From the NCBI RefSeq assembly GCF_007747215.1, contig NZ_CP036273.1:4200322-4264321 (forward strand): DNA of 64,000 nt. The letters run 5' to 3'. How positions within the stretch are numbered: position 1 is the first letter of the stretch; every line of letters begins with the position of its first letter. Made by a program: the position numbers and the translations under genes. This document shows, in pieces, positions 1 to 64,000 of this stretch. Origin of the DNA: Urbifossiella limnaea (GTDB taxonomy: Bacteria; Planctomycetota; Planctomycetia; Gemmatales; Gemmataceae). The notes below the pieces were generated by a model. It made no database searches. It was not told the origin of the DNA and was given only the letters and a program-made list of their open reading frames with translations.

Positions 1-748
1 TCACCACCTCCTCGAGCGCCGTGTTCCCGGCCCGCTCGCCGATGCCGTTGATGGTGCACTCCACCTGCCGGGCGCCCTCCATCAGCGCGGACAGGCTGTT
101 GGCCACGGCCAGCCCCAGGTCGTCGTGGCAGTGGACGCTTAGCACGACGTTGTCCACGCCGCGGACGGTCTGCTTGAGATGGCGGATGACGGAGGCGTAG
201 TGCTGCGGGGTGGCGTAGCCGACGGTGTCCGGGATGTTGAGCGTGGTGGCGCCGGCCTCGATGGCCTTCTCCACGACCTCGGTGAGGAAGTCGAGCTCGG
301 TGCGGGCGGCGTCCTCGGGCGAGAACTCGATGTCGGCGCACAGGTCGCGGGCGCGCTTCACGCCATCGACGGCGCGGGCGACGATCTGCTCGCGCGTCAT
401 CTTCAGCTTGAACTCGCGGTGGATGGCGCTGGTGGCGAGGAAGACGTGGATGCGGCCGCGGGCGGCGTCCTTGACGGCCTCGCCGGCGCGGTCGATGTCG
501 GCCGGGTTACACCGGGCCAGGCCGCAGATGACCGGCCCCTGCACCTTCTGGGCGATGGCGCGGACGCTCTCGAAGTCGCCGGGCGAGGCGATGGGGAAGC
601 CGGCCTCGATCACGTCCACGCCCAAGTCCGCGAGGGCGAGGGCCAGTTCCATCTTCTCGCCGGGGTTCATGCTGCAGCCCGGGCTCTGCTCGCCGTCGCG
701 CAGCGTGGTGTCGAAGATGACGACGCGGTTGGGGTCGGTCGGCGGCAT
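1..748 (-). CDS. leuA: 2-isopropylmalate synthase, C-terminus cut off by window edge
   Basis: First committed step of leucine synthesis: condenses acetyl-CoA with 2-oxoisovalerate in the cytoplasm. About 249 N-terminal residues are present and the gene runs off the left edge. Visible are the [11 protein letters not shown] active-site motif near residue 13, the [15 protein letters not shown] metal-binding motif, and the NGIGERAGN motif typical of the LeuA/homocitrate synthase family. NIPDTVGY and the exact motif spelling favour LeuA over citramalate or homocitrate synthase, although the C-terminal leucine-binding domain is not visible. ATG start at 748, preceded by GAGGA six bases upstream. 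The gene stands behind a leader ORF and hairpins, so attenuation by leucine is inferred. Confidence 0.93.
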
Positions 749-787
749 CGGCTGTCCTCACGGAGATCGTGGTGGTGTAAACGCGAA

Positions 788-815
788 CGGCCCCGGAACC
801 AGAGGTCCGGGGCCG
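788..815 (-). terminator. Candidate attenuator hairpin between leader peptide and leuA
   Basis: Perfect 10-bp stem (788-797 with 806-815, CGGCCCCGGA pairing) with an 8-nt loop, placed between the leader ORF stop (839) and the leuA start (748). Its 5' arm contains GCCCCGG in minus-strand sense. That can pair instead with CCGGGGC at 864-870 inside the leader ORF, just after the leucine codons. The downstream T run is weak (TTCGCGTTT), so it may pause or block ribosome access rather than act as a textbook intrinsic terminator. Confidence 0.5.
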
Positions 816-838
816 CGAAGGTCGGTCGGGTCGGGCGG

Positions 839-922
839 TCAGCCGACGCGACGGGACGAGCGAGCCCCGGCCTGCGTAAGCAGGCACAGGAGGTCGTCGG
901 CAAGTCGCGTGGTGCGGGCCAT
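839..922 (-). CDS. Leucine-rich leader peptide of leuA (candidate attenuation peptide)
   Basis: A 27-codon ORF, MARTTRLADDLLCLL followed by TQAGARSSRRVG, that starts at ATG 922 and ends with TGA at 839. Five of 27 codons are leucine and four fall in the five-codon run LLCLL. A 6-bp hairpin with a TTAC loop (870-885) overlaps those leucine codons, and the bases just after it can pair with the attenuator stem downstream. This is the arrangement of region 1, 2 and 3 in classical leucine attenuators. No strong ribosome-binding site is visible. That it is translated, and its regulatory role, are inference from sequence layout. Confidence 0.55.
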   Translation of the reverse strand: MARTTRLADDLLCLLTQAGARSSRRVG

Positions 923-948
923 CGGCGTCCGAGTGTGTTTCCACCGGC

Positions 949-977
949 AGTGTACACGGCCGCCCCGGGCGGGGCAA
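949..977 (-). promoter_or_regulatory. Predicted sigma-70-type promoter for the leu leader
   Basis: On the minus strand TTGCCC (972-977) is followed by a 17-bp spacer and TACACT (949-954). Transcription would begin near 942, about 20 bases before the leader ORF. It sits just past the stop of the preceding gene (984), so leuA would be transcribed on its own. Confidence 0.5.
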
Positions 978-983
978 CGGGAT

Positions 984-2891
984 TCAGCGGACGCGGCGGT
1001 ACGTCGGGTACGCGCCGGCGTTCGGGTTCGCCGCGCGGTTGAGGAACACGTCGAACCACGCGACCCCGGCGGCGACGGCCGGGGCGAAGCCGGCTTTCCC
1101 GACGGGTTGCGCCAGCTCGACGCGCAGCCGGTCGCCGTCGCGGCGGGCGGTCACGGCCAGCGGCGGCAGCGCGTCGAGCGCCGCCCACACGCCGTCGATC
1201 GCCTTCTCCTCCGCCTTCGACTGCGCCTCGGGCGGCGGGAATTCGTTGCCGTCCGGGCTGAACCGGGGGCCGACGGGTCGCGGCGGCGTCGGCACGCGAA
1301 CGACCGGCCCCGCGGCCGGCGCCCCGGCCACGAGTAGCGCCCGCGCGGCGCCGCCGAGCCGGAGGAACCCGGCGAGCGCGGCGGGATTGTCCGCGGGGAG
1401 TGCGACCGGCGGCGGGCCGGCGGTCACCGCCGCGGCGACGGCCGCGCGGTCGAGCCCGACGGCGACCGCGGCGTCCTTGCGGGCGTAGTGGACGGCCGAG
1501 TTCCACGGCAGGCCCGCCCCCGGCAGTGACAGCACCTTGACACCGTCGACCGACTCCGACGCCGGCTGCACGGCCTCGGCGCCGGTCACGTCGGCGTGCA
1601 GCTTCGGCAGGAACTCCTCCCACGCTGCGGCGACCTCGGCGGTCTCGGCGTGAAGCACCACCGTGGGCAGCGCGGGCACCCCCTTCGCCAGTTGCTGCTG
1701 CTTCGGTGCGAACACGGTGACGGCTCGCGTCCGGCCGACGAGCCCGTCCGTGACCGGCGTCTTGGTGCGGGCTTCGATCTCCTTCACCGCCTCGGCGGGC
1801 GTGCGGCCGAGGGTGCCGGTCGCCTTCGCGGCGGCGTCGAGGAAGCCGAGCACGGCGGCGGCGCGGCCCTTCTCGGGGAACGACACGGTGGCGGCGAACG
1901 CTCCCGCGCCGCCGGCGTGGCCGAGGAATTCGGCCTTCGCCCCGGGGCCGGAGAGAACGGTCAGCAGCGGGCTCGTCGTGCCGGGGGCGAACGCCGCGGT
2001 CAGGTCGGCGGCGAGGCCGCCGTCGCGGAAGCGGACGGTGCCGGCGACGTGCGTCACCGCCCGGTCGCCGCCGAGCATCCGGACCCAGCCGAGGGCGTCG
2101 GGCTCGGGGCCGTCCTCGGCCGCGCGGCGGGCGGCGTCGAGCTTGGCGAGGAGGGCCGCGGCGTCGGCGTAGACGAACAGGCCGGGGCCGGCGCTGGCGT
2201 CGCGCGACGCCTTGAACGCGGCGACGCCGCCGAGGCCGGCCCCCTTCCCCCGGTAGCGCGTCAGCACCGCGGCCACGGCCGCCTTGCTGGTGCCGTACAC
2301 GAACAGCCCCGGCGTGTACGCGGCGGTCGCCTCGTGGGTGCCCTCCGCGGGCGGCTTCGTGTTGTCGAGCTTCTGCTGGCCGGTGTTCGGGTCGAACGAC
2401 GGCTGCGGGACGCGGAACTGGTACACCGGCACGCCGTCCACGGCGGCGACGCGGCGGACGTGGGCCAGGGCCAGGAAGCCGCGGGCGGCGAGGCCGGCGG
2501 CGGCGCTGTCGCCGGTGAGCACGGCCACGACCGCCTCGGGGTCGCCGGTGTCGGTGAACCCGGTGACGCCGGCCGCGACGCCGCCGAGCCGGCCGACTTC
2601 GGACGCGAGTTCGGGCGACGCCAGCAGCCCGAGCACGGCCAGCTGCGGCTTGCCGAGGATGTCGTGCGCCGTCTTGCCCGCGTCGCGGCGGGCGTCGACG
2701 AACTTCGCCACGTCGGCCAGCGGGCTGCCGGCGAGCGCGGCCGTGACCTGCGGCGCGAGTTTGCCCGCGTCGCGGACCTCGACGTAGGCGAGGGTGTCGG
2801 CCGGGAACAGGTCGGCGACCGCGGGGCCGGCCGCGCGGAGCGGCGGGGCGGCGGCGGCGACGGCGAGCACGGACCAGACGAGGCGGTACAC
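984..2891 (-). CDS. Exported protein of unknown function, DUF3352-like
   Basis: 635 residues with a Sec signal peptide (residues 1-20, ending LRAAGP). The mature start resembles DUF3352-type planctomycete proteins, with FPADTLAYVEVRD near residue 30. It is alanine- and glycine-rich, has no membrane segment after the signal and shows no catalytic motif. It lies 19 bases downstream of the WD40 gene on the same strand, so the three genes from 9074 to 984 may form one transcript. The C-terminal 120 residues carry proline- and arginine-rich stretches. Function unknown; family assignment rests on the N-terminal motif only. Confidence 0.75.
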   Translation of the reverse strand: MYRLVWSVLAVAAAAPPLRAAGPAVADLFPADTLAYVEVRDAGKLAPQVTAALAGSPLADVAKFVDARRDAGKTAHDILGKPQLAVLGLLASPELASEVGRLGGVAAGVTGFTDTGDPEAVVAVLTGDSAAAGLAARGFLALAHVRRVAAVDGVPVYQFRVPQPSFDPNTGQQKLDNTKPPAEGTHEATAAYTPGLFVYGTSKAAVAAVLTRYRGKGAGLGGVAAFKASRDASAGPGLFVYADAAALLAKLDAARRAAEDGPEPDALGWVRMLGGDRAVTHVAGTVRFRDGGLAADLTAAFAPGTTSPLLTVLSGPGAKAEFLGHAGGAGAFAATVSFPEKGRAAAVLGFLDAAAKATGTLGRTPAEAVKEIEARTKTPVTDGLVGRTRAVTVFAPKQQQLAKGVPALPTVVLHAETAEVAAAWEEFLPKLHADVTGAEAVQPASESVDGVKVLSLPGAGLPWNSAVHYARKDAAVAVGLDRAAVAAAVTAGPPPVALPADNPAALAGFLRLGGAARALLVAGAPAAGPVVRVPTPPRPVGPRFSPDGNEFPPPEAQSKAEEKAIDGVWAALDALPPLAVTARRDGDRLRVELAQPVGKAGFAPAVAAGVAWFDVFLNRAANPNAGAYPTYRRVR

Positions 2892-2910
2892 GCGGGGGGC
2901 TCCGTCGGGG

Positions 2911-5406
2911 TCAGCGTCGGGGCGACAGCCGGGCCAGCGCGGCCGCGGCTTCGGTCGTCAGCCGGTGGTGCGCCGGGCCGGCGGCCCAGCGCGTCAGTAC
3001 GGCGCGCGCGGCCGGCGTGCCGATCGTCTCCAGCACCTCGGCGGCGCGGATCGCGCGCAGGTCGTCGGGCCGCGTCGGGGGCGCGGCGAGGCGCGTCAGC
3101 AGGTCGCCGGCCAGCCGCCGCACCTCGGCGGAGGGGGGCGCCGCGGCGACGGCCCGCAGCGCCGGCCCGGCTTCGGCGCCGATCTCGCCCAGCTCGCGGG
3201 CCGCGGCCTGGCGCGTCGGGAACTCGGCGTGTCCCAGGTCGGCCACGAGCCGGGCCACGCGCTCGGCCGGCACCGCGGTCGGCACGGGAATACGTTCGCC
3301 GAGCAGCTTCACCGCCGCGTCGGGCGTCCGGAGCAGGTACGCGATGCCGCGGTGGGCCGCGGCCGCGTCGGGCGTCGCGAGCAGCTCGTACGCCTCCACC
3401 GCGCCGGCGACCGCCGCCGCCGGCGCCGGCCGGGCGGTCGCGTCCCACACCAGCGCCGTGCCGTCCACCGACGACGACAGCAGCCGGGTGCCGTCGGCCG
3501 AGAAGCGGAGGCCGGTCACCATCCCCTCGTGCCGGTCGAACGACACCAGGGCGTCCCCCGTCGTCACGTCCCAAAGGGTTATGACGCCGCCGGAGCTGCC
3601 GGTGGCCACCCGCGCGCCGTCGGGCGTGAACGCGGCACAGCCGAACGTCGCCTCGCCAACGCCCAGGGAGAGCCGGCGGCCCGGGGTGCCGGTCCGCAGG
3701 TCGAACAGCGTCACCTCGACTGCGTCCACGACGGCGAGCCAGCGGCCGTCGGGTGAGAACGTCAGTTCCTGCGGGTCGGCCGGGCCGGGGATCTCGAACC
3801 GCTTCCGGCCCGTCGCCACCTCGTACACCGCGACCGGGTTCGCGCTCACCGCCACGAGCCGGCCGTCGGCCGAAACCGCCCCGACCGAGCGCCCCTCCGC
3901 CGGTCCTACGGCCAGGCTCCGCAACTGCGCCCCCGTCTGGGTGCTGTACACCCCGGTGACGGTGCCGCCGAACACGCCGAACCGCGTCGCGTCGGTCGGC
4001 GGGAAGGCCACGAACGGCGACTCGCCCGCCGGCAACGGCACCGTGGCGACCAGTTTCCGTTTCATCACGTCGCGGACGTGCAACTCGGTCACGTCGCCCA
4101 CCTTGCCGAGGCCCGCGGCGAGGCCGGAGCGGGCGTCCCAGAACACGCCGCCTTCGTCCACGAACTCGGTTGCGAACGACTCGCCCGCCTTCCCCGTAGC
4201 CGGGTCGAACGTCATCACCCTGCCGTCGGCGGCGAGCGCGGACGCCAGCTTGCCGTCGGCCGAGAAGCCCGGGTCGCTCATCGGCGGCAGCCGCTCGACG
4301 CCGGGGCCGCTGCCGTCCCTCGGGTTCCACACGCGAATGCCGCCGGTGTCGTCCATCGCCGCCACCCACACCCCGCCCGGGGCGACGGTCAGCGGAGCCT
4401 GCGCGGTCACGCCGGCCGGCGCGGCCCACGCGTCCTTCTCTTGCCCGGTCGCGGCGTCGAGCCGCGACAGGCTGCCGTCCTCCTGCACCGTCAGGATCGA
4501 CTTGCCGTCGGCGGCGAATCGGACGACCTGGGCGGCCACCTCGGGCGCGTGGAAACCCTCGACGGGCTCCTCGGAGTCGGTGGGGTACAGCACCGGCGGC
4601 GTGCCGGCGATGGCGAGGCGGGTGCCGTCCGGGGAGAAGGCGAAGTCCACGACATCGTTCTGCGACGCGGGGTACGTCCGCACCCGGCGGCGGGTGGCGA
4701 GGTTCCACAGCCACACGCCGGTGCGCGGCCCGGCCGCCGCCAGCCACCGACCGTCCGGCGAGAAGCCGACCCGCAGCGGCGGCTGGTCGCCCGGGACCCG
4801 CAGTTCGCCAGCCCGGTCGCCGCTGGCGAGGTCGATCAGGACGATCCCGTTCGGCACGGCCGCGGCAAAGAGCTTACCTTCTGGGTGCACGGCGATGGCC
4901 GACGCCCCTTCGCCCGGCAGCGTACCTGGCGCCAGGTCGCGGACGCGGCCGCCGGCGAACGGTTCCCACACGCGAACGCGCCCGTCGAAGGTAAATAGCA
5001 CCGACCGGTCCGGAGCCACGGCCGCGGCGGCGAAGGGGGCAGCAAGCCGGGCAACTTCCTTACCCGTGGCCGCATCCCACACGCGGAAACCGTCCTCGGT
5101 GGCCGACGTGCTCAACAGGTGTTTGGCGTCCGGGAAGAAGCCGAGGCCGGTGAGGGCGCTACCGTGCCGCAGCCGGACGGAGCCGAACCTCACCAGCGCC
5201 CCCGCCGGGAGCGGGTCGCCGTTGCGGTCAAACCTCTGCGGCCCGGCCGGGGTGGGCGCCGCGGAGCGCGCCGCCCGGGGATGTCGAGCGTCGTCGCCGG
5301 GCGTCAGCAAGCGGGGTGGGTTCGGCACGGCTGCGGGCGGCGGCTGCCCCGCCGCCGGCAGCGCGGCGAGGGCGACCAGCACGGCGAACGCTACGGCGCG
5401 CGGCAT
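2911..5406 (-). CDS. Exported WD40-repeat protein with C-terminal HEAT-like region
   Basis: 831 residues with a signal peptide (1-20). From about residue 70 to 690 there are repeated WD40 blades, visible as recurring FSPDGRWLA and FSADGTRLL strands followed by W-D or W-N motifs (VWDAATG, LWNLATR, LWDVTTG, VWDATAR). The last 110 residues look like HEAT-type helices (FPTRQAAARELGEIG). Such proteins form periplasmic or surface propellers that bind partners. The start is the ATG at 5406, chosen because it overlaps the stop of the upstream CxxCH gene as TGATG and opens on a signal peptide. A longer reading frame upstream of it is only the antisense or shifted shadow of that gene. Confidence 0.88.
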   Translation of the reverse strand: MPRAVAFAVLVALAALPAAGQPPPAAVPNPPRLLTPGDDARHPRAARSAAPTPAGPQRFDRNGDPLPAGALVRFGSVRLRHGSALTGLGFFPDAKHLLSTSATEDGFRVWDAATGKEVARLAAPFAAAAVAPDRSVLFTFDGRVRVWEPFAGGRVRDLAPGTLPGEGASAIAVHPEGKLFAAAVPNGIVLIDLASGDRAGELRVPGDQPPLRVGFSPDGRWLAAAGPRTGVWLWNLATRRRVRTYPASQNDVVDFAFSPDGTRLAIAGTPPVLYPTDSEEPVEGFHAPEVAAQVVRFAADGKSILTVQEDGSLSRLDAATGQEKDAWAAPAGVTAQAPLTVAPGGVWVAAMDDTGGIRVWNPRDGSGPGVERLPPMSDPGFSADGKLASALAADGRVMTFDPATGKAGESFATEFVDEGGVFWDARSGLAAGLGKVGDVTELHVRDVMKRKLVATVPLPAGESPFVAFPPTDATRFGVFGGTVTGVYSTQTGAQLRSLAVGPAEGRSVGAVSADGRLVAVSANPVAVYEVATGRKRFEIPGPADPQELTFSPDGRWLAVVDAVEVTLFDLRTGTPGRRLSLGVGEATFGCAAFTPDGARVATGSSGGVITLWDVTTGDALVSFDRHEGMVTGLRFSADGTRLLSSSVDGTALVWDATARPAPAAAVAGAVEAYELLATPDAAAAHRGIAYLLRTPDAAVKLLGERIPVPTAVPAERVARLVADLGHAEFPTRQAAARELGEIGAEAGPALRAVAAAPPSAEVRRLAGDLLTRLAAPPTRPDDLRAIRAAEVLETIGTPAARAVLTRWAAGPAHHRLTTEAAAALARLSPRR

Positions 5407-8400
5407 CACTTCCCCGGGCTCAGTTCCGTGCGGCTCGTCCAGGCGATGGCGTTGACGAGCAGGCGGAGGAAGTTCGCGTCGCGGAAGTCGTCGGGGTGGC
5501 CCAGCGACGTGTAGAACACGCGCTGGTTCCCGCGCTCGCGCAGCCACGCCACCGGCTCGTCCTGCTTCGGGATGGCCCCGCGGAGTAGCACCGTCACGTC
5601 CGACGCCACCGCCGGGTTCTTGTACAGGCTGCCGTTCGACTTGAACGCCGCCACGCCCTTCAGGACCGGGTGGTTTCGCGCCGCCTTCTCGGGCGTAACG
5701 TCGGCGACGACGCCCGCGCCGAAGTGCCCCTTGTAGTCGCCGCCGAACACCTCGGCGTCCATCGGCAGCCAGTTCTGGAACCCGTGGCTCGCCGTCCGCA
5801 CGCCGACGACCGGCTTCCCCGACGCCACGTACTTCTTGACCCGCTCCAGGTCGTCGCCCTTGATCTGGAGCCGGCGGGTGAAGAACACCGCCACGTCGGC
5901 CTTCTCCAGCGCCTCCAGCCCCGGCAAATTGGCGTCCTTCTCGGCCTTCGCGGCCACGGTGACGCACTCGACCGGGTTCGCCGATTCGAGCTGCTTCCGG
6001 AACGCGGCCAGCGACTCGTCCGACTTGTACTCGAACGACCCGGACACGAGCACAACCCGCAACTTTCCTCTCGCCGCCGGCGCGGGCGGGTCGGCCTTTT
6101 TCGGCGCGTCCGCCGCCACGTACGCGAGCAGGTCGGCGACCTGGGCGTCGGTCAGCGTGTCGAGCAGCTTCTCGGGCATCAGCGACACCGCCGACGGCGT
6201 CAGCGTGTCGACGTCCGCCTTGTTCAGAACGGTCCGCACCGGTTGGTCGTTGACGACGTTCACCAGCGTGACCGAGTCACCGGCCGACGGCTCGACGATG
6301 CCGCTTAGCCGCCGGCCGTCGAGGGTGCCGACGGTTTGCACGACGAACTCGGGCCGGATGTAGCCGGACGGGTCCACGATCTGGGCCAGAAGGTAGCCGC
6401 GGTTCTTGCGGTCGGCGGTCGTGAGGTCCGGCCCCACCTTGCCGCCCTCGCCGTGGAGCGTGTGGCAGGCCGCGCAGTGCTTCGTGTACAGCGCCTTACC
6501 GCGGCCGGCGTCGGCCCCCTTCTCGCGGCCGACGGCGACGTTGAGCCACGAAATGCGGGCCTGTTTCTCGCCGGCGGTCGCGGCCTGGAGCTTGCCAAAC
6601 TGCTTCTCGACCAGCGCGGTGAGTGCGGCGTCGTTCAGGCCGACCGCGGCCTTGGCGTGCTCGACGGTCAGGTCGGCCTTCGGGAACGTGCCCGCCTCGA
6701 CGCGGCGGAACAGTTCCTTGCCCCAGGTCGGGCGGCTCAGGAGCAGCTGCACGCCGCGCTGCTTCACCTTCGGTGACCAGCCGGCGTAGGCGTCGAGCAC
6801 GACCGGCGCGAGCGCGGCGTCGTCGAACGTTTCGAGCCCGCCGAGGAAGCCGACGCGGAGAGCGTCCGACTTCACCTTGCCGAGCTGGTCGCGGAACGCG
6901 GCGAGGGCGCCGTCGGGCTTCACTTGCCCGGCGAGGGCCACGGCCTTCAGCCGTGCCGCTTCCGGGAGTGACTCGTCCGTCACCCGCGCCAGAACGGCCC
7001 GCCGGGCAGCCGGGTCGTTCATGCGGGCCAGCACTTCGAGCAGCGTGTCGTCGGCCGGCCGTTTCTCACGGAGGTCGGTCAGGTCGGCACGCAACTCGGC
7101 CGGCACGGCCGGGAGCGTCCGCCCCTGAAGGGCGGTGGCCATACCCTTCAGCAGCGGGTCAGGGCCGTGCTTCTCCCAGCCGGCGAACAGGGCACCGAGC
7201 ACCTTGAGACTGTCCTTGTGGTCGGCGGCCATAAGCCGGCGGGCGGTCTTCTCGGCGAGCTGTTGGTACACCGGGCCGGCCGTGCCGTTGTCGGCGGGGA
7301 GCCCGGCGTGCCCGCCCACGCTCGGGTGCTGGCTGATGTTCGACTCGACGGCCCACCAGAGGAGCATCTGAAGCGAGGCGTCGCGGGCGACGAGCGGGTT
7401 CGCCCTCAAATCGCCGACGAGAAGCGCCGCCGGGACCGCCTTCAACGTTCGGGCGGTGCAGGCGAGCTGGGCGACGACCACCGGGCTGGGGTCGGTCGCC
7501 GCGAGCGACTTCAACTCGTCGGCGGCGAAGTCGGTGCCGCCGGGTGTCTCGCCGAGCAGGCGCACCGCCCACGCCCGGACGTGTTCGTCCTGGTGGCGGA
7601 GCAGCGATTGGCCGAGCGGGCCGTTGAACCCGCCTGCCCCGAACACCGCCCACAGGTGCTCGAGCGCGACGACATCCGGGTGGCCAAACACCCGGTCACG
7701 GAGCGGTCGGTACGACATCGGGTCGCGGCGCTCGGCCAGGACCAGCCGGGCCTCGTTCCGCCACCACTTGTTCGGGTTGCCGAGTTCGGCGATCAGATCG
7801 GCCGTCGGGAGCGTGCGGAGGTTCTTCGTCACCGGCTTCGGGGTGCCGCCGTAGTCGAGCCGGTAGATGCGGCCGTTCGTGCGGTCCCAGCTGTCCACCG
7901 GGTCGAGGTGCGCCGCCCGCTTGTCGGTGAAGTCCACGACGTAGACGCAGCCGTCCGGCCCCTGGAGGCAGTCCACGGGGCGGAAGTGGTTGTCGTCCGT
8001 CTCGATCAGCTCGCCGCCGTGGCTCGCCCTGAACGACGCCCCGACCGGGTCGAGTTTGTGCCAGTAGACGGCGTTCGACAGCAGGTTTGCGGCGACGTAC
8101 TGGTTGCGGTAGCGTTCGGGGTATCGGTCAGCCTGGTAGACGACGCCGCCGCACGTGACGTGGCCGCCGCGGAAGCCCGTGTACGGCACGTGGTCGAAGT
8201 AGCCGTAGGTGTGCGGGTTGTGCAGCGGGCCGTGCTTCGAGAAGCCCTTGATGTAGTACGCCAGCGGGAACTGGTGGAGGCACGCGAACCCGCCCCAGTT
8301 GGTGCCAGCGATGGCCTGGCCGTGGCGGTCGAAATCGAGGCCATAAGTGTTGCCGCCGCCTTCGCTGAACAGCTCAAACCGCTTGGTGAGCGGGTGGTAG

Positions 8401-9074
8401 CGCCACAACCCCTGCTGAAACTCGACGACCGGTTCCGCAGGGTGGGCGGGGTTCTTGACGCGGCAGGTGCTGGTGCTTCCGGCGGCGCCGTAGAGCCAGC
8501 CGTCCGGCCCCCACTGGAGCGAGTTCGCCAGCGAGTGCGTGTCGTCCATGCCGAAGCCGGTGAGCAGCACTTCGGGGTTGCCGTCGGGCACGTCGTCGGC
8601 GTTGCGGTCGGGGTAGTAGAGGAGGTACGGCGTCTGTGCGACGTAGACGCCGCCGTGCCCCAGGCAGAAGCCGCTGGCGATGTTGAGCCCGGTGACGAAG
8701 TCCTTCGACTTGCGGTAGACGCCAGTCTCGTCGGGGTCGCTGAGGATGGTGATACAGTCGGCGCCCTTCGGCCCGTGCGGCGGCGGCTCCGGGACGCGGT
8801 CCCAGATCGTACGAAGGTACTGGTCCTGGCGGACGGGCTTGAGTCCGGCGTAGTTCGGGTACTGGAGGTATTGCAGCACCCACATCCGGCCGCGGTCGTC
8901 GAAGCTGATGCTGACCGGCTGACGGATCATCGGCTCGGACGCAACGCAGGTGACCGAGAAGCCGTCGGGGAGCTTCATCCGCTTCGCGGCGTCGGCAGGG
9001 CTCGGGCCGTCGGCGTGTGAGGCCGTGGGGAGGACAATCGCCAGGACGGTCAGGAGAAGGTACCGACGGAACAT
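5406..9074 (-). CDS. PVC-type haem-binding CxxCH protein with HEAT repeats and ThuA-like domain
   Basis: 1222 residues, exported (signal peptide 1-21 ending ASHA). Domain order: a PVC-type dehydrogenase-like beta-propeller (about 25-400, with FDDRGRMWVLQY and DRTNGRIYRLDYGG), HEAT-like helical repeats (about 420-780), a single cytochrome c motif CAACH near residue 864 followed by GPDLT, and a C-terminal ThuA-like glutamine-amidotransferase-fold domain (about 1003-1215, with VLVSGSFEYKSDES and GVRTASHGFQNW). In planctomycetes such proteins are thought to oxidise sugars and pass electrons through c-type haem. TGATG coupling to the WD40 gene suggests a shared complex. Substrate unknown. Confidence 0.9.
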   Translation of the reverse strand: MFRRYLLLTVLAIVLPTASHADGPSPADAAKRMKLPDGFSVTCVASEPMIRQPVSISFDDRGRMWVLQYLQYPNYAGLKPVRQDQYLRTIWDRVPEPPPHGPKGADCITILSDPDETGVYRKSKDFVTGLNIASGFCLGHGGVYVAQTPYLLYYPDRNADDVPDGNPEVLLTGFGMDDTHSLANSLQWGPDGWLYGAAGSTSTCRVKNPAHPAEPVVEFQQGLWRYHPLTKRFELFSEGGGNTYGLDFDRHGQAIAGTNWGGFACLHQFPLAYYIKGFSKHGPLHNPHTYGYFDHVPYTGFRGGHVTCGGVVYQADRYPERYRNQYVAANLLSNAVYWHKLDPVGASFRASHGGELIETDDNHFRPVDCLQGPDGCVYVVDFTDKRAAHLDPVDSWDRTNGRIYRLDYGGTPKPVTKNLRTLPTADLIAELGNPNKWWRNEARLVLAERRDPMSYRPLRDRVFGHPDVVALEHLWAVFGAGGFNGPLGQSLLRHQDEHVRAWAVRLLGETPGGTDFAADELKSLAATDPSPVVVAQLACTARTLKAVPAALLVGDLRANPLVARDASLQMLLWWAVESNISQHPSVGGHAGLPADNGTAGPVYQQLAEKTARRLMAADHKDSLKVLGALFAGWEKHGPDPLLKGMATALQGRTLPAVPAELRADLTDLREKRPADDTLLEVLARMNDPAARRAVLARVTDESLPEAARLKAVALAGQVKPDGALAAFRDQLGKVKSDALRVGFLGGLETFDDAALAPVVLDAYAGWSPKVKQRGVQLLLSRPTWGKELFRRVEAGTFPKADLTVEHAKAAVGLNDAALTALVEKQFGKLQAATAGEKQARISWLNVAVGREKGADAGRGKALYTKHCAACHTLHGEGGKVGPDLTTADRKNRGYLLAQIVDPSGYIRPEFVVQTVGTLDGRRLSGIVEPSAGDSVTLVNVVNDQPVRTVLNKADVDTLTPSAVSLMPEKLLDTLTDAQVADLLAYVAADAPKKADPPAPAARGKLRVVLVSGSFEYKSDESLAAFRKQLESANPVECVTVAAKAEKDANLPGLEALEKADVAVFFTRRLQIKGDDLERVKKYVASGKPVVGVRTASHGFQNWLPMDAEVFGGDYKGHFGAGVVADVTPEKAARNHPVLKGVAAFKSNGSLYKNPAVASDVTVLLRGAIPKQDEPVAWLRERGNQRVFYTSLGHPDDFRDANFLRLLVNAIAWTSRTELSPGK

Positions 9075-9150
9075 CGCGCCGCACTCCGGTCACGGGTCGG
9101 TTGGTGGAGATAGCATCCGGGATCGACCGCAGGATTGCAAGCAATCGGGA

Positions 9151-9190
9151 GAAAAGAAAAAGCCCCCCGCAACCGGAGTTGCGGGAGGCT
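9151..9190 (-). terminator. Rho-independent terminator of the 23S-5S operon
   Basis: Stem 9161-9190 (AGCCTCCCGCAAC pairing GTTGCGGGGGGCT, minus strand) followed by TTTTTCTTTTC. It lies 8 bases past the 5S 3' end. A clear intrinsic terminator. Confidence 0.9.
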
Positions 9191-9197
9191 CAAAGTT

Positions 9198-9308
9198 ATG
9201 CCGGCGATGACCTACTCTCGCGCTGGACGCACTACCATCGGCCCCGGGTGCTTATCGGCCGTGTTCGGGATGGGAACGGGAGTTTCCACCCGGGCATGGT
9301 CACCGGCA
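9198..9308 (-). rRNA. rrf: 5S ribosomal RNA
   Basis: About 110 bases. The ends pair (TGCCGGTGA with TCGCCGGCA). Internal conserved blocks are CCCATCCCGAACACGG and CGATGGTAGTGC, followed by GCGAGAGTAGG. It lies about 160 bases downstream of 23S on the same strand. The exact ends may shift by one or two bases. Confidence 0.93.
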
Positions 9309-9470
9309 GTTCGGGTGCGACCGGCGCCCGCCCCCGGGTAGGGGGTGGGGCGCCGCCCGCGTGTACGGGAGGCATCGTGGTGATGCGGGGCGGTGTGGCG
9401 TGTGTGCTTCAACTACCGTGCACCGGCGGCCGAGGCCTCTACCTCCGGGCTGTCCCGGGGGGAGGGGCGG

Positions 9471-12242
<2,772 letters not shown>

Positions 12243-13298
12243 CCGCCCCAACCCCCCGAGCCGTCTCGGGTCGAATCGGGGCGGCGTATCCTCTCGCCAC
12301 AACACAGCCATGGCGGATGAGTTTGCACCAACTCCAAGGCCTCGGTCACCAAACACTGTAGTCGTCGCACACACTTCACCGCCCGGCCCACCGCCCGCAG
12401 CAACACCGCCCCACACCCTCGCGGGTGAAAAGCCGTGCGGCCGCGAACCCGGACCGGGCTCGCCTCACATCACCACGTTGCCAAAGACCGTCGGCCGCTC
12501 CCGCGGCCGGTTCCCGAATCGGCGTCACCGCCAACTCGGTTCACACAAGTTATGGGGCGGTGAAGAGGGCGGCCACCGGCCGCGAAGATTTTTCTTGCAA
12601 TCAGCTGCGAGAGGGGTTGCGAGGCCCACCCGCGGCGCAGAGCGGGGGGTCAGTCGTGTGTTGACGCTCACAAGAACTGCTGCTGTGTTGAATCCAGCTA
12701 CCCATGTGCCGCTTCACGCGTGCGGTTGTGGGTCAGCACTCGAAACTGCCTCCGGTGCTCGCGGGAGGCATCCGACCGCCCACCGATCGCACTCCCCAGC
12801 GGACGCTCGTGCCGGGGGCAGGCCGACTCGACCTGCCAGTTCGGCTCGTGGGGGTGACGTCCGTGCGGCTACGCGCCGACGTACCCATCGGCAGGATTTC
12901 CGGGCAATCGCGACCGCCTCACGGGCGACGGCTGGCGCGGGGACTCAAGCATGGGGCTGGGGGCTTCTGAACCCATGCGCAATCACGCCCTGTCCGACAG
13001 ATTCAACCGCACAAGGCAGGGAGCCGGCTGGTCTGGTAATACCTCAGGCGGCTCCGCATCGACCGCCGAGGGGTTCCCGCGGGACCGATTCGACCGCTGA
13101 CATAGCATCTCGCGGAACCCGGGGAAAGTTGTACGCGTTCCAGGATTTCCTGCACCGCCTACGCAGGTTCTCCCGATTCTTTATCTGGCGATGCTTTGCC
13201 AAACTACGCCCTCGCGCCTCGGAGGCCGGGCGATCGCATCATTCTGTGCTTCGGAGCACGCGATCGGGCACCCACCAGTTGCTGACTCGGGGTGATCC
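12243..13298. other. About 1 kb without a supported gene, upstream of 23S rRNA
   Basis: It must hold the promoter and leader of the 23S-5S transcript (minus strand) and the promoter of the barrel gene (plus strand). The first bases continue the 23S processing stem to about 12260. An A/T-rich patch with TTGCAAGAAAAAT on the minus strand near 12590-12603 is the least GC-rich spot, but I could not find a matching -10 box. One 106-bp repeat copy lies at 12899-13004. Reading frames here lack codon bias, start sites and homology I can recognise. Confidence 0.6.
12899..13004 (+). repeat. 106-bp direct repeat, copy 1
   Basis: Aligns without gaps to 14519-14624, with about 15 differences in 106 bases by hand count (about 86% identity). 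Conserved core includes CGCGACCGCCTCACGGGCGA and GGGGCTGGGGGCTTCTGAAC. The two copies bracket the barrel gene at 13299-14366. No reading frame is shared convincingly. It may be an interspersed non-coding repeat or a mobile-element trace. Confidence 0.75.
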
Positions 13299-14366
13299 AT
13301 GGAAGGGAATCCCTTCTCGTACCCAGGAGTAGGCCGGTACGCGGCCGTACTCGCACTCGCCGTTCTCTCGCTCGATGGCCGCTCGTCGGCTCAGCAACCG
13401 ACGCCACCGACTGGTGCGCCGGCCATGGGGTATGCGAGGCTGGTCGATGCCGTCTCCCCGCAGCAGCCGAGTGCCGGACCCGCGCCCGACTGCGGCCCGA
13501 CACCGTGTCGGGCCGAAATGCGTCTCGGCGAGACGATCCGTGCGTCGCTCACCGGCGACGATAATCCGTGGCGGCCGCTGTCGCTCGACACCTTCTTCAC
13601 CGAGGGGTGGCGCGAGCCTTGGGCCGGTGGGCCCGCCGGGCAGTCCGGATTGACGCCGCGCCACGGGTGGCTGGGGGCGTTCGAAGGGGTGTTCTACCGG
13701 CTCTGGCTGGTGAACGGGAGCTACATGAACGGCGTCCCCAGCACGAACGGGGGGGACGGGAGCGGGTACTCGGGCGGCATCGCCGCCTTCCTCCCGCTCA
13801 GCCGCCGATTGGAGCTGTACATCAACGCACCGCTCGCCAGCCCCAACGGGTCCCTGGGTGCGACGAGCGAACGCCGGACGGAATTCGGCGACGTGCAGGT
13901 CGCCGCGTCGTTCCTGCTCTCGGAAACGGAAGCGACCACCCAGTTGTTCACCCTCGGTGTCACTCTGCCGACCGGGCAAGCCGAGACGGGCGGCGGCCTC
14001 ACGACGATCTTCCCCCGGTACTCGTTCTGGACCAACCCGGGCGGTGCGTGGGTGGTCCGCGGCGGAACGGGCGTCAACATCCCGGTGAACGAGTCGGCCG
14101 CCAGTTCGACGTTTAACGGCGACATCGCGGTCGGCCGCTACTTCCGACCGCACGACGTGCTGTTCGGCGACCTCGTGTTTTACGCCAACTGCAACATCAT
14201 TACCCCCATCGACAACAGTGGTGGGCCGACGTACGTCGGGGCCGGCCCCGGCATGCGCTTCCAAATCACCGGCGACTGGTACTTCCTGAATTACTGGGAG
14301 GCGCAGGTGTCCGGTGAAAAGCCGTTCAACTACCAGACGCAGATCGCGATCGTGAAGGCGTGGTGA
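13299..14366 (+). CDS. Predicted outer-membrane beta-barrel protein
   Basis: 355 residues. A hydrophobic segment at about 15-24 followed by SSAQQ suggests export. The body shows alternating, aromatic-rich beta strands (RLELYINAPL, FGDVQVAASFLLSE, TQLFTLGVTLPTGQAE, GDLVFYANCNII). The chain ends in the aromatic W, as many barrel proteins do. TLGVTLPTGQAETGGG resembles the MetA-like/phenol-degradation outer-membrane channel superfamily, so passive transport is possible. The ATG at 13299 follows GGGGTG eight bases upstream. The gene stands alone and is flanked by the 106-bp direct repeats. Ligand unknown. Confidence 0.75.
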   Translation: MEGNPFSYPGVGRYAAVLALAVLSLDGRSSAQQPTPPTGAPAMGYARLVDAVSPQQPSAGPAPDCGPTPCRAEMRLGETIRASLTGDDNPWRPLSLDTFFTEGWREPWAGGPAGQSGLTPRHGWLGAFEGVFYRLWLVNGSYMNGVPSTNGGDGSGYSGGIAAFLPLSRRLELYINAPLASPNGSLGATSERRTEFGDVQVAASFLLSETEATTQLFTLGVTLPTGQAETGGGLTTIFPRYSFWTNPGGAWVVRGGTGVNIPVNESAASSTFNGDIAVGRYFRPHDVLFGDLVFYANCNIITPIDNSGGPTYVGAGPGMRFQITGDWYFLNYWEAQVSGEKPFNYQTQIAIVKAW

Positions 14367-14518
14367 TCTCCGCCGGAGCCCGCGGCGTGGGCGGCGGGGC
14401 ATTCGCCCCCGTAACTCGCGCCCGGGGCTCCTGCATCAATCCGGACAAGTGAACCAGCAGGCCCGTCGCTTCCGCTCCGGGGTCCAACGGAGCTGGAAGG
14501 CTGCGCCTTGCGTCGTCG

Positions 14519-14624
14519 TCCGGGCAAGCGCGACCGCCTCACGGGCGACGGCTTGTGCGGGGACGTAGACATGGGGCTGGGGGCTTCTGAACCCACAATC
14601 GATCACGCCCGGTCCGATGGATTC
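14519..14624 (+). repeat. 106-bp direct repeat, copy 2
   Basis: Partner of 12899-13004 in the same orientation, 1620 bases apart. It ends 7 bases before the stop codon of the minus-strand oxidoreductase, so it is not part of that gene. The surrounding intergenic stretch 14367-14631 holds nothing else I can support. Confidence 0.75.
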
Positions 14625-14631
14625 GGCAGAG

Positions 14632-15891
14632 TTACACGAATCGCGTCAGCCCCGGCACCGCGACCGGCGGGTCGGCCACTGCCTGATCCCAGGTGTAGCG
14701 GGGCGGGCTCAGGTCCTCGCGCGACGCCAGTGCCTGCTCCCAGGTGATCTGCTGGCCGGTGTACGCCGCCATCCGGCCCATGATCGCCAGCAGCGTGCTC
14801 TTCGTCATGTAGTCGCCGTTGTTGATCGGCCGGCCGGCGCGGATGCTGGCGAACAGTTCGTCGTGCTCCGTCTGGTACATCTGGTTGGCCGGGCCGTCGT
14901 AGAACCAGTCCTTCCCGCCGGCCGGGTGGAGCGACAGGCCGTTCGTCCGCTCCGACAGCACGGCGCGGCCGCGGCTGCCGACGGCGTGAGCGCTCAGGTC
15001 GTTCTTGCAACCGGGGTTCTGCCGGCAGTTGCTCACGAGCCGGGCGCCGCCGCGGTACTCGTACGTCACGGCGAAGTGGTCGTAGATGTTGCCGTAGTCG
15101 GGGCTGTTCAGCACGGCGCGGCCGCCCATGCCGATCGCCCGGACCGGGTACTCGTCCTTCATCAGCCAGGCGCACACGTCGAGGAAGTGGACGTGCTGCT
15201 CGACGTTGAAGTCGCCGCTGAGCCAGGTGAAGTTGTACCAGTTGCGCATGTGGTACTGCATGTCCGTCTGGCCTTCCGTGCGCGGCTTTCGCCAGCGACC
15301 GCCGCGGTAGTCGTTGGCGAACATCGTGGTGATGTCGCCGATCGCGCCGCCGTGGATGCGCTTCACCGTCTCGCGGAAGCCGAAGTCGTAGCGGAGGCAC
15401 AGGCCCGACACCACGGACAGGTTCTTTTGCTTCGCCATCTCCACCGTCTGGAGCACGTGCCGCACGCCGGGGGCGTCCACCGCCACCGGCTTCTCGGCGA
15501 AAACGTGCTTCCCCGCCTCGACCGCGGCGCGGAAGTGTATCGGCCGGAAGTGCGGGGGCGTGCACAGCAGCACCACGTCGGAGCGGCGGATCACCTCGCG
15601 GTAGGCGTCGAAGCCGACGAAACAGGCGTCCGCGGCCACGTCCACCTTGCCGGCTAAATCCTTGCGGTTGCGGAGGAGCGTCAGGCTGGAGCGGAGGCGG
15701 TCGTCGAAGGCGTCGCCCATCGCCACCAGCTTCACGTTGCGGTCGGCGAGCAGCGCCTGCGTGGCCGCGCCGGTGCCGCGGTCGCCGCAGCCGATCAGGC
15801 CGACGCGGAGCGTGTCGTCGCCGGCGGCGTGGAGGGCGGACGCGGAAACGGCCGCGCCGGCGGCGAGGAAGTGACGACGGGAGGCGGTCAT
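14632..15891 (-). CDS. Gfo/Idh/MocA-family oxidoreductase with Tat signal
   Basis: 419 residues. Twin-arginine signal SRRHFLAAG at 4-12, then an NAD(P)-binding Rossmann start (LRVGLIGCGDRGTG, about 28-41). AGKHVFAEKPVAVDAPG near residue 130 carries the family EKP motif with the catalytic lysine. GDFNVEQHVHFLDVCAW supplies the C-terminal histidine pair. Acts probably on a sugar or polyol in the periplasm, as is usual for planctomycete Tat-exported members. ATG at 15891 overlaps the stop of the DUF1080 gene by four bases (ATGA), so the two are translated together. Confidence 0.9.
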   Translation of the reverse strand: MTASRRHFLAAGAAVSASALHAAGDDTLRVGLIGCGDRGTGAATQALLADRNVKLVAMGDAFDDRLRSSLTLLRNRKDLAGKVDVAADACFVGFDAYREVIRRSDVVLLCTPPHFRPIHFRAAVEAGKHVFAEKPVAVDAPGVRHVLQTVEMAKQKNLSVVSGLCLRYDFGFRETVKRIHGGAIGDITTMFANDYRGGRWRKPRTEGQTDMQYHMRNWYNFTWLSGDFNVEQHVHFLDVCAWLMKDEYPVRAIGMGGRAVLNSPDYGNIYDHFAVTYEYRGGARLVSNCRQNPGCKNDLSAHAVGSRGRAVLSERTNGLSLHPAGGKDWFYDGPANQMYQTEHDELFASIRAGRPINNGDYMTKSTLLAIMGRMAAYTGQQITWEQALASREDLSPPRYTWDQAVADPPVAVPGLTRFV

Positions 15892-16688
15892 GGCGGGCTC
15901 GCGGGGGTGGAGGGAGATTTGACCAGGGGCAGCAGCTCGAAGTTGCGCACGAACAGTTCGAAGCCCTCGCACTGGAGGAGTATCTTCCCGCCGGCCGGCG
16001 TCACGTCGTAGGCGCGGTTCACGACGGTGCCGTTGATCGACACCGTGATGGTGTCGCGGTCGCAGACGCACTCCACGGTCGTCCACCCGTCGCGCGGGCT
16101 CTCGCGGTCCCTGCGGCCGCGGGTGTCGAGCAGTTCCTTGAAGTCCGGGTCGTGGTCGTTCCACCACAGCTGCCGGCCGGTGAATACGGTCTTCGTGCCG
16201 CCGGGCGACCAGCGCGGCCGCTTGTCGGGGCCGAGCTTCACGTCGCTGGCGAAGGCGACGGGCACGTCCTTGGTGCGGATCGGGATCAGGTCGCCAGCAC
16301 AGCCCTGGGCCAGCTGTACCTCGACGCTCGCCATCCACGTTCCGCCGGCGCCGCCGTCCGGTCCGGTGGCGTGGAGGAGCAGCCCGGAGTTGCGGACGTA
16401 CTTACCGCCGTCGGTGCGCGTGCCCCACTTGTAATCGAGCCGGACGCGGTAGTCGCGGACCGGCTTGTCGGTGGCGAGGTAGCCGAAGCCGTCGCCGGTG
16501 ACGTGGAGCAGGCCGTCGGTGACGCGGAACACGCGGCGCGGGTCGGCGGCTTTCGTGTCCTTCAGCCAGGTGGTGAAGCCGGACAGGTCTTTGCCGTTGA
16601 ACGCCACCATGCGGGCCGTCGGCGCGTGGGGCTGAGCCCCGGCGACACCGGCGAGCGCGACGAGTGCGACGAGGACGACCCGGGCCAT
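15888..16688 (-). CDS. DUF1080 (3-keto-disaccharide hydrolase-like) exported protein
   Basis: 266 residues with a Sec signal peptide (1-18, AGVAGAQ). A jelly-roll-like body begins at MVAFNGKDLSGFTTW, the standard opening of DUF1080 domains, and continues with NSGLLLHATGPDG and TVECVCDRDTITVSINGTVV. The family includes 3-keto-glucoside hydrolases. First gene of a two-gene unit with the downstream Gfo/Idh oxidoreductase (four-base overlap), which fits oxidation and cleavage of glycosides, though the substrate cannot be read from sequence. The 297 bases upstream are shared with the divergent DUF1501 gene. Confidence 0.88.
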   Translation of the reverse strand: MARVVLVALVALAGVAGAQPHAPTARMVAFNGKDLSGFTTWLKDTKAADPRRVFRVTDGLLHVTGDGFGYLATDKPVRDYRVRLDYKWGTRTDGGKYVRNSGLLLHATGPDGGAGGTWMASVEVQLAQGCAGDLIPIRTKDVPVAFASDVKLGPDKRPRWSPGGTKTVFTGRQLWWNDHDPDFKELLDTRGRRDRESPRDGWTTVECVCDRDTITVSINGTVVNRAYDVTPAGGKILLQCEGFELFVRNFELLPLVKSPSTPASPP

Positions 16689-16985
16689 TCCCGCCTCCGG
16701 CTCGAATGGAAGGCTTCAGCGTACCCCTGCGACGGGTGCGCTGCCAGCGAATTGCCCCAGCGAAATGTGTCGCGATCAGGCCAGCCGCAACCGGATGACA
16801 CACGACCGCGCCGCAGCCTCGACTCCCGCGCCCCGCGGCTGACCGGCCTGGACTGGTTTCATCCAGTTTTGTATTGCTGGGCCGGTTCTGCCGATGTAAG
16901 CTATCATCACGGTCGGAGCAACACACTCCGCCCGCCCGCCGGCAAACTGCCAACCTCCCGCCTTCCCCGCACGGGGCCGCCCGCG

Positions 16986-18335
16986 ATGCTCAACATCCCA
17001 CTCGGCCGCACCCGCTTCTGCGACGGCGTCAGCCGCCGTAGCTTCCTCCGCGCGGGCACGTTCGCCTTCGGCGCGACGGCGCTGACGCAAGCCGACCTCC
17101 TCCGCGCCGAAGCCGCCCAGGGCGGGCTGCCGCGGACGGGGCACAAGGCCGTCATCAACATCTTCCTCGGCGGCGGCCCGCCCCACCAGGACATGTGGGA
17201 CCTGAAGCCCGACGCCCCCGCCGAAGTCCGCGGCGAGTTCCGCCCGATCAGCACGAAGGTGGCCGGCATCCAGATCGGCGAGACCTTCCCGCGCATCGCA
17301 GCGATGGCCGACAAGTTCGCCTTCATCCGCAGCATCGTCGGCGCCAGCGGCGGCCACGACGCCTTCCAGGCCACCACCGGCTGGCGGCAGGAGTCACTGG
17401 CCCCGATGGGCGGCCGCCCCAGCCTCGGGAGCGTCGCCGCACGCCTGCAGGGGAACGTGGACGCGTCGGTGCCGCCGTTCGTCGGCCTCGCCGAGACGAC
17501 GCAGCACGGGCCGTGGAGCGACCCGGGCCGCAGCGGCTTCCTCGGCGCCGCCTTCGGGGCGTTCAAGCCGCGCGGTCCGGACCTGGCGAACATGGTGCTG
17601 AACAGCAGCAACCGCGACCAGCTGCCCAGCCGCAAGGAGCTGCTGACTAGCTTCGACCAGCTCCGCAGTGGTCTGGAGCGCGACGGGGCGCTGAAGACGG
17701 CCGACCTGCACACCGCTCGCGCGATGGACGTGCTGCTGTCGAGCAAGCTCGTGGACGCCCTCGACGTGTCGAAGGAGAGCCAGAAGACGCGGGACCGCTA
17801 CGGCGACGGCAAGCCCTTCCAGTTCCAGTTCGACGGCGCCCCGACCGTGAACGAGCAGCTGCTGATGGCCCGCCGGCTCGTCGAGGCCGGCGTCCGCGTC
17901 GTCACGCTGAGCTACGGCCGGTGGGACAGCCACGGCAAGAACTTCGACCTCGTCCGCGACCACGGCCCCAAGCTCGACCAGTGTCTGACGGCGCTCGTGG
18001 AGGACCTGAGCGTCCGCGGGATGCTCGACGACGTGACGGTGATCGCGTGGGGCGAGTTCGGGCGGACGCCGAAGATCAACGGCGGCGCCGGCCGCGACCA
18101 CTGGCCGCAGGTCAGCTGCGCCATCCTCGCCGGCGGCGGCATGAAGACGGGTCAGGTGATCGGCGCGACGAACCGCCTCGGCGAGTTCGCGACCTCCCGG
18201 CCGACGACGTTTGGTGAGGTGTTCGCCACGCTGTACCACAACCTCGGGCTGAACCCCATGACGAACATGGTGAACGACCCGACCGGCCGGCCACAGCACC
18301 TCGCCGACGGCGTGCCGATGCCCGAGTTGGTGTAA
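16986..18335 (+). CDS. DUF1501 domain protein with Tat signal
   Basis: 449 residues. Twin-arginine motif SRRSFLRAG at about 17-25, then the DUF1501 body: NIFLGGGPPHQDMWDLKPDAP, GGHDAFQATTGWR, and the C-terminal TVIAWGEFGRTPKINGGAGR and DHWPQ. The family is sulfatase/alkaline-phosphatase-like (AlkP fold) and very expanded in planctomycetes; its activity is not settled. The ATG at 16986 gives the Tat signal directly. Upstream 16689-16985 is a divergent intergenic region with a weak TTGCTG-17-TAAGCT candidate promoter near 16882-16910. Followed by a clear terminator, so it is a single-gene unit. Confidence 0.92.
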   Translation: MLNIPLGRTRFCDGVSRRSFLRAGTFAFGATALTQADLLRAEAAQGGLPRTGHKAVINIFLGGGPPHQDMWDLKPDAPAEVRGEFRPISTKVAGIQIGETFPRIAAMADKFAFIRSIVGASGGHDAFQATTGWRQESLAPMGGRPSLGSVAARLQGNVDASVPPFVGLAETTQHGPWSDPGRSGFLGAAFGAFKPRGPDLANMVLNSSNRDQLPSRKELLTSFDQLRSGLERDGALKTADLHTARAMDVLLSSKLVDALDVSKESQKTRDRYGDGKPFQFQFDGAPTVNEQLLMARRLVEAGVRVVTLSYGRWDSHGKNFDLVRDHGPKLDQCLTALVEDLSVRGMLDDVTVIAWGEFGRTPKINGGAGRDHWPQVSCAILAGGGMKTGQVIGATNRLGEFATSRPTTFGEVFATLYHNLGLNPMTNMVNDPTGRPQHLADGVPMPELV

Positions 18336-18356
18336 TTCCACGTTGGCAACGCTCCG

Positions 18357-18389
18357 AAAGCCCACCCGTTACCCCGGGTGGGCTTTTTC
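18357..18389 (+). terminator. Rho-independent terminator after the DUF1501 gene
   Basis: Ten-bp stem AGCCCACCCG (18359-18368) with CGGGTGGGCT (18375-18384), six-base loop, then a run of T. Confidence 0.88.
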
Positions 18390-18400
18390 ACTTCATTCAC

Positions 18401-18428
18401 TTGTTGTTCCAAGCCGACAGCATACACT
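18401..18428 (+). promoter_or_regulatory. Predicted promoter of the sulfate uptake operon
   Basis: TTGTTG (18401-18406), 16-bp spacer, TACACT (18423-18428). A transcript from about 18435 would reach the GGAGG ribosome-binding site before the GTG start at 18473. The -10 box is the same TACACT seen before the leu leader. Confidence 0.45.
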
Positions 18429-18472
18429 ACTTCCGCGACGCGGATGGTAAACTATCGGAGGCTGAACTCCTC

Positions 18473-19522
18473 GTGTGGACGAAGTTCCTGTTCGCCGTCG
18501 GTGGCGTGTACCTCGTCGCGGCAGCGGCCTGGATCGTGTCCGCCGGTGTCGTCCGGGATGGTGGCGGAACCGACCTGCTGAACGTCGCCTGCGACCCGAC
18601 GCGCGAGCTGTGGCGCGACATCAACGCCGCCTTCATCCGCGACTATGCGGAGAAGAAGGGGACGACGGTGACCGTCCGCATGTCGCACGGCGGCTCCGCG
18701 AGTCAGGCACAGGCCGTTGCCAACGGGCTCGAAGCGGATGTCGTCACGCTGGCGATGTTCCCCGACACCGACATGGTGCGGAAGGCCGGACTCCTGGAAG
18801 CGGGTTGGGAGAAGAAGCTGCCGAACCGGTCGCTGCCGTACGTGTCCACCATCGTGTTCGTGGTGCGGAAGGGGAACCCGAAGAACGTCCGCGGCTGGGC
18901 CGACCTGGCCCGCGACGACGTGTCGGCCATCACGCCGAACCCCAAGACGTCGGGCAACGGAAAGTGGAGCTTCCTGGCGCTCTGGGGCTCCGTGATCTGG
19001 AGCGGTGGCACCGAGGCCGAGGCCCGGGAGTACGTCCGCGGCGTGTACAGCCGGACGCCCGTACTCGACGCCGCCGCCCGCGGCGCGACCATGACGTTCG
19101 CGTCGAAGAAGATCGGCGACGTTCACCTGACGTGGGAGAACGAGGCCCACCTGGAGGTGGACGAGGGGCACGGCGAGCTGGAGATCGTCTACCCGCTGAG
19201 CCGCGCCGGGAAGGCCATGAGCGTGCTCGCCGAGCCGCACGTAGCGCTCGTGGACAAGGTGGCCGACCGCCGCGGCACCCGCGTCGCGGCCGAGGCCTAC
19301 TTGAACTTCCTTTACACCGAGCCGGCGCAGGAGTTGATCGCCCGGCACCACCACCGGCCGACGTTGAAGCGGGTGGCCGACCGCCACCGCGATCACTTCC
19401 CGGACCTGGACCTGCGAACCGCGACGGGCCTCGTGCCCTCCGGTACGTGGGACGAGGTGCTGCGGACGTACTTCGCCGACGGCGCCGAATTCGACCAGAT
19501 GTACTCCCGCCGCTCGAAGTAG
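18473..19522 (+). CDS. Sulfate ABC transporter substrate-binding protein
   Basis: 349 residues. Periplasmic sulfate/thiosulfate-binding protein of the Sbp/CysP family: an N-terminal membrane anchor or signal (about 6-28), LNVACDPTRELWRDIN, MSHGGSASQAQAVANGLEADVVTLA (sulfate-contact Ser/Gly loop), NPKTSGNGKWSFLALWG and FASKKIGDVHLTWENEA. The start is the GTG at 18473, which has GGAGG eleven bases before it. A TTG at 18401 in the same frame lies inside the predicted promoter and is rejected. First gene of the operon with the 76-codon ORF, cysT and cysW. Confidence 0.92.
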   Translation: MWTKFLFAVGGVYLVAAAAWIVSAGVVRDGGGTDLLNVACDPTRELWRDINAAFIRDYAEKKGTTVTVRMSHGGSASQAQAVANGLEADVVTLAMFPDTDMVRKAGLLEAGWEKKLPNRSLPYVSTIVFVVRKGNPKNVRGWADLARDDVSAITPNPKTSGNGKWSFLALWGSVIWSGGTEAEAREYVRGVYSRTPVLDAAARGATMTFASKKIGDVHLTWENEAHLEVDEGHGELEIVYPLSRAGKAMSVLAEPHVALVDKVADRRGTRVAAEAYLNFLYTEPAQELIARHHHRPTLKRVADRHRDHFPDLDLRTATGLVPSGTWDEVLRTYFADGAEFDQMYSRRSK

Positions 19523-19530
19523 TCTCACCC

Positions 19531-19761
19531 GTGCCCAGAAAGGACCGATCCGTGGTGGCCGCCAGACGCGCCCCGAGTTCCGAGCTTGTCCTGTCCCCCG
19601 CCGCCGAGGCGTTCGTGGCCGACCTGGCCCGTGCGGCCTACGACGTGGCGCTGCGGCACGGGATCACCGGCCCGTTCGCCGACCTGGAGCTGGCGCTGTG
19701 GCGCGAGCTGCGGGACGTGGTGATGGAGCGGCCGGCCGGGTGTCGCGGGGGAGCGGCATGA
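19531..19761 (+). CDS. Small protein of unknown function in the sulfate operon
   Basis: 76 residues, GTG start at 19531, eight bases after the binding-protein stop. It overlaps cysT by four bases (ATGA), which supports real translation in the operon. The sequence is soluble and mostly helical (AEAFVADLARAAYDVALRH, then FADLELALWRELRDVV), without cysteine motifs or membrane segments. A second GTG pair near 19552 is a possible alternative start. I do not recognise a family. A regulatory or adaptor role for the permease is speculation. Confidence 0.65.
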   Translation: MPRKDRSVVAARRAPSSELVLSPAAEAFVADLARAAYDVALRHGITGPFADLELALWRELRDVVMERPAGCRGGAA

Positions 19762-20588
19762 GCCGCGTCAGCCGGCGGGCGCTGCCGGGCTTCGGGCTGT
19801 CGCTCGGGTACACCGTCACGTACCTGAGCCTCCTCGTGCTCATCCCGCTCGCCGCGGTCGTGGCGCGGGCGGGGTCGCTCGGGCCGGCCGAGTTCCTCGA
19901 CGCCGCGTGGACGCCGCGCGCCCGCGCGGCGTACCTCCTCACGTTCGGCACCGCCGGCGCCGCGGCGCTGGTGAACGTCGTCCTCGGCCTGGTCGTCGCG
20001 TGGTCGCTCGTCCGCTACGAGTTCCCGCTCAAGCGGATCGTGGACGCCCTCGTGGACGTGCCGCTCGCGCTGCCGACGGCGGTCGCGGGGCTGGTGTACG
20101 CCACGCTGTACGCCGAAAACGGCTGGATCGGGCAGTACCTCGTGCCGCTCGGCGTCGAGGTGGCCTACACCCGCCTCGGCATCGTCGTGGTGCTGGTCTT
20201 CACCGGGTTCCCGTTCGTCGTCCGCACCGTGCAGCCGGTCCTCGCCGACCTCGACGCCGAGGCGGAGGAAGCCGCGGCGGTGCTCGGCGCGACGCGCTGG
20301 GAAACCTTCCGCCGCGTGCTGCTCCCGACGCTGATCCCGCCCGCACTCACCGGCTTCGCCCTGGCCCTGGCCCGCGGGCTCGGCGAGTACGGCTCCGTCG
20401 TGTTCATCTCCAGCAACCTGCCGTTCCAGACCGAAGTCGCGCCGATGCTCATCGCCGCGCGGCTGGAGGAAGGCCCGGCCAGCTACCCGGCGGCGGCCGC
20501 CATCGCCGTCGTGCTCCTGGGCATCTCGTTCGCGCTGCTCGTGGTCGTAAACCTGCTCGAACGGTGGGCCCAGCGCCATGCCGGCTGA
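19758..20588 (+). CDS. cysT: Sulfate ABC transporter permease CysT
   Basis: 276 residues, inner-membrane permease with about six hydrophobic segments. Shows LSLGYTVTYLSLLVLIPLAA at the N-terminus, VDVPLALPTAVAGLVYATL, and the EAA loop EEAAAVLGATRWETFRRVLLP that contacts the ATPase, ending with ARGLGEYGSVVFISSNLPF. These are typical for the CysT/CysU subunit. ATG at 19758 follows GGGGGAG. Its 3' end overlaps cysW by eleven bases. Expected to work with CysW, the binding protein and a CysA ATPase that is not next to it. Confidence 0.94.
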   Translation: MSRVSRRALPGFGLSLGYTVTYLSLLVLIPLAAVVARAGSLGPAEFLDAAWTPRARAAYLLTFGTAGAAALVNVVLGLVVAWSLVRYEFPLKRIVDALVDVPLALPTAVAGLVYATLYAENGWIGQYLVPLGVEVAYTRLGIVVVLVFTGFPFVVRTVQPVLADLDAEAEEAAAVLGATRWETFRRVLLPTLIPPALTGFALALARGLGEYGSVVFISSNLPFQTEVAPMLIAARLEEGPASYPAAAAIAVVLLGISFALLVVVNLLERWAQRHAG

Positions 20589-21465
20589 GTTGCTCGACGC
20601 CCCCGCCGTCGCCCCCACGCGCCCGCGGACAGACCCCGCGGTCGTCCGGTACACGCTAATCGGGCTTACGTACCTGATCGTCGGCGGGTTGATCGTGCTG
20701 CCGCTCGTCGCCGTGTTCCACTTCGCGCTGCGGAACGGCATCGGCGAATACTGGACGAACCTGACGACGAACCGCGACACCCGGCACGCCGTGTTCCTCA
20801 CGCTCGTCGTGGCCCCGGTCGCGGTGGCGATGAACGTCGTGTTCGGCGTCGCCGCGGCGTGGCTGATCGCCCGCTTCCGCTTCCCCGGCCGCACCGTCCT
20901 GACCACGCTCATCGACTTGCCGTTCTCGGTGTCGCCGGTGGTGGCGGGGCTCATCTTCGTGATGATCTTTGGGGCGCAGGCGCCGCTCGGGGCGTGGCTC
21001 CAGGAGCACGGCTACCGCGTCATCTTCGCCCCGCCGGGGATCGTACTGGCGACGGCGTTCGTGACGTTCCCGTTCGTGGCCCGCGAGCTGATCCCGGTGA
21101 TGGAGGCGGCCGGCCCCGAGGAGGAGTTGGCCGGCCGTAGCCTCGGCGCGAGCGGGTGGCAGCTGTTCTGGCGGGTGACGCTGCCGAACGTGAAGTGGGG
21201 GCTGCTCTACGGCGTGATCCTGTGCAACGCCCGCGCGATGGGCGAGTTCGGCGCCGTGTACGTGGTGTCCGGCCGCATCGGCGGCGAGACGGACACGATC
21301 CCGCTGCAGATCCAGAAGCTGTTCGACACCCCGGGCCGCAGCGGCATCTCGGACGCCTTCGCCCTGGCGTCGGTACTGACGATGCTGGCGCTGGTGAGTC
21401 TGGTGGTCAAGGTGCTGATCGAGCCGAAACTCCGCGAGAAGCCCGAGCCGCCGGCCGAGTCGTGA
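20578..21465 (+). CDS. cysW: Sulfate ABC transporter permease CysW
   Basis: 295 residues, second permease subunit. Visible are AAAWLIARFRFPGRTVLTTLIDLPFSVSP (split here by wording: a CysW-specific loop at about 96-124), the EAA-type motif EELAGRSLGASGWQLFWRV, and MGEFGAVYVVSGRIGGETDT. N-terminal cytoplasmic tail of about 28 residues is proline-rich. It overlaps cysT, so the two are translated together. No cysA follows: the next 440 bases are non-coding or decayed and the ATPase beyond belongs to another ABC family. Confidence 0.94.
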   Translation: MPAELLDAPAVAPTRPRTDPAVVRYTLIGLTYLIVGGLIVLPLVAVFHFALRNGIGEYWTNLTTNRDTRHAVFLTLVVAPVAVAMNVVFGVAAAWLIARFRFPGRTVLTTLIDLPFSVSPVVAGLIFVMIFGAQAPLGAWLQEHGYRVIFAPPGIVLATAFVTFPFVARELIPVMEAAGPEEELAGRSLGASGWQLFWRVTLPNVKWGLLYGVILCNARAMGEFGAVYVVSGRIGGETDTIPLQIQKLFDTPGRSGISDAFALASVLTMLALVSLVVKVLIEPKLREKPEPPAES

Positions 21466-21895
21466 CCTGAGGACGGCGCCCTGGGCAATCAGCATCGTCT
21501 TCGACTGCTCGTCTGTAATGCCGAGGGTCGGCGGCTTCAGTTCCTACCTCAGCGCGCCGACGGCATCGTCGCCGGAGCTCGACCCGGAGACCAGGACGTT
21601 GGGCACCCCGTTGGCCGTGTCGAACCGGCGGCGGCTGGCGTTCACCAAGCCGGAGTTGCCGGGGACGATACCGCTGGGCGCAGCGGCGCGGCTCGGCACC
21701 GACGGGCAGACGAACTACTGAGGTTGGTCGCCACGGTCGTTCCTGTTCGACGTGGCCCAACGCGACCGGCGTCCGTGACCGGAACTTCAGCACGCCGCCG
21801 ACGGTGATCCGGCTGCCCGGGAAGCTCTCGCTGTTGTTGCCGGCGTAATCGTGCAGCGCCAGCCCGATCGGCCATCAGCCGGCACGGGTGCCCTG
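21466..21895 (-). pseudogene. Decayed coding remnant, family uncertain
   Basis: On the minus strand there are coherent stretches in different frames broken by stops. They are GLALHDYAGNNSESFPG near 21860-21800, then FVCPSVPSRAAAPSG and NSGLVNASRRRFDTANG, a TAG near 21545, then ELKPPTLGITDEQSKTMLIA. LALHDYA and the CPSVP patch loosely resemble DUF1559 prepilin-like proteins, very common in planctomycetes, but the match is weak. No intact start-to-stop gene is supported on either strand. Confidence 0.35.
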
Positions 21896-21901
21896 TACAA
21901 T
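21896..21901 (+). promoter_or_regulatory. -10 box consistent with a leaderless ABC transcript
   Basis: TACAAT ends six bases before the ATG at 21908, so transcription would start at or next to the start codon. No ribosome-binding site precedes the ATG. The -35 region is poor. The same TACAATCCCCGG context precedes the ATG at 41125. Confidence 0.4.
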
Positions 21902-21907
21902 CCCCGG

Positions 21908-22849
21908 ATGCCACCCGCCATCCGCTGCCGCGGCCTCGTGAAGACGTACCCCGGCAAGCCGCCGGTCGAAGCCGTGCGCGGGCTCGATCTGGACGTGCCG
22001 GCCGGCGAGTGCTTCGGCCTCCTCGGCCCGAACGGGGCCGGAAAGACGACCACGCTCGAAATCGTTGAAGGGCTCCTCGAACCGACCGCCGGCGAGGTCG
22101 AAGTCCTCGGCCTGACGTGGGACCGCGACGGGGCCGCCATCCGCCGCCGCATCGGCATCTCGCTCCAGGAAACGCGGCTCGCCGACAAGCTCACCGTCCG
22201 CGAGACGGTCACCCTGTTCCGCTCCTTCTACCCCGCCGGGATCGCCGTCGACGACGCCATCGGTCGCGTGTCGCTGGAGGAGAAGGCGGCCGCACAGGTG
22301 GAGAAACTCTCCGGCGGCCAGAAGCAGCGGCTGGCGGTCGCGGCCGCGCTCGTCGGCGACCCCGAGTTGCTGTTCCTCGACGAGCCGACGACGGGCCTCG
22401 ACCCGCAGTCGCGGCGTCAGTTGTGGGACGTCATCCGCGACTTCCGCGGCCGCGGCCGAACCGTCGTGCTGACGACGCACTACATGGACGAGGCGGAGCG
22501 GCTGTGCGACCGCGTCGCCGTCGTCGACCACGGCAAGGTCATCGCCCTGGGCACGCCGCGCACGCTGATCGCCGACCTGGGCGGCGAGCACGTCGTCGAG
22601 TTCAGCGTGGACGGCGAGCTCCCCGCGACGGTTCACACCGAGTGCGGCCGGCTGCCGGCCGTGCAGGCCGTCCGTGCCGAGGCCGGCGGTTACCGGCTGA
22701 CCGTCGGCGACCCGGCAGCCGCGATCCCGCCTCTGATGGACTTACTGCGCGGCAACGGCGTCCGCCTCGCCGGGCTGACCACGCGGACGGCCACGCTCGA
22801 AGACGTGTTCGTCACGCTCACCGGCCGCCACCTCCGCGACGCGGCGTGA
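21908..22849 (+). CDS. ABC transporter ATP-binding protein (ABC-2 exporter)
   Basis: 313 residues. Intact nucleotide-binding domain: Walker A GPNGAGKTTT near residue 39, Q-loop SLQETRLADKL, signature LSGGQKQRLAVAAAL, Walker B LLFLDEPTTGLD, H-loop TTHYMDEAERLCD. The C-terminal 90 residues form the accessory domain common in DrrA/NatA-like drug or lipid exporters. The ATG at 21908 was chosen because domain homology begins right after it. It probably uses a leaderless transcript. Pairs with the permease 14 bases downstream. Substrate unknown. Confidence 0.93.
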   Translation: MPPAIRCRGLVKTYPGKPPVEAVRGLDLDVPAGECFGLLGPNGAGKTTTLEIVEGLLEPTAGEVEVLGLTWDRDGAAIRRRIGISLQETRLADKLTVRETVTLFRSFYPAGIAVDDAIGRVSLEEKAAAQVEKLSGGQKQRLAVAAALVGDPELLFLDEPTTGLDPQSRRQLWDVIRDFRGRGRTVVLTTHYMDEAERLCDRVAVVDHGKVIALGTPRTLIADLGGEHVVEFSVDGELPATVHTECGRLPAVQAVRAEAGGYRLTVGDPAAAIPPLMDLLRGNGVRLAGLTTRTATLEDVFVTLTGRHLRDAA

Positions 22850-22863
22850 CCGGAAGGAGTTTC

Positions 22864-23910
22864 ATGTCCCCGCTCTGGCAATTGACGCTGGCCCGGCTGC
22901 GCGAGTTCTTCCGTCGGCCGGCGGCGGTCTTCTGGGTGTACGGCTTCCCGCTCGGGATGGCGCTCATCCTCGGGGCCGCGTTCCGCGACCGCCCGCCGGA
23001 CAAGGTGCGCGTCGACGTGCGCACCGACGGGCCGGCCGGGGCCACAGCTGCCGACGCACTCGCCGCGGTCCTCCGCACCGACCACATCGACGTGACGACC
23101 GGCGACGAGGCGGCGACGCGCGCCCGACTCCGCACCGCGAAGACGGACCTGGTGGTGACCCCGGCCGCGACCCCGGCGGCCGCGGCCGAATACTTCCTGG
23201 AGCCGAACCGGCCCGAGGCGGCGCAGGCGCGAACGCTCGTGGACCGCGAGTTGCTGCTTCGGCGTGTGCCGGGCTACCAGGCGCCGGCGGAGGCGAAGCT
23301 GACGGAGCCGGGCGGGCGGTACATCGACTTCCTGATCCCCGGCCTGCTCGGCATCAACCTGATGGGCGGCGGCCTGTGGGGCGTCGGGTTCGTCGTCGTG
23401 GACATGCGCGTCCGCAAGCTGCTGAAGCGGTTCCTCGCCACGCCGATGCGCCGGACCGACTTCCTGCTCGCGCTCATTTTCAGCCGGCTGATCTTCACGC
23501 TGATCGAAATCGTGCTGCTGCTGACGTTCTCGTACGTCGTGTTCGACGTCCGCGTCCGCGGCGACCTGACGGCGTTCGCGGGGCTGGTGCTGCTCGGCGG
23601 CGCGGCCTTCGCCGGCGTCGGGCTGCTGGTGGCGTCGCGGGCCGAGACGGTCGAGACGGTGTCCGGCCTGATGAACGCGGTGATGCTGCCGATGTACCTG
23701 TTCTCGGGCGTGTTCTTCTCGTCGGACCGGTTCCCCGAGGCGATGCAGCCGGTGATCCGGCTGCTCCCGCTGACGGCACTCAACGACGGATTACGGGCGG
23801 TGATGAACGACGGGGCCGGGTGGGCGGCGGCGGCCGGCCCGGCGGCGATCCTGGCGGCGTGGGGCGTGGTGTGCTACGCGCTGGCGTTCCGGCTGTTCCG
23901 GTGGCGGTGA
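22864..23910 (+). CDS. ABC-2 type transporter permease
   Basis: 348 residues. N-terminal cytoplasmic start followed by a membrane segment (AVFWVYGFPLGMALILGAAF), an external domain of about 130 residues, then five hydrophobic segments from about residue 165 (FLIPGLLGINLMGGGLWGVG, ALIFSRLIFTLIEIVLLLTF, VMLPMYLFSGVFFSSDRFPE). LFSGVFF and LPLTALNDGLRAVM are typical of ABC-2 permeases of the NodJ/DrrB type. GGAAGGAG precedes the ATG. Functions as a dimer or paired chain with the ATPase just upstream to export an unknown substrate. Confidence 0.92.
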   Translation: MSPLWQLTLARLREFFRRPAAVFWVYGFPLGMALILGAAFRDRPPDKVRVDVRTDGPAGATAADALAAVLRTDHIDVTTGDEAATRARLRTAKTDLVVTPAATPAAAAEYFLEPNRPEAAQARTLVDRELLLRRVPGYQAPAEAKLTEPGGRYIDFLIPGLLGINLMGGGLWGVGFVVVDMRVRKLLKRFLATPMRRTDFLLALIFSRLIFTLIEIVLLLTFSYVVFDVRVRGDLTAFAGLVLLGGAAFAGVGLLVASRAETVETVSGLMNAVMLPMYLFSGVFFSSDRFPEAMQPVIRLLPLTALNDGLRAVMNDGAGWAAAAGPAAILAAWGVVCYALAFRLFRWR

Positions 23911-23911
23911 C

Positions 23912-24202
23912 TCACGCCGCGCGGCTCGTCGGGCGAGTGGCGCGATCAACGACGACGCCGGCCACGAGTACCAGTGCCGCCGGCCCGTACCGCTCGCGTA
24001 CGAGCCGCTCGACGGCCGGCGACAGCTCCGCCCGGAGGGTGTCGACGTCGGCGTCCCACCCGACCGCGTCCGGGTCGAGCCGCAGCACGCGGCAGCCGTA
24101 CCCCCGCAGTTCGGAGAGCAGCTCGACGCCCCCGGCGCCGGCGTGAACGACGAGGTCGTTCGGCCGCAGCCCGTGCTCGCGGATCAGGTCGGCGGGTGAC
24201 AC
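23912..24202 (-). CDS. Small protein of unknown function downstream of the epimerase-like gene
   Basis: 96 residues, GTG start at 24202 preceded by GGGGAGG at six bases. Opens with SPADLIREHGLRPNDLVVHAGAGGVELLSEL and ends with VVVDRATRPTSRAA; the middle has alternating strands and helices. The HAGAGG patch looks like a glycine-rich nucleotide- or SAM-binding loop, but the chain is too short for a full Rossmann fold. It lies 14 bases after the epimerase-like gene and is likely co-transcribed. No family recognised. Confidence 0.65.
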   Translation of the reverse strand: MSPADLIREHGLRPNDLVVHAGAGGVELLSELRGYGCRVLRLDPDAVGWDADVDTLRAELSPAVERLVRERYGPAALVLVAGVVVDRATRPTSRAA

Positions 24203-24216
24203 GTGCGGGCCTCCCC

Positions 24217-25041
24217 TTACGCGGCGATGCGTTGAACCTGCCGCGGGCCGAACGACCGGACCCGCAGGTCGTCGCGGCACCATGCCACCGTTTCAGCCAG
24301 CGCGTCGGCCAGGCCCGACGCCGGCGCCCAGCCGAGCGCGTCCGGCGGCGTCGCCGTGCCGAGAACCACTCGACCGGCGAACACGTCGCGGACGGCGTCC
24401 GCCATTTCGCGGTCGGTCCGCGCCCACTCGCTGCGGAACGCGTGTTCCAGCACACGCGCTCCGGGTTCGGCCAGCAGCAGTTCGGCGAGAGTCACGCAGG
24501 CGCGGGCGGCGTCGCGGACGGCGACGTAGTCGCGCGGCGGCCCTTCGACCGCGAACCCGGCGCGGTCGCCGTTCAGCAGCGCCGCGACGGTGCCAGGCAC
24601 GAGGCGGCTCGCGTCGCGGTCGCCGGGGCCGAACAGCGCCCCGAAGCGCGCCACCCCCACCGGCTGTCCGGCAGGTGCGGTGAACGCCACCCCGTCCGGC
24701 CGGGCCAGCACGACGGGCACGCGGCTGTCGTAGCGGCGCGTCGCGTCGAGGACGGTCACGGTGGCGCGGGGGTCATCGGTCATGTGGAAGACGGCCCGCG
24801 CCTCGTGGACGGCGAGAGCGGAATGCACGCGGAACAGGTCTTCGGCCCGGCCGTGAACGACGTGCACTTTGCCGGTGAGGCGGTGCCGGGTGAACTCCGC
24901 CGCGGCGGCGCGGTCGCGGACCAGCCCCACGACCTCCGCCCCGCGGGCCAGCAGTTCGCGGACCACCGCCGTTCCCAGGAAGCCGGTGCAACCGGTGACC
25001 AGCACCCGGCGGGCGGGCCAGGGGCTCGACGTCTCGTTCAT
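24217..25041 (-). CDS. NAD-dependent epimerase/dehydratase-like protein lacking YxxxK
   Basis: 274 residues. Extended-SDR start with VLVTGCTGFLGTAVV (about 13-27) for NAD(P) binding and a C-terminal segment ending ALGWAPASGLADALAETVAW, as in sugar-nucleotide epimerases. The region that should hold the catalytic Tyr-x-x-x-Lys instead reads ARPDGVAFTAPAGQPVGVA before the conserved RFGALFGPGD, so that motif is missing and the chain is shorter than usual (about 310-340). It could bind nucleotide sugars without catalysis. Co-directional with a small downstream ORF; divergent from the esterase gene. Confidence 0.8.
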   Translation of the reverse strand: MNETSSPWPARRVLVTGCTGFLGTAVVRELLARGAEVVGLVRDRAAAAEFTRHRLTGKVHVVHGRAEDLFRVHSALAVHEARAVFHMTDDPRATVTVLDATRRYDSRVPVVLARPDGVAFTAPAGQPVGVARFGALFGPGDRDASRLVPGTVAALLNGDRAGFAVEGPPRDYVAVRDAARACVTLAELLLAEPGARVLEHAFRSEWARTDREMADAVRDVFAGRVVLGTATPPDALGWAPASGLADALAETVAWCRDDLRVRSFGPRQVQRIAA

Positions 25042-25182
25042 CCGGTCGCCCCTCCCCGGGCGGCGGTGCAGCGGTCGGTGAGGGGACCATACCCCCGGCC
25101 GCGCCCGCGGGTCAAGCGGAAGCGCGGCCCGGGCCGGATATCATGTCCCCGCATCCAATCATCGACCGGCGGGGGCGACACC

Positions 25183-26013
25183 ATGAGGCGGGCACTCGGG
25201 GCGGCGGCGTGCGGGCTCCTGCTGGCGACCGCGGCGCGGGCCGAGCACTTCGACGTGTTCGTGGTCGCGGGCCAGTCGAACGCCGACGGCCGCGGGGCCG
25301 CCGCGGCGCTGACCGGCCCGCTGGCGAAGTGGGCGCGGCCGCAGGACGACGTGCGCATCGCGTACTCCTGCTCGTCGCTCCGCGGGCCGGCGCTGGCGAG
25401 CGACGGCTTTCAACCGTTGCGGCCGGGGTGGAGCGTGGCCCCCGGGAAGGCGCGGCCGACGGCGCTGCCGAGCGGCACGTTTGGCCCCGAGGTGTCGTTC
25501 GGCCGCGGACTCGCCGACCGGTTGAAGGGGAAGTCCGTCCGCCTCATCAAGTTCGCCGAAGGCGGCACCAGCCTCGCCAAGAACTGGAACCCCGCCGACA
25601 AGGCCGGCCTGTACCCGCCGTTCCTGGCCTTCACCCGCACGTCGATGAAGGCACTGACCGCCGGCGGCGACACGGCCACGGTCCGCGGCATGATCTGGCA
25701 CCAGGGCGAGAGCGACGCCGAGCTGCCGGCCGCGGAGTACGAGAAGCAGCTGACCGCGTTCATCGGCCGCGTGCGCACCGACCTCGGCGTACCGGCGATG
25801 CCGTTCGGCGTCGGCGAGGTGATCGACAACGGCAAGCGCGACACCGTGCGGGCGGCCCAGAAGGCGACCGCCGCGAAGGTGCCGGGGGCGTTCCTGGTGA
25901 CGGTCGAGGGGCTGACGTCCAGCGACGGCGGCACGCACTTCGACGCCGCGAGTCAGATCGTGCTCGGCGAGCGCTTCGCCGCGGGGATGGCGAAGGCGCT
26001 CGACGCGAAGTGA
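25183..26013 (+). CDS. SGNH-type sialate O-acetylesterase family protein, exported
   Basis: 276 residues with signal peptide (1-20, ATAARA). Block I is VVAGQSNADGRG with the likely nucleophile serine near residue 33. The middle carries FAEGGTSLAKNW and MIWHQGESDAELP, and the end GGTHFDAASQIVLGERFA supplies the Asp/His pair. This matches the carbohydrate-esterase family used to remove O-acetyl groups from glycans. ATG at 25183 with GGGGGCGAC before it. Monocistronic; convergent with the RdgC-like gene four bases away. Confidence 0.88.
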   Translation: MRRALGAAACGLLLATAARAEHFDVFVVAGQSNADGRGAAAALTGPLAKWARPQDDVRIAYSCSSLRGPALASDGFQPLRPGWSVAPGKARPTALPSGTFGPEVSFGRGLADRLKGKSVRLIKFAEGGTSLAKNWNPADKAGLYPPFLAFTRTSMKALTAGGDTATVRGMIWHQGESDAELPAAEYEKQLTAFIGRVRTDLGVPAMPFGVGEVIDNGKRDTVRAAQKATAAKVPGAFLVTVEGLTSSDGGTHFDAASQIVLGERFAAGMAKALDAK

Positions 26014-26017
26014 GCGG

Positions 26018-27187
26018 TCACGCCGCCCGCCGCTCCTCGCGCTTCAGCCACCGCTGCATCCCGGGCAGGTCTTCCTCCCAGGCCTTGCCGAAACGCCGCG
26101 AGCAGAAGACGTCGTAGACCAGGTCCAGCGTCTCCACCAGCGCCCGCAGTTGCGTCGCCCGCTCGTCGAGCTTGGCGCGGGCGTCGGTCACGTCCTCGGG
26201 CGGCGGCGGGATTTTGGCGCTGCTCACGGCCAGCGTCTCGGCGTGGATCGCCAGTTCGTACTGCTGGTCGTGGCGAACCAGCGTCAGGCCACACTTCCGC
26301 GGCAGCTTGCCCGTCTGGATCGCCCGCCGGGCCTCGGCGAGACGGGTCGGCCCCTCGTGGCTGATCGTCTCGTGCCCGGTCTGGCCGCGCGGGCACTCCA
26401 GCGTCAGGCTGCGGGCAATCATCACCGTCGCGTCGGAGTCGTCGGCCAGCTTCAGCGTGTCGGACTCGATGTCGGTGTAGTACCAGAGCCACAGCAGGAA
26501 CTCGTTGCCGAGGAAGTCGCGGCTGCTCTCGTCGGCGATCCACGCCACGTCGGCTGTGCCGCCCGGCACGAAGGCGCTGGGTGCGCTATCGTCCACCTGA
26601 CGGGTGCGGTTGTGCAACTCGGACAGCAAGTACGCCCGCCGGCCGGCGGTGACGGCTTCGAGCTTCAGCTGAAAGGTTTGCTCGAAGAGGCTGCACAGGC
26701 GGTCCACCTGCGTCAGCGACGTGGCCCCGAACAGCACCTCGTTCGAGAGGCGGTCCCACAGCACGGGGAAGCACTTCCGCTTGCGGTACCGGCCGTCCTT
26801 CGCCTCGTCCTCGAGGCGGTCGCGCGCCGCCTCCTTCGCCTCCCGCTTCTGGCGGGCGCTGGCGGTGCCGCTGGGGTTGTTCTTGCTCAGCGCCTTGAGT
26901 TCGACGGCGGTGTAGGCCCGCATCAGGTCGGCGGGGAGCTTGTCCACGTCGACGCGGAGCTCGAAGTGGAGCGTGTCGTTGATGACGTTCTTGTCGAGGA
27001 GAAAATCGGTGTCGAGGACGTGGTCGCCGGCGGTCCAGCCGGTCTCGACGCCGTCGGCGGCGGCGAGGCGCTGGCGGCCGGCGGCGCGGTCGGCGAGCCG
27101 GTCGAGGTGTTCCGCGTCGAAAAGGCGCGGGGCCGGGCCGCTCACCTGGAAGCGGAGGAACGTGACCCGGCCGTTGTAGAAGCCCAT
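26018..27187 (-). CDS. RdgC-like recombination-associated protein
   Basis: 389 residues, soluble. The opening MGFYNGRVTFLRFQVSG and the later ALSKNNPSGTASARQKREAK with KRKCFPVLWDRLSNEVLFG resemble the planctomycete and myxobacterial proteins annotated as RdgC, a ring-shaped DNA-binding regulator of RecA. Towards the C-terminus are DFLGNEFLLWLWYYTDIE, a hallmark of the family, and a helical tail ending REERRAA. It lies 21 bases downstream of a 57-codon ORF and is probably co-transcribed. Assignment by remembered family resemblance, hence moderate confidence. Confidence 0.65.
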   Translation of the reverse strand: MGFYNGRVTFLRFQVSGPAPRLFDAEHLDRLADRAAGRQRLAAADGVETGWTAGDHVLDTDFLLDKNVINDTLHFELRVDVDKLPADLMRAYTAVELKALSKNNPSGTASARQKREAKEAARDRLEDEAKDGRYRKRKCFPVLWDRLSNEVLFGATSLTQVDRLCSLFEQTFQLKLEAVTAGRRAYLLSELHNRTRQVDDSAPSAFVPGGTADVAWIADESSRDFLGNEFLLWLWYYTDIESDTLKLADDSDATVMIARSLTLECPRGQTGHETISHEGPTRLAEARRAIQTGKLPRKCGLTLVRHDQQYELAIHAETLAVSSAKIPPPPEDVTDARAKLDERATQLRALVETLDLVYDVFCSRRFGKAWEEDLPGMQRWLKREERRAA

Positions 27188-27208
27188 GCTGCCCTCCCGG
27201 GGGAGGGG

Positions 27209-27382
27209 CTAGCCGACCAGCACGGCCTCGCTGACCTCCCCGTCCTTGCGGCGCATCTCTTCCAGGATGATCGGATGCCAGGCGCGGTCGCGCTCACCGG
27301 AGGGGACGTAATTCTCCCGCGCCCAGCGCCGCATGCGGATCTCTTCGATGAAGTCGGGTTCGGTGAGAAAGCCGCTGCCCAT
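27209..27382 (-). CDS. 57-residue protein upstream of the RdgC-like gene
   Basis: Starts MGSGFLTEPDFIEEIR at ATG 27382 and is charged and helical (RMRRWARENYVPSGERD), ending in VSEAVLVG. No signal peptide, membrane segment or zinc motif. The spacing of 21 bases to the RdgC-like start suggests one transcript. The frame continues upstream to 27415, but the extra eleven codons look non-coding. No family recognised. Confidence 0.6.
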   Translation of the reverse strand: MGSGFLTEPDFIEEIRMRRWARENYVPSGERDRAWHPIILEEMRRKDGEVSEAVLVG

Positions 27383-27564
27383 GACTCGACTCGGCCGGGG
27401 GTGGACCCGCCACAAGCGGGTGGAAGAGGGGCCGCCGGTGTTGGCGGCGCCGGGTGATTTAGGAACCGCCCGGACATCGGCAAGCGGGTCCGGGGAAAAT
27501 ATCGGAATCGAGGTCAGAATTGCGACGGTTGGGCGAACTGGGAAAGGCAGGCGAGCCCATCAAG

Positions 27565-27598
27565 CCAATCGCCCAGGGCTTACGCCCTGGGCGATTGG
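27565..27598. repeat. Palindromic intergenic repeat with 15-bp arms
   Basis: CCAATCGCCCAGGGC, TTAC loop, GCCCTGGGCGATTGG: a perfect 15-bp stem. A second small hairpin GCCCC-TTC-GGGGC follows at about 27604-27616. The pair resembles a short interspersed repeat common in planctomycete intergenic DNA. It lies between the 57-codon gene (27382) and the protease stop (27643), so it may also end that transcript. The rest of 27383-27642 is empty. Confidence 0.8.
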
Positions 27599-27642
27599 TT
27601 GCCGCCCCTTCGGGGCTCCGACCCAGGAACCATTCGCGTCGT

Positions 27643-28896
27643 TCAGACGCCTTGCAGCACCACCGTCACCTCCTGCTCCTCGTCGTCGCGCAAGAAGCGC
27701 ACCCGCACTCGGTCGCCGGGCCGCAACTTCGCCACGGCCCGCTGAAAGGCGGCGGTGTCATCCACGCGATCGTCGTTGATCGCCACGATCACGTCGCCGG
27801 GCACGACGCGGCCGGTTACGGTGCGTCCCAGGGCGCGAAGGCCGGCGCGGGCGGCGGGGCCGTTCGGCACCACCTCGGCGATCATCACGCCGGTGTCGTA
27901 GCCGGCGCGGCGGAGCTTTTTCTCCTCGTACAACCGCACGCCCAGGTCGGGTGCCTGGCTCCTTCCCGTGCGGATGATGTCGGTCACCACCTGGTTCACG
28001 GCGTCGGACGGGATGGCGAATCCGATCCCGACGTTGCTGCCGGTCGGCGTGGCGATCGACGTGTTCACGCCGACCAGCTTGCCGGCGCGGTTCAGGAGCG
28101 GGCCGCCGCTGTTGCCGGGGTTGATCGGCGCCGTGTGCTGCACGGCCCCGCTGATCGGCGCCGTCGTCGGCGCCTCGATGGTGCGGTCCAGGGCGCTCAC
28201 GATGCCGTCGGTCAGCGTCAGGCTCAGGCCGAACGGGTTGCCGATGGCGTAGACGCGCTGCCCGACCTTCAGGTCGGCCGACGTGGCGAGCCCGAGCGGG
28301 ACCAGTTTCCCCTTCACGCCAGCGGGGTCGATCTTCACCACGGCCAGGTCCACGTCTGGGGCGGTGCCGACGAGCCGGGCCTCGTGCGCGGAGCGGTCGG
28401 CGAGCACGACGCGGACCGCCATTCCGGGCCGCCGCAGCACGTCCTGGATGACGTGGAAATTGGTGACGATGCGGCCGTCACCGTCCCACACGAAGCCGGA
28501 GCCGGTGCCGGTCTGCTGCTCCTGGAGGCGGTCGCTGTACCGCTCGCGCTTGAGCATCACCGTGTCCACGTTCACGACGGAGCCCTTGGCCGCCTCGAAC
28601 ACGCGGTTGGCATCCCCCTCGTCGCCGCCGAGCGGGCCGTTGGCCGTCGCCTCGCGCTGCTGGGCGTCCGGGTTCGTGGCCGGCGCCGCGGCCGCCGGTT
28701 GCTCCGGCGCCCCGCCGCGACCCCCGACGCGGGAGACGGCGTAGAACGCCCCGAGCCCGAGGGCGACGCCGAACGCCAACATCAAAAGGTACACGAGCGG
28801 CTTGAACGACCCGCCCTCATCGCCGTCCTCCCGCGGGCGGGGGCGGCGACGCGGGGGGTTGTAGGGGGCGTCGTCGTCGGGGTACGGGGGCGGCAT
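27643..28896 (-). CDS. Membrane-anchored S1C (DegP/DegS-like) serine protease with PDZ domain
   Basis: 417 residues. Cytoplasmic proline/arginine-rich head (1-30), one membrane segment (about 34-52, PLVYLLMLAFGVALGLGAFY), linker, trypsin-like domain with triad histidine in TNFHVIQDV, aspartate in DVDLAVVKIDP and serine in INPGNSGGPLLN, then one PDZ domain (about 325-417, MIAEVVPNGPAARAGL). A HtrA-type envelope quality-control protease with the DegS layout (anchored, one PDZ). Start at 28896 gives the membrane topology; longer frames are rejected. Divergent from the globin-like gene. Confidence 0.92.
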   Translation of the reverse strand: MPPPYPDDDAPYNPPRRRPRPREDGDEGGSFKPLVYLLMLAFGVALGLGAFYAVSRVGGRGGAPEQPAAAAPATNPDAQQREATANGPLGGDEGDANRVFEAAKGSVVNVDTVMLKRERYSDRLQEQQTGTGSGFVWDGDGRIVTNFHVIQDVLRRPGMAVRVVLADRSAHEARLVGTAPDVDLAVVKIDPAGVKGKLVPLGLATSADLKVGQRVYAIGNPFGLSLTLTDGIVSALDRTIEAPTTAPISGAVQHTAPINPGNSGGPLLNRAGKLVGVNTSIATPTGSNVGIGFAIPSDAVNQVVTDIIRTGRSQAPDLGVRLYEEKKLRRAGYDTGVMIAEVVPNGPAARAGLRALGRTVTGRVVPGDVIVAINDDRVDDTAAFQRAVAKLRPGDRVRVRFLRDDEEQEVTVVLQGV

Positions 28897-29020
28897 GGCG
28901 AACCTGACGGGTGGGGGCGGGGGTGCCGTTCTCATTCTACCTCCGTCCGCCGGCGGCGCCCTCGCACCGGCCGCGGCGGCGGGGTAAACTGGCGGCATTC
29001 GTGACCTCCGGGGATCGGCC

Positions 29021-29797
29021 ATGCGAACGCGGGCGGCAGTGGCGGGATGGCTGTTCGTGATGGCGGGCGGGGCGGTCGTCGCCCAGCCGGCCCCGCTCGA
29101 CCGCGCGGAGTTGGACCGGCGCACGGCCCGCGTCGTCCACGAGGCCGCGACCCAGGGGAGCGAGTTGTACAACCGTGGCGGCAAGGCCGAGTGTTACCGG
29201 TTGCTCCAGGGCACGCTTCTGGCCGTCGAGCCGATGCTCGACCACCGGCCGAAGCTGGCAGTGTTCGTGAAGGAGCAACTCGACAAGTCCGCGAAGATGT
29301 CGCCGGACGCCGCCGCGTTCGAGCTCCGCAAGGCGATCGACGCCGTCCTCGAACAGACGGCCTCGGCCTTCGGCCCTGAGAAGACCCCCACGCCCAAGGA
29401 CCCGCCCACGCCGGACAAGACGGCGGGGTCGCTGTGGGACCGCATGGGTGGGGAGAAAGTCGCGCGGGCCACGGTCAAGGACTTCGTCGCCGTCGCCACG
29501 GCCGACGCGAAGCTGAACCTGACCCGCGGCGGCAAGTACAAGCTGGACGCCGCCAGCACCGCCCGCCTCGAAGGCTGGCTCGTGGACGCCCTGAGCCAGG
29601 TGACGGGCGGGCCACTCAAGAGTACCGGGAAGGAACTCGGCTCGTTCGCCGCGGAGCTCAACCTGACCTCGGGCGAGGTGAACGGGCTGGCGCTGCACTT
29701 CCGGAGCGCGCTGGAGCGGAACAAGGTCGGCGACACGGAGCGCGGCGAGTTCCTCATGCTCGTCCCGCAACTGCGATCGAAGGGCGTCCTGAAGTAA
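29021..29797 (+). CDS. Exported protein with truncated-globin-like domain lacking the proximal His
   Basis: 258 residues with a signal peptide (1-22, VVAQP). Residues 30-115 form a helical domain with SELYNRGGKAECYRLLQG and MLDHRPKLAVFV, a pattern I recall from planctomycete exported proteins. A Pro/Thr linker follows. Residues 137-258 resemble group 1 truncated haemoglobins: SLWDRMGGEKVARATVKDF, VTGGPLKSTGKEL, then LNLTSGEVNGLALHF. The proximal haem-ligand histidine expected in the segment after GKEL falls at Ala210 (SFAAEL). It therefore probably does not bind haem in the standard way. Candidate -10 TAAACT at 28985-28990. Confidence 0.78.
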   Translation: MRTRAAVAGWLFVMAGGAVVAQPAPLDRAELDRRTARVVHEAATQGSELYNRGGKAECYRLLQGTLLAVEPMLDHRPKLAVFVKEQLDKSAKMSPDAAAFELRKAIDAVLEQTASAFGPEKTPTPKDPPTPDKTAGSLWDRMGGEKVARATVKDFVAVATADAKLNLTRGGKYKLDAASTARLEGWLVDALSQVTGGPLKSTGKELGSFAAELNLTSGEVNGLALHFRSALERNKVGDTERGEFLMLVPQLRSKGVLK

Positions 29798-29856
29798 TGC
29801 CCGCGGGCGGGCGGCGGCGTAGAACGAGCCCAACCGCCCGTCCCCCGGGGCCGCCC

Positions 29857-31347
29857 ATGCGCGTCCTGTCCGGCCTCCTCGCCGTTCTCGCCGTCGTCGT
29901 GCCGGCGCTCGCCCAGCCCGCCCCGCGCGACGTGCTCAACGCCTACGAACAGCAACTGAAGGCGCTCCACGCCGCGGCCGCCCCAGCGGTCGTGTGCGTG
30001 GTCGTGTCGCGCAGCGACAAGTACCCCGCGCCGGCCGCCCTCCCCGACTACCCCGGGCGGCTCGGCACGTTCGACGCCGACGCCTTCCGAAAGGGCGGCC
30101 CCGACCGCGTCGCACTTGCCCGCAAGCTCGACCTGTCCGATCCCGCCGCCGTCACCGACCACGACTCCGGCACCGGCGTCGTCATCGACGCGGCCGGGCT
30201 CGTGCTGACCAACTTCCACACGGTCGAGGGTGCGACCCGCATCTACGTCCATATCCCCGGAGGCAAGGGGAGCTACGCCGACGTCCACGCCGCCGACGGC
30301 CGCAGCGACTTCGCCGTGCTGAAGCTGCTGACGCCGCCCGCCGGGTTGAAGGCGCTCAAGATCGGCGACGCACGGCTGTTCGACCTGCCGTCGGGGGAGA
30401 AGAACGTCTCCCCCGGCAAACTCGTCGCCGTGTTCGACTACCGAACGGCTGGCGGTGCGGTCCCTGACCGGGCCGGGTTCGCGCTGCCGGTCGTCAGCGA
30501 TGTCAAATTCCCGCCGTGGAACCAGAACTCGAACGACACGCCGAACAGCGTCTACCGCTACGCGCCGCTCGTGGAGTTCGAGTCGCGTGCGGTGCCGTCG
30601 TCGAGCGGGGCGGCGGTGCTGAGTCTCGACGGCGAGTTGCTGGCAATGACGAGTGCGGTCGCCACCGTCGGCGGCGGCGACGGCGGGCGGACGCAGGCCG
30701 TGCCGTTCGACCAGTGCAACCGCCGAGTCGTGGACGTGCTGGCCCGCGGCGAAGAGGTCGAGTACGGGTTCCTGGGGGTCGTGATCGAAAAGTTCGGCCG
30801 CACTAACGTCGGCGTCGGCATCAGCCAGGTGAGCCCGCGGAGCCCTGCCGACGGGCGGCTGTTCCCCGGCGACGTCATCACCCACATCAACGGCCAGCCG
30901 ACGCGGAACTTCCCGGACCTGCTGTACCAGATCGGTTCATCGTTGGCCGGCAGCAAGGCGCGGCTGACCGTGCGCGGCAAGGAACGGCCGGTGGACGTGC
31001 CGCTGGCGAAGTACAGCCACACGAGCCCGGTCATCGCCGCGAACCGGCCGGCCGCGGTGTTCGGCCTGCGCGTGGACTGGACGAGCGTCATCACGCAGGG
31101 CGGACTCGGGTCGCTGGTGGTGCCGCCCGGCGTGGTCGTGCGGGAGCTCGTGCCCAACTCGCCGGCCGCGGCGCGGTTCAAGACGCTCGGGGAGAACGCA
31201 CGCTGGGTCGTGACGCACGTAAACGGAGTCGTGACACCGACACCCGCGGCGTTCTACGCCGCCGCCCGGGAGCAGCGCGAGGTTCGGCTGACGGTGATCG
31301 ACGCGGGGCAACAAAACGCCAGGCCGCGTGAGGTGACTCTACCCTGA
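29857..31347 (+). CDS. Exported trypsin-like serine protease with PDZ domains
   Basis: 496 residues with a signal peptide (1-19, PALAQ). Trypsin-like fold with histidine in VLTNFHTVEGA (near residue 127) and aspartate in GRSDFAVLKLL. The usual GNSGGP serine loop is replaced by AVPSSSGAAVL, which keeps Ser-Gly but not the flanking glycines. One clear PDZ domain lies at about 300-390 (FLGVVIEKFG, LFPGDVITHINGQ), and a second PDZ-like segment at about 405-495 (VVPPGVVVRELVPNSPAA). It starts 59 bases after the globin-like gene and may share its transcript. Activity is likely but not certain. Confidence 0.85.
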   Translation: MRVLSGLLAVLAVVVPALAQPAPRDVLNAYEQQLKALHAAAAPAVVCVVVSRSDKYPAPAALPDYPGRLGTFDADAFRKGGPDRVALARKLDLSDPAAVTDHDSGTGVVIDAAGLVLTNFHTVEGATRIYVHIPGGKGSYADVHAADGRSDFAVLKLLTPPAGLKALKIGDARLFDLPSGEKNVSPGKLVAVFDYRTAGGAVPDRAGFALPVVSDVKFPPWNQNSNDTPNSVYRYAPLVEFESRAVPSSSGAAVLSLDGELLAMTSAVATVGGGDGGRTQAVPFDQCNRRVVDVLARGEEVEYGFLGVVIEKFGRTNVGVGISQVSPRSPADGRLFPGDVITHINGQPTRNFPDLLYQIGSSLAGSKARLTVRGKERPVDVPLAKYSHTSPVIAANRPAAVFGLRVDWTSVITQGGLGSLVVPPGVVVRELVPNSPAAARFKTLGENARWVVTHVNGVVTPTPAAFYAAAREQREVRLTVIDAGQQNARPREVTLP

Positions 31348-31429
31348 CCGCAACCGTCCTTGCGGCGGCCGCCGGCGGGCCGGTAAAACGGTTACACCCT
31401 CCCCAACCTCCCCCCGGAGTACCGTCGGG

Positions 31430-32374
31430 ATGACGGCGCGGTTCACGGTCCTCGCCAGCGGCAGCAGCGGCAACGCGGCCCTGCTCGAAGTGGACGGCTT
31501 CGGCCTCCTCATCGACTGCGGCCTGCACTCGCGTTTCATCTCGGCCCGCCTCGCGGCGGTCGGTCGCAGTTGGGAGCACGTCCACGCCGCCGTCCTCACG
31601 CACACCCACGGCGACCACTGGAAGGACACGTGCCTCGCCGACTTCCGCAGCCGCAAGATCTCGCTTCACGCACACCCGATGCACCTGAACCACCTGGCGA
31701 CCACCGCCCCGTCGTTCGGCCCGCTGAAGGCCGCGGGCTATACCCGCGCTTACGCCGACGGCGAGCAGTTCGGCATCGCCCCCGGGCTGACGGCAACGCC
31801 GGTCTGGGTCTCGCACGATTCCGAGCCGACGTTTGCGTTCCGCTTCGACTACGCGGACGCCGACGGCTTGTCGTGGTCGGTCGGGTACGCCTCGGACCTC
31901 GGCGTGGCCTCGGCCGAGTTGGTGGCCGCGTTCGCCGGCGTGGACGTGCTGGCGGTCGAGTACAACCACTGCGAGCGGATGGAGCGGGCGAGCACGCGGC
32001 CGGCGTTCCTGGTTCAGCGGGTGCTCGGCGACCAGGGGCACCTCTCGAATCGCCAGGCTGCGGAATTCACGCGCGCCGTCGCGGCCCGGTCCGGGCCCGG
32101 CTTCCCGTCGCACCTCGTGCAGTTGCACCTGAGCCGCGACTGCAACCATCCGTTCCTCGCCGAGGCGGCCGGACGCAACGCGCTCGCCGACCTGAACCCG
32201 TCGGCCGTGGTGCTGACGGCGAGGCAGGACGCACCGGCGAAGTCGATCGACCTGGTCCGCCGGCCGGACGCTGCGGTGCGGCTCGCGGCGCGGCCCGGGG
32301 CGCCGCCCGCGGCACCCTTCCCCACACGGCCGAAGCCCGCGGCGTCCGTGCTTCCGGGCTTCGGGGTAGTGTGA
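31430..32374 (+). CDS. MBL-fold metallo-hydrolase, YycJ/WalJ-like
   Basis: 314 residues, cytoplasmic. Opens FTVLASGSSGNAALLEVDG with the metallo-beta-lactamase motif LTHTHGDHWKD (about 63-73), later SHDSEPTFAFRF, YASDLGVASAELV and the metal ligand histidine in VEYNHCERM. This is the YycJ/WalJ exonuclease-like subfamily, found beside WalKR in Gram-positives and stand-alone elsewhere. The C-terminal 40 residues are proline-rich. 82 bases separate it from the protease upstream; a TAAAAC box lies there. Confidence 0.88.
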   Translation: MTARFTVLASGSSGNAALLEVDGFGLLIDCGLHSRFISARLAAVGRSWEHVHAAVLTHTHGDHWKDTCLADFRSRKISLHAHPMHLNHLATTAPSFGPLKAAGYTRAYADGEQFGIAPGLTATPVWVSHDSEPTFAFRFDYADADGLSWSVGYASDLGVASAELVAAFAGVDVLAVEYNHCERMERASTRPAFLVQRVLGDQGHLSNRQAAEFTRAVAARSGPGFPSHLVQLHLSRDCNHPFLAEAAGRNALADLNPSAVVLTARQDAPAKSIDLVRRPDAAVRLAARPGAPPAAPFPTRPKPAASVLPGFGVV

Positions 32375-32534
32375 CGGTTGTACCGGTCGTGCGGGCTCGT
32401 CCCGTTCTGCCACCACTTTCCGCTCCCACACCCACCCTTCCGACCGCTTCCGCCGGACCGACCGGCGCCGCCCGGCCGAAACGAGTTTTCGTCACGCACC
32501 CCGCGACGGGTGCGGTCCGCACGGAGGCGGGGTC

Positions 32535-33263
32535 ATGAAGCGGCTTACGGTACTGGCGCTCACGGCAACGGTGGTGTGGGGCGCGTCGTTCGCCCGAGCC
32601 GCGGACCCGCTGCCGTTGCCGACCGGGTTGGCGCCCACGACGCCGCGGGTGCCGGCGCCGGTGCTCAAGAACGGCTCCGTGGTGCCGATCGCCGCGACCG
32701 CCGCGCCGACGGCCGGGGCGGTGCAAACGGTGGGTTTCCGGGCGGCGGGGTCGGTGCCCGCGAGCGACTGGTCTCGCGGGGCGAACGTGTGGTGTTCCGA
32801 CTGCGCCCCTGCGGTTCGTCACCCGTTGCCCCCGGCCCCGGTGGCGTGCGCGACCGGCACCGCTCGCGGGCACGACGGCTCGTGCTGGGAGAAATTCAAG
32901 AGCTGGCTCTGCTTCCGCGAGACGCCCATTCACCTGGGTCTGACGCCGACCCCGCGTGCGGCGCCGCAGTACACGTACTTCCCGTGTACGGAACGTGCCG
33001 GCTGCGCGGCCGGCAACTGCGGCCCCGGCGGCTGCGCTCCCGGCCACCCGCGGCTCGGCGGGGGGCTGATCGGCGGCCGCGCTTGCACCACCTGCCCGAC
33101 GCCGGGTGAGTCCGTCATGCCCGGCTTCCGCTTCGCCAACCCCACGGCCGGAATGGCGCCCCCGCAGGTGGCGACCACGCCGGCGAGCGGGGTGGTGCCG
33201 TCGGGGTTCCGCACGCCGGCCCAGCCTCAGCCGGCCGTGCCTTACCGCGCCACGCCGCGCTGA
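32535..33263 (+). CDS. Exported cysteine- and proline-rich protein of unknown function
   Basis: 242 residues with a signal peptide (1-22, FARAADP). The mature chain contains about eleven cysteines, spaced in pairs such as VWCSDCAP, RAGCAAGNCGPGGC and ACTTCP, and is otherwise rich in proline and glycine. It probably forms disulfides outside the cytoplasm. The segment DGSCWEKFKSWLCFRETP looks like a conserved core. No enzyme motif. Convergent with a small lipoprotein gene, with a long inverted repeat between the two stops. Confidence 0.75.
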   Translation: MKRLTVLALTATVVWGASFARAADPLPLPTGLAPTTPRVPAPVLKNGSVVPIAATAAPTAGAVQTVGFRAAGSVPASDWSRGANVWCSDCAPAVRHPLPPAPVACATGTARGHDGSCWEKFKSWLCFRETPIHLGLTPTPRAAPQYTYFPCTERAGCAAGNCGPGGCAPGHPRLGGGLIGGRACTTCPTPGESVMPGFRFANPTAGMAPPQVATTPASGVVPSGFRTPAQPQPAVPYRATPR

Positions 33264-33318
33264 CCATCAACGACGAAAACCCGGGGGCATTCGCCCCCGG
33301 GCTTTCGTCGTTGATGGT
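33263..33318. terminator. Bidirectional terminator, 26-bp inverted repeat
   Basis: Arms 33263-33288 and 33293-33318 match over 26 bases with one mismatch, loop of four. The GC core CCCGGGGGC is flanked by AAAA and TTTC, so both strands get a T run. It lies between the convergent stops at 33263 and 33324. Confidence 0.88.
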
Positions 33319-33323
33319 CGTGT

Positions 33324-33701
33324 TCAGCGCCCGACGGGCACGCCGCCCTTCGGCGCCGGCAGCAAGTTCGCGCCGCCCTCGCCCGGGGCCGGAGTCGGCA
33401 CCGCGAACGGTTGCGTCGGCACGCCCGGCCGCGGGATCAGGTCAGTCGGCTGCGGCAGCGGCAACTCCGACGGCCCCCCGGGACCGCCGGAGCCGCCCGG
33501 AATAAACCCGCCCGGTGTCCCCGTCGGGAAGTTGCCGCCGACCGGTACCCCTTCAACGCACGAACTCCCTGACCCCACCAGCTGACACGGCGCGCTGTTA
33601 CCGCGCGACGTGAACCACCCGCTCCCGCAGTTCGTCCGGCACCCGCCGGCCGCCACGGTCGCCGCGACCGCCAGCGCGAGCACCGACACCTTGCGGACCA
33701 T
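33324..33701 (-). CDS. Small predicted lipoprotein
   Basis: 125 residues. Signal ending AATVAAGGCRTN gives a lipobox-like cysteine near residue 21. The mature part is glycine/proline-rich with three further cysteines and repeated PGGSGGPGGPSE and PTPAPGEGG stretches, so it is mostly disordered. ATG at 33701; the frame is open further upstream but without a signal. No family recognised. Confidence 0.7.
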   Translation of the reverse strand: MVRKVSVLALAVAATVAAGGCRTNCGSGWFTSRGNSAPCQLVGSGSSCVEGVPVGGNFPTGTPGGFIPGGSGGPGGPSELPLPQPTDLIPRPGVPTQPFAVPTPAPGEGGANLLPAPKGGVPVGR

Positions 33702-33800
33702 GTTTCGCCCCCCACCGCCGGCCCGGCCGTCGTCGCGGCCGCTCACCGACTTGAGGGAATTCTGACCGCCCCGCCGGATTTCACAACCGCGGCCGGGAAA

Positions 33801-33833
33801 CAAAAACGGCCCGCCGGTTCGCACCGGCGGGCC
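33801..33833 (-). terminator. Rho-independent terminator of the caspase-CTP gene
   Basis: Perfect 10-bp stem GGCCCGCCGG (33808-33817) with CCGGCGGGCC (33824-33833), six-base loop, followed on the minus strand by GTTTTTG. It stands 31 bases past the gene stop. Confidence 0.87.
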
Positions 33834-33863
33834 GAGTCGCTACAACCGGACAGGTTTACCCGA

Positions 33864-36464
33864 TCAGCCTTTCGGCCGGGCCGCGATCTGCTTCTGTAGG
33901 TGCGCCAGCGCCGCGGCGAGCTGCCTGTCCTTCTCCGGCGTCGTCACCTTCGGGTCGGCCCCCGGCGGCGGGATCACCTCCAGCTCGCGCAGGTGCGTCT
34001 CCAGCTCCGACGACTCCTCGCGGGTCAGCTTCACCTCGAAGCCGCGGTCGGGGCGGACGCCCCACTCCTCGTCCGGCTCGCCCTTGGTGGCCAGCTTGTC
34101 GATGTTCCGGTCGCTCGGCGGGTAGTAGCGGGCGATGGTGAGCTTGATCTGCCCGAGCGTCTGCCGGAAGTCCATGACGTTCTGCACGCTCCCCTTGCCG
34201 TAGCTCCGCTCGCCCAAGATCGTGGCCCGCTCGTGGTCCTGGAGGCACGCCGCCACGATCTCGCTGGCGCTGGCGCTCTGGCCGTTTATGAGCACGACCA
34301 CCTCGAAGCTCTTGTCGGCCGGGCGCCGGCCGCGGTACACCTCGGCGCTGCCCCCGCCGGCGCGGGCCTTCACCGACACCAGCTTCTCGGCCCCGACGAA
34401 CAGCTCGCTGACGGCGACGGCCGTCGACAGGTAGCCGCCGGGGTTGCCGCGGAGGTCGAGGATGAGGCCGTTCAGCCCGCCGTTCTCCTTGAGGTCGGCG
34501 ATGGCCGCCTTCAGGTCGGCGCCGGTCTTCTGGGTGAACTGCGTCAGCCGGACGTAGCCGATCTTGTTGGCCGCGTCGAGGGTGTACGACCACTCGGCGT
34601 CGGCGCCGCGCTTGACGCCCATCACCGTCTCGACCGACACCGAGTTCCGCTTCAGGTCGAAGGTCATGGGCTTGCCGTCGCGGTCGATCTTCAGCTGCAC
34701 CGGCGTGCCGGCCTTGCCGGTGATGATGCCGATGGCCTCCTCGGTCTTCATCCCCTTCGTGCTGTACTCGCGCTGGGCGCCCTCCGGGAGCGGACCGCCC
34801 TCGTTGTCCACGCTGCGGACGATGCCGGTAATGAGGTCGCCGGCGCGGATGCCGGCGCGGAACGCCGGGCTCCCCTTGATGGGGGTGACGACGAGCAGCC
34901 CGTCGCGGACCGGCTCGCGGCGGATCTGGATGCCGACGCCAGAGAACTGGCCCGTCAGCGAACTCTGCATCCGGCGGACGGTGTCGTTGTCGTAGTAGAC
35001 GGTGTACGGGTCGTTGAGGCTGGCCATCATCATCAGGATGGCGGTGTCGGCGTCCTTGTTGCCGTCCAGGTCTTCGCGCTTGCCGAGCCGCGCGCGGGCG
35101 TTCTGGAGCAGTTCGATCCGCCGGGCCTCGGTCAGCGTCTTGGCCCCCTTCAATGCCTCGTCGAGCTCGGTCGGCAGCGGCTCCTCGATGCGGCGGTACA
35201 TGCCGCGGATCGCGGCCGCGGTCAGGTCGCCGGTGTTCGTCTCCTTGATGTACACCTCGTTAACGCGGTCCGCGGCCGACGACACCTTGCGGGCGAAGGC
35301 GGTGGCCTCGGCCGCGGCGAGCGTCAGCCCCTCCTTCAGCTCGGTGCGGGCGGCCACGAACGCCGGCCCGACCAGGTCGCCGTCGGCGAGCCGCTGGTAC
35401 AGCTTGCGGAGGTCCTGCTGGGCCTTCAGCTTCGGCATCCGCTTCAGCAGCGCGTTCCCCTCCTTCGCCAGCTCCTCGGTCACGGTGCCGGCCTTCGCCA
35501 GCGCGGCGAGGGTTTCGACGCGCTTCTTGACCTTGGCCGTCTCGTCGGGGTTGAACGTCAGCGGGAAGTGGCTCGTCTTGCCGCCGATGGCGACCGGCTG
35601 GCCCTCCTTCTCCTTGTTCGTCTTGCCGAGCTTGCGGGCCTCGTTCGGCAGTTCCTTGTCGAGGTAGCGCACGAGTTCGTCCGACGTGACGAGCCCGTCC
35701 GGCTCGTACCCGTCGCGGTAGCCCTCGGCCTCGCCCTTCCCCTTCAGCGCCTCGACGGTCAGGCTGCCGAACAGGCTGTTCTCGCCGCGGGCGATCGACT
35801 CCGACCCGATGAACCCGCTCAGCAGCAGGACGCGGTCCTGCGGGCGGACCGACTCCTCCTTGTCCTCGGAGCCGAACAGCAGCGCGTCCACGTCGTTGAG
35901 GTTCGGCTCGGCGATCTTCTCGGCCCCGGGGTCGAAGCCCTTGTATTGCACGTCCATCATCAGGAGGACGTTTTGCGCCTTCACCTTCTTGAACGACGGG
36001 GCGAGGTCGCTGCCGAGGACGACGGCGGTCTTGGCCCGGTCCTTCAAGACGGTGTTCGGGGTGAAGTAGACGGTCTTGTCGCCGGTGCTGGCGCCGCGGC
36101 CGAAGAAGGCGACGAGCAACAGGTCGTCCTTGCCCGTGCTCTCGACGGCGGCCTCGACGGCCTTGACGATGCCGTCGCGGGTGGCGACCTCGCCGCCGCG
36201 CTTGGCGTCGGGGGCGGACAGGAATAGCTTGGTGCGGGCAGCGGGGACGCCGAGGAATCGCGGGTCGGTCACCACGTCGTACAGCGCCTTGGCGTCGGCG
36301 TCGGCGGTCGGGCGGGCGGTGATCGCCTTATCCTGGTACTCGCCGGCACCAACGATCACGACGAACGGGCCGCCCGGCTTGGTCTCGGGTTCAGCGGCGG
36401 CGGCCCGCCCGCCGAACCCGGCGGCGAGCGCGATGAGGGCAAGAACTGTGTGGCGAGCGTTCAT
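33864..36464 (-). CDS. S41 carboxy-terminal processing protease fused to a catalytically dead caspase-like domain
   Basis: 866 residues, exported (signal 1-23). N-terminal caspase-fold domain, about 33-290 (FVVIVGAGEYQD, DDLLLVAFFGRGAS, NVLLMMDVQYKG). The catalytic His of the expected GHG motif is Arg123 and the Cys of DxC is Gln173, so it cannot be a working C14 peptidase. A linker of helices follows, then a PDZ domain (about 495-600) and the S41 domain with the SASASEI serine (Ser732) and the YGKG lysine (Lys757), 25 residues apart as in Prc/CtpA. The protease half thus looks active. It ends at a good terminator and starts at 36464 with its own signal. Confidence 0.9.
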   Translation of the reverse strand: MNARHTVLALIALAAGFGGRAAAAEPETKPGGPFVVIVGAGEYQDKAITARPTADADAKALYDVVTDPRFLGVPAARTKLFLSAPDAKRGGEVATRDGIVKAVEAAVESTGKDDLLLVAFFGRGASTGDKTVYFTPNTVLKDRAKTAVVLGSDLAPSFKKVKAQNVLLMMDVQYKGFDPGAEKIAEPNLNDVDALLFGSEDKEESVRPQDRVLLLSGFIGSESIARGENSLFGSLTVEALKGKGEAEGYRDGYEPDGLVTSDELVRYLDKELPNEARKLGKTNKEKEGQPVAIGGKTSHFPLTFNPDETAKVKKRVETLAALAKAGTVTEELAKEGNALLKRMPKLKAQQDLRKLYQRLADGDLVGPAFVAARTELKEGLTLAAAEATAFARKVSSAADRVNEVYIKETNTGDLTAAAIRGMYRRIEEPLPTELDEALKGAKTLTEARRIELLQNARARLGKREDLDGNKDADTAILMMMASLNDPYTVYYDNDTVRRMQSSLTGQFSGVGIQIRREPVRDGLLVVTPIKGSPAFRAGIRAGDLITGIVRSVDNEGGPLPEGAQREYSTKGMKTEEAIGIITGKAGTPVQLKIDRDGKPMTFDLKRNSVSVETVMGVKRGADAEWSYTLDAANKIGYVRLTQFTQKTGADLKAAIADLKENGGLNGLILDLRGNPGGYLSTAVAVSELFVGAEKLVSVKARAGGGSAEVYRGRRPADKSFEVVVLINGQSASASEIVAACLQDHERATILGERSYGKGSVQNVMDFRQTLGQIKLTIARYYPPSDRNIDKLATKGEPDEEWGVRPDRGFEVKLTREESSELETHLRELEVIPPPGADPKVTTPEKDRQLAAALAHLQKQIAARPKG

Positions 36465-36603
36465 ACCGGTGCCTTTCCTGGTCCCGTATCCGGGGGTGTC
36501 CCCAGCCTGAATTATTGTCCCGATCGGCGCAGGCGGGTCAACCGCAGTTGCGCAACGGCGCGGGGCGAGGTACTGGTGACTGGCCGCGGCGGGCGGTCCT
36601 GGT

Positions 36604-37629
36604 TCAACCCGTCGCCAGAAGCCCGATCAATGCTACGCCGCTCACCACGGCCAGGGCAACCGGTACCCGTCCGGCCGGGGCATCGCTCACGCCGCCCGGC
36701 GGCACCATCACCCCCCGCGGCCCGGTGGCGGCGGCCCGCGCCGACCACGCCGCCAACCCACAGCTGACCAGCACGACCGCGGCGAGCGCGAACAGGCCGA
36801 TCGGGTACGACGCCAGTGCCCGCTCAAGCCCGCCGATCGGCACCGCGCCCACCGCGGCGAGGCCCGCGAAACCATTATTCGCCACGTGGACTGCGACCGG
36901 CACCCAGAGCGACCGCGAGCAGGCGTACGCGAAGTGCAAACACGCCCCCATAGCCGCGGTCACCAGCACATACGGCGGCGGGTACAGGTGCAGCAGCCCG
37001 AAGAACAGTGACGACAGGGCGACGCCGCCGACCCAGCCGTACCGCCCGACGTACCCGCGGCCGAGCAAGCCGCGGCACCACAGTTCTTCGACGACGCCCG
37101 GTCCGACGCCGACCGCCAGCAGCACGAACGCGGGGTGGAAACCGGCGAACAGTTCGCCGAGTTGGCCGGACTGGTCGAGGTGCTCTTCCATGCCGAACAG
37201 GCGGAACAGGAGTTGGGCCAGCCCGTCGCTGAGGATCACGAACGCCGGCAGCGCCAGCAGCGCGAGCCCGAGGTGCACGGGTGGCAGGCGTCGCAGCCCG
37301 ACCTCGCGCGTCCACCCGCGGCCGACAACGACCCGGAACACGATCAACGTGAACAGCAGGCCGGCGAGGTAGCCGAGCGGGAACGACCATGCCAGCAGCG
37401 ACACCAGCGCCGGCGGCAGCGAAGACACGCTGTTCGGCTTGCCGTCCGGAGGAGCGTCGGCGGCGGGGTCGCCGGCGGCGGCGAGCGCGAGGAAGCCGCC
37501 GACGACGATGACGATGAGCGTGCCGAACAGGACGACGGCGAACGCGACCGTGAGGAGGGTGCCGTCGAACAGCCCCGGCCGCGCGGCCGGGGGGCGGGTG
37601 ACCAGCGGGGCGTCGTCGGCGCTCGCCAT
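36604..37629 (-). CDS. CPBP-family intramembrane glutamic endopeptidase
   Basis: 341 residues with about eight hydrophobic segments. Carries the CPBP motifs: VVEELWCRGLLGRGYV (paired glutamates and arginine) near residue 190, FFGLLHLYPP with the first histidine, and VPVAVHVANNGFAG with the second. These are prenyl-endopeptidase/Abi relatives that cleave within the membrane. The final 70 residues contain a further membrane segment. Last gene of the minus-strand cluster, 28 bases after the GT-C-like gene. Its substrate is unknown. Confidence 0.9.
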   Translation of the reverse strand: MASADDAPLVTRPPAARPGLFDGTLLTVAFAVVLFGTLIVIVVGGFLALAAAGDPAADAPPDGKPNSVSSLPPALVSLLAWSFPLGYLAGLLFTLIVFRVVVGRGWTREVGLRRLPPVHLGLALLALPAFVILSDGLAQLLFRLFGMEEHLDQSGQLGELFAGFHPAFVLLAVGVGPGVVEELWCRGLLGRGYVGRYGWVGGVALSSLFFGLLHLYPPPYVLVTAAMGACLHFAYACSRSLWVPVAVHVANNGFAGLAAVGAVPIGGLERALASYPIGLFALAAVVLVSCGLAAWSARAAATGPRGVMVPPGGVSDAPAGRVPVALAVVSGVALIGLLATG

Positions 37630-37657
37630 CGGTTCGGCCCCGTGTCCCGAGTGTGTC

Positions 37658-39169
37658 TCAGTACCGCACGTCGCCGCGGAACTCCAACAGCTGCTGAATC
37701 CACGGCGGCCGCCACGGGTTCCACGCCGGGTAGAACACGCTCAGCACCGAGAAGCCGAGCAGTACCGCCACCAACAGCCGACCCCACAGCCACCCGCCGA
37801 GCCGATCTGCGGCCGGCGGGATCGCCACGAGCCACAACGGCGTCAGCCAGAACAGCCAGCGCGGGCCGCTGGTGAAGCCGCCGTAATTGTTCGTCCTCGT
37901 GACGTAGAACGCCATCACCACTGCCGACACGGCCAGCGTCATCGCCGCGAACAACGGCGGTGTGAACACCGCCCCCTTCCCGCCCGGCGCGAGGCGGTCC
38001 AGCTGCTTCGCCGCGCCCGCCCCCGTCATCACCAGCCCGGCCGCGGCGAGCACCCACACCGGCGTCAGGCTGAACCAGCCGTGATGGCCGACGAGCAGGT
38101 GCGTCGCGTAAACGCTCTTCGGCTCGGCCGCGAAGTCGATCCCCGAGCGGCCCGGGTGGCCCACCGGCAGTTTGAGCTTCGTCCAGTGGCTCCCCTCGTA
38201 CTCGTACCACGGCCCGCCGAACTTCGCGTACGCCGGCACCACCTCGCCGAAGGCGATGTAGTTCGTCAGCAGGAGTGCCCCGAGCGGGACCAGTGCCAGC
38301 GGCACGAAGATGAGCAGCGTCGGCTTCCAGCGCGCCACCAGCAGCGGCAGGCCGATCCCCGCCAACAGCGCCGCCGCCGGCAACTCGAACGTCACCGCCA
38401 GGCCGCCGAACAGGCCCGCGGCGACGTACCCGCCCGGCCCCATGTCACGGTTCTCCAGCGCCGCCTTCAACACCGGGTAGACCGCGAACAGGACGCAGTA
38501 CGCCGCGGGGTTGTGGTTGTTCAGTGTGCCCGAAAAGGTAATCAAGAACGTCCCGAGGCATGCCGCCGCGAACGCCGTCAGCCGGCCGAAGTCGCTCTTG
38601 CCTGTGGCGTCGATCAGCCCCGCCAGCAGCCACAGGTAGACGGCGAACGGCACGACGTTGACAAGGACCAGCAGCGTGGGGATGACGAGCCAGCGGTCGC
38701 GGACGAGTTGCCAGCCGAACGCCTCCTTCAGCCCCCAGTACACGCCCGCGAGCACGGTGGCGAACAGCGGCGGCTTGCTGCTGTAGAAGTCCTTCGTCTC
38801 CGGGTTCAAGACCACGTCCAGCGACTTGAACGCCGGGTCGGCGATGATCCCCTCGTCGGTGTACTTGTCGGGCTTCTGCGGGTCGGGGACGGTACGCTTG
38901 CCGATGCGGTACGTCCTGTTCTCGACGAGCGCGTACACGGTCGCCCAGCGCGACTTGTCGTTGGAGCTGAACATCGGCCACGGGTCGGGCCGCTCCCGCG
39001 GCCACTCGCGCTTCGGCTCGCTGCCGTAGGTCTGCTTCTCGGTCGCCTTGTAGCGCGTCGGCTCGAACACGAGTTCGGCCCCCACCACCTTCGCGGCGGC
39101 GACTGCGACGGCACACGCCCCCAGGAGCAGGTACGCCGAGCGGCGCAGGTCGGAGGCGTCCGCGGCCAT
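37658..39169 (-). CDS. Polytopic membrane protein, GT-C-type glycosyltransferase-like
   Basis: 503 residues: one N-terminal membrane segment (about 11-28), an outside loop of about 110 residues, then many membrane segments. The stretch YSSKPPLFATVLAGVYWG resembles the PPL motif that follows the first loop of ArnT/PMT-type enzymes, which take sugars from polyprenyl phosphates. The start ATG 39169 overlaps the stop of the GT2 gene as TGATG, so the two are coupled. Together with the GT2 enzyme and flippase-like protein this suggests lipid-linked sugar transfer to an envelope target. Confidence 0.75.
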   Translation of the reverse strand: MAADASDLRRSAYLLLGACAVAVAAAKVVGAELVFEPTRYKATEKQTYGSEPKREWPRERPDPWPMFSSNDKSRWATVYALVENRTYRIGKRTVPDPQKPDKYTDEGIIADPAFKSLDVVLNPETKDFYSSKPPLFATVLAGVYWGLKEAFGWQLVRDRWLVIPTLLVLVNVVPFAVYLWLLAGLIDATGKSDFGRLTAFAAACLGTFLITFSGTLNNHNPAAYCVLFAVYPVLKAALENRDMGPGGYVAAGLFGGLAVTFELPAAALLAGIGLPLLVARWKPTLLIFVPLALVPLGALLLTNYIAFGEVVPAYAKFGGPWYEYEGSHWTKLKLPVGHPGRSGIDFAAEPKSVYATHLLVGHHGWFSLTPVWVLAAAGLVMTGAGAAKQLDRLAPGGKGAVFTPPLFAAMTLAVSAVVMAFYVTRTNNYGGFTSGPRWLFWLTPLWLVAIPPAADRLGGWLWGRLLVAVLLGFSVLSVFYPAWNPWRPPWIQQLLEFRGDVRY

Positions 39170-40137
39170 CACGCCACCCCCGCGGTTTCGGCCACGCAGT
39201 ACGGTTCCAGGTCTTCCGGGCCGCGGTCCACGATCAGCTCGGCGAGCAGGCCGGCGATCACCAGCTGCGCCCCGAACAGCAGGAGCCCCACCGACAGGAT
39301 GGCGACGACGGTCTGCGTCGCGGAGCTGGCCCCGACCGTGTGGTCGCTGACGACCCGCACCACGGCGTTCACCGCGAGGAGGAACAAGCCGAGGAAGCCC
39401 ACCCCGATCGGGAACAGGCCGAAGTTGCCGAGCAGGTGCTGCGGGCGGTGGCCGAAGCCGGTCAGGAACTTGACCGTCACCAGGTCGAGGAACCCCTTGG
39501 CGAAGCGGCGGAAGCCGTACTTCGAGTAGCCGAACTTCCGCGGGCGGTGCTGGATGACCAGCTCGCCGACGGTGAACCCGCGCGCGGCCGCGAGCACGGG
39601 GATGAACCGGTGCAGCTCGCCGTACAGCTTCACCTCGCGGAACACCTCGCGGCGGTACGCCTTCATGCCGCAGTTGTGGTCGTGCAGCGGCACCCCCGTC
39701 AGGCGGCTGACCATCGCGTTGAACACGCGGCTCGGGAACACCTTGTGCCACGGGTCGTGCCGCACCTGCTTCCAGCCGCTCACCACGTCCTTGTTCTGCA
39801 GCGCGTCGAGGAAGCGCGGGATCTCGTGCGGGTCGTCCTGCAGGTCGGCGTCCATCGTCACCACGTCCGCGCCGCGGGCGGCGCGGAAGCCGGCGGCCAG
39901 CGCCGCGGCTTTACCGAAGTTGCGGCGGAAGCGGATACCCCGGACCCGCGGGTCGACCTCGGCCAGCTTCAGGACGATGCCCCACGAGCCGTCCGTGCTG
40001 CCGTCGTCGATGAAGATCACTTCGACGGGCCGGCCGAGGGTCGCCGCCACTTCCGAGATCTCGGCGTGGAGCGGGCCGAGGCTCTCGCGCTCGTTCAGCA
40101 CGGGGACGACGAGCGACAGCAGCGGCGAGTCAGACAT
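39169..40137 (-). CDS. GT2 polyprenyl-phosphate glycosyltransferase (GtrB/DPM1-like)
   Basis: 322 residues. GT-A domain with LSLVVPVLNERESLG, VIFIDDGSTDGSW, FRRNFGKAAALAAGF and the DXD motif MDADLQDDPHEIP, then HNCGMKAYRREVF and HRPRKFGYSKYG, a signature of dolichyl- and undecaprenyl-phosphate sugar transferases. Two C-terminal membrane segments (about 234-256 and 272-300). It would load a sugar from a nucleotide sugar onto a lipid carrier at the inner membrane. Overlaps the flippase-like gene upstream by eight bases and the GT-C-like gene downstream by one base. Confidence 0.93.
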   Translation of the reverse strand: MSDSPLLSLVVPVLNERESLGPLHAEISEVAATLGRPVEVIFIDDGSTDGSWGIVLKLAEVDPRVRGIRFRRNFGKAAALAAGFRAARGADVVTMDADLQDDPHEIPRFLDALQNKDVVSGWKQVRHDPWHKVFPSRVFNAMVSRLTGVPLHDHNCGMKAYRREVFREVKLYGELHRFIPVLAAARGFTVGELVIQHRPRKFGYSKYGFRRFAKGFLDLVTVKFLTGFGHRPQHLLGNFGLFPIGVGFLGLFLLAVNAVVRVVSDHTVGASSATQTVVAILSVGLLLFGAQLVIAGLLAELIVDRGPEDLEPYCVAETAGVA

Positions 40138-41125
40138 GGGCGGGCTCGGCGGGCAACGGGCGGACCGGCGGGCGGCAGAACACGTACAGGCCGACGGCGG
40201 CCAGAACCTCGGCGAGCGTCCAGGCGAACCGCAACACCAGGGCGATCACCGCGGCCAGCCCCGCGGCGACATCGGCCCCCTGCTCCGCGGCGAAGCGCGG
40301 GCCGAGCGTCGCCTGCAGCAGCAGTTCTCGGACGCCGAGCCCGCCGGGGGCGACGAGCACGAAGAACCCGCTGACGTAGGCCAGGGCCATCGAGCCTGTG
40401 TCGGCCGCGTAGTGTTCGGCGGGGTGCCAGCCGGGGTCGCCGGGGGCCACCGCCGCGACGCCCAGCGACACGCACGCCCCGAGCAGCAGCCAGCCGACGA
40501 CGCCGTGAACCATTCCCTGGGCCATCAGCCCGAGCGGCGGGCTCGGCAGCGGCACGCCATCCGGGCCACGCATCTTGGCGATGCGGCGGGCGGCCAGCTT
40601 GTTCAGCACCGCCAGTGCCAGCGGCAGCAGCGCCAGGCCGAGCACCCAGCCGACGTTCGGCGAAATCTCCTCCGGCAGCACGCCGAGCCGCGGCAGCAGT
40701 GCCGCGGCCAGCAGCGCACCCGCCGCCATGCTCGTGAGGGTTTCATAAGTGGCGGTCACGCCGACGGCGAGCGGCTTCCCGCCGTCGACGCCGCGGAGCA
40801 ACGCGACCCGGATGAACACGACCCACGCCTTACCCGGCACGTACTTCCCGTACTGGCTCACGAAGTACGCCCGCAGCCCGACCAGGAGCGACACGCTGAC
40901 GCCCTGGCTGCGGAGGAGCCGGACCCAGAAGCCGCCCCAGCAGCAGTGGGCCAGCAGGTACAGCACGCCGGCGGGGATCAGGTAGCCGACGCGGAGGTCG
41001 AACGGGTACGGGTTCAGGGCCGGTTGGGCGAGGATGCGGGCGAACTGGAGCCCGACGGCGACGAGGATCGCCGACGCGAGAAGCGACTTCACCACGAGCC
41101 AGAGTCGTGCCCGTGGGGCGGCCAT
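40130..41125 (-). CDS. Lysylphosphatidylglycerol-synthase-type membrane domain protein (UPF0104, flippase-like)
   Basis: 331 residues, about eight membrane segments. AYFVSQYGKYVPGKAWVVF near residue 80 and FFVLVAPGGLGVREL near residue 245 are the two conserved blocks of the AglD/MprF-N-like family, often linked to lipid or lipid-sugar translocation. First gene of the four-gene envelope operon. ATG 41125 follows TACAATCCCCGGC with no ribosome-binding site, so the transcript is probably leaderless. Divergent from the S1-domain gene. Confidence 0.87.
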   Translation of the reverse strand: MAAPRARLWLVVKSLLASAILVAVGLQFARILAQPALNPYPFDLRVGYLIPAGVLYLLAHCCWGGFWVRLLRSQGVSVSLLVGLRAYFVSQYGKYVPGKAWVVFIRVALLRGVDGGKPLAVGVTATYETLTSMAAGALLAAALLPRLGVLPEEISPNVGWVLGLALLPLALAVLNKLAARRIAKMRGPDGVPLPSPPLGLMAQGMVHGVVGWLLLGACVSLGVAAVAPGDPGWHPAEHYAADTGSMALAYVSGFFVLVAPGGLGVRELLLQATLGPRFAAEQGADVAAGLAAVIALVLRFAWTLAEVLAAVGLYVFCRPPVRPLPAEPAHV

Positions 41126-41132
41126 GCCGGGG

Positions 41133-41138
41133 ATTGTA
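41133..41138 (-). promoter_or_regulatory. -10 box of the envelope operon, leaderless layout
   Basis: TACAAT on the minus strand ends seven bases before the ATG at 41125, so transcription would begin at or beside the start codon. The context CCCCGG after it is the same as at 21896-21908. Confidence 0.45.
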
Positions 41139-41167
41139 GGATCGCCGCGCACGGCCGGCCCGTTCGG

Positions 41168-41196
41168 TTGTCAGTCGCGCGTCGCTCCGATAGGTT
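41168..41196 (+). promoter_or_regulatory. Predicted promoter of the S1-domain gene
   Basis: TTGTCA (41168-41173), 17-bp spacer, TAGGTT (41191-41196). Expected start near 41203, leaving a leader of about 38 bases before the ATG at 41241. Confidence 0.5.
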
Positions 41197-41240
41197 TTCC
41201 AGACGGGTGGGGCTCGCCCCGGCCCGATCGAGGAACCGTG

Positions 41241-42806
41241 ATGAGCTTGCCGACCGATCCCTCCCCGGCCCCGGAAACGCCCGTCTCGCCGACGCCCGCC
41301 CCCGAAGCCGCCGCGGCCCCCGCCCCGGCTCCGGCCGCGCCGCCGAAGACGTTCAGCCCCCCGCAACCCGGCGGCCCGCGCCGCGGCGGGCCGACCCGGC
41401 CGTTCATTCCGCAGGGGAACCGGCCGCGGGAAGAGGGGCAGGGTCCGCCCCAGGGTGGGCAGCAGCCGCAGCAGGGGCCAGGCACGCAGGGCCGCGTCCA
41501 GGGACCCAACACCGCCGGCGGCAAGCCCTTCAACCCGGGCGGCAAGCCCGCCCAGCTGGACAAGAAGGACTTCTTCGACTCCAAGCCGAACAACCGCGAG
41601 CTGGACAAGCTCATCGAGGACGAACTCGCCCAGGCGATGGCCGGGTTCGACGTGTCGGCCACCGTCGCGCAGGCCGAGACGCAGCACAAGCCGAAGGCGC
41701 CCGGCGCCCCCGCCACGCGGAAAGTCGGCGTCGTGGTCGGCATTCACGGCAAGGACGTTTTCGTGGAGGTGCCCGGCGGCCGCAGCCAGGGCGTGCTGCC
41801 GATCCAGCAGTTCGAGGGCCGCACCCCCGTCGTCGGCGAGTCTGTCGAGTTCGACATCGAGCGGTACGACGCGGCCAACGGGCTGCTGGTGCTCACCCGC
41901 GAGGGCTCGACGCAGGTCGTGACGGACTGGTCGCAGGTCAGCTACGGCATGATCGTCGAGGCGAAGGTGACCGGCACCAACAAGAACAAGACCGGCCTGA
42001 CGGTCGAGGTGAACGGCATCAAGGGGTTCCTCCCGGCGAGCCAGCTGGACCTGTACCGCGTCGAGGACATCACGCAGTTCGAGAACCAGCGGATCAAGGT
42101 GATGGTCGCCGAGGTGAACCCGAGCGAGCGGAACCTGATCGTGTCGCGGCGGGCCGTCATGGAGCGCGACCGGCAGGTCAAGGCCGAGCAGTTCTGGGCG
42201 ACCGTCCAGGTCGACCAGACGAAGTCGGGCATCGTGCGGTCGGTGAAGCCGTTCGGCGTGTTCGTGGACCTCGGCGGCGCGGACGGGCTCATCCCCGCGG
42301 GCGAGCTGTCGTGGCAGCGGGTGGAAACGCCCGAAGGCCTGTTCAAGGTCGGCGACAGCGTCGAGGTGCTGATCACGCGGGTGAACTTCGAGGAACGGAA
42401 GATCGGCCTCAGTCTGCGGGCGCTGACCGAGAGCCCGTGGACGGCGTTCGCCGAGCGCGTCAAGGCCGGGGCGCGCGTGACCGGCACCGTGACTCGCACC
42501 GCCGACTACGGCGCGTTCGTGGAGCTGGAGCCCGGCATCGAGGGGCTCATCCACATCTCCGAGTTGTCGACGCAGCGCGTCCGCAAGGCGCGGGACGTCG
42601 TGCAGCCGGGTCAGTCGGTCGAAGTCGAGGTGCTGAGCGTGGACGTGCCGGCCCGGCGGATCGCGCTGAGCCTGAAGTCGATCCAGCGGGCCGCCGAGGA
42701 CTCCGCCGACGCCGCGACGGCCGAGGAGGAGGAGCAGGCCCTCCGCGAGGCGCAGTTCCGCATGGCGAACCGGCCGCTGAACCCGAACCTCCGCGGCGGG
42801 ATTTAA
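41241..42806 (+). CDS. S1 RNA-binding domain protein (ribosomal protein S1-like)
   Basis: 521 residues. A disordered head of about 105 residues, rich in Pro, Ala, Gly and Gln, is followed by four S1 domains: about 160-220 (KVGVVVGIHGKDVFVEV, divergent), 235-310 (GMIVEAKVTG, EVNGIKGFLPASQL), 325-395 (GIVRSVKPFGVFVDLGG), 410-480 (GTVTRTADYGAFVELEP). E. coli S1 has six and many bacteria four. It may be the ribosomal S1 or a related RNA-binding protein; the long head is unusual. ATG at 41241 with GAGGAACC upstream. Confidence 0.88.
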   Translation: MSLPTDPSPAPETPVSPTPAPEAAAAPAPAPAAPPKTFSPPQPGGPRRGGPTRPFIPQGNRPREEGQGPPQGGQQPQQGPGTQGRVQGPNTAGGKPFNPGGKPAQLDKKDFFDSKPNNRELDKLIEDELAQAMAGFDVSATVAQAETQHKPKAPGAPATRKVGVVVGIHGKDVFVEVPGGRSQGVLPIQQFEGRTPVVGESVEFDIERYDAANGLLVLTREGSTQVVTDWSQVSYGMIVEAKVTGTNKNKTGLTVEVNGIKGFLPASQLDLYRVEDITQFENQRIKVMVAEVNPSERNLIVSRRAVMERDRQVKAEQFWATVQVDQTKSGIVRSVKPFGVFVDLGGADGLIPAGELSWQRVETPEGLFKVGDSVEVLITRVNFEERKIGLSLRALTESPWTAFAERVKAGARVTGTVTRTADYGAFVELEPGIEGLIHISELSTQRVRKARDVVQPGQSVEVEVLSVDVPARRIALSLKSIQRAAEDSADAATAEEEEQALREAQFRMANRPLNPNLRGGI

Positions 42807-42818
42807 GCCGAAGATGAT

Positions 42819-42941
42819 TTAACCACAGAGTCACAGAGGGCACAGAGAGTAGACAGGAAGCCGAGACGAGACCAAAACAGATTATTCGGTCTACCTCTGT
42901 TTTGTGTCTTCTCTCCGTGCCCTCTGTGACTCTGTGGTTAA
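42819..42941. repeat. Large imperfect palindromic repeat with 31-bp arms
   Basis: TTAACCACAGAGTCACAGAG and following bases (42819-42849) pair with 42911-42941 over 31 bases with one mismatch; the inner 60 bases can pair partly (CAAAACAG with CTGTTTTG). The CACAGAG arm sequence resembles an interspersed repeat seen in many planctomycete and other genomes. It is much less GC-rich than its surroundings. It lies between the S1-domain gene and moxR and may act as terminator or simply be a mobile non-coding repeat. Confidence 0.88.
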
Positions 42942-42960
42942 TCCTTCTTCCTGGACGCCC

Positions 42961-43896
42961 ATGCCCGACGCTGCCGCTTCCCTCGCCGCCCTCCGGGAGA
43001 ACGTCGGCCGGGTGTTCCTCGGCAAGCCCGAGGTCGTCCGCCTCGCAGTCGTCGCCCTCCTGGCCGACGGCCACCTGCTCCTCGAGGACGTGCCCGGCGT
43101 CGGCAAGACGCTCCTGGCCAAGGCGCTCGCCCGCTCCCTTGCATGCAAGTTCGCCCGCGTCCAGTTCACGCCCGACCTGCTCCCCGGCGACCTGACCGGC
43201 GTCTCCGTGTGGCGCGAGGGGACCGGCACGTTCGAGTTCCAACCCGGCCCCGTGTTCGCGGAGATCGTGCTGGCCGACGAGATCAACCGCGCCACGCCGC
43301 GCACCCAAAGCGCGCTGCTCGAAGCGATGAGCGAGCGGCAGGTGACGCTCGACGGCAAGACGCACCGGCTCGGGCCGCCGTTCCTGGTCGTGGCCACGCA
43401 GAACCCGCACGAGTTCGAGGGGACGTACCCGCTGCCGGAGAGCCAGCTCGACCGCTTCCTGCTGCGGGTGACCGTCGGCTACCCCGGCCGCGAGGCGGAG
43501 CGCGCCATCCTCCTGCAGCACCGCGGCGGCGAGCCCGTCGATGCGCTCACCCCCGTCGTATCGGTGCAAGCCCTGACCGAGTTGCAGGCCTGCACCCGCG
43601 CCGTGAAGGTGGACGCGGCCCTCGCCGACTACGTCCTCGATCTGGTCGGCGACACCCGCACCCACCCCGACGTGGCACTCGGGGCCAGCACCCGGGCGGC
43701 GCTCGGGCTCTACCGCGCGGCCCAGGCCAACGCCCTCACCCAGGGCCGCGACTACGTCGTACCCGACGACGTGAAGGGGTTGGCGGAGCCCGTGCTGGCG
43801 CACCGACTGGTCGGCCGCGGCTGGGCGGCCGGCGGCAGCCCGGACGCGGGACCGGTCGTGCGCGAGATCGTCGCCAAGCGGCGGGTGCCGACGTGA
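42961..43896 (+). CDS. MoxR-family AAA+ ATPase
   Basis: 311 residues. Walker A VPGVGKTLLAK near residue 45, Walker B EIVLADEINRATPRTQSALLEAM, sensor region VVATQNPHEFEGTYPLPESQLDRF with the arginine finger, and a C-terminal helical lid. MoxR proteins act as chaperones that load metals or assemble complexes with partner VWA/DUF58 proteins. ATG 42961 is the first start after the palindromic repeat; the open frame upstream lies in the repeat. Heads the moxR-DUF58-transglutaminase operon and overlaps the next gene by four bases. Confidence 0.95.
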   Translation: MPDAAASLAALRENVGRVFLGKPEVVRLAVVALLADGHLLLEDVPGVGKTLLAKALARSLACKFARVQFTPDLLPGDLTGVSVWREGTGTFEFQPGPVFAEIVLADEINRATPRTQSALLEAMSERQVTLDGKTHRLGPPFLVVATQNPHEFEGTYPLPESQLDRFLLRVTVGYPGREAERAILLQHRGGEPVDALTPVVSVQALTELQACTRAVKVDAALADYVLDLVGDTRTHPDVALGASTRAALGLYRAAQANALTQGRDYVVPDDVKGLAEPVLAHRLVGRGWAAGGSPDAGPVVREIVAKRRVPT

Positions 43897-45023
43897 GGCC
43901 GACGACGCGCCGCGAGCCGCCGCCGGGCCGGTCGGTTCACGTGACCCGCGAGGGGGCGTGGTGGGTCGCCGTCGCGACGGCGATGGCGGCGATCGGCTGG
44001 TACAAGACGATCCCGCCGCTGCTGCTGCTCGGCTACGCGATGCTGGCCCTGTTCGCCCTCAACGCCTGGCTGGCGCGCCGCCAACTCCGCGGGCTCACCG
44101 CCACCCGGGCGGCCCACGCCCCCGTCTACGCCGGCGAGCCGGTCCGCGTCTCGCTGCGACTCCGCAACGACGGGCCGAGCGCGGCCACCGCCGGCGTCCG
44201 TGGCTCCCAGCTCGATCAACTGTTCGAAAACGTCCCGGCCGGCGGCGAGGTCGAGCGCGGCGAGACACGCACGTTCGCGGAGCGCGGCGTGGTCGGCGGC
44301 GAGGCCCCGAGGGTGTGGGCCGACTTCCCGCTGGGCCTCGTCCGCTTCGAAGCGCCGGGCACGCCGGGCGGCGAACTCCTCGTGTTGCCGGCGCTCGGCT
44401 CCGTCGATCTGGTCGGCTTTCGCCGCTGGGTCCGCCGCGAGGCGGGTGTCGAAGGGCGGTCCCGCCGGCAGGCGGCGCGGGCGGCCGCCGACCGGGCCGA
44501 CCTGCGCGGCGTTCGGGATTACCGCCCCGGCGACGGCCTCCGCGACATCCACTGGAAGACGACCGCCCGCCGCGGCGAGCCGTTCGTCCGCGAGTACGAC
44601 GCCGCCCCCGACCCCGAACTGCTGCTCGTCGTCGAGCCGTGGCTGCCGCCGGCCCCGACGCCGGCCGACGCCGAGAACCTGGAGGCAGCACTGAGCCTGG
44701 CCGCATCGGTGGTGCGGGCCTGGTGCCTCGCCGGGGGGACGCGGGTGACCGTCGCCGTGGCGGGCGACGACCCCGTGCGCCGCTCCTCCACGCCGTCCGA
44801 AGCGGCGGCACGGTTCCTGTTAGCCCCGCTCGCAACGCTGAGCGGTTCCGACCGGCCGGCGCCGCCGGACCCGATCGGCCCGGCGGCGCGGTCGGAGCGG
44901 GTGGTGGTGAGCAGCCGGCCGGCGTCGCCGCTGGCTGCGGCGCTCGGCCGGGCGACGGGCCGGCCGTTCGCGGCCGTGTCGCCGGCGGACGCGCCGGCGT
45001 GGTATCAGGCGGGGCCGCGGTAA
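43893..45023 (+). CDS. DUF58 domain protein
   Basis: 376 residues. GTG start at 43893 within GTGA, overlapping the moxR stop. Two membrane segments (about 24-57) then a cytoplasmic or periplasmic body with the DUF58 motif LRGVRDYRPGDGLRDIHWK near residue 210 and REYDAAPDPELLLVVEPW, a vWA-like start. Standard partner of MoxR ATPases. 17 bases separate it from the transglutaminase gene. Confidence 0.93.
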   Translation: MRPTTRREPPPGRSVHVTREGAWWVAVATAMAAIGWYKTIPPLLLLGYAMLALFALNAWLARRQLRGLTATRAAHAPVYAGEPVRVSLRLRNDGPSAATAGVRGSQLDQLFENVPAGGEVERGETRTFAERGVVGGEAPRVWADFPLGLVRFEAPGTPGGELLVLPALGSVDLVGFRRWVRREAGVEGRSRRQAARAAADRADLRGVRDYRPGDGLRDIHWKTTARRGEPFVREYDAAPDPELLLVVEPWLPPAPTPADAENLEAALSLAASVVRAWCLAGGTRVTVAVAGDDPVRRSSTPSEAAARFLLAPLATLSGSDRPAPPDPIGPAARSERVVVSSRPASPLAAALGRATGRPFAAVSPADAPAWYQAGPR

Positions 45024-45040
45024 CCGTTCCGGGCGCTGAC

Positions 45041-47203
45041 ATGACGGCCGACCCTGCCTTCCGCCTCAGCACGTTCCTCACGCTGGGCCTCGCCTGCGCC
45101 GCCCTCGGCGCCGCCGAGGCCCAACTCCTCCCGGAAGTCGCCGCGTTCGCCACCGCCGTCGTCGTCACTCTCGCCGTCGTGTACCGGCTCGACGGCCGCG
45201 CGGAAGTTCTGAGCCCACAGGCGGCCACGAACCTCGGGCTGGGGCTCGCCCTCGCCGGGGCCGGTTGGGCGGGCGTCCGCATCGTCCGCGAGACCCGCGC
45301 CGGCGACTTCGTCGCCGTCGGCTGGGGTGTGTTCGTCGTCCTCCTGCTGACACCCATCCTGATGGTGCTGTCCGTGTCGTTCGTACTGCGCCGCGACAAG
45401 GACGTGGGCGTCTACTGGTACCTCCACGCCATCGGCCTCGGCGTCGTCGTGCTCGCGGCGGCGATCGCCCGCCGGCCGTGGGAGGTGGCGGCGCTCGTCG
45501 CCTACGCCGCGGCCGCGGTGTGGGGGTTGGCCCGGTTCGCGCTGGCGCGGGGCGGCGCCGCCCCGGCCGCCGGCCGGCGTGCGGGGCTGATGCGGGCCGC
45601 GGGGTGGTTCACGCTCGCGGTCATGGTGGCCACGCCGGTGTTCGCCGTCACCCCGCCGGCGCCGGTGGAGATCGAGAAGTTCGAACTCGCCGCCGCCCGC
45701 ATCGAGGTCGGCTTCTCCCCGGACCAGGGCGTCGACCTGACCCGCACCGGCGAGCTGACCTCGGTGCAGGCGGTCATCTTCCACGTCGACGTGGACGAGA
45801 ACGGCAAGCCGAAGATTGACCTGCCGCAGGAACTGCGGTGGCGCGGCCGGCTGCTGGCGCACTACGCACACGGGTCGTGGCGGCGCGAGGCCATTTTTCG
45901 GATGCCGCAGGTCGTCGACCTGGCCGTTCAGAAGGAAGACTGGACGCCGCCGGACCTCGGACCGGGGGGCTACCGCATCCGCTACACGGTCCCGGCCAGC
46001 CTCCGCTCCGAGTTCCTCGCCGAACCGGTGGTGTGGCGCCCGGGCCGAACGGTGCCGCTGGCGAACGTGTACGAAGGGCAACCGCCGCGGCCGTGGATCC
46101 CACTCGCCGACGGGTCGTTCTTCCGCCAGATCGGCCGGCCCGACCAGCGCCGCACGCTCGAGTACGTGCAGCACACGGCGCCGCTCCCCGACCCCGACCT
46201 GGGCGTCGGCTTTCTCAGGACCGGCACCCTCGACCCGGAGCTGACGAAGAACCCCGTTCCGGCCGTGCGGGCGTTCACGAACCAGCTGCTGCCGCGGCTC
46301 ATCCGCGAGGGGAAACTCTCGGCCGACGCGGGCACGCTGAACCCGGTGAACAACCGCCTGGCCGACGAGAACCACGAGGCGGTGGCGCGGGCCTTCACGG
46401 CGTTCCTGTCGGAGGCGCCGGAGTACACGTACACCCTGAACCTGACACGCCCGCGGCCGGACCTCGACCCCGTCGAGGAGTTTCTGGAGCACTCCAAGAC
46501 CGGGCACTGCGAGCGGTACGCCTCGGCGCTGGTGCTGATGCTGCGGGCGCAGGGCATCCCGGCCGCGCTGGCGGTCGGGTTCAAGGGGCACGAACACCTC
46601 GGCGAGGGGCGGTACGTCATCCCTCAGGATCACGCCCACGCCTGGGCCGTGGCGCTGGTGTCGCGGCCGGACGCCGGCGGCGGCCGCGTCTGGCACTGGC
46701 TCAGCCTCGACCCGAGCCCCGGCGAGGGGATTTCCACGCTGGCGGCCGCCGGCGAGAAGGTGAGCGGCTGGGCGTGGGTGTGGGACCGGCTCCTCGACGC
46801 GACCCCCGAGGAGCGGCTGGAAGCGATCGGCGATCTCGCCTCGAATCCCATCGTTCAAGGCGTCGTGGCGACGATCGCGGTGTTGGCGGCGGCGGCGTGG
46901 GGCGTCCGGCTCCTGCGGCGCGCCCGCGTGGCGGCCGGGGCGCGGAACCCGTGGCTCGACCCGCTGTACGCCGTGCTGGCGCCGCACGGCTTCACCCCGG
47001 CCGCGGACGAGACGCCGCGCGAGTTCGCCGCCCGCGTCTCGGCGGCGCTCGGCGGACACCCGGCCGCCGCGATTCCGCCGGCTTGGGTGGAGCGGTATTA
47101 TGCGCAGCGGTTCGGCGGCGCCACGGTCACGCCCCCGCGCACCGTTGACCTCGACGCCCTGCGAGCCGCCATGACCGAACTTTCCCCGGGTGGAACCCGA
47201 TGA
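45041..47203 (+). CDS. Transglutaminase-like membrane protein (TgpA type)
   Basis: 720 residues. About six membrane segments in the first 205 residues, a large external domain, then the transglutaminase-like core with cysteine in KTGHCERYASALVLM (Cys490), histidine in DHAHAWAVAL (His533) and aspartate in SLDPSPG (Asp557). A last membrane segment (about 605-625) is followed by a C-terminal DUF4129-like stretch (PREFAARVSAAL, VERYYAQRFGG). This is the layout of TgpA, the third partner of the MoxR/DUF58 module. The last four bases overlap the isochorismatase-family gene. Confidence 0.93.
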   Translation: MTADPAFRLSTFLTLGLACAALGAAEAQLLPEVAAFATAVVVTLAVVYRLDGRAEVLSPQAATNLGLGLALAGAGWAGVRIVRETRAGDFVAVGWGVFVVLLLTPILMVLSVSFVLRRDKDVGVYWYLHAIGLGVVVLAAAIARRPWEVAALVAYAAAAVWGLARFALARGGAAPAAGRRAGLMRAAGWFTLAVMVATPVFAVTPPAPVEIEKFELAAARIEVGFSPDQGVDLTRTGELTSVQAVIFHVDVDENGKPKIDLPQELRWRGRLLAHYAHGSWRREAIFRMPQVVDLAVQKEDWTPPDLGPGGYRIRYTVPASLRSEFLAEPVVWRPGRTVPLANVYEGQPPRPWIPLADGSFFRQIGRPDQRRTLEYVQHTAPLPDPDLGVGFLRTGTLDPELTKNPVPAVRAFTNQLLPRLIREGKLSADAGTLNPVNNRLADENHEAVARAFTAFLSEAPEYTYTLNLTRPRPDLDPVEEFLEHSKTGHCERYASALVLMLRAQGIPAALAVGFKGHEHLGEGRYVIPQDHAHAWAVALVSRPDAGGGRVWHWLSLDPSPGEGISTLAAAGEKVSGWAWVWDRLLDATPEERLEAIGDLASNPIVQGVVATIAVLAAAAWGVRLLRRARVAAGARNPWLDPLYAVLAPHGFTPAADETPREFAARVSAALGGHPAAAIPPAWVERYYAQRFGGATVTPPRTVDLDALRAAMTELSPGGTR

Positions 47204-47766
47204 CCAAGACCTCGCGCCGCCTCACGCCCGAGAACTCGACGCTCGTCGTCATCGACGTACAGGACAAGCTCCTGGCGAAGCTGCCGCGCGCGGCCGAGGT
47301 GGTGAAGAACGCCGGCTTCCTGATCGACGCCGCGGTGCTTCTCGACGTCCCGGTCCGGGCCACGGAGCAGTACCCGAAGGGGCTCGGCCCGACGACCGCC
47401 GAGATCGCCCGCCGGCTGCCCGCGCCGGCGGCGACGAAGACGGCGTTCAGCTGCTGCGCGGCCGGCACGTTCCTCGAAGAGTTGGAGATGCTCCAGCGGC
47501 CGAACGTGGTCGTGGTCGGCGCCGAGACGCACGTCTGCGTCCAGCAGACGGCCCTCGACCTCATCGCCGCCGGGTTGCACGTCGTCGTGCCGGCCGACGC
47601 CGTCTGCGCGTGGGGCGACCTGGACCACGCCACGGCGCTGCGGCGGCTCGAATCGGCCGGAGCGATCGTGACGTCGGCCGAGGCGGTCGCGTTCGAGTGG
47701 CTCAAGGACTCGGCGCACCCGACGTTCAAGGCGGTGAGTCAGCTGGTCGTCGCCCGCCGGGGGTGA
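47200..47766 (+). CDS. Isochorismatase-family hydrolase
   Basis: 188 residues. Triad visible: Asp in VVIDVQDKLL (residue 19-20 region), Lys in ATKTAFSCC and Cys in VVGAETHVCVQQTALDL. This matches the YcaC/nicotinamidase-like branch that hydrolyses amides or acts on small acids; the exact substrate is unknown. ATG 47200 overlaps the transglutaminase stop (ATGA), so it belongs to the moxR operon even though the functional link is not obvious. Confidence 0.9.
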   Translation: MTKTSRRLTPENSTLVVIDVQDKLLAKLPRAAEVVKNAGFLIDAAVLLDVPVRATEQYPKGLGPTTAEIARRLPAPAATKTAFSCCAAGTFLEELEMLQRPNVVVVGAETHVCVQQTALDLIAAGLHVVVPADAVCAWGDLDHATALRRLESAGAIVTSAEAVAFEWLKDSAHPTFKAVSQLVVARRG

Positions 47767-47832
47767 GCCCGGGGACGGCCGGGTTCGTAAACTGACGGGA
47801 TCGTTCCCGACACTCCGGACCCTGACCTCCCC

Positions 47833-49011
47833 ATGACGATCCCCGGCCAGCTGAACCCCTCCCCGCGCCTCCTGCTCGGCCCCGGCCCGAGCGACGCCCA
47901 CCCGCGCGTCCTGTCGGTGATGACGACACCGCTGCTGGGCCACCTCGACCCGCAGTTCATCGAGATCATGTCCGAGACGCAGGAGATGCTGCGGCAGGTC
48001 TTCCAGACGAAGAACGCCCTGACGTTCCCCGTGTCCGCGACGGGCACCGCCGGCATGGAGACCTGCCTCGTCAACCTGCTGGAGCCAGGTGACAAGGCCG
48101 TCGTCGGCACGATCGGGTACTTCGGCAACCGCATGGTCGACATCGCCGGCCGCACCGGCGCCGACGTGACCGTGCTGGAACGGCCGTGGGGCCAGGTGTT
48201 CGAGCCGGACATGATCCGCGACGCCGTGAAGCGCGTGAAGCCGAAGGTGCTGGCGCTCGTCCACGCCGAAACGTCCACGGGTGCGATGCAGCCGCTGGAG
48301 GAGATCGGCGCGATCTGCCGCGAGACGGGCACGCTGCTGGTGGCGGACTGCGTCACGTCGCTCGGGTGCATCCCGGTCAAGCCGGACGAGTGGGGCATCG
48401 ACGCGGCGTTCAGTTGCTCGCAGAAGGGGCTGAGCTGCCCGCCGGGGATGGCCCCGGTGACGTTCAGCGAGCGGGCGGTGGCGGCGTTGAAGGCCCGCAA
48501 GACGAAGGTGCAGAGCTGGTACCTGGACCTGACCACGATCATGGGCTACTGGGGCGGCGACCGGGCGTACCACCACACGGCGCCGATCACGATGGTGTAC
48601 GCCATCCGCGAGGGGCTGCGGCTGGTGTTGGAGGAAGGGCTGGAGGCCCGCTACGCCCGCCACGTCCGGAACCACCTGGCGCTGAAGGCCGGGCTGACGG
48701 CGCTGGGCCTGGCGTACACCGCCGACCCGAACCATCAGCTGCCTCAACTCAACGCGGTACGGCTGCCCGACGGCGTGGACGACGCGGCGGGCCGGAAGCG
48801 GCTGCTGACCGAGTTCGGCATCGAGGTCGGCGGCGGCCTCGGCGACCTGAAGGGGAAAGCGTGGCGGATCGGCATCATGGGCCAGAACAGCCGGCCGGGC
48901 TGTGTCTACCAGGTACTCACGGCGGTGGAGCAGGTGCTGAAGGGCTTCGGCGTGAAGGTCGAGCCCGGCGCCGGCGTCGGCGCCGCCGAGCGGGCCTACT
49001 CCGCGGCTTAA
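47833..49011 (+). CDS. PLP-dependent alanine/serine-glyoxylate aminotransferase family
   Basis: 392 residues. Fold-type I class V aminotransferase: LLGPGPSDAHPRVL at the start, VSATGTAGMETCLVNLL, HAETSTGAMQPLEEIG, LLVADCVTSLG, and the PLP lysine in SCSQKGLSCPPG near residue 202. YHHTAPITMVYAIREGL and the final GLGDLKGKAWRIGIMG complete the AGXT-type pattern. It likely transfers an amino group from alanine or serine to glyoxylate. A TAAACT -10-like box lies at 47788-47793. Convergent with the barrel gene, with a terminator between. Confidence 0.92.
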   Translation: MTIPGQLNPSPRLLLGPGPSDAHPRVLSVMTTPLLGHLDPQFIEIMSETQEMLRQVFQTKNALTFPVSATGTAGMETCLVNLLEPGDKAVVGTIGYFGNRMVDIAGRTGADVTVLERPWGQVFEPDMIRDAVKRVKPKVLALVHAETSTGAMQPLEEIGAICRETGTLLVADCVTSLGCIPVKPDEWGIDAAFSCSQKGLSCPPGMAPVTFSERAVAALKARKTKVQSWYLDLTTIMGYWGGDRAYHHTAPITMVYAIREGLRLVLEEGLEARYARHVRNHLALKAGLTALGLAYTADPNHQLPQLNAVRLPDGVDDAAGRKRLLTEFGIEVGGGLGDLKGKAWRIGIMGQNSRPGCVYQVLTAVEQVLKGFGVKVEPGAGVGAAERAYSAA

Positions 49012-49023
49012 GTTGATTCGCGA

Positions 49024-49051
49024 CGGCCCACCCGGCACGCCGGGTGGGCCG
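49024..49051. terminator. Bidirectional terminator hairpin
   Basis: CGGCCCACCCGGC, loop AC, GCCGGGTGGGCCG between the convergent stops at 49011 and 49064. The stem is strong but the T runs are short, so its efficiency is uncertain. Confidence 0.7.
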
Positions 49052-49063
49052 TGTCGCACCCGG

Positions 49064-50053
49064 TCAGAAGCGGATGCCGCTGCTCAGCAGGATGTTCACG
49101 TTCTGCACGTCCCCCTTGAGCGGCGGGATGACGTTGGTCCAGTCGTAGCCGTACTGGCCGGTCAGCCCGCCGAACCACACCCACCCGCCGACCGGCACCT
49201 CGTAGTTCACGTGGCCGCTCAGGTAGAACCCGTGAAACACCGCCTGCCGGCGGGAGTAGCTCTCGGCGGCGTTGTTCGGCACCAGATCGACGTGGCTCGT
49301 ACCCCACCGGCCGCCGACCTCCAGGCCGGTCCGCACGTTCCAGCCCGCCTCCTCGCCGGGGTTGCCCGGCCCCCAGACGAAACAGTCGCGGCCGACGGCG
49401 AAGTTGAACGCCGTCCGGTGCAGCGCCCGGATGCGGCTCGTCGTCAGGATGTCGGCCCGCGGGATGATCTGCCCTGTCAGCTGGTTTGTGCCCGGTGGCT
49501 GGCGAATGAACACGTCGGAGAAGTTCGCCGAGGAGCCGCGGTTGTAGGTGTAGCTGAGGCCCAGGTCGAGGGTCCAGGCGGCGTCGCCTTCGGGGTTGAA
49601 GAACAGCGTCCGTCCGCCGCCGCCGACGATCCAGCCGGTGTGGAGCCGGTCGGTGAACTCGCCGCTCCCGAAAAGCAGGTTCGGACCGGTCTCGGCGTGC
49701 AGTTCGTAGGCCACCTGGCCGTTCCGGCCGAGCGGGCCGCAACAGCCGGGGCCGTCCGTGTACCACGGGCTGCCGTAGGCCCCGGGCGGCAGTGCGCCGG
49801 CCGCCGGGGTGGACGTCATTGCCCCGAGCGAGGCCGCGGGGCCGGGGTCCACCGGCCGTGGCGCGGGGGCCGTCTCCTGCCCACCGGTGGGTAGCACCGG
49901 CGACCCGCCGGAGGGCGGAGGCGCCGGCAGCTTCGCCGGCGTGCTCATGCGGGTGGGCGGTGTGTAGGTTGGGAACCCGTACTGGCCCGCGGCCGGGGCC
50001 GCGGTCGCCGCCGCGGCCAGCACCACCCCGGGAAGCATTCGGGTGATCGTCAT
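49064..50053 (-). CDS. BBP7-like outer-membrane beta-barrel protein
   Basis: 329 residues. Signal peptide (1-23, AAPAAGQ), a proline-rich linker (about 25-95), then amphipathic strands (LHTGWIVGGGGRTLFFN, WTLDLGLSYTYNRG, FYLSGHVNYEVPV, VWFGGLTGQYGYDW) and a final LSSGIRF with the C-terminal phenylalanine of barrel proteins. Two cysteines in PGCCGPLG. This matches the planctomycete BBP7 barrel family in outline. Start at 50053 chosen for the signal. Confidence 0.8.
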   Translation of the reverse strand: MTITRMLPGVVLAAAATAAPAAGQYGFPTYTPPTRMSTPAKLPAPPPSGGSPVLPTGGQETAPAPRPVDPGPAASLGAMTSTPAAGALPPGAYGSPWYTDGPGCCGPLGRNGQVAYELHAETGPNLLFGSGEFTDRLHTGWIVGGGGRTLFFNPEGDAAWTLDLGLSYTYNRGSSANFSDVFIRQPPGTNQLTGQIIPRADILTTSRIRALHRTAFNFAVGRDCFVWGPGNPGEEAGWNVRTGLEVGGRWGTSHVDLVPNNAAESYSRRQAVFHGFYLSGHVNYEVPVGGWVWFGGLTGQYGYDWTNVIPPLKGDVQNVNILLSSGIRF

Positions 50054-50196
50054 GCGCCCCTCGCCGCCGCCGGGGACCCCGAGCGGGCGCAGCGCCCGCC
50101 CGGCCGTCGCCCGGCCTGTTCTGTGGTCTCGTCCTCTAGGATCGGCCGTCGACCGTGCCGACTTTAACACCCCTGCCGGCGGTAGCGGTCGTGAGG

Positions 50197-50226
50197 TTGG
50201 CCCCGGTCGCGCCCCGGGGGTATAAG
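50197..50226 (+). promoter_or_regulatory. Predicted promoter of the unknown gene at 50263
   Basis: TTGGCC (50197-50202), 18-bp spacer, TATAAG (50221-50226). The transcript would begin near 50233, giving a leader of about 30 bases with GAGGCGAG before the ATG. Confidence 0.5.
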
Positions 50227-50262
50227 GAAGCTGGGCAACCCGACCGCCACCGACGAGGCGAG

Positions 50263-51720
50263 ATGAAGCGGATCGAACTACGCGACACGGTTGCGGCCCG
50301 GCGGTTCGTCGCCGAGGGGCTGTGGTTCCAACGTGCGGTGCGGCCGACCGCCGAGCGGGTCCGGGCGGTCCTGGAGTGGGCGATGGAGATCGCCAACGAG
50401 GGCCGGCCGCTCCCGCCGCTCGGGTTCGTCGCCGACGTGGCCCACGTCGCGCTCGTGGCCGACGCCGACCACCGGCCGAAGGAGCCGCTCGCCGTCCCCG
50501 GCTGGCGGCCGGAGCTGGCCCGCCGCTACGAGGATCACGTCCTCGGCCGCCTGTACGCCGACCGCGGCTTCGAGCGCGCCGCCGACGCCGTGCGCGTGCT
50601 GGCGGGGAACGACCGCGTCCGCGGCGTCGCCTTTCTCGTGGACCGCGTCCGCGAGCGGACCGACGTGGGCGGCGTCGACCTGCCGGTGGCCGTCCTGCGC
50701 AACTTACTCACGTCGAACGCCGATGAAGTCATGTCCCGGGCGTGGGACGACCTCTCCCGCGACGGCCCCTCGAAACTCACCGTGGAATTGCTCGACGAAC
50801 TGGCGTCCGGCGGGCTGCGGCACCCGGACGTGCTGCTGGCGACGGACATCGCCGCGCTCGAAGACCGCTCCGCCCTCGGCGGCGAGGAACAGCGGATCGC
50901 GCTGGAGCAGATTCGTACCCAAACCGACGCGCTGCTGGAGCCGCTGCACGGCACCCGCGTCCGCCCGCTGCCGGGCCGGCGGGAGGTGCCGACGCGCATC
51001 CTCGACGAGGACCAGTACCCAGTTGGCGGCTACACGTCGATCAGCCCGCGCGGGTCGATCGAGAGCCTGCTCCACTCGCAGCTGGCGTACATGGAGGACG
51101 GCCGCGGCCGCGACCCGGACCTGTTCGACGTGAAGTTCGCGCGCGACGAGCTCTTCTACTACTCCCGCGACGAGAACCAGTTCCTCCGCCGCCGGCGGGC
51201 GTTCGTGTTCGTACTGCTGCCCGACCTCGTGACCTCGCCGCAGCACTCGGCCCGGTTCAAAGACCCCGAACTCCCGGTGCAGCGGATCGTGCTGATCCTC
51301 TCCCTGCTGCAAGCCGTGGTGTGGAAGCTGGACGAGTGGCTGAGCACGGACGCGATCCGGTTCGAGGTGATGTTCGTCCAGGACGCCGGGCGGAAGCCGA
51401 TGGCCGAGGAGGCGACGTTGTGCGAATTCCTCCTCCGCCCGAACATCGCCCGCGGCGTCGCGGCAGTGCGGCACGTGGCCGACCGCGCCGAAGCGGGCAA
51501 GGCACTCGCCGAGCTGGCCCGCACGGCACAGGTTCATGCGCTCGTGGTCGGGACGAGGAAGACCGAGCTGGTGGCGGACGCGGCACTCGTGACCGGGCTG
51601 GTCGTGGGCGGCCCGGTTCCCACGCTGCGGGCCGATCCCGCCCCCGTGTCGCTGGAGGCGGCCACGCCCTTCGAGCACTGGCAGGAGGCGCTGCGGCGGG
51701 TGTTGCAATTGTGGGTTTGA
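50263..51720 (+). CDS. Soluble protein of unknown function
   Basis: 485 residues, no signal peptide. The first 300 residues are helical and charged. The last 190 alternate hydrophobic strands and helices (RAFVFVLLPDLVTSP, IVLILSLLQAVVWKLDEWL, IRFEVMFVQDAG, VHALVVGTRKTEL), which looks like a vWA-type or Rossmann-type alpha/beta domain without a recognisable MIDAS motif. DVKFARDELFYYSRDENQF is a striking conserved-looking stretch. ATG at 50263 follows GAGGCGAG. It heads a co-directional run of ABC-type genes. I do not recognise the family. Confidence 0.7.
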   Translation: MKRIELRDTVAARRFVAEGLWFQRAVRPTAERVRAVLEWAMEIANEGRPLPPLGFVADVAHVALVADADHRPKEPLAVPGWRPELARRYEDHVLGRLYADRGFERAADAVRVLAGNDRVRGVAFLVDRVRERTDVGGVDLPVAVLRNLLTSNADEVMSRAWDDLSRDGPSKLTVELLDELASGGLRHPDVLLATDIAALEDRSALGGEEQRIALEQIRTQTDALLEPLHGTRVRPLPGRREVPTRILDEDQYPVGGYTSISPRGSIESLLHSQLAYMEDGRGRDPDLFDVKFARDELFYYSRDENQFLRRRRAFVFVLLPDLVTSPQHSARFKDPELPVQRIVLILSLLQAVVWKLDEWLSTDAIRFEVMFVQDAGRKPMAEEATLCEFLLRPNIARGVAAVRHVADRAEAGKALAELARTAQVHALVVGTRKTELVADAALVTGLVVGGPVPTLRADPAPVSLEAATPFEHWQEALRRVLQLWV

Positions 51721-51795
51721 GCCGAACCGCGGCCGCCCCCGGGCCGTATAACCCCTGAAGCGGGAGTTCCACCCCCGTGCCCCCGGGTCGCGCGC

Positions 51796-53031
51796 ATGTT
51801 TGAATGGATCAGCAACCCCGGCCTACTGTTCGGCGGGGTGGTACTCGCCGCCGTGCAGTTCGTCGCCGCCCTCCCCTGGCTGTGGGCCATCGACCCGCGC
51901 GGGTTCGAGCGCGCCACCCGCTCCCCGCGCGCCCTCGGCACCATCGTCGCCGGCGTTATCGGCGCGGGCATCGCGGTCGCCGCCTACGCCGGCTACAAGA
52001 GCGACGCCAACAGCCTGGAGTGGAACGGGCGGTACGTCTACGGCGCGGTGCTCCACCTGCAACTGCTCATCGACCTGTTCATCCTCATGCCGAACCTGCT
52101 GGTGCTGGTGTGGCCCAAGGGCGGGGCCGTGGCCCTTGCCGCGTACCGCGAGGGGCTCCGCCAGCCGATGTCGTGGCTGATCGTCGTCGTGGCCGTGGTG
52201 GCGACGTGGGTGTCGGTGTTCATCCCGTACTTCACGTTCGGCGACGACTTCAAGATGATGAAGCAGATCGGCTTCGACGTGGTCATGCTGTCGGCCGCGC
52301 TGTTCGGCGTGCTCGCGGCCAGCATGTCAATCAGCGAGGAGATCGAGGGCCGCACGGCCGTCACGCTGATGAGCAAGCCGGTGAACCGTCGGCAGTTCCT
52401 GGTCGGGAAGTTCCTCGGCATCCTCATGGCCTGCCTGGCCCTGTCGCTCGTCATCGGCTGGAACCTGACGTTCGCCCTGCGGGCCCAGCCGGAGTTCGAC
52501 AAGATCAACGAGGTGATCGACCCGATGCCCCAGCAGGCCGAGGCGTCGTTCGTACCGTTCTTTACCGCGGGCGTGCCCGGAACGGCGCCGAAGGTCGTCG
52601 CCCGCGGGGCGGGGTTGTGGTTCGCCGACTCCTTCGCCCACTCCCTCGGCATCGCCCTCGGCTTCGGCCAGGTGATGATTCTGGTCGCCATCGCCTCCGC
52701 CCTGGCCACCCGGCTGCCGTTCGTCATCAACATCGTGCTCTGCCTCGTCATCTACTGCCTGGGCCACCTCGCGCCGGTGGTCGTGCAGGTGACGCAGAGC
52801 GGCGGCGGCGGCACCGCGATGGGGCTGGTCGGGTTCGTCGGGCAGCTGTTCGACGTGCTGTTGCCGGCGCTCGAGTTCTTCAACATGGGGCCGGCGATCA
52901 TCCGCGAGAGCCCGCTCGACCTGTGGCAGTTCGCCGGCTACGTCGCCACCGTGTTCGGCTACTCGGTCATCTACACCGCCATCGCCCTCCTCGTGGGCCT
53001 GCTGTTGTTCGAGGACCGCGACCTGGCGTAG
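51796..53031 (+). CDS. ABC-2 family permease, NosY/GldF-like, without adjacent ATPase
   Basis: 411 residues with about nine membrane segments. The core SISEEIEGRTAVTLMSKPVNRRQFLVGKF near residue 180 is the standard loop of ABC-2 permeases (quoted in part: EEIEGRT and KPVNRRQ). A long extra-membrane stretch (about 225-275) lies between segments. No intact ATPase lies on either side: the next gene is an exporter with degenerate motifs. Candidate -10 TATAAC at 51747-51752. It probably borrows an ATPase coded elsewhere. Confidence 0.88.
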   Translation: MFEWISNPGLLFGGVVLAAVQFVAALPWLWAIDPRGFERATRSPRALGTIVAGVIGAGIAVAAYAGYKSDANSLEWNGRYVYGAVLHLQLLIDLFILMPNLLVLVWPKGGAVALAAYREGLRQPMSWLIVVVAVVATWVSVFIPYFTFGDDFKMMKQIGFDVVMLSAALFGVLAASMSISEEIEGRTAVTLMSKPVNRRQFLVGKFLGILMACLALSLVIGWNLTFALRAQPEFDKINEVIDPMPQQAEASFVPFFTAGVPGTAPKVVARGAGLWFADSFAHSLGIALGFGQVMILVAIASALATRLPFVINIVLCLVIYCLGHLAPVVVQVTQSGGGGTAMGLVGFVGQLFDVLLPALEFFNMGPAIIRESPLDLWQFAGYVATVFGYSVIYTAIALLVGLLLFEDRDLA

Positions 53032-53187
53032 GGCGGACCGCCCCCCGAACCGGTCAAACCTGCCAAGTTTCCCGCGCCCGCTCCGCCCGCGGCGCGAATC
53101 CGACGTGCGGGTCGCAGGCGCGTCTGCTACCTTCACTAGTGGAGGCTCCGGGGCCCGACGCCCGGGCACGTCACGGCGGGGGGCTGC

Positions 53188-55362
53188 GTGGACACCTCGG
53201 CGTTCAACCGGCTGCGCGACGACTTCGTGAAATCCCCCCGCGCACGCGTCGCGGCCGCGGTCGGCACCGTCGCGGCCGCCTTCGCGTACGTCGCGCTCCT
53301 CGTCCTGCTCTACCTGTTCGTCGACCTTCTGGTCTGGAAGGGGGAAATCCCCTCCTACGCCGACCTCCGCCCCGCCCGCAAGGCCGCCTTCGCCGGCGAA
53401 TGGATGAACCGCGCCGACGCGGACCGCGCCGACGCGGTCAAGCGTCTCGGCCTGCCGGACGCGAGCGCCGCCCGCGTCGCGGCCGCCGAGTTGAAGCGCG
53501 CCCCCACGCCGACCGAATGGGAGTGGCGGTGGCGGGCCGGGGCGTACCTCGCGCTCCGCGACCGGGTGAATCAGGAAGCCGCGGACACGTACCTGCCGGA
53601 GGCCCCCGCCGCGGACACACCCGACCCCGCCACTCGGGCCGAACTCGGGTTGCTCAGCCTCGTCGTCCGCGAGCGTGACCGGTGGACCGGCCGCCTCGCC
53701 GGCTGGCTGGCCCGGTGGAACGGCTGGGCGTGGAGGCCGGGTGCCGACGGTTCGGCCAATGATACGTACCTCGCCGGCCTGTTCGTGTTCGGGTTCGGGC
53801 TGGCGCTGGTTCGCGGCGTGCTACTGAACGCCGTCGCTTATGCGGCCGCGCAGGTGACAATCGAAGCGGTGACCAGGCTGCGGCGCGCACTGTACTTCCA
53901 CATCTTCCGTCTCGGGTCGCTGGCCGTGCGCACGTCCGGCCCCGCGGAAGCCGCCGAACTCGTGACCGGTCGGGTGGAGTCGGCCCGCGAGGCGGTCGAG
54001 TCGTCGCTGACGGCCCCGTACCGCTTCCCACTACTGTTCGTGCTGCTGCTCGGGCTCATCCTGAGCATCAACTTCTGGCTCGCCGTCAGTTGCCTGCTGT
54101 TCGCCCTGCTGGTCTGGCTGATCGGCGGGCAGGTGGCGGCGTACTTCCGCCGCGAGGCCCGCGTCGGCAGCCGGCAGTCGGACGCCGCCCTGTCCCTGCT
54201 CCGCGAGAGCATGGGGCTCATGCGGCTGGTGAAGTGCTACCAGATGGACCGGTTCAACCAGTCGCGGGTGGAGCGGCAGATCGCCCAGGCCGGCCGCGCG
54301 GGCTGGCGCCGCTACCGCGGCGAGACGTTGGCGCGGCCGATGCTCGTGGCCGTCGCCCTCATCGCCGGCGTGTGCCTCCTCTACCTCGCGGCGTGGGCCG
54401 TCCTCGCCGGCGACCTCACGACGCCCGGCCTGGCGGTGATGGCGGTCGCGCTGCTGTCGCTGGCGTGGCCGGTGGCCGGGTGGGTGGACGCCCGCCGCAA
54501 GCGCGCCCGGGGTGAGGAGGCGGCCGCGGCGATCTTCGAGTTCCTCGACCGCCGGGGGGAAGCCGCCGAGGCCGCCGACGCCGAGTTCCTCCCCGCCCTG
54601 ACCGGCCGCATCGAGTTCCGCGGCGTCACGCTCACAGAGGCCGGCACCGGAAGGAAACTCCTCGACGACGTGAGTTTCGCCGTGCCCGCCGGCAGCAAGG
54701 TGGCCGTCGTCGGCTCCGACCCCACGGAGACGCACGCCCTGGTGTACCTGCTGCCGCGGTTCCTCGACCCCACGACCGGCGAGGTGCGGGTCGAGGACCG
54801 GAACATCAGGTGGGTGACGCACGAGTCGCTGCGGGCGCAGGTCGCCGTCGTGATGCAGGACGACCTCGTGTTCACCGACACGGTGGCCAATAACATCAAG
54901 TGCGGCGACCCCGGGTACACGCTGCCGCAGGTCATCGAGGCGGCGAAGCTGGCCCACGCCCACCAGTTCGTGGAACGGCTGCCGCAGGGGTACGAGACGG
55001 TGATCGGCGGCGACGGGATGAGCCTCACCCCGGGCCAGCGGTTCCGCGTCGCCCTGGCCCGGGCGCTGCTCCGCGACCCGAACGTGCTCGTGCTCGAGGA
55101 GCCGTTCGGCCCCGTGGACGAGGACACGCTCGCCCTGCTGGACGACACGCTGGAGCGCGTCGCGCCGAACCGCACGATCTTCTTCCTGGCCCACCGCCTC
55201 TCCACGCTGCGTGCCGTTCACCGCGTGTTCCTGCTGAGGCACGGCAAGCTCGAAGCGACCGGCAGCCACCGCGACCTGTGGCAGAACAACGACCAGTACC
55301 GCCGCCTCCAGGTGCTCGCCGACGCGACCGGCGAGACGGCGGCACTGTCCGAGACGAGTTGA
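53188..55362 (+). CDS. ABC-exporter-like membrane protein with degenerate nucleotide-binding motifs
   Basis: 724 residues, GTG start at 53188. One N-terminal membrane segment and a large helical insertion (about 60-185) precede a six-helix exporter core and a C-terminal ABC domain (about 475-715). The expected Walker A GxxGxGKS reads GSDPTETH and lacks the lysine; the signature reads LTPGQ rather than LSGGQ; Walker B reads LVLEEPFGPVDE with Glu for Asp. The Q-loop VVMQDDLVF and H-loop FFLAHRLST persist. ATP hydrolysis in the usual way is unlikely. It may form a mixed pair with another exporter or act as a scaffold. 13 bases before the phosphatase gene. Confidence 0.88.
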   Translation: MDTSAFNRLRDDFVKSPRARVAAAVGTVAAAFAYVALLVLLYLFVDLLVWKGEIPSYADLRPARKAAFAGEWMNRADADRADAVKRLGLPDASAARVAAAELKRAPTPTEWEWRWRAGAYLALRDRVNQEAADTYLPEAPAADTPDPATRAELGLLSLVVRERDRWTGRLAGWLARWNGWAWRPGADGSANDTYLAGLFVFGFGLALVRGVLLNAVAYAAAQVTIEAVTRLRRALYFHIFRLGSLAVRTSGPAEAAELVTGRVESAREAVESSLTAPYRFPLLFVLLLGLILSINFWLAVSCLLFALLVWLIGGQVAAYFRREARVGSRQSDAALSLLRESMGLMRLVKCYQMDRFNQSRVERQIAQAGRAGWRRYRGETLARPMLVAVALIAGVCLLYLAAWAVLAGDLTTPGLAVMAVALLSLAWPVAGWVDARRKRARGEEAAAAIFEFLDRRGEAAEAADAEFLPALTGRIEFRGVTLTEAGTGRKLLDDVSFAVPAGSKVAVVGSDPTETHALVYLLPRFLDPTTGEVRVEDRNIRWVTHESLRAQVAVVMQDDLVFTDTVANNIKCGDPGYTLPQVIEAAKLAHAHQFVERLPQGYETVIGGDGMSLTPGQRFRVALARALLRDPNVLVLEEPFGPVDEDTLALLDDTLERVAPNRTIFFLAHRLSTLRAVHRVFLLRHGKLEATGSHRDLWQNNDQYRRLQVLADATGETAALSETS

Positions 55363-55375
55363 GCGAGGGACCGCC

Positions 55376-56197
55376 ATGCGTTCGCCACTGGACATGGGCC
55401 GCGAGGTGTCGGCCGCGCTCGACGCCGCCGACCTCGCCGCCGACCTCATCCGCCGCGAGTACCGCACGTTCGTAGCCGTCCCCGACGCCCCGGTGTCGAT
55501 CAGCACGCACGTCGACAAGGCCTCGCAGGACGTGATTCTGGAGTTCCTGCACGCGCAGTTCCCGGCCGACGCCCTGTGTGCCGAGGAGAGCACCGCCGGG
55601 CTGGCGAAGGTGGCGCACCGGGGGCAGCGCGTGTGGGTCGTGGACCCCATCGACGGCACCCGCGGGTTTGCCAAGAAGACCGGCCAGTTCTCGGTGATGA
55701 TCGGCCTGTTGATCGACGGCGAACCCGTGGTCGGCGTTGTGAGCGAGCCGGCGCAGGACCGTACGACGTACGCGTGGGTCGGCGGCGGCTGCTGGACGAT
55801 GGTGGCGGACGGCACCTCGGTGCGCTGCCACGTGAGCAGGCGGGCGCTACGCGACGCGGTGCTGACGCAGAGTTGGTCGAAGCCGGGACAGCCGAGCCGG
55901 CCGGTGCGGGCGCTGGCGCCGGCGGGTGTGGTCGAAACCTACTCCGGCGGCGTGAAGCTGGCCCAGGTCGCTCGGGGCGACGCCGACGTGTACGCGAACG
56001 TGTACGAGACGTTCTTCGACTGGGACATCTGCGCCGGCCACGTGCTCGTGACCGAGGCCGGCGGCCGCGTCACGGATTTGAGCGGCGGCCCGGTGCACTA
56101 CGCCGCCGACCGCTTCGCCCAGACCCGCGGCCTGCTGGCGACGAACGGCCTGTTCCACGACGAGGCCGTGCGGGCGCTGGCGGCCGTGCCGGAATGA
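55376..56197 (+). CDS. Inositol monophosphatase-family (FIG) phosphatase
   Basis: 273 residues. Metal-binding motifs: CAEES near residue 66, VDPIDGTRGFAKKTGQF near residue 87, and WDICAGHVLVTEAGG near residue 218. GFAKKTGQF after DPIDGT is the pattern of 3'(2'),5'-bisphosphate nucleotidases (CysQ/SAL1) rather than of histidinol phosphatase. It may thus recycle PAP from sulfate assimilation, but substrate is inferred. The last gene of the run that begins at 50263; its stop lies four bases from the convergent PQQ gene. Confidence 0.85.
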   Translation: MRSPLDMGREVSAALDAADLAADLIRREYRTFVAVPDAPVSISTHVDKASQDVILEFLHAQFPADALCAEESTAGLAKVAHRGQRVWVVDPIDGTRGFAKKTGQFSVMIGLLIDGEPVVGVVSEPAQDRTTYAWVGGGCWTMVADGTSVRCHVSRRALRDAVLTQSWSKPGQPSRPVRALAPAGVVETYSGGVKLAQVARGDADVYANVYETFFDWDICAGHVLVTEAGGRVTDLSGGPVHYAADRFAQTRGLLATNGLFHDEAVRALAAVPE

Positions 56198-56201
56198 CCG
56201 A

Positions 56202-57575
56202 TCACGGCGCCACGTTGAAGCACTCGATGCGGTCCGGCCCGCGCACGTAAAGGCGTCCGTCCGCCACCACCGGCAGCGCCCAGTTCTGATGCCCCGAGAA
56301 GCCCAGCGGTACCGTCGCCACGGGACGGTACTCGTCGGGAGTCGCCTGCACCAGGATCAGGTCACCGGTCTGCGTGAGGATCACCAGGTAGCCGCCGACG
56401 GCGACGATCTTCCCGTTCCGCACCCGGGGCGCCTCCCACCCCTCGACCGTGGCGCCGTCGATAAGGCTGAAGCAGACGAGCCGCGCCTCGTCGTTCGTGC
56501 CGTCGAAGGCGTACAGGTGGCGGCCGACGGCGACGGCGGTGCCGTGGTGCGTCCGCAGCGGCTTGTTCCGCTTGCTGTACACCGGCTCCAGCCGCAGGCG
56601 GTCGGCATCCGGCTTCAGCCGCAGCAGGGCGCAGCCGGTGCCATAGGCCGCGGAGATGAACACGTAGTCGTCGAGCACCAGCGGGGTGGCGATGTTCCCC
56701 TGGTGCTGCGTCGGCCACGGGTAGCTCCCCATCAGCGTGCCGTCGGAACGGAGGCAGAGAAGCGTGTCGCCGGTCAGCGCGAACACGGCCCGCACGCCTT
56801 GGACGGTGGCCACGCTCGGCGAGCTGTACCCGGCCGGATTCGTGCCCGCGGTCCAGCGGATGAGGCCCGTTGCCCGGTCGAACGCCGCCACCGACCCCTT
56901 CCGCCCGCCTGGCTGGACGACGACGGTGTCGCCGTCGAGGAGCGGCGAGCAGGCGTAGCCCCACTGCGGCGTGCGGCCGTTGAACTCCCCCGGCAGGTCG
57001 TGCTTCCACACCACGCGCGGCGCCTGCCCGGGGGCCGCCTCAAGGCAGTGCATCAGGCCGCTCGCACCGACCGTGTAGACCCGGTCGCCGTCCACCGTCG
57101 GCGTCGCGCGCGGGCCGGCGTCGAAGCCGATGCCGTCGTAGCTCGCGGGGTAGGTGTGCTCCCACACGCTCGCCCCCGTGGCCGCGTCGAGGCAGACCAC
57201 ACGTTCGGAACTCCCCTGCCGGTCCTGCGTGTAGAGCTTGCCGCCGACGACGGCGAACGACGAGTACCCCCCGCCGACCGGGGCCGACCACAGCTTCTCG
57301 GGCGGCCGCTTCTCCCAGTCCGTGCGGAAGGGGCCGGCGGGGGCGTGGCCGTCGCGGTTGGGGCCGAGGAACTGCGGCCACCCGCCGCCGACCGCGGCCC
57401 GCGGCGCGGCCGGCGGGGCGTGGCGGAGTTGCTCGATTTCCGCAGCGTTCTCGGTGTCCCGGGCGAACCAGCGGGTGAACACGCCGGCCCGGTGCACGAC
57501 GTACCCGCTGGCCCCGAGCACCACCAGGACGGCGGCGGTGAGGGCGGTGGCGCGGACGCCGCGACGTGTCGTCAT
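56202..57575 (-). CDS. PQQ-type beta-propeller protein, membrane-anchored
   Basis: 457 residues. N-terminal membrane segment (about 10-30), then a WPQFLGPNRDGHAP start and repeated PQQ-like blades (VVCLDAATGASVWEHTYPA, VAAFDRATGLIRWTAG, YLVILTQTGDLILV, FNVAP at the end). This type of outer protein is very common in planctomycetes, with no proven enzyme activity; it usually lacks the full quinone site. It begins 40 bases downstream of hemL on the same strand, so it could be read from the kinase-hemL transcript. Confidence 0.88.
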   Translation of the reverse strand: MTTRRGVRATALTAAVLVVLGASGYVVHRAGVFTRWFARDTENAAEIEQLRHAPPAAPRAAVGGGWPQFLGPNRDGHAPAGPFRTDWEKRPPEKLWSAPVGGGYSSFAVVGGKLYTQDRQGSSERVVCLDAATGASVWEHTYPASYDGIGFDAGPRATPTVDGDRVYTVGASGLMHCLEAAPGQAPRVVWKHDLPGEFNGRTPQWGYACSPLLDGDTVVVQPGGRKGSVAAFDRATGLIRWTAGTNPAGYSSPSVATVQGVRAVFALTGDTLLCLRSDGTLMGSYPWPTQHQGNIATPLVLDDYVFISAAYGTGCALLRLKPDADRLRLEPVYSKRNKPLRTHHGTAVAVGRHLYAFDGTNDEARLVCFSLIDGATVEGWEAPRVRNGKIVAVGGYLVILTQTGDLILVQATPDEYRPVATVPLGFSGHQNWALPVVADGRLYVRGPDRIECFNVAP

Positions 57576-57615
57576 GGGTGGGCTCGCAGGACGGGCGACG
57601 TGTCTCGACTCTAGC

Positions 57616-58905
57616 TCACGCCGCGACCTCGGCCAGCGCCGCGCGCGCCGCCTGAATCGTGCGGGCCACGTCGGCGTCGGTCATCGCCGCGGAGAGGAAC
57701 GCGGCCTCGAACTGGCTGCACGGCAGGTACACGCCGCGGTCCATCATCGCCCAGAAGAAGCGGGCGAACCGCTTCGCGTCGGCCGTCTTCGCGGTGTCGA
57801 AGTCGGTCACGGGCGTTGCGGCGAAGAACAGCGTCCACATGCTGCCGACGCGGTTCAGCTGCACCGGCACTCCGGCGTCGGCGGCCGCGGCACGGAGGCC
57901 GGCTTCGAGTTGCTGGCCCATCCGGTCGAGCCGCGAGTACGGCGGATCGGCCGTCAACTGCTTCAGGGTGGCGATGCCGGCGGCCATCGCCACCGGGTTG
58001 CCGCTCAGGGTGCCGGCCTGGAACACGGGGCCGGCCGGCATGATCTTCTTCATCACGTCGGCACGGCCGGCATACGCCCCGACGGGGAAGCCGCCGCCGA
58101 TGATTTTGCCGAGCACTGTCACGTCGGGGTCGTCGCCGAGAAGTTCCTGGGCGCCACCGTAGGCGAGGCGGAAGCCGGTCATCACCTCGTCGTAGACGAG
58201 CAGCGCGCCGTGGTGCCGCGTCAGGCGGCGCAGCTCGGCGCGGAACTCGGGCGACGGCAGCACCAGCCCCATGTTGCCGACGACCGGTTCGAGCATGACG
58301 CCGGCGATGGCGTCGCCCTTCGCCGCGAACACCTCGCGGAGGCCGACCACGTCGTTGTAGCGCAGCACGAGTGTGTCGGCGGTGCAGCCCTTCGGCACGC
58401 CGGGGCTGTTCGGCACGCCGAGCGTCAGGGCGCTCGACCCGGCCGACACCAGCAGCGAATCGACGTGCCCGTGGTAGCAGCCGGCGAACTTCACGATCAG
58501 GTCGCGGCCGGTGAACCCGCGCGCGAGCCTTACGGCGCTCATCGCCGCTTCCGTGCCGCTCGACACGAACCGCACCATCTCCACGGACGGGATCGCCTCG
58601 ACGACCAACTCGGCGAGTTCCGTCTCGGGCTCGCTCGGGGCGCCGAAGCTGCTGCCGTCGTGTGTCGCGGCGATGACGGCTTCCAGCACGGCGGGGTGGG
58701 CGTGGCCCAGGATCATTGGCCCCCACGAGCCGATGAAGTCGAGGTAGTCGTTGCCGTCGATGTCGGTGAGGTACGCCCCGCGCCCGCGGGCGATGGTAAT
58801 GGGGATGCCGCCGACGCCGCCGAACGCCCGCGCCGGGCTGTTCACGCCGCCGGGGATCACCTTCTGCGCCCGCGCGTGGGCCGCCGCACTCTTCGTCCGG
58901 TTCAT
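57616..58905 (-). CDS. hemL: Glutamate-1-semialdehyde 2,1-aminomutase
   Basis: 429 residues. Converts glutamate-1-semialdehyde into 5-aminolevulinate in the C5 haem pathway. Shows VIPGGVNSPARAFGGVGG, RFVSSGTEAAMSAVRLAR, KFAGCYHGHVDSLL, LLVYDEVMTGFRLA and the PLP lysine in LGKIIGGGFPVGAYAGR. FQAGTLSGNPVAMAAG completes the HemL signature. ATG 58905 overlaps the kinase stop by four bases (ATGA), so its translation is coupled to a Ser/Thr kinase, an unusual partner. Confidence 0.96.
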   Translation of the reverse strand: MNRTKSAAAHARAQKVIPGGVNSPARAFGGVGGIPITIARGRGAYLTDIDGNDYLDFIGSWGPMILGHAHPAVLEAVIAATHDGSSFGAPSEPETELAELVVEAIPSVEMVRFVSSGTEAAMSAVRLARGFTGRDLIVKFAGCYHGHVDSLLVSAGSSALTLGVPNSPGVPKGCTADTLVLRYNDVVGLREVFAAKGDAIAGVMLEPVVGNMGLVLPSPEFRAELRRLTRHHGALLVYDEVMTGFRLAYGGAQELLGDDPDVTVLGKIIGGGFPVGAYAGRADVMKKIMPAGPVFQAGTLSGNPVAMAAGIATLKQLTADPPYSRLDRMGQQLEAGLRAAAADAGVPVQLNRVGSMWTLFFAATPVTDFDTAKTADAKRFARFFWAMMDRGVYLPCSQFEAAFLSAAMTDADVARTIQAARAALAEVAA

Positions 58906-60899
58906 CGTTTCCCCTCGGCGGCCGTCAGGATGCTCCGGGCTTTTTCCCGGGCCGCGACGACCGCCGTGTCCGTCTCGTCGTCGTAAAGTTCGACCAACTC
59001 GCGGGCCGTGGCCCGCACCGCGATCCACTTCACCGTCTCGCTGCCGGCCTGGGCCTCGGTCTGGGTTTGCCCGAGTTCGGCGAGCTTCTGCGACACGAGT
59101 TTCTGTCGCTCGGCCAGACCGCCGTCCGCGGCGCCCCTCGGGATGGCCGCCCGCTGCTGCGACGCGAGAAGGAACCAGGTATTGAGGTCCGGCTCCTTCT
59201 CGGCCAGCCCGATGGCCGCGTCCCACCACCGGGCCGCCTTCTCCCTGTCGCCGAAGGCTTCGAGCCGCAGCGCCCGCACGGCCAGCGATTCGGGGCTGTC
59301 CTTGTCGAACGGCGTGGGCAGCTCGAACCGCCGGTGCTCGGCGATCTTCTTGTGTAGCTCCGGGAGGAGCTTCCGGGCCGCCTCGATGTCCTTGAGCCGC
59401 TTGTCGGCCACCCAGCCCCAGCGGGCCTTGTTCAGCGGCTCGTCGTCGAAGGTGTACGGCAGCTTGGCCTCGGCGGGGAATCTACCCCGGACCTTCGTCC
59501 AGTACTCGGTCGCCACGGGCAGCTGGCCGTCCTTCTCGGCCTTGATGGCCGCCATCGTCGCGGCGTAGGCGTCCCCGTCGTCGCCGTCGCCGGGGTTGTC
59601 GCGGAGGTTCGCCTTGCGGAAGCGGTTGGCGAAGATCCCCTCTCGCTTCTCGACCCAGCCGGCCCGGAAGAGCGCGGCCGCGGTGTCGGTCCGTTCGCCG
59701 GGCGTGTCGCCGTGAGGCTTCAAGTAGGCGGTGGCGGCCTCGATGCGGGCGTCGGGCGTGGCCTCGCCGCGGCCCTTCTGCGCGGCCAGCCGCTCGACCG
59801 GGGCGTACAGCGCGTCGGCCGACGGCGGCCGCATCAGGAAATACGCCCCGGTAGCGAGCCCACCAAGGGCCACCAGAATGGCGGCGGCGTGGAGCCACTT
59901 CTGCTGGAGCAGCGGCACCGCCTTCGCCTTCCGTTTCTTCTTCGTCTTCCCCTTCAGCGCGCGGGCGGCCTCGCGGTCCTCCTCCGTGATCGGCGCCGCC
60001 TCGGCGCCGCGCGGGCGGTCGATCTTGCGGGCGTTGGCGGCCTCGAGGCCGGCGCTCTTGCGGGCCGTGGCATCGTCCTCGATCTCGGCCAGCATCCGCC
60101 CCACCCACGCGGCGTCGATCGGCCGCTGGTCCTTGTCCTTCTCCAGCAGTTGCAGGATCAGCGCCTCGAACTTCGGCGGCAGGTCTTGCAACAGCTTGCC
60201 GAGCCGCGGCGGCTTCTCGTGGACGTGTTTGAGGAACATGTCCACGGTCGTGTCCGCGGTGAACGGCTTGCGGCCGGTCAGGAGCTCGAAGAAGACGACG
60301 CCGAGTGAGTACAGGTCGGACTTGGCGGTGAGGTTGCGGTCGCCCTTGCACTGCTCCGGCGACATGTACGCGGCCGTGCCGATCGTGCTGTTCATGCCGG
60401 TCAGGGCGGTCACGTCCTGGTCCTTGGCGATGCCGAAGTCGGTGAGCTTCAGCACGCCGTCCGTGGTCACCATCAGGTTCGACGGCTTCAGGTCGCGGTG
60501 GATGATCCCCTTCTCGTGCGCGTGCTGGAGGGCCAGGCACAGGTGCTTGCCGTAGGTGACGACCTCCTCCCACCCCAGCCGGCCGCGGCGGGCCAGGACG
60601 CGGTCGAGCGGCTCGCCGTCGACGAACTCCATGGCGATGAACGGCGTCTTCTTGTACGTGCCGGTGGCGAGCAGGCGGACGATGTGCGGGTGCCGGAGTT
60701 GCTTGAGGATCGCCGACTCGCGCTCGAAGCGGGCCATCGCGCCTTCGTTGCCGAGCAGGCCGAGGGCGACGACCTTGAGGGCGACCTGCCGAACCTGGCC
60801 CTCGCTCTTCTGGTAGCGGGCCATGTAGACGGTGCCCATGGCACCGCTGCCGAGCTCCCGCTCGATGGTGAACGGGCCGATCTGCTGCCCGATCAGCAT
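58902..60899 (-). CDS. Transmembrane Ser/Thr protein kinase (PknB type)
   Basis: 665 residues. Kinase domain about 8-280: glycine loop GSGAMGTVY, lysine in VALKVV, catalytic IIHRDLKPSNLM near residue 136, LTDFGIAKD near residue 156, and AAYMSPEQ. A lysine/arginine patch precedes one membrane segment (about 335-357). The 300-residue outer part is helical with TPR-like packing (EKAARWWDAAIGLAEKEP) and shows no sensor family I know. RBS GGGGAGG before ATG 60899; -10 TACAAT at 60930-60935. Upstream of hemL with a four-base overlap. Confidence 0.94.
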   Translation of the reverse strand: MLIGQQIGPFTIERELGSGAMGTVYMARYQKSEGQVRQVALKVVALGLLGNEGAMARFERESAILKQLRHPHIVRLLATGTYKKTPFIAMEFVDGEPLDRVLARRGRLGWEEVVTYGKHLCLALQHAHEKGIIHRDLKPSNLMVTTDGVLKLTDFGIAKDQDVTALTGMNSTIGTAAYMSPEQCKGDRNLTAKSDLYSLGVVFFELLTGRKPFTADTTVDMFLKHVHEKPPRLGKLLQDLPPKFEALILQLLEKDKDQRPIDAAWVGRMLAEIEDDATARKSAGLEAANARKIDRPRGAEAAPITEEDREAARALKGKTKKKRKAKAVPLLQQKWLHAAAILVALGGLATGAYFLMRPPSADALYAPVERLAAQKGRGEATPDARIEAATAYLKPHGDTPGERTDTAAALFRAGWVEKREGIFANRFRKANLRDNPGDGDDGDAYAATMAAIKAEKDGQLPVATEYWTKVRGRFPAEAKLPYTFDDEPLNKARWGWVADKRLKDIEAARKLLPELHKKIAEHRRFELPTPFDKDSPESLAVRALRLEAFGDREKAARWWDAAIGLAEKEPDLNTWFLLASQQRAAIPRGAADGGLAERQKLVSQKLAELGQTQTEAQAGSETVKWIAVRATARELVELYDDETDTAVVAAREKARSILTAAEGKR

Positions 60900-61090
60900 G
60901 GTTCCTCCCCGCGACCGTGGTTCCCGGGCATTGTACCTCACACGGCCGGGGTTTCGCCCCCGATTCCGGCCGCGCCGCCAACGCCGGTTGCGGCCGGAAC
61001 GTAACGCCCGGTAACGGGTTGCCCCCGCCGTCGCACCGGCCGCGCCGGTCGGCTAGAATGGAGGCGTCCGTTCCGCCGCGGAGTCCCGGC

Positions 61091-64000
61091 ATGGCCACGG
61101 TGATTGAGAAGCCCGACCCGGCCGCGAAGTTCGCCACGAAGGTGGACGAGCAGCTGGCCGAGGCCACCAGCCGCATCCGCGGCCACGACCTGGCCCTCGG
61201 CGGCCTCTTCGTCGCCGGCTTGGTGCTGGGCTACGCCGCCGCGATGATGCTCCTCGACCGCTACCTCGTGGTTGCCGAATGGCTGCGCCAGCTGTCGCTG
61301 CTGGCGTTCGTCGGCGTGGTCGGCTACGCGGCCTACCGGATGCTCGTCCGCCCGTTGCGGGCGCGGGTCAATCCGATGTACGCGGCCGTCGTCGTGGAGC
61401 GGACCATCGACGACGCCAAGAACAGCCTCGTGGGGTACGTCGAGGCGCAAGAGCGCGGCGACGTTCACCCGGCGGTGAAGGCCGCGATGGGCGCCCGCGC
61501 CGCCAAGTCGGTGGACGACGCCGACGTGAACCGGGCCGTGGACCACCGCGGCCTGCTCTACGCCGGCGGCGGCGTCATCGCCCTGTTCCTGACGCTCGTC
61601 GTGCTGTTCTTCGTGTTCCGCCCGACGCAGTTCCAGTCGCTACTCGGCCGCACGTTCGCGCCGTTCTCGTCCGCCACCATCGCCAGCCGCACGACCGTGT
61701 TCCTGGTCGAGCCGCAGGGCGGCGACGTGACCGTCACGTCGGGCCAGTCGCTGACGATCAGGGCGGAGGTGAGCGGCCGGCTTCCCAAGCCCGACGCGGC
61801 CGACAAGGTGCGGCTGCTCGTCCGGTACAACCCCGCCGACCCGGCCTACGACGAACTGCCGATGGAGCCCGGCGAGACGAGCCGGGAGTGGTTCGTGCAG
61901 GTGCGGCCGGAGCAACTGCGGACGGGGGCGTGGTACAAGGTCGCGGCCGGCGACGGCGAGACGGCCGAGCACCGCGTGACCGTCCGCACCGCCCCGCTGT
62001 TCACCGACTTCGAGGTCGAGTACCTGTTTCCCGCGTACACCCGCCGGCCGGACGAGAAGTCGACCGACCCGCACCTCATGGCCGTCCGCAATACCAAGGT
62101 CAGCGTGGTGGCGAAGGCCAACCGCCCGGTGCGCGACGGCCGGGCCGTGTTCGACCCCGCGGGTCAGCCCGTGGTCGCCGGCAAGGTCGTCCCCGGCCGG
62201 CAGGACGCGCTGCGGTTCGACTTCCTCCTCACGACGCCCGGCAGCTACCGCCTCACGTTTAACGCCGCCGACGGCGAGCGGAGCCCGGAGTCGATGCCGT
62301 TCGGCATCAAGCTCGACGAGGACCGCCCGCCGCTGGTCTCGATCCAGGTGCCGCAGCCGGACGACATCCAGCTACCGGCGAACGGCCTCCTCGCCATCGA
62401 CGGCGGCGCCGGCGACGACTACGGCCTCGACAAGCTGACTCTGAAGCTGAAGCTGGCCGACGTCGCGGCGCGGCCGCTGGCCGACCGGCCGTACCTCGGC
62501 GGCAAGTCATTCCGCCGCGACGCCGACGGCACGTACCCGGTCAACCTCGCGTACAAGGACTCGGTCGAACTCGGCAAGCTGACCGACCCCGCCGGCGGCA
62601 AGGTCGAGCTGAAGGAGGGGATGGTTCTCGAATACTGGTTGGAGGCGACCGACAACCGCACGAAGCCGGGCAGCACCGGCCCCGAGCCCGACCCGCAGGT
62701 GGGGAAGAGCGCGGTGAAGCGGGTGCGTCTGCTGCCGCCGCTGACGCCCCCCGAGCAGAAGGACCAAGAAGCCCGCCGCGACCAGCGGAAGCAGGACGAG
62801 AAGCAGCACGCCGACAACCAGCAGAAGCAACTGGACAACGAGCCGCGGCCGCAGCCGAACGCGCCCCCGAAGGCCGACCCGCCGCAGGACGGCATGGGGA
62901 ACCCCATGCCGATGCCGCAGGACGGCATGGGCAAGCAGCAGGACGGGACGGGGAACCCGATGCCGATGGACGGCATGGGGAAGAAGCAAGACGGCATGCC
63001 CATGCCGATGGGGAACGACGGCACGGCCAAGAAGCAGGACGGCATGCCGATGCCGATGGGGAACGACGGCACGGGCAAGAAGCAGGACGGCATGCCGATG
63101 GGCAGCGACGGCACGGGCATGAAGCAGGACGGCATGGGGAACCCGAACCCGCCGAAGTCGCCGGAGCAGAAGAACCCACAAGACAAGGGAATCGCGGGCG
63201 GCATGACGGACCCCAAAATGCCGCCCACGGGGATGAACGACGGCACCCCGATGCCGATGAGCAAGGCCGACATGGGGACGCCCGGCAGCAACAACGGGAT
63301 GCCGCAGCAGGCGCCGATGCCGTCCGACCCCGGCAGCAAGAACGTGCAGGAGCAGGCCAACAAGGTTCAGGACCAGCTCAACCAGGAGAAGTCCGGCGGC
63401 GGTACGCCCAAGGCGGCGCCCACGGCCAACGACGGGGAGCGGACGCCACCCGCCGATCAGAAGTCGAACCCGCCGATGGGCGGAATGCCGCCCGAGGCCC
63501 AGCCGAAGACCGACGGCGGCATGGGGGCCAGCGAGCCGCGCACGGACGGCAAGGCGGAGCAGCCGCCGGAGCCGTCGCAGGCGAAGGCCGGGCCGACGGG
63601 CGACATGCCGCCGATGCCGAACAAGGGGAGCAACCCGCAGCCGAGCGAGACCCGCCGCGAGCCGCTCGGCGGCGACCCCGGCGCGGAGCGCGAGCCGCAG
63701 AAGGGCGGCGACCCGATGCAGAAGGGGATGTCGCAGACCAAGAACGACCCGACCGCCGGCGGCGAGCCGAAGGCCGCATCACAGCAGAAGTCCGACGACG
63801 TGATGGGCAAGGCGTCGCAGCAGCCGACTCCTGCGGACAACGCCGCGAAGGCCAAGACGGCGCCGCCGTCGAACGACCGCGGCGGCGAACGCGACCCGAT
63901 GCAGAAGGGTTCCCCCCAGTCGGAGCCGCAGGGCGGCGGCGAGCCGAAGATGCAGCAGCCCGAGCAACCCGGGGCGGTCCGCCCGATGCCGAAGGAGGGC
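61091..64000 (+). CDS. DUF4175-like large membrane protein, C-terminus beyond window
   Basis: At least 970 residues; still open at the right edge. Two membrane-segment groups: about 39-88 (LGGLFVAGLVLGYAAAMMLL and the next) and about 155-177. A beta-rich region follows (about 205-520; GQSLTIRAEVSGRLP, FEVEYLFPAYTRRP, DDYGLDKLTLKLKLAD), similar to DUF4175 proteins. From about residue 555 the chain is disordered, rich in Gln, Lys, Asp, Gly, Pro and Met, with tandem repeats. A TAGAAT box (61054-61059) precedes the ATG by 31 bases. Confidence 0.85.
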   Translation, partial: MATVIEKPDPAAKFATKVDEQLAEATSRIRGHDLALGGLFVAGLVLGYAAAMMLLDRYLVVAEWLRQLSLLAFVGVVGYAAYRMLVRPLRARVNPMYAAVVVERTIDDAKNSLVGYVEAQERGDVHPAVKAAMGARAAKSVDDADVNRAVDHRGLLYAGGGVIALFLTLVVLFFVFRPTQFQSLLGRTFAPFSSATIASRTTVFLVEPQGGDVTVTSGQSLTIRAEVSGRLPKPDAADKVRLLVRYNPADPAYDELPMEPGETSREWFVQVRPEQLRTGAWYKVAAGDGETAEHRVTVRTAPLFTDFEVEYLFPAYTRRPDEKSTDPHLMAVRNTKVSVVAKANRPVRDGRAVFDPAGQPVVAGKVVPGRQDALRFDFLLTTPGSYRLTFNAADGERSPESMPFGIKLDEDRPPLVSIQVPQPDDIQLPANGLLAIDGGAGDDYGLDKLTLKLKLADVAARPLADRPYLGGKSFRRDADGTYPVNLAYKDSVELGKLTDPAGGKVELKEGMVLEYWLEATDNRTKPGSTGPEPDPQVGKSAVKRVRLLPPLTPPEQKDQEARRDQRKQDEKQHADNQQKQLDNEPRPQPNAPPKADPPQDGMGNPMPMPQDGMGKQQDGTGNPMPMDGMGKKQDGMPMPMGNDGTAKKQDGMPMPMGNDGTGKKQDGMPMGSDGTGMKQDGMGNPNPPKSPEQKNPQDKGIAGGMTDPKMPPTGMNDGTPMPMSKADMGTPGSNNGMPQQAPMPSDPGSKNVQEQANKVQDQLNQEKSGGGTPKAAPTANDGERTPPADQKSNPPMGGMPPEAQPKTDGGMGASEPRTDGKAEQPPEPSQAKAGPTGDMPPMPNKGSNPQPSETRREPLGGDPGAEREPQKGGDPMQKGMSQTKNDPTAGGEPKAASQQKSDDVMGKASQQPTPADNAAKAKTAPPSNDRGGERDPMQKGSPQSEPQGGGEPKMQQPEQPGAVRPMPKEG
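62981..63118 (+). repeat. Tandem coding repeat, 48-bp units
   Basis: Units 62981-63028 and 63029-63076 are nearly identical 16-codon repeats (KKQDGMPMPMGNDGTG); 63077-63118 is a 42-bp version lacking one MP pair, followed by a partial unit. They expand a Met/Pro/Asp/Gly-rich disordered segment of the large membrane protein. Confidence 0.85.

Follow-up and report, generated by a model that had tools for sequence, protein, structure and literature searches.

Positions 2 to 2891 of the window, a 64-kb stretch of Urbifossiella limnaea DNA that was analysed as a whole, carry the 5' part of leuA, a gene upstream of it and, between the two, a short leucine-rich ORF followed by segments that can pair in competing ways. 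All coordinates are positions in this window, and every leader item lies on the minus strand.

2891-984, minus strand: upstream gene, ending 7 nt ahead of the -35 box TTGCCC
949..977, minus strand: putative sigma-70 promoter TTGCCC-17-TACACT (TTGCCC 977-972, TACACT 954-949)
839..922, minus strand: leader ORF leuL, 27 codons from ATG 922 to TGA 839, translated as MARTTRLADDLLCLLTQAGARSSRRVG and stop
904-902, minus strand: extra Leu codon CTT (from the translation)
878..892, minus strand: candidate control codons CTC CTG TGC CTG CTT, read as L L C L L (from the translation)
870..885, minus strand: hairpin 1:2, GCCTGC (885-880) with GCAGGC (875-870), 6 bp, overlapping the last control codons
860..870, minus strand: putative antiterminator 5' arm (region 2), CCGGGGC 870-864 and CGC 862-860 (from folding and duplex energy)
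807..816, minus strand: region 3, GCGGCCCCGG, terminator 5' arm and at the same time antiterminator 3' arm
787..816, minus strand: putative terminator stem-loop (regions 3:4), fold of -26 kcal/mol, z -4.35
2..748, minus strand: leuA, 2-isopropylmalate synthase, 5' part in the window (NCBIfam TIGR00973 and NF002086; Pfam PF00682)

A sequence-only reading of this DNA had proposed a leucine attenuator here, and the elements on which it was built, namely the promoter at 977-949, the 27-codon ORF with its LLCLL stretch, the 6-bp hairpin at 870-885 over the Leu codons and a GC hairpin before leuA (given as 788-815, delimited here as 816-787), are all present in the sequence. The promoter agrees with the consensus only moderately and was absent from the output of a stringent promoter scan; its end lies 26 nt from the leader ATG. 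As a group, leuA upstream regions are modestly enriched in promoter-like pairs (18% vs 1.9% at a high cut-off), and a TANACT-like box occurs near the same place in many relatives. The leader encodes leucine at codons 7, 11, 12, 14 and 15 (CTT, CTC, CTG, CTG and CTT). Two weak points named by that reading are real: no clear Shine-Dalgarno sequence was seen on checking the sequence before the leader ORF, and the tail after the 787-816 stem, TCGCGTTTAC, is poor in U, with no T run above three in GTTCGCGTTT. Profile searches against Pfam and NCBIfam gave no family match for the upstream gene.

The stem at 816-787 ends about 38-40 nt ahead of the leuA ATG at 748, and no shuffled sequence folded as stably. 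Its core, GGCCCCGG..CCGGGGCC, occurs once in the 64 kb and in none of 100 shuffles; the idea that it belongs to a dispersed repeat was rejected, since the genome holds it in 6 places against 4 for a reversed-pattern control. The 5' arm of this stem had been suggested to pair instead with 864-870, and it can: CCGGGGC (870-864) is complementary to GCCCCGG, and the helix is lengthened by pairing of 862-860 with 816-814. In the segment 870-803, from which the 3' terminator arm is missing, this alternative fold has the lowest energy (-36.6 kcal/mol, z -2.8), and the region 2:3 duplex reaches -24.5 kcal/mol (p 0.005 when compared with shuffles of region 2). Hairpin 1:2 is also strong in the window (z -3.3), and in its extended form (889-865) it adjoins and partly covers the antiterminator arm.

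Elsewhere in the window, 23S and 5S rRNA genes lie at 9199-12239 on the minus strand with no 16S rRNA gene found in the window, so that these rRNA genes are possibly unlinked, and positions 27572-27617 on the plus strand match the Rfam Acido-Lenti-1 RNA (RF01687).

To follow the leader through relatives, leuA-like genes were located in 92 of 95 Gemmataceae genomes, and further loci were added from elsewhere in the class and phylum. A leader was counted as Leu-rich when a short ORF within 260 nt of leuA contained at least four Leu in seven residues. Such an ORF was found in 71 of 83 Gemmataceae upstream regions and in 23 of 40 from other Planctomycetia, compared with 5.7% of shuffles; with the stricter cut of at least five Leu in seven, the figures were 59 of 123 and 0.4%. 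The leader ORF is thus kept throughout the Gemmataceae and in much of the remaining class, and the competing pairings are conserved with it, the outcome on which the sequence-only reading had staked its proposal. The predicted peptides include MNRKLLLLELLLILPLAG (L049), MILLGLLLLLWGESS (L045, from an inner start), MANLLLLLGLLLTLG (L046), MTATNLLLPLLLLAPNGS (L109) and MNQNLLLLQLLLITSGC (L134). All six Leu codons (CTT, CTC, CTG, CTA, TTG and TTA) occur in the leaders; because they vary synonymously, it is the amino acid that has been kept and not the DNA. Among loci L002-L031, which comprise the window's clade and its near neighbours, CTT (CUU) accounts for 45% of the Leu codons in leaders and 3.3% of those in leuA of the same loci.

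The control regions gave no such pattern. No Leu-rich leader precedes the second leuA-like gene in 8 genomes, and none precedes ilvB in the window's genome or is conserved there in relatives; ilvB and the leuA paralogue were rejected as further targets on this ground. The leader is also missing from some Gemmataceae loci and sub-clades (L069, L071, L073, L075 and L077-L079). One of them, L073, has a terminator-like stem, ACCCTGGATCGAAGAAAAATCCGGGGT, before leuA without any Leu-rich ORF and looks like a decayed attenuator. The number of Leu codons differs between the close relatives L060 and L064: in L060 the Leu run has grown to nine consecutive codons through a CTT/CTC repeat.

Most leaders have a stem of roughly -14 to -32 kcal/mol after them. 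In 69 of 74 leaders outside the window's clade, a T run of at least four stands at the end of this stem (e.g., GACCCTGGGACAAACGAGTCCCAGGGTTTTTTTG in L055), and orthologous stems with U6-U9 tails are found in relatives. Farther upstream, the 5' arm of this stem finds its complement in GUCCUAGG, or in a variant that covaries, at or near the stop codon of the leader ORF; in many species that antiterminator arm contains the stop codon, UAG. The compensatory changes predicted for both stems were found in a 41-sequence alignment (A2), in which counts are per sequence and not per evolutionary event. Pairing holds in 96.6% of cells for the terminator helix, with two-sided changes in 8 of 10 pairs, and in 91.1% of cells for the antiterminator helix, with two-sided changes in 6 of 8 pairs. 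For neither helix did any of 500 shuffles reach the observed pairing, and a slide of a single column lowered the pairing of both sharply. Since both helices use region 3, arms 2, 3 and 4 change together, as in L055 (GTCCTAGG/CCTGGGAC/GTCCCAGG), L068 (ATTCCAGG/CCTGGAAT/GTTCCAGG) and L067 (ATCCTAGG/CCTAGGAC/ATCCTGGG). The region 2:3 duplex averages -16.2 kcal/mol for native pairs, -13.4 for species-swapped pairs and -11.8 for shuffled ones. The high pairing probabilities of this helix arise partly by construction, region 2 having been picked as the best complement, and are not our main evidence. The parts of the device are therefore present and conserved, and both competing helices covary in relatives.

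Given these parts, the element is very probably a ribosome-mediated transcription attenuator of leuA that senses charged tRNA-Leu, and the earlier attenuator interpretation is supported. RNA polymerase would start at a point upstream of the leader ORF, followed by a ribosome translating the leader. Under a shortage of charged tRNA-Leu, this ribosome would stall on the Leu codons at 892-878, which are rich in rare CUU-type codons, and would cover region 1 while region 2 (870-860) stays free. Free region 2 would pair with region 3 (816-807) once the latter has been made, the 816-787 stem would be blocked, and transcription would proceed into leuA. With ample leucine the ribosome would pass region 2 and reach the stop codon, region 2 would be covered or refolded with region 1, and the 3:4 stem would halt transcription before leuA. 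Leader translation, stalling, termination and the dependence on leucine are what we infer from the sequence.

The geometry of the relatives suggests two ways in which region 2 could be hidden. In many lineages the leader stop codon and region 2 overlap (as in 41 of 106 leaders, the window not among them), and a ribosome at the stop codon would mask region 2 directly. In the window's clade (A1) region 2 lies inside the ORF, with the last control codon at most 12 nt before it and the stop codon roughly 17-36 nt after it. With the usual footprint, a ribosome stalled with its A site at codon 11 or 12 should leave region 2 free, and a ribosome at the stop codon may not cover it, so that in this clade a re-formed 1:2 hairpin would be needed. 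Family-wide, this protector hairpin is weak: native sequences score barely above swapped ones (mean rank 0.40 vs 0.5), and the mean z is -0.64. Because of these tests the 1:2 hairpin was dropped as support for the family as a whole and is used for the clade.

The tail of the stem raises a different possibility for the window's clade, namely that its strong, U-poor hairpin works inefficiently as an intrinsic terminator and is accessory in a leader that still senses leucine, with Rho-dependent termination, pausing or RNA stability as the means of controlling leuA. The U tract is indeed poor in 24 of the 28 clade members (a U run of at least four occurs in 4 of 28), and the same genome has a canonical U-rich terminator elsewhere: at the 5S rRNA end, the sole same-genome comparator, the rRNA operon closes in a stem followed by TTTTTCTTTT. 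However, the hairpin occupies the same position and has a related core as the canonical U6-U9 terminators of sister lineages. Moreover, its tail, with a T fraction of 0.42 and a mean longest run of 3.1 (0.67 and 6.4 in other Gemmataceae), is still enriched in T over the background of 0.22, and the stem is more stable, with a mean of -27.7 kcal/mol compared with -19.5 kcal/mol in other Gemmataceae. RNAalifold on the clade (A1) returned an invariant terminator stem only, and covariation is uninformative there because the stem does not vary. We consider an inefficient terminator unlikely; nevertheless, the mode of termination in the window's clade is the weakest step of the attenuator reading. 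In addition, the clade may represent a variant in which transcription ends at a very stable hairpin that is poor in U.

Control at the level of translation, in which the alternative folds would expose or hide the leuA ribosome-binding site without stopping transcription, is very improbable. Translational T-boxes and the LEU element have been proposed in actinobacteria (PMC1262725), which gives the idea a precedent, but the hairpin at the window's locus ends about 38 nt from the leuA start and excludes the Shine-Dalgarno-like GAGG; since the stem does not extend as far as this site, it is unlikely to sequester it. The U run that follows the stem in most other lineages also speaks against such control. 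We give equally little credence to the view that the leader is an arrest peptide, stalling the ribosome on a small molecule and not for lack of charged tRNA-Leu. A short conserved upstream ORF would be compatible with it, and several leaders share a CGACTT codon pair. However, the non-Leu residues vary freely, the Leu codons sit in different registers and rare Leu codons are favoured; since it is mainly the Leu content that is kept, a small-molecule arrest peptide is unlikely. That a chance ORF merely precedes the terminator of the upstream gene, which does lie on the same strand and close to the -35 box, is hardly credible, given that the leader ORF and the antiterminator are conserved across the class; this role for the hairpin was rejected on synteny, as homologues of 2891-984 occur in only 11 loci. 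A longest-ORF estimate puts the neighbouring upstream gene on the other strand in 60 of 109 loci.

Proteobacteria provide the best-documented examples of leader-peptide attenuation, and there are also cases from Actinobacteria and Firmicutes. The enterobacterial leu attenuator (leuL; Rfam Leu_leader) lies upstream of leuA and encodes a Leu-rich leader peptide with rare Leu codons, and its antiterminator and terminator are mutually exclusive. The planctomycete element shares the Leu-rich leader, the rare Leu codons and the competing antiterminator and terminator before leuA. It differs in having no Rfam match and another spacing, in a layout with the leader stop codon inside the antiterminator arm and, in the window's clade, in an arm inside the ORF and a GC-rich, U-poor terminator. 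The device would thus work like the classical leu attenuator; with no Rfam match, descent from the enterobacterial one is not claimed. Rfam searches gave no Leu_leader match in the window at the gathering threshold, no leader-family match at E ≤ 10 in 700-1020 and none in 20 relatives at E ≤ 5; matches at the leader, at gathering and permissive thresholds, were set aside as chance matches only.

The sequence-only reading had placed the same leu layout in actinobacteria as well, and this requires a caveat. Actinobacteria do have a leader ORF with a Leu-codon run upstream of leuA, as in the planctomycetes, but the effects of leuA leader mutations in Streptomyces coelicolor were not consistent with classical attenuation (PMC1262725). 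In the actinobacterial LEU element, a pseudoknot, the base stem forms between the run of Leu codons and the Shine-Dalgarno sequence of leuA, and no terminator was described for it (PMC1262725), whereas the planctomycete terminator is separate and would compete with an antiterminator. For Staphylococcus aureus, a member of the Firmicutes, a leucine-rich attenuator peptide of the branched-chain amino acid genes is reported (PMC5794164); the likeness to the planctomycete leader lies in the Leu-rich peptide and the kind of gene. The hisS/hisZ histidine leader of bacilli is a further case of leader-peptide attenuation outside Proteobacteria and Actinobacteria, where, to the knowledge of its authors, none had been shown earlier (PMC2965389). 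The planctomycete device likewise lies beyond those two phyla, and it concerns another amino acid, gene and phylum. The sequence-only reading knew of no planctomycete case, and we found no planctomycete leu attenuator in Rfam or in the open-access papers searched; a prior listing is possible, as the subscription literature was mostly outside the search. Full-text searching of the open literature likewise yielded no report of leader peptides or attenuators for Planctomycetes, Gemmata or Rhodopirellula.

Outside the class Planctomycetia the distribution is patchy. Among 20 leuA loci from other planctomycete classes, L136, L148, L152 and L153 have a Leu-rich ORF followed by a U-tailed stem and others do not; the same combination occurs in a Phycisphaeraceae record (L223). 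In Verrucomicrobia (L219 and L264), a Leu-rich leader ORF and a U-tailed GC stem lie upstream of leuA, which suggests from sequence that the device extends into the PVC superphylum. L153 contains tandem Leu-rich ORFs, MNFLTRVELLLLSPFKG and MIKISTNLGLLLLLAPRGAPG, and behind each of them stands a GC stem with a T-rich tail; the arrangement is possibly a double attenuator. The leuA upstream ORFs of L138, L140-L143 and L146 (mostly family f26) have RLxxG-type tails, most with the CGACTT pair; behind several of them lies an inverted repeat but no U-tailed terminator, and these ORFs are possibly a different leader type. At the proteobacterial leuA loci L248, L249, L253, L255, L262 and L263, upstream ORFs end in a Leu run, Pro and stop (LLLLLP or RLLP before the stop codon), mostly without a U-tailed terminator stem.

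These results would extend a textbook regulatory device to the Planctomycetota, where it is conserved over much of the deep class Planctomycetia, and would supply organisms for which genetic tools are scarce with a leucine-responsive control element that is ready to use. They also bear on how gene expression is organised in these bacteria. Gottshall et al. (2014) proposed a spatial segregation of transcription and translation in Gemmata obscuriglobus (cited in PMC6212462, PMC6554331 and PMC5394234). An attenuator works only when the ribosome is within tens of nucleotides behind the polymerase and would therefore be evidence for coupling at leuA. If the mechanism is as we describe it, an attenuator kept by selection in the Gemmataceae argues for such coupling at this gene. 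We think it rather probable that the class-wide leu attenuator in the Planctomycetia, Gemmataceae included, amounts to genomic evidence for coupled transcription and translation, and one reporter on a single gene could test the disputed separation of the two processes in Gemmata.

Follow-up and report, generated by a model that had tools for sequence, protein, structure and literature searches.

The window analysed here, a stretch of 64,000 nucleotides from a genome of 7.8 Mb assembled as a single contig, carries a gene for an exporter-like protein, termed pABC (pseudo-ABC exporter), lying between the genes for an ABC-2 type permease and a CysQ-like protein (Table 1). The pABC frame runs uninterrupted from a GTG start to its stop codon. 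Pfam places an ABC_membrane domain at residues 188-428 and an ABC_tran domain at residues 492-640 (60.0 and 60.9 bits, with gathering cut-offs of 28 and 25), and the protein thus joins a transmembrane domain (TMD) and a nucleotide-binding domain (NBD) in one chain, as exporters do. Among characterised families, the sequence is closest to MsbA and the ABCB-type exporters. pABC shares the half-transporter layout of MsbA and other type I (type IV fold) exporters, and MsbA_lipidA is its best NCBIfam match, although the 271.6 bits obtained fall below the cut-off of 602 bits that defines the MsbA lipid A exporter (TIGR02203). Unlike MsbA-type exporters, the pABC family has degenerate nucleotide-contacting motifs throughout and a permease neighbour.

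Table 1. Genes and sequence features around pABC; positions are those of the window
Feature	Position	Strand	Description	Basis
Long frame	47098-49059	-	No Pfam or NCBIfam match	
Long frame	49064-50170	-	No Pfam or NCBIfam match	
vWA protein	50155-51720	+	'FtsH ternary system' type (ivWA, ivWA-helical_N); just upstream of the permease	Pfam
ABC-2 type permease	51796-53031	+	ABC2_membrane_2, 411 aa, C-terminus FEDRDLA; proposed partner	Pfam, alignment, adjacency
pABC	53188-55362	+	MsbA-like half-transporter, TMD and degenerate NBD, 724 aa	ORF, Pfam, tree, omega
TM1-TM2 stretch	53338-53757	+	Residues about 51-190; also in the canonical paralogue	Hydropathy; omega 0.136
Walker A	54712-54735	+	Degenerate, GSDPTETH, residues 509-516	Motif reading, family alignment
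Q-loop Gln	54856-54858	+	Residue 557; retained here, family-variable	Motif alignment
Signature	55024-55038	+	Altered, LTPGQ, residues 613-617	Motif reading, family alignment
Walker B end	55096-55101	+	Glu-Glu, residues 637-638; Asp to Glu, catalytic Glu retained	Family alignment
H-loop His	55192-55194	+	Residue 669; retained here, family-variable	Motif alignment
CysQ/inositol-monophosphatase-like gene	55376-56197	+	3' neighbour in much of Gemmatales	Pfam
Long frame	59482-61176	-	No Pfam or NCBIfam match	

What defines an ABC exporter is a cycle driven by ATP, in which ATP at Walker A and closure on the signature of the partner drive dimerisation of the NBDs. The window protein reads GSDPTETH where a functional ATPase has GxxGxGK[ST], and LTPGQ where LSGGQ or a close variant would be found; Walker B ends in VLEE, and the catalytic Glu that follows Walker B (E638) is present. 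The first-pass annotation had already read these motifs in an intact frame, with the Q- and H-loops retained, and the reading is confirmed, Q557 and H669 included. Because both Walker A and the signature are changed in one chain, normal cycling of pABC is very unlikely. Mutation of Walker A is reported to block ABCB1 (PMC7756269).

Homologues of pABC at E <= 1e-60 occur in 69 of 95 Gemmataceae genomes. A single fragment without an NBD (G029) was set aside, and none of the remaining 68 homologues, all with a readable Walker A, carries GxxGxGK[ST]. A canonical motif in most homologues had been named beforehand as the sign of a single damaged copy, an interpretation that this count rejects. At the level of the order, 79 of 102 genomes matched at 1e-100, a figure that includes two genomes (G035 and G068) matching at the place of a canonical paralogue. 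Members outside Gemmatales were located by profile searches and are grouped here in families under analysis labels (f2, f3 and so on). The first sample of the phylum yielded pABC in 27 of 27 f2 genomes and in the one f6 genome, and the profile search had no match in eight f3, one f4 and one f5 genomes; a match recorded for f4 (G451) turned out to be canonical. Twenty further loci sampled from the class comprised 18 degenerate members (from f6, f103, f104, f109, f112 and one f3 genome) and two canonical ones. The class count, 144 of 198 genomes, also takes in canonical matches such as G451 and G493. Outside the class, all nine matches that were read are canonical (L115, L116, L118, L158-L161, L165 and L166), and four loci found outside the phylum (L045-L048), where a single contig scan with peptide patterns was run, have a canonical Walker A as well. 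The pABC family is ancient and spread over the class Planctomycetia.

What has been lost across the family is the glycine-rich loop together with the Ser/Thr. Among 94 degenerate rows from the class, not one retains both glycines of the P-loop or the combination of Lys and Ser/Thr, and Lys alone is kept in 35; the 16 canonical rows used for comparison all have a full Walker A. The commonest form in Gemmataceae approximates Gx[DN]xxEKHALVYLI, in which Lys is often retained and the loop glycines and Ser/Thr are gone, and EKH is frequent at this place across Gemmatales. The lysine, to which the first-pass annotation gave most weight, is not the key loss: it is replaced by Thr in the window, is missing as well from the 86% relative of the window protein and from some others, reads Leu in a close same-genus pair, is absent from all 27 f2 rows, and requires at least 12 changes on the tree. 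Nor are the Q- and H-loops a retained family trait, since Gln is present in 41 and His in 38 of the 94 rows. The A-loop aromatic survives in two rows. The second residue of the signature is Ser in 12, Thr in 30 and another residue in 52, and the second Gly of that motif is kept in 58. Walker B departs from this pattern, with E637 in 85 rows and the catalytic E638 in 91, and the Glu-Glu-Pro of this motif is almost invariant in the family despite the losses elsewhere in the ATP site.

The degenerate rows form a single clade in two trees built without the motif columns (76 degenerate and 16 canonical rows, and 93 and 26 rows, respectively), with a support of 100 in both that is SH-aLRT and not bootstrap. 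Some pABC lineages are very fast, with branches of more than 3 in the first tree, and one of them (L229), present in that tree, was dropped from the second for its long branch. Eight loci (L227-L229 and L233-L237, in genomes G056, G058, G059, G069, G071, G081, G082 and G086) have a fast-evolving pABC that has lost nearly all NBD motifs and still lies behind the permease. At two others (L071 and L076, in genomes G001 and G006) the pABC frame is broken within the NBD, by assembly error or by local decay.

Pairwise omega (Nei-Gojobori) was 0.03-0.14 in 14 of 15 pairs, with 0.142 for the window protein and its homologue L013; the outlying pair, window and L014, gave 0.304 at a dS of 0.69. The low values reject a reading of pABC as a pseudogene. 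When the comparison with L013 was divided by part, omega was 0.094 for the NBD and 0.172 for TM2-6, no part of the window protein being under stronger constraint than the degenerate NBD. The motif changes of the window protein are more than chance, because changes of this class have become fixed family-wide under purifying selection. This result, with the absence of canonical homologues and the low omega of the NBD, supports the earlier suggestion that the protein has been selected to work without normal hydrolysis and is not in decay. In the 16 canonical rows, conservation was 0.84 at ATP-contacting positions and 0.55 on average over the NBD (Mann-Whitney p 1.6e-5), whereas the corresponding values were 0.49 and 0.59 in degenerate Gemmatales rows and 0.56 and 0.58 in f2. 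The contact sites are thus not specially conserved in the degenerate rows, which indicates that the NBD is retained for a purpose outside normal ATP chemistry.

Hydropathy places TM1 at about residues 31-49 and TM2 at about 190-216 of pABC, with some 140 residues between them that, by analogy with exporters, are probably periplasmic. The size is close to that of the insertion of about 125 residues that had been described as unusual. The stretch is not unusual, however, since the canonical paralogue encoded in this genome has about 100 residues at this place and two other canonical rows (L118 and L160) are also long, and it was rejected as a special mark of pABC. A whole-protein AlphaFold model built with five sequences was poor (pLDDT 48.7) and was not used for fold searches. 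The model of the NBD alone (pLDDT 74.2, pTM 0.75) matched the NBDs of HlyB, TmrA, Sav1866 and MsbA, with a best Foldseek E of 1.0e-24 and a best Z of 24.1, to the HlyB NBD (3b5j; 2.9 A over 232 residues). Such a match is expected, because canonical relatives are present in the alignment behind the model, and it shows that the pABC sequence is compatible with the ABC NBD fold, and nothing beyond compatibility.

The permease encoded 5' of pABC is a new lead from this analysis. It gave one match per genome in 96 of 102 Gemmatales genomes and was found in all 39 genomes of the class that the phylum sample included. Adjacency was counted without three fragments (L074, L080 and L081) and without 6 + 7 loci having less than 600 nt upstream; on this basis the permease gene immediately precedes pABC, in the same orientation, in 45 of 68 Gemmatales loci, in 26 of 28 f2/f6 loci and in 17 of 17 loci of the second class sample. 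The same position was occupied by the permease in 0 of 49 canonical loci in the first count and 0 of 2 in the second sample (0 of 51 together). Where the strict Gemmatales search had missed pABC, a still more eroded homologue followed the permease in 8 of the 14 neighbourhoods fetched around that gene. Six sampled loci from f3, f4 and f5 have the permease without an adjacent pABC, and the permease therefore does not always need pABC. Rates of pABC and permease showed a partial correlation of 0.26 (28 of 1000 permutations were as high), and those of pABC and the canonical paralogue one of 0.03 (361 of 1000); removal of nine fast genomes narrowed the contrast to 0.59 for the permease against 0.50 for the paralogue.

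A hidden ABC-2 ATPase beside the permease was considered and rejected. A scan with a loose signature found no linked canonical ABC ATPase in the fetched flanks of 74 of 80 permease loci, and the ABC frames present in the flanks of the other six, the window among them, lie kilobases away. Two of these frames (L257 and L258) have an ABC_tran domain, and we take them to be of the MacB/LolD type. Genes next to the permease in outgroup genomes were also ruled out as the missing ATPase, as they encode a metallophosphoesterase (four loci) or a Band 7 protein (two loci). The metallophosphoesterase is 3' of the permease, and pABC is lacking, in all four loci from outside the class that were tested with Pfam.

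That a protein with a lost ATP-binding site is kept beside the permease gene throughout the class suggests a function for which it no longer requires ATP of its own. With somewhat better than even probability, pABC is a class-wide pseudo-ABC exporter, devoid of canonical ATP binding, that assists the upstream permease as its scaffold, gate or regulatory subunit. The protein keeps the whole exporter architecture, with its TMD and an ABC-type NBD, and very probably does not bind ATP in the normal manner, having lost the glycine-rich loop and the Mg-binding Ser/Thr along with the A-loop aromatic and part of the signature. Its NBDs would most likely hold the dimer together, or contact partners, independently of nucleotide; a nucleotide-free role as scaffold, gate or regulator is suggested by the conserved NBD frame and the linkage to the permease. 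We infer that pABC does not hydrolyse ATP, that it forms a homodimer and that it physically associates with the permease; any substrate would likewise be putative. Several observations count against such a role, namely the Lys kept in 35 of 94 rows, the 23 of 68 Gemmatales loci in which the permease is non-adjacent, the two broken frames and the very fast lineages. The conservation of E637 and of the catalytic Glu is also more than a fully dead site needs, and may reflect either a structural function close to the D-loop or a remnant nucleotide site.

A heterodimer was weighed against this scaffold or regulatory role. The genome of the window encodes a canonical MsbA-like paralogue (C1:148307-150400) that is not linked to pABC. 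Of 102 Gemmatales genomes, 97 encode this paralogue, in almost every case with a single match, and as a matched control it had an intact GxxGxGK[ST] in 40 of 40 sampled genomes, the most eroded pABC lineages included. The search for a partner proposed in the first-pass annotation thus yielded a widespread candidate, albeit an unlinked one. pABC would then be the degenerate half and the paralogue the other half of a transporter such as TAP or TM287/288, a pairing favoured by the almost universal single paralogue and by the long TM1-TM2 loops of both half-transporters. We consider it unlikely, given that the paralogue lies elsewhere in the genome, that canonical loci are without the permease neighbour (0/49), and that the partial rate correlation is 0.03, a value that nonetheless rises to 0.50 when the fast genomes are excluded. 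Since Walker A and the signature have both degenerated in pABC, such a heterodimer would be left with a defective half at each of its composite sites. A partner of the same family encoded nearby, as in heterodimeric exporters with one degenerate site, is missing from the pABC locus, and Pfam revealed no second exporter beside pABC in the window.

An active ATPase with an unorthodox site, in which E-K-H replaces G-K-S/T and Glu-Glu stands at Walker B, would account for the catalytic Glu in 91 and E637 in 85 of 94 rows, for the 35 rows with Lys and for the common EKH of Gemmatales; it is rendered improbable by the missing Lys of the window and of all 27 f2 rows, by contact sites that are not specially conserved, by the absence of both loop glycines from every row and by the loss of the A-loop aromatic in 92 of 94. 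CFTR is an ABC protein that became a channel, and pABC might similarly be an ATP-independent flippase or channel for lipids or glycolipids that does not require the permease. Constraint on the TMD (omega about 0.17 for TM2-6) and the kinship with MsbA and ABCB-type exporters agree with this possibility, to which we give a similarly low probability, as the recurrent permease neighbour and the strong constraint on the NBD would be left unexplained. Stepwise motif loss, the fast lineages, the two broken frames and the f3-f5 loci sampled without an adjacent pABC could all be expected of a decaying relic heading for loss. This last explanation is very improbable, in view of an omega of 0.03-0.14 in 14 of 15 pairs, of an NBD that is the most constrained part in the window pair, and of a single clade distributed across the class.

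Loss of catalytic motifs under selection is known from TAP, TM287/288, TmrAB, MRP1, CFTR and Pdr5, and in this respect pABC is alike. In those proteins one site stays canonical, whereas the single pABC chain departs from the canonical form in Walker A and in the signature. Even Pdr5, which shows some of the largest deviations, is described as having them at one site only, with Lys to Cys in Walker A, Glu to Asn in Walker B, His to Tyr in the H-loop and a signature of LNVEQ (PMC7756269). With both motifs altered, the pABC chain would be expected to spoil both composite sites of a dimer, whose composition is itself a prediction.

A model for the proposed scaffold, gate or regulatory subunit is SUR1 of the KATP channel, an exporter-type ABC protein that regulates another membrane protein; SUR still responds to nucleotide, and homology to pABC is claimed at the superfamily level only. 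If the proposal is true, pABC would be a natural pseudo-transporter that discarded the ATP site and yet preserved the body of an exporter and the fold of the NBD for as long as the class has existed. It would allow the function of an NBD without nucleotide to be tested, as well as the way in which ABC proteins become regulators, and it points to a conserved permease as a concrete candidate partner in bacteria with unusual envelopes. More tentatively, and with a probability clearly below even, the orphan ABC-2 permease and an exporter with a nucleotide-free NBD module may form a class-wide, two-subunit ABC-type membrane machine that has no dedicated ATPase. Literature searches, covering mostly papers outside subscription journals, brought up no planctomycete family like pABC and no group of exporters in which all members have lost Walker A, and the words transporter, ABC and permease are absent from the main text of the P. 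limnophila essential-gene paper (PMC10632474).

A role in defence was rejected for pABC, for which PADLOC gave a single weak match (mad3) and no match for four neighbours. The CysQ-like gene is probably a co-transcribed bystander. The flanks of the permease-pABC pair differ by lineage and include genes for CysQ-like proteins, NAD kinase, acylphosphatase and HD_4 proteins, several of them small enzymes of phosphate metabolism. The vWA protein is also found beside the permease in four other loci (L042, L043, L044 and L049), and sequences similar to the three long unassigned frames of Table 1 occur in L042 and/or L044. Outside the class, many of the loci L313-L332 have a conserved frame after the permease, and in the one locus tested (L313) a parB gene lies upstream of it.
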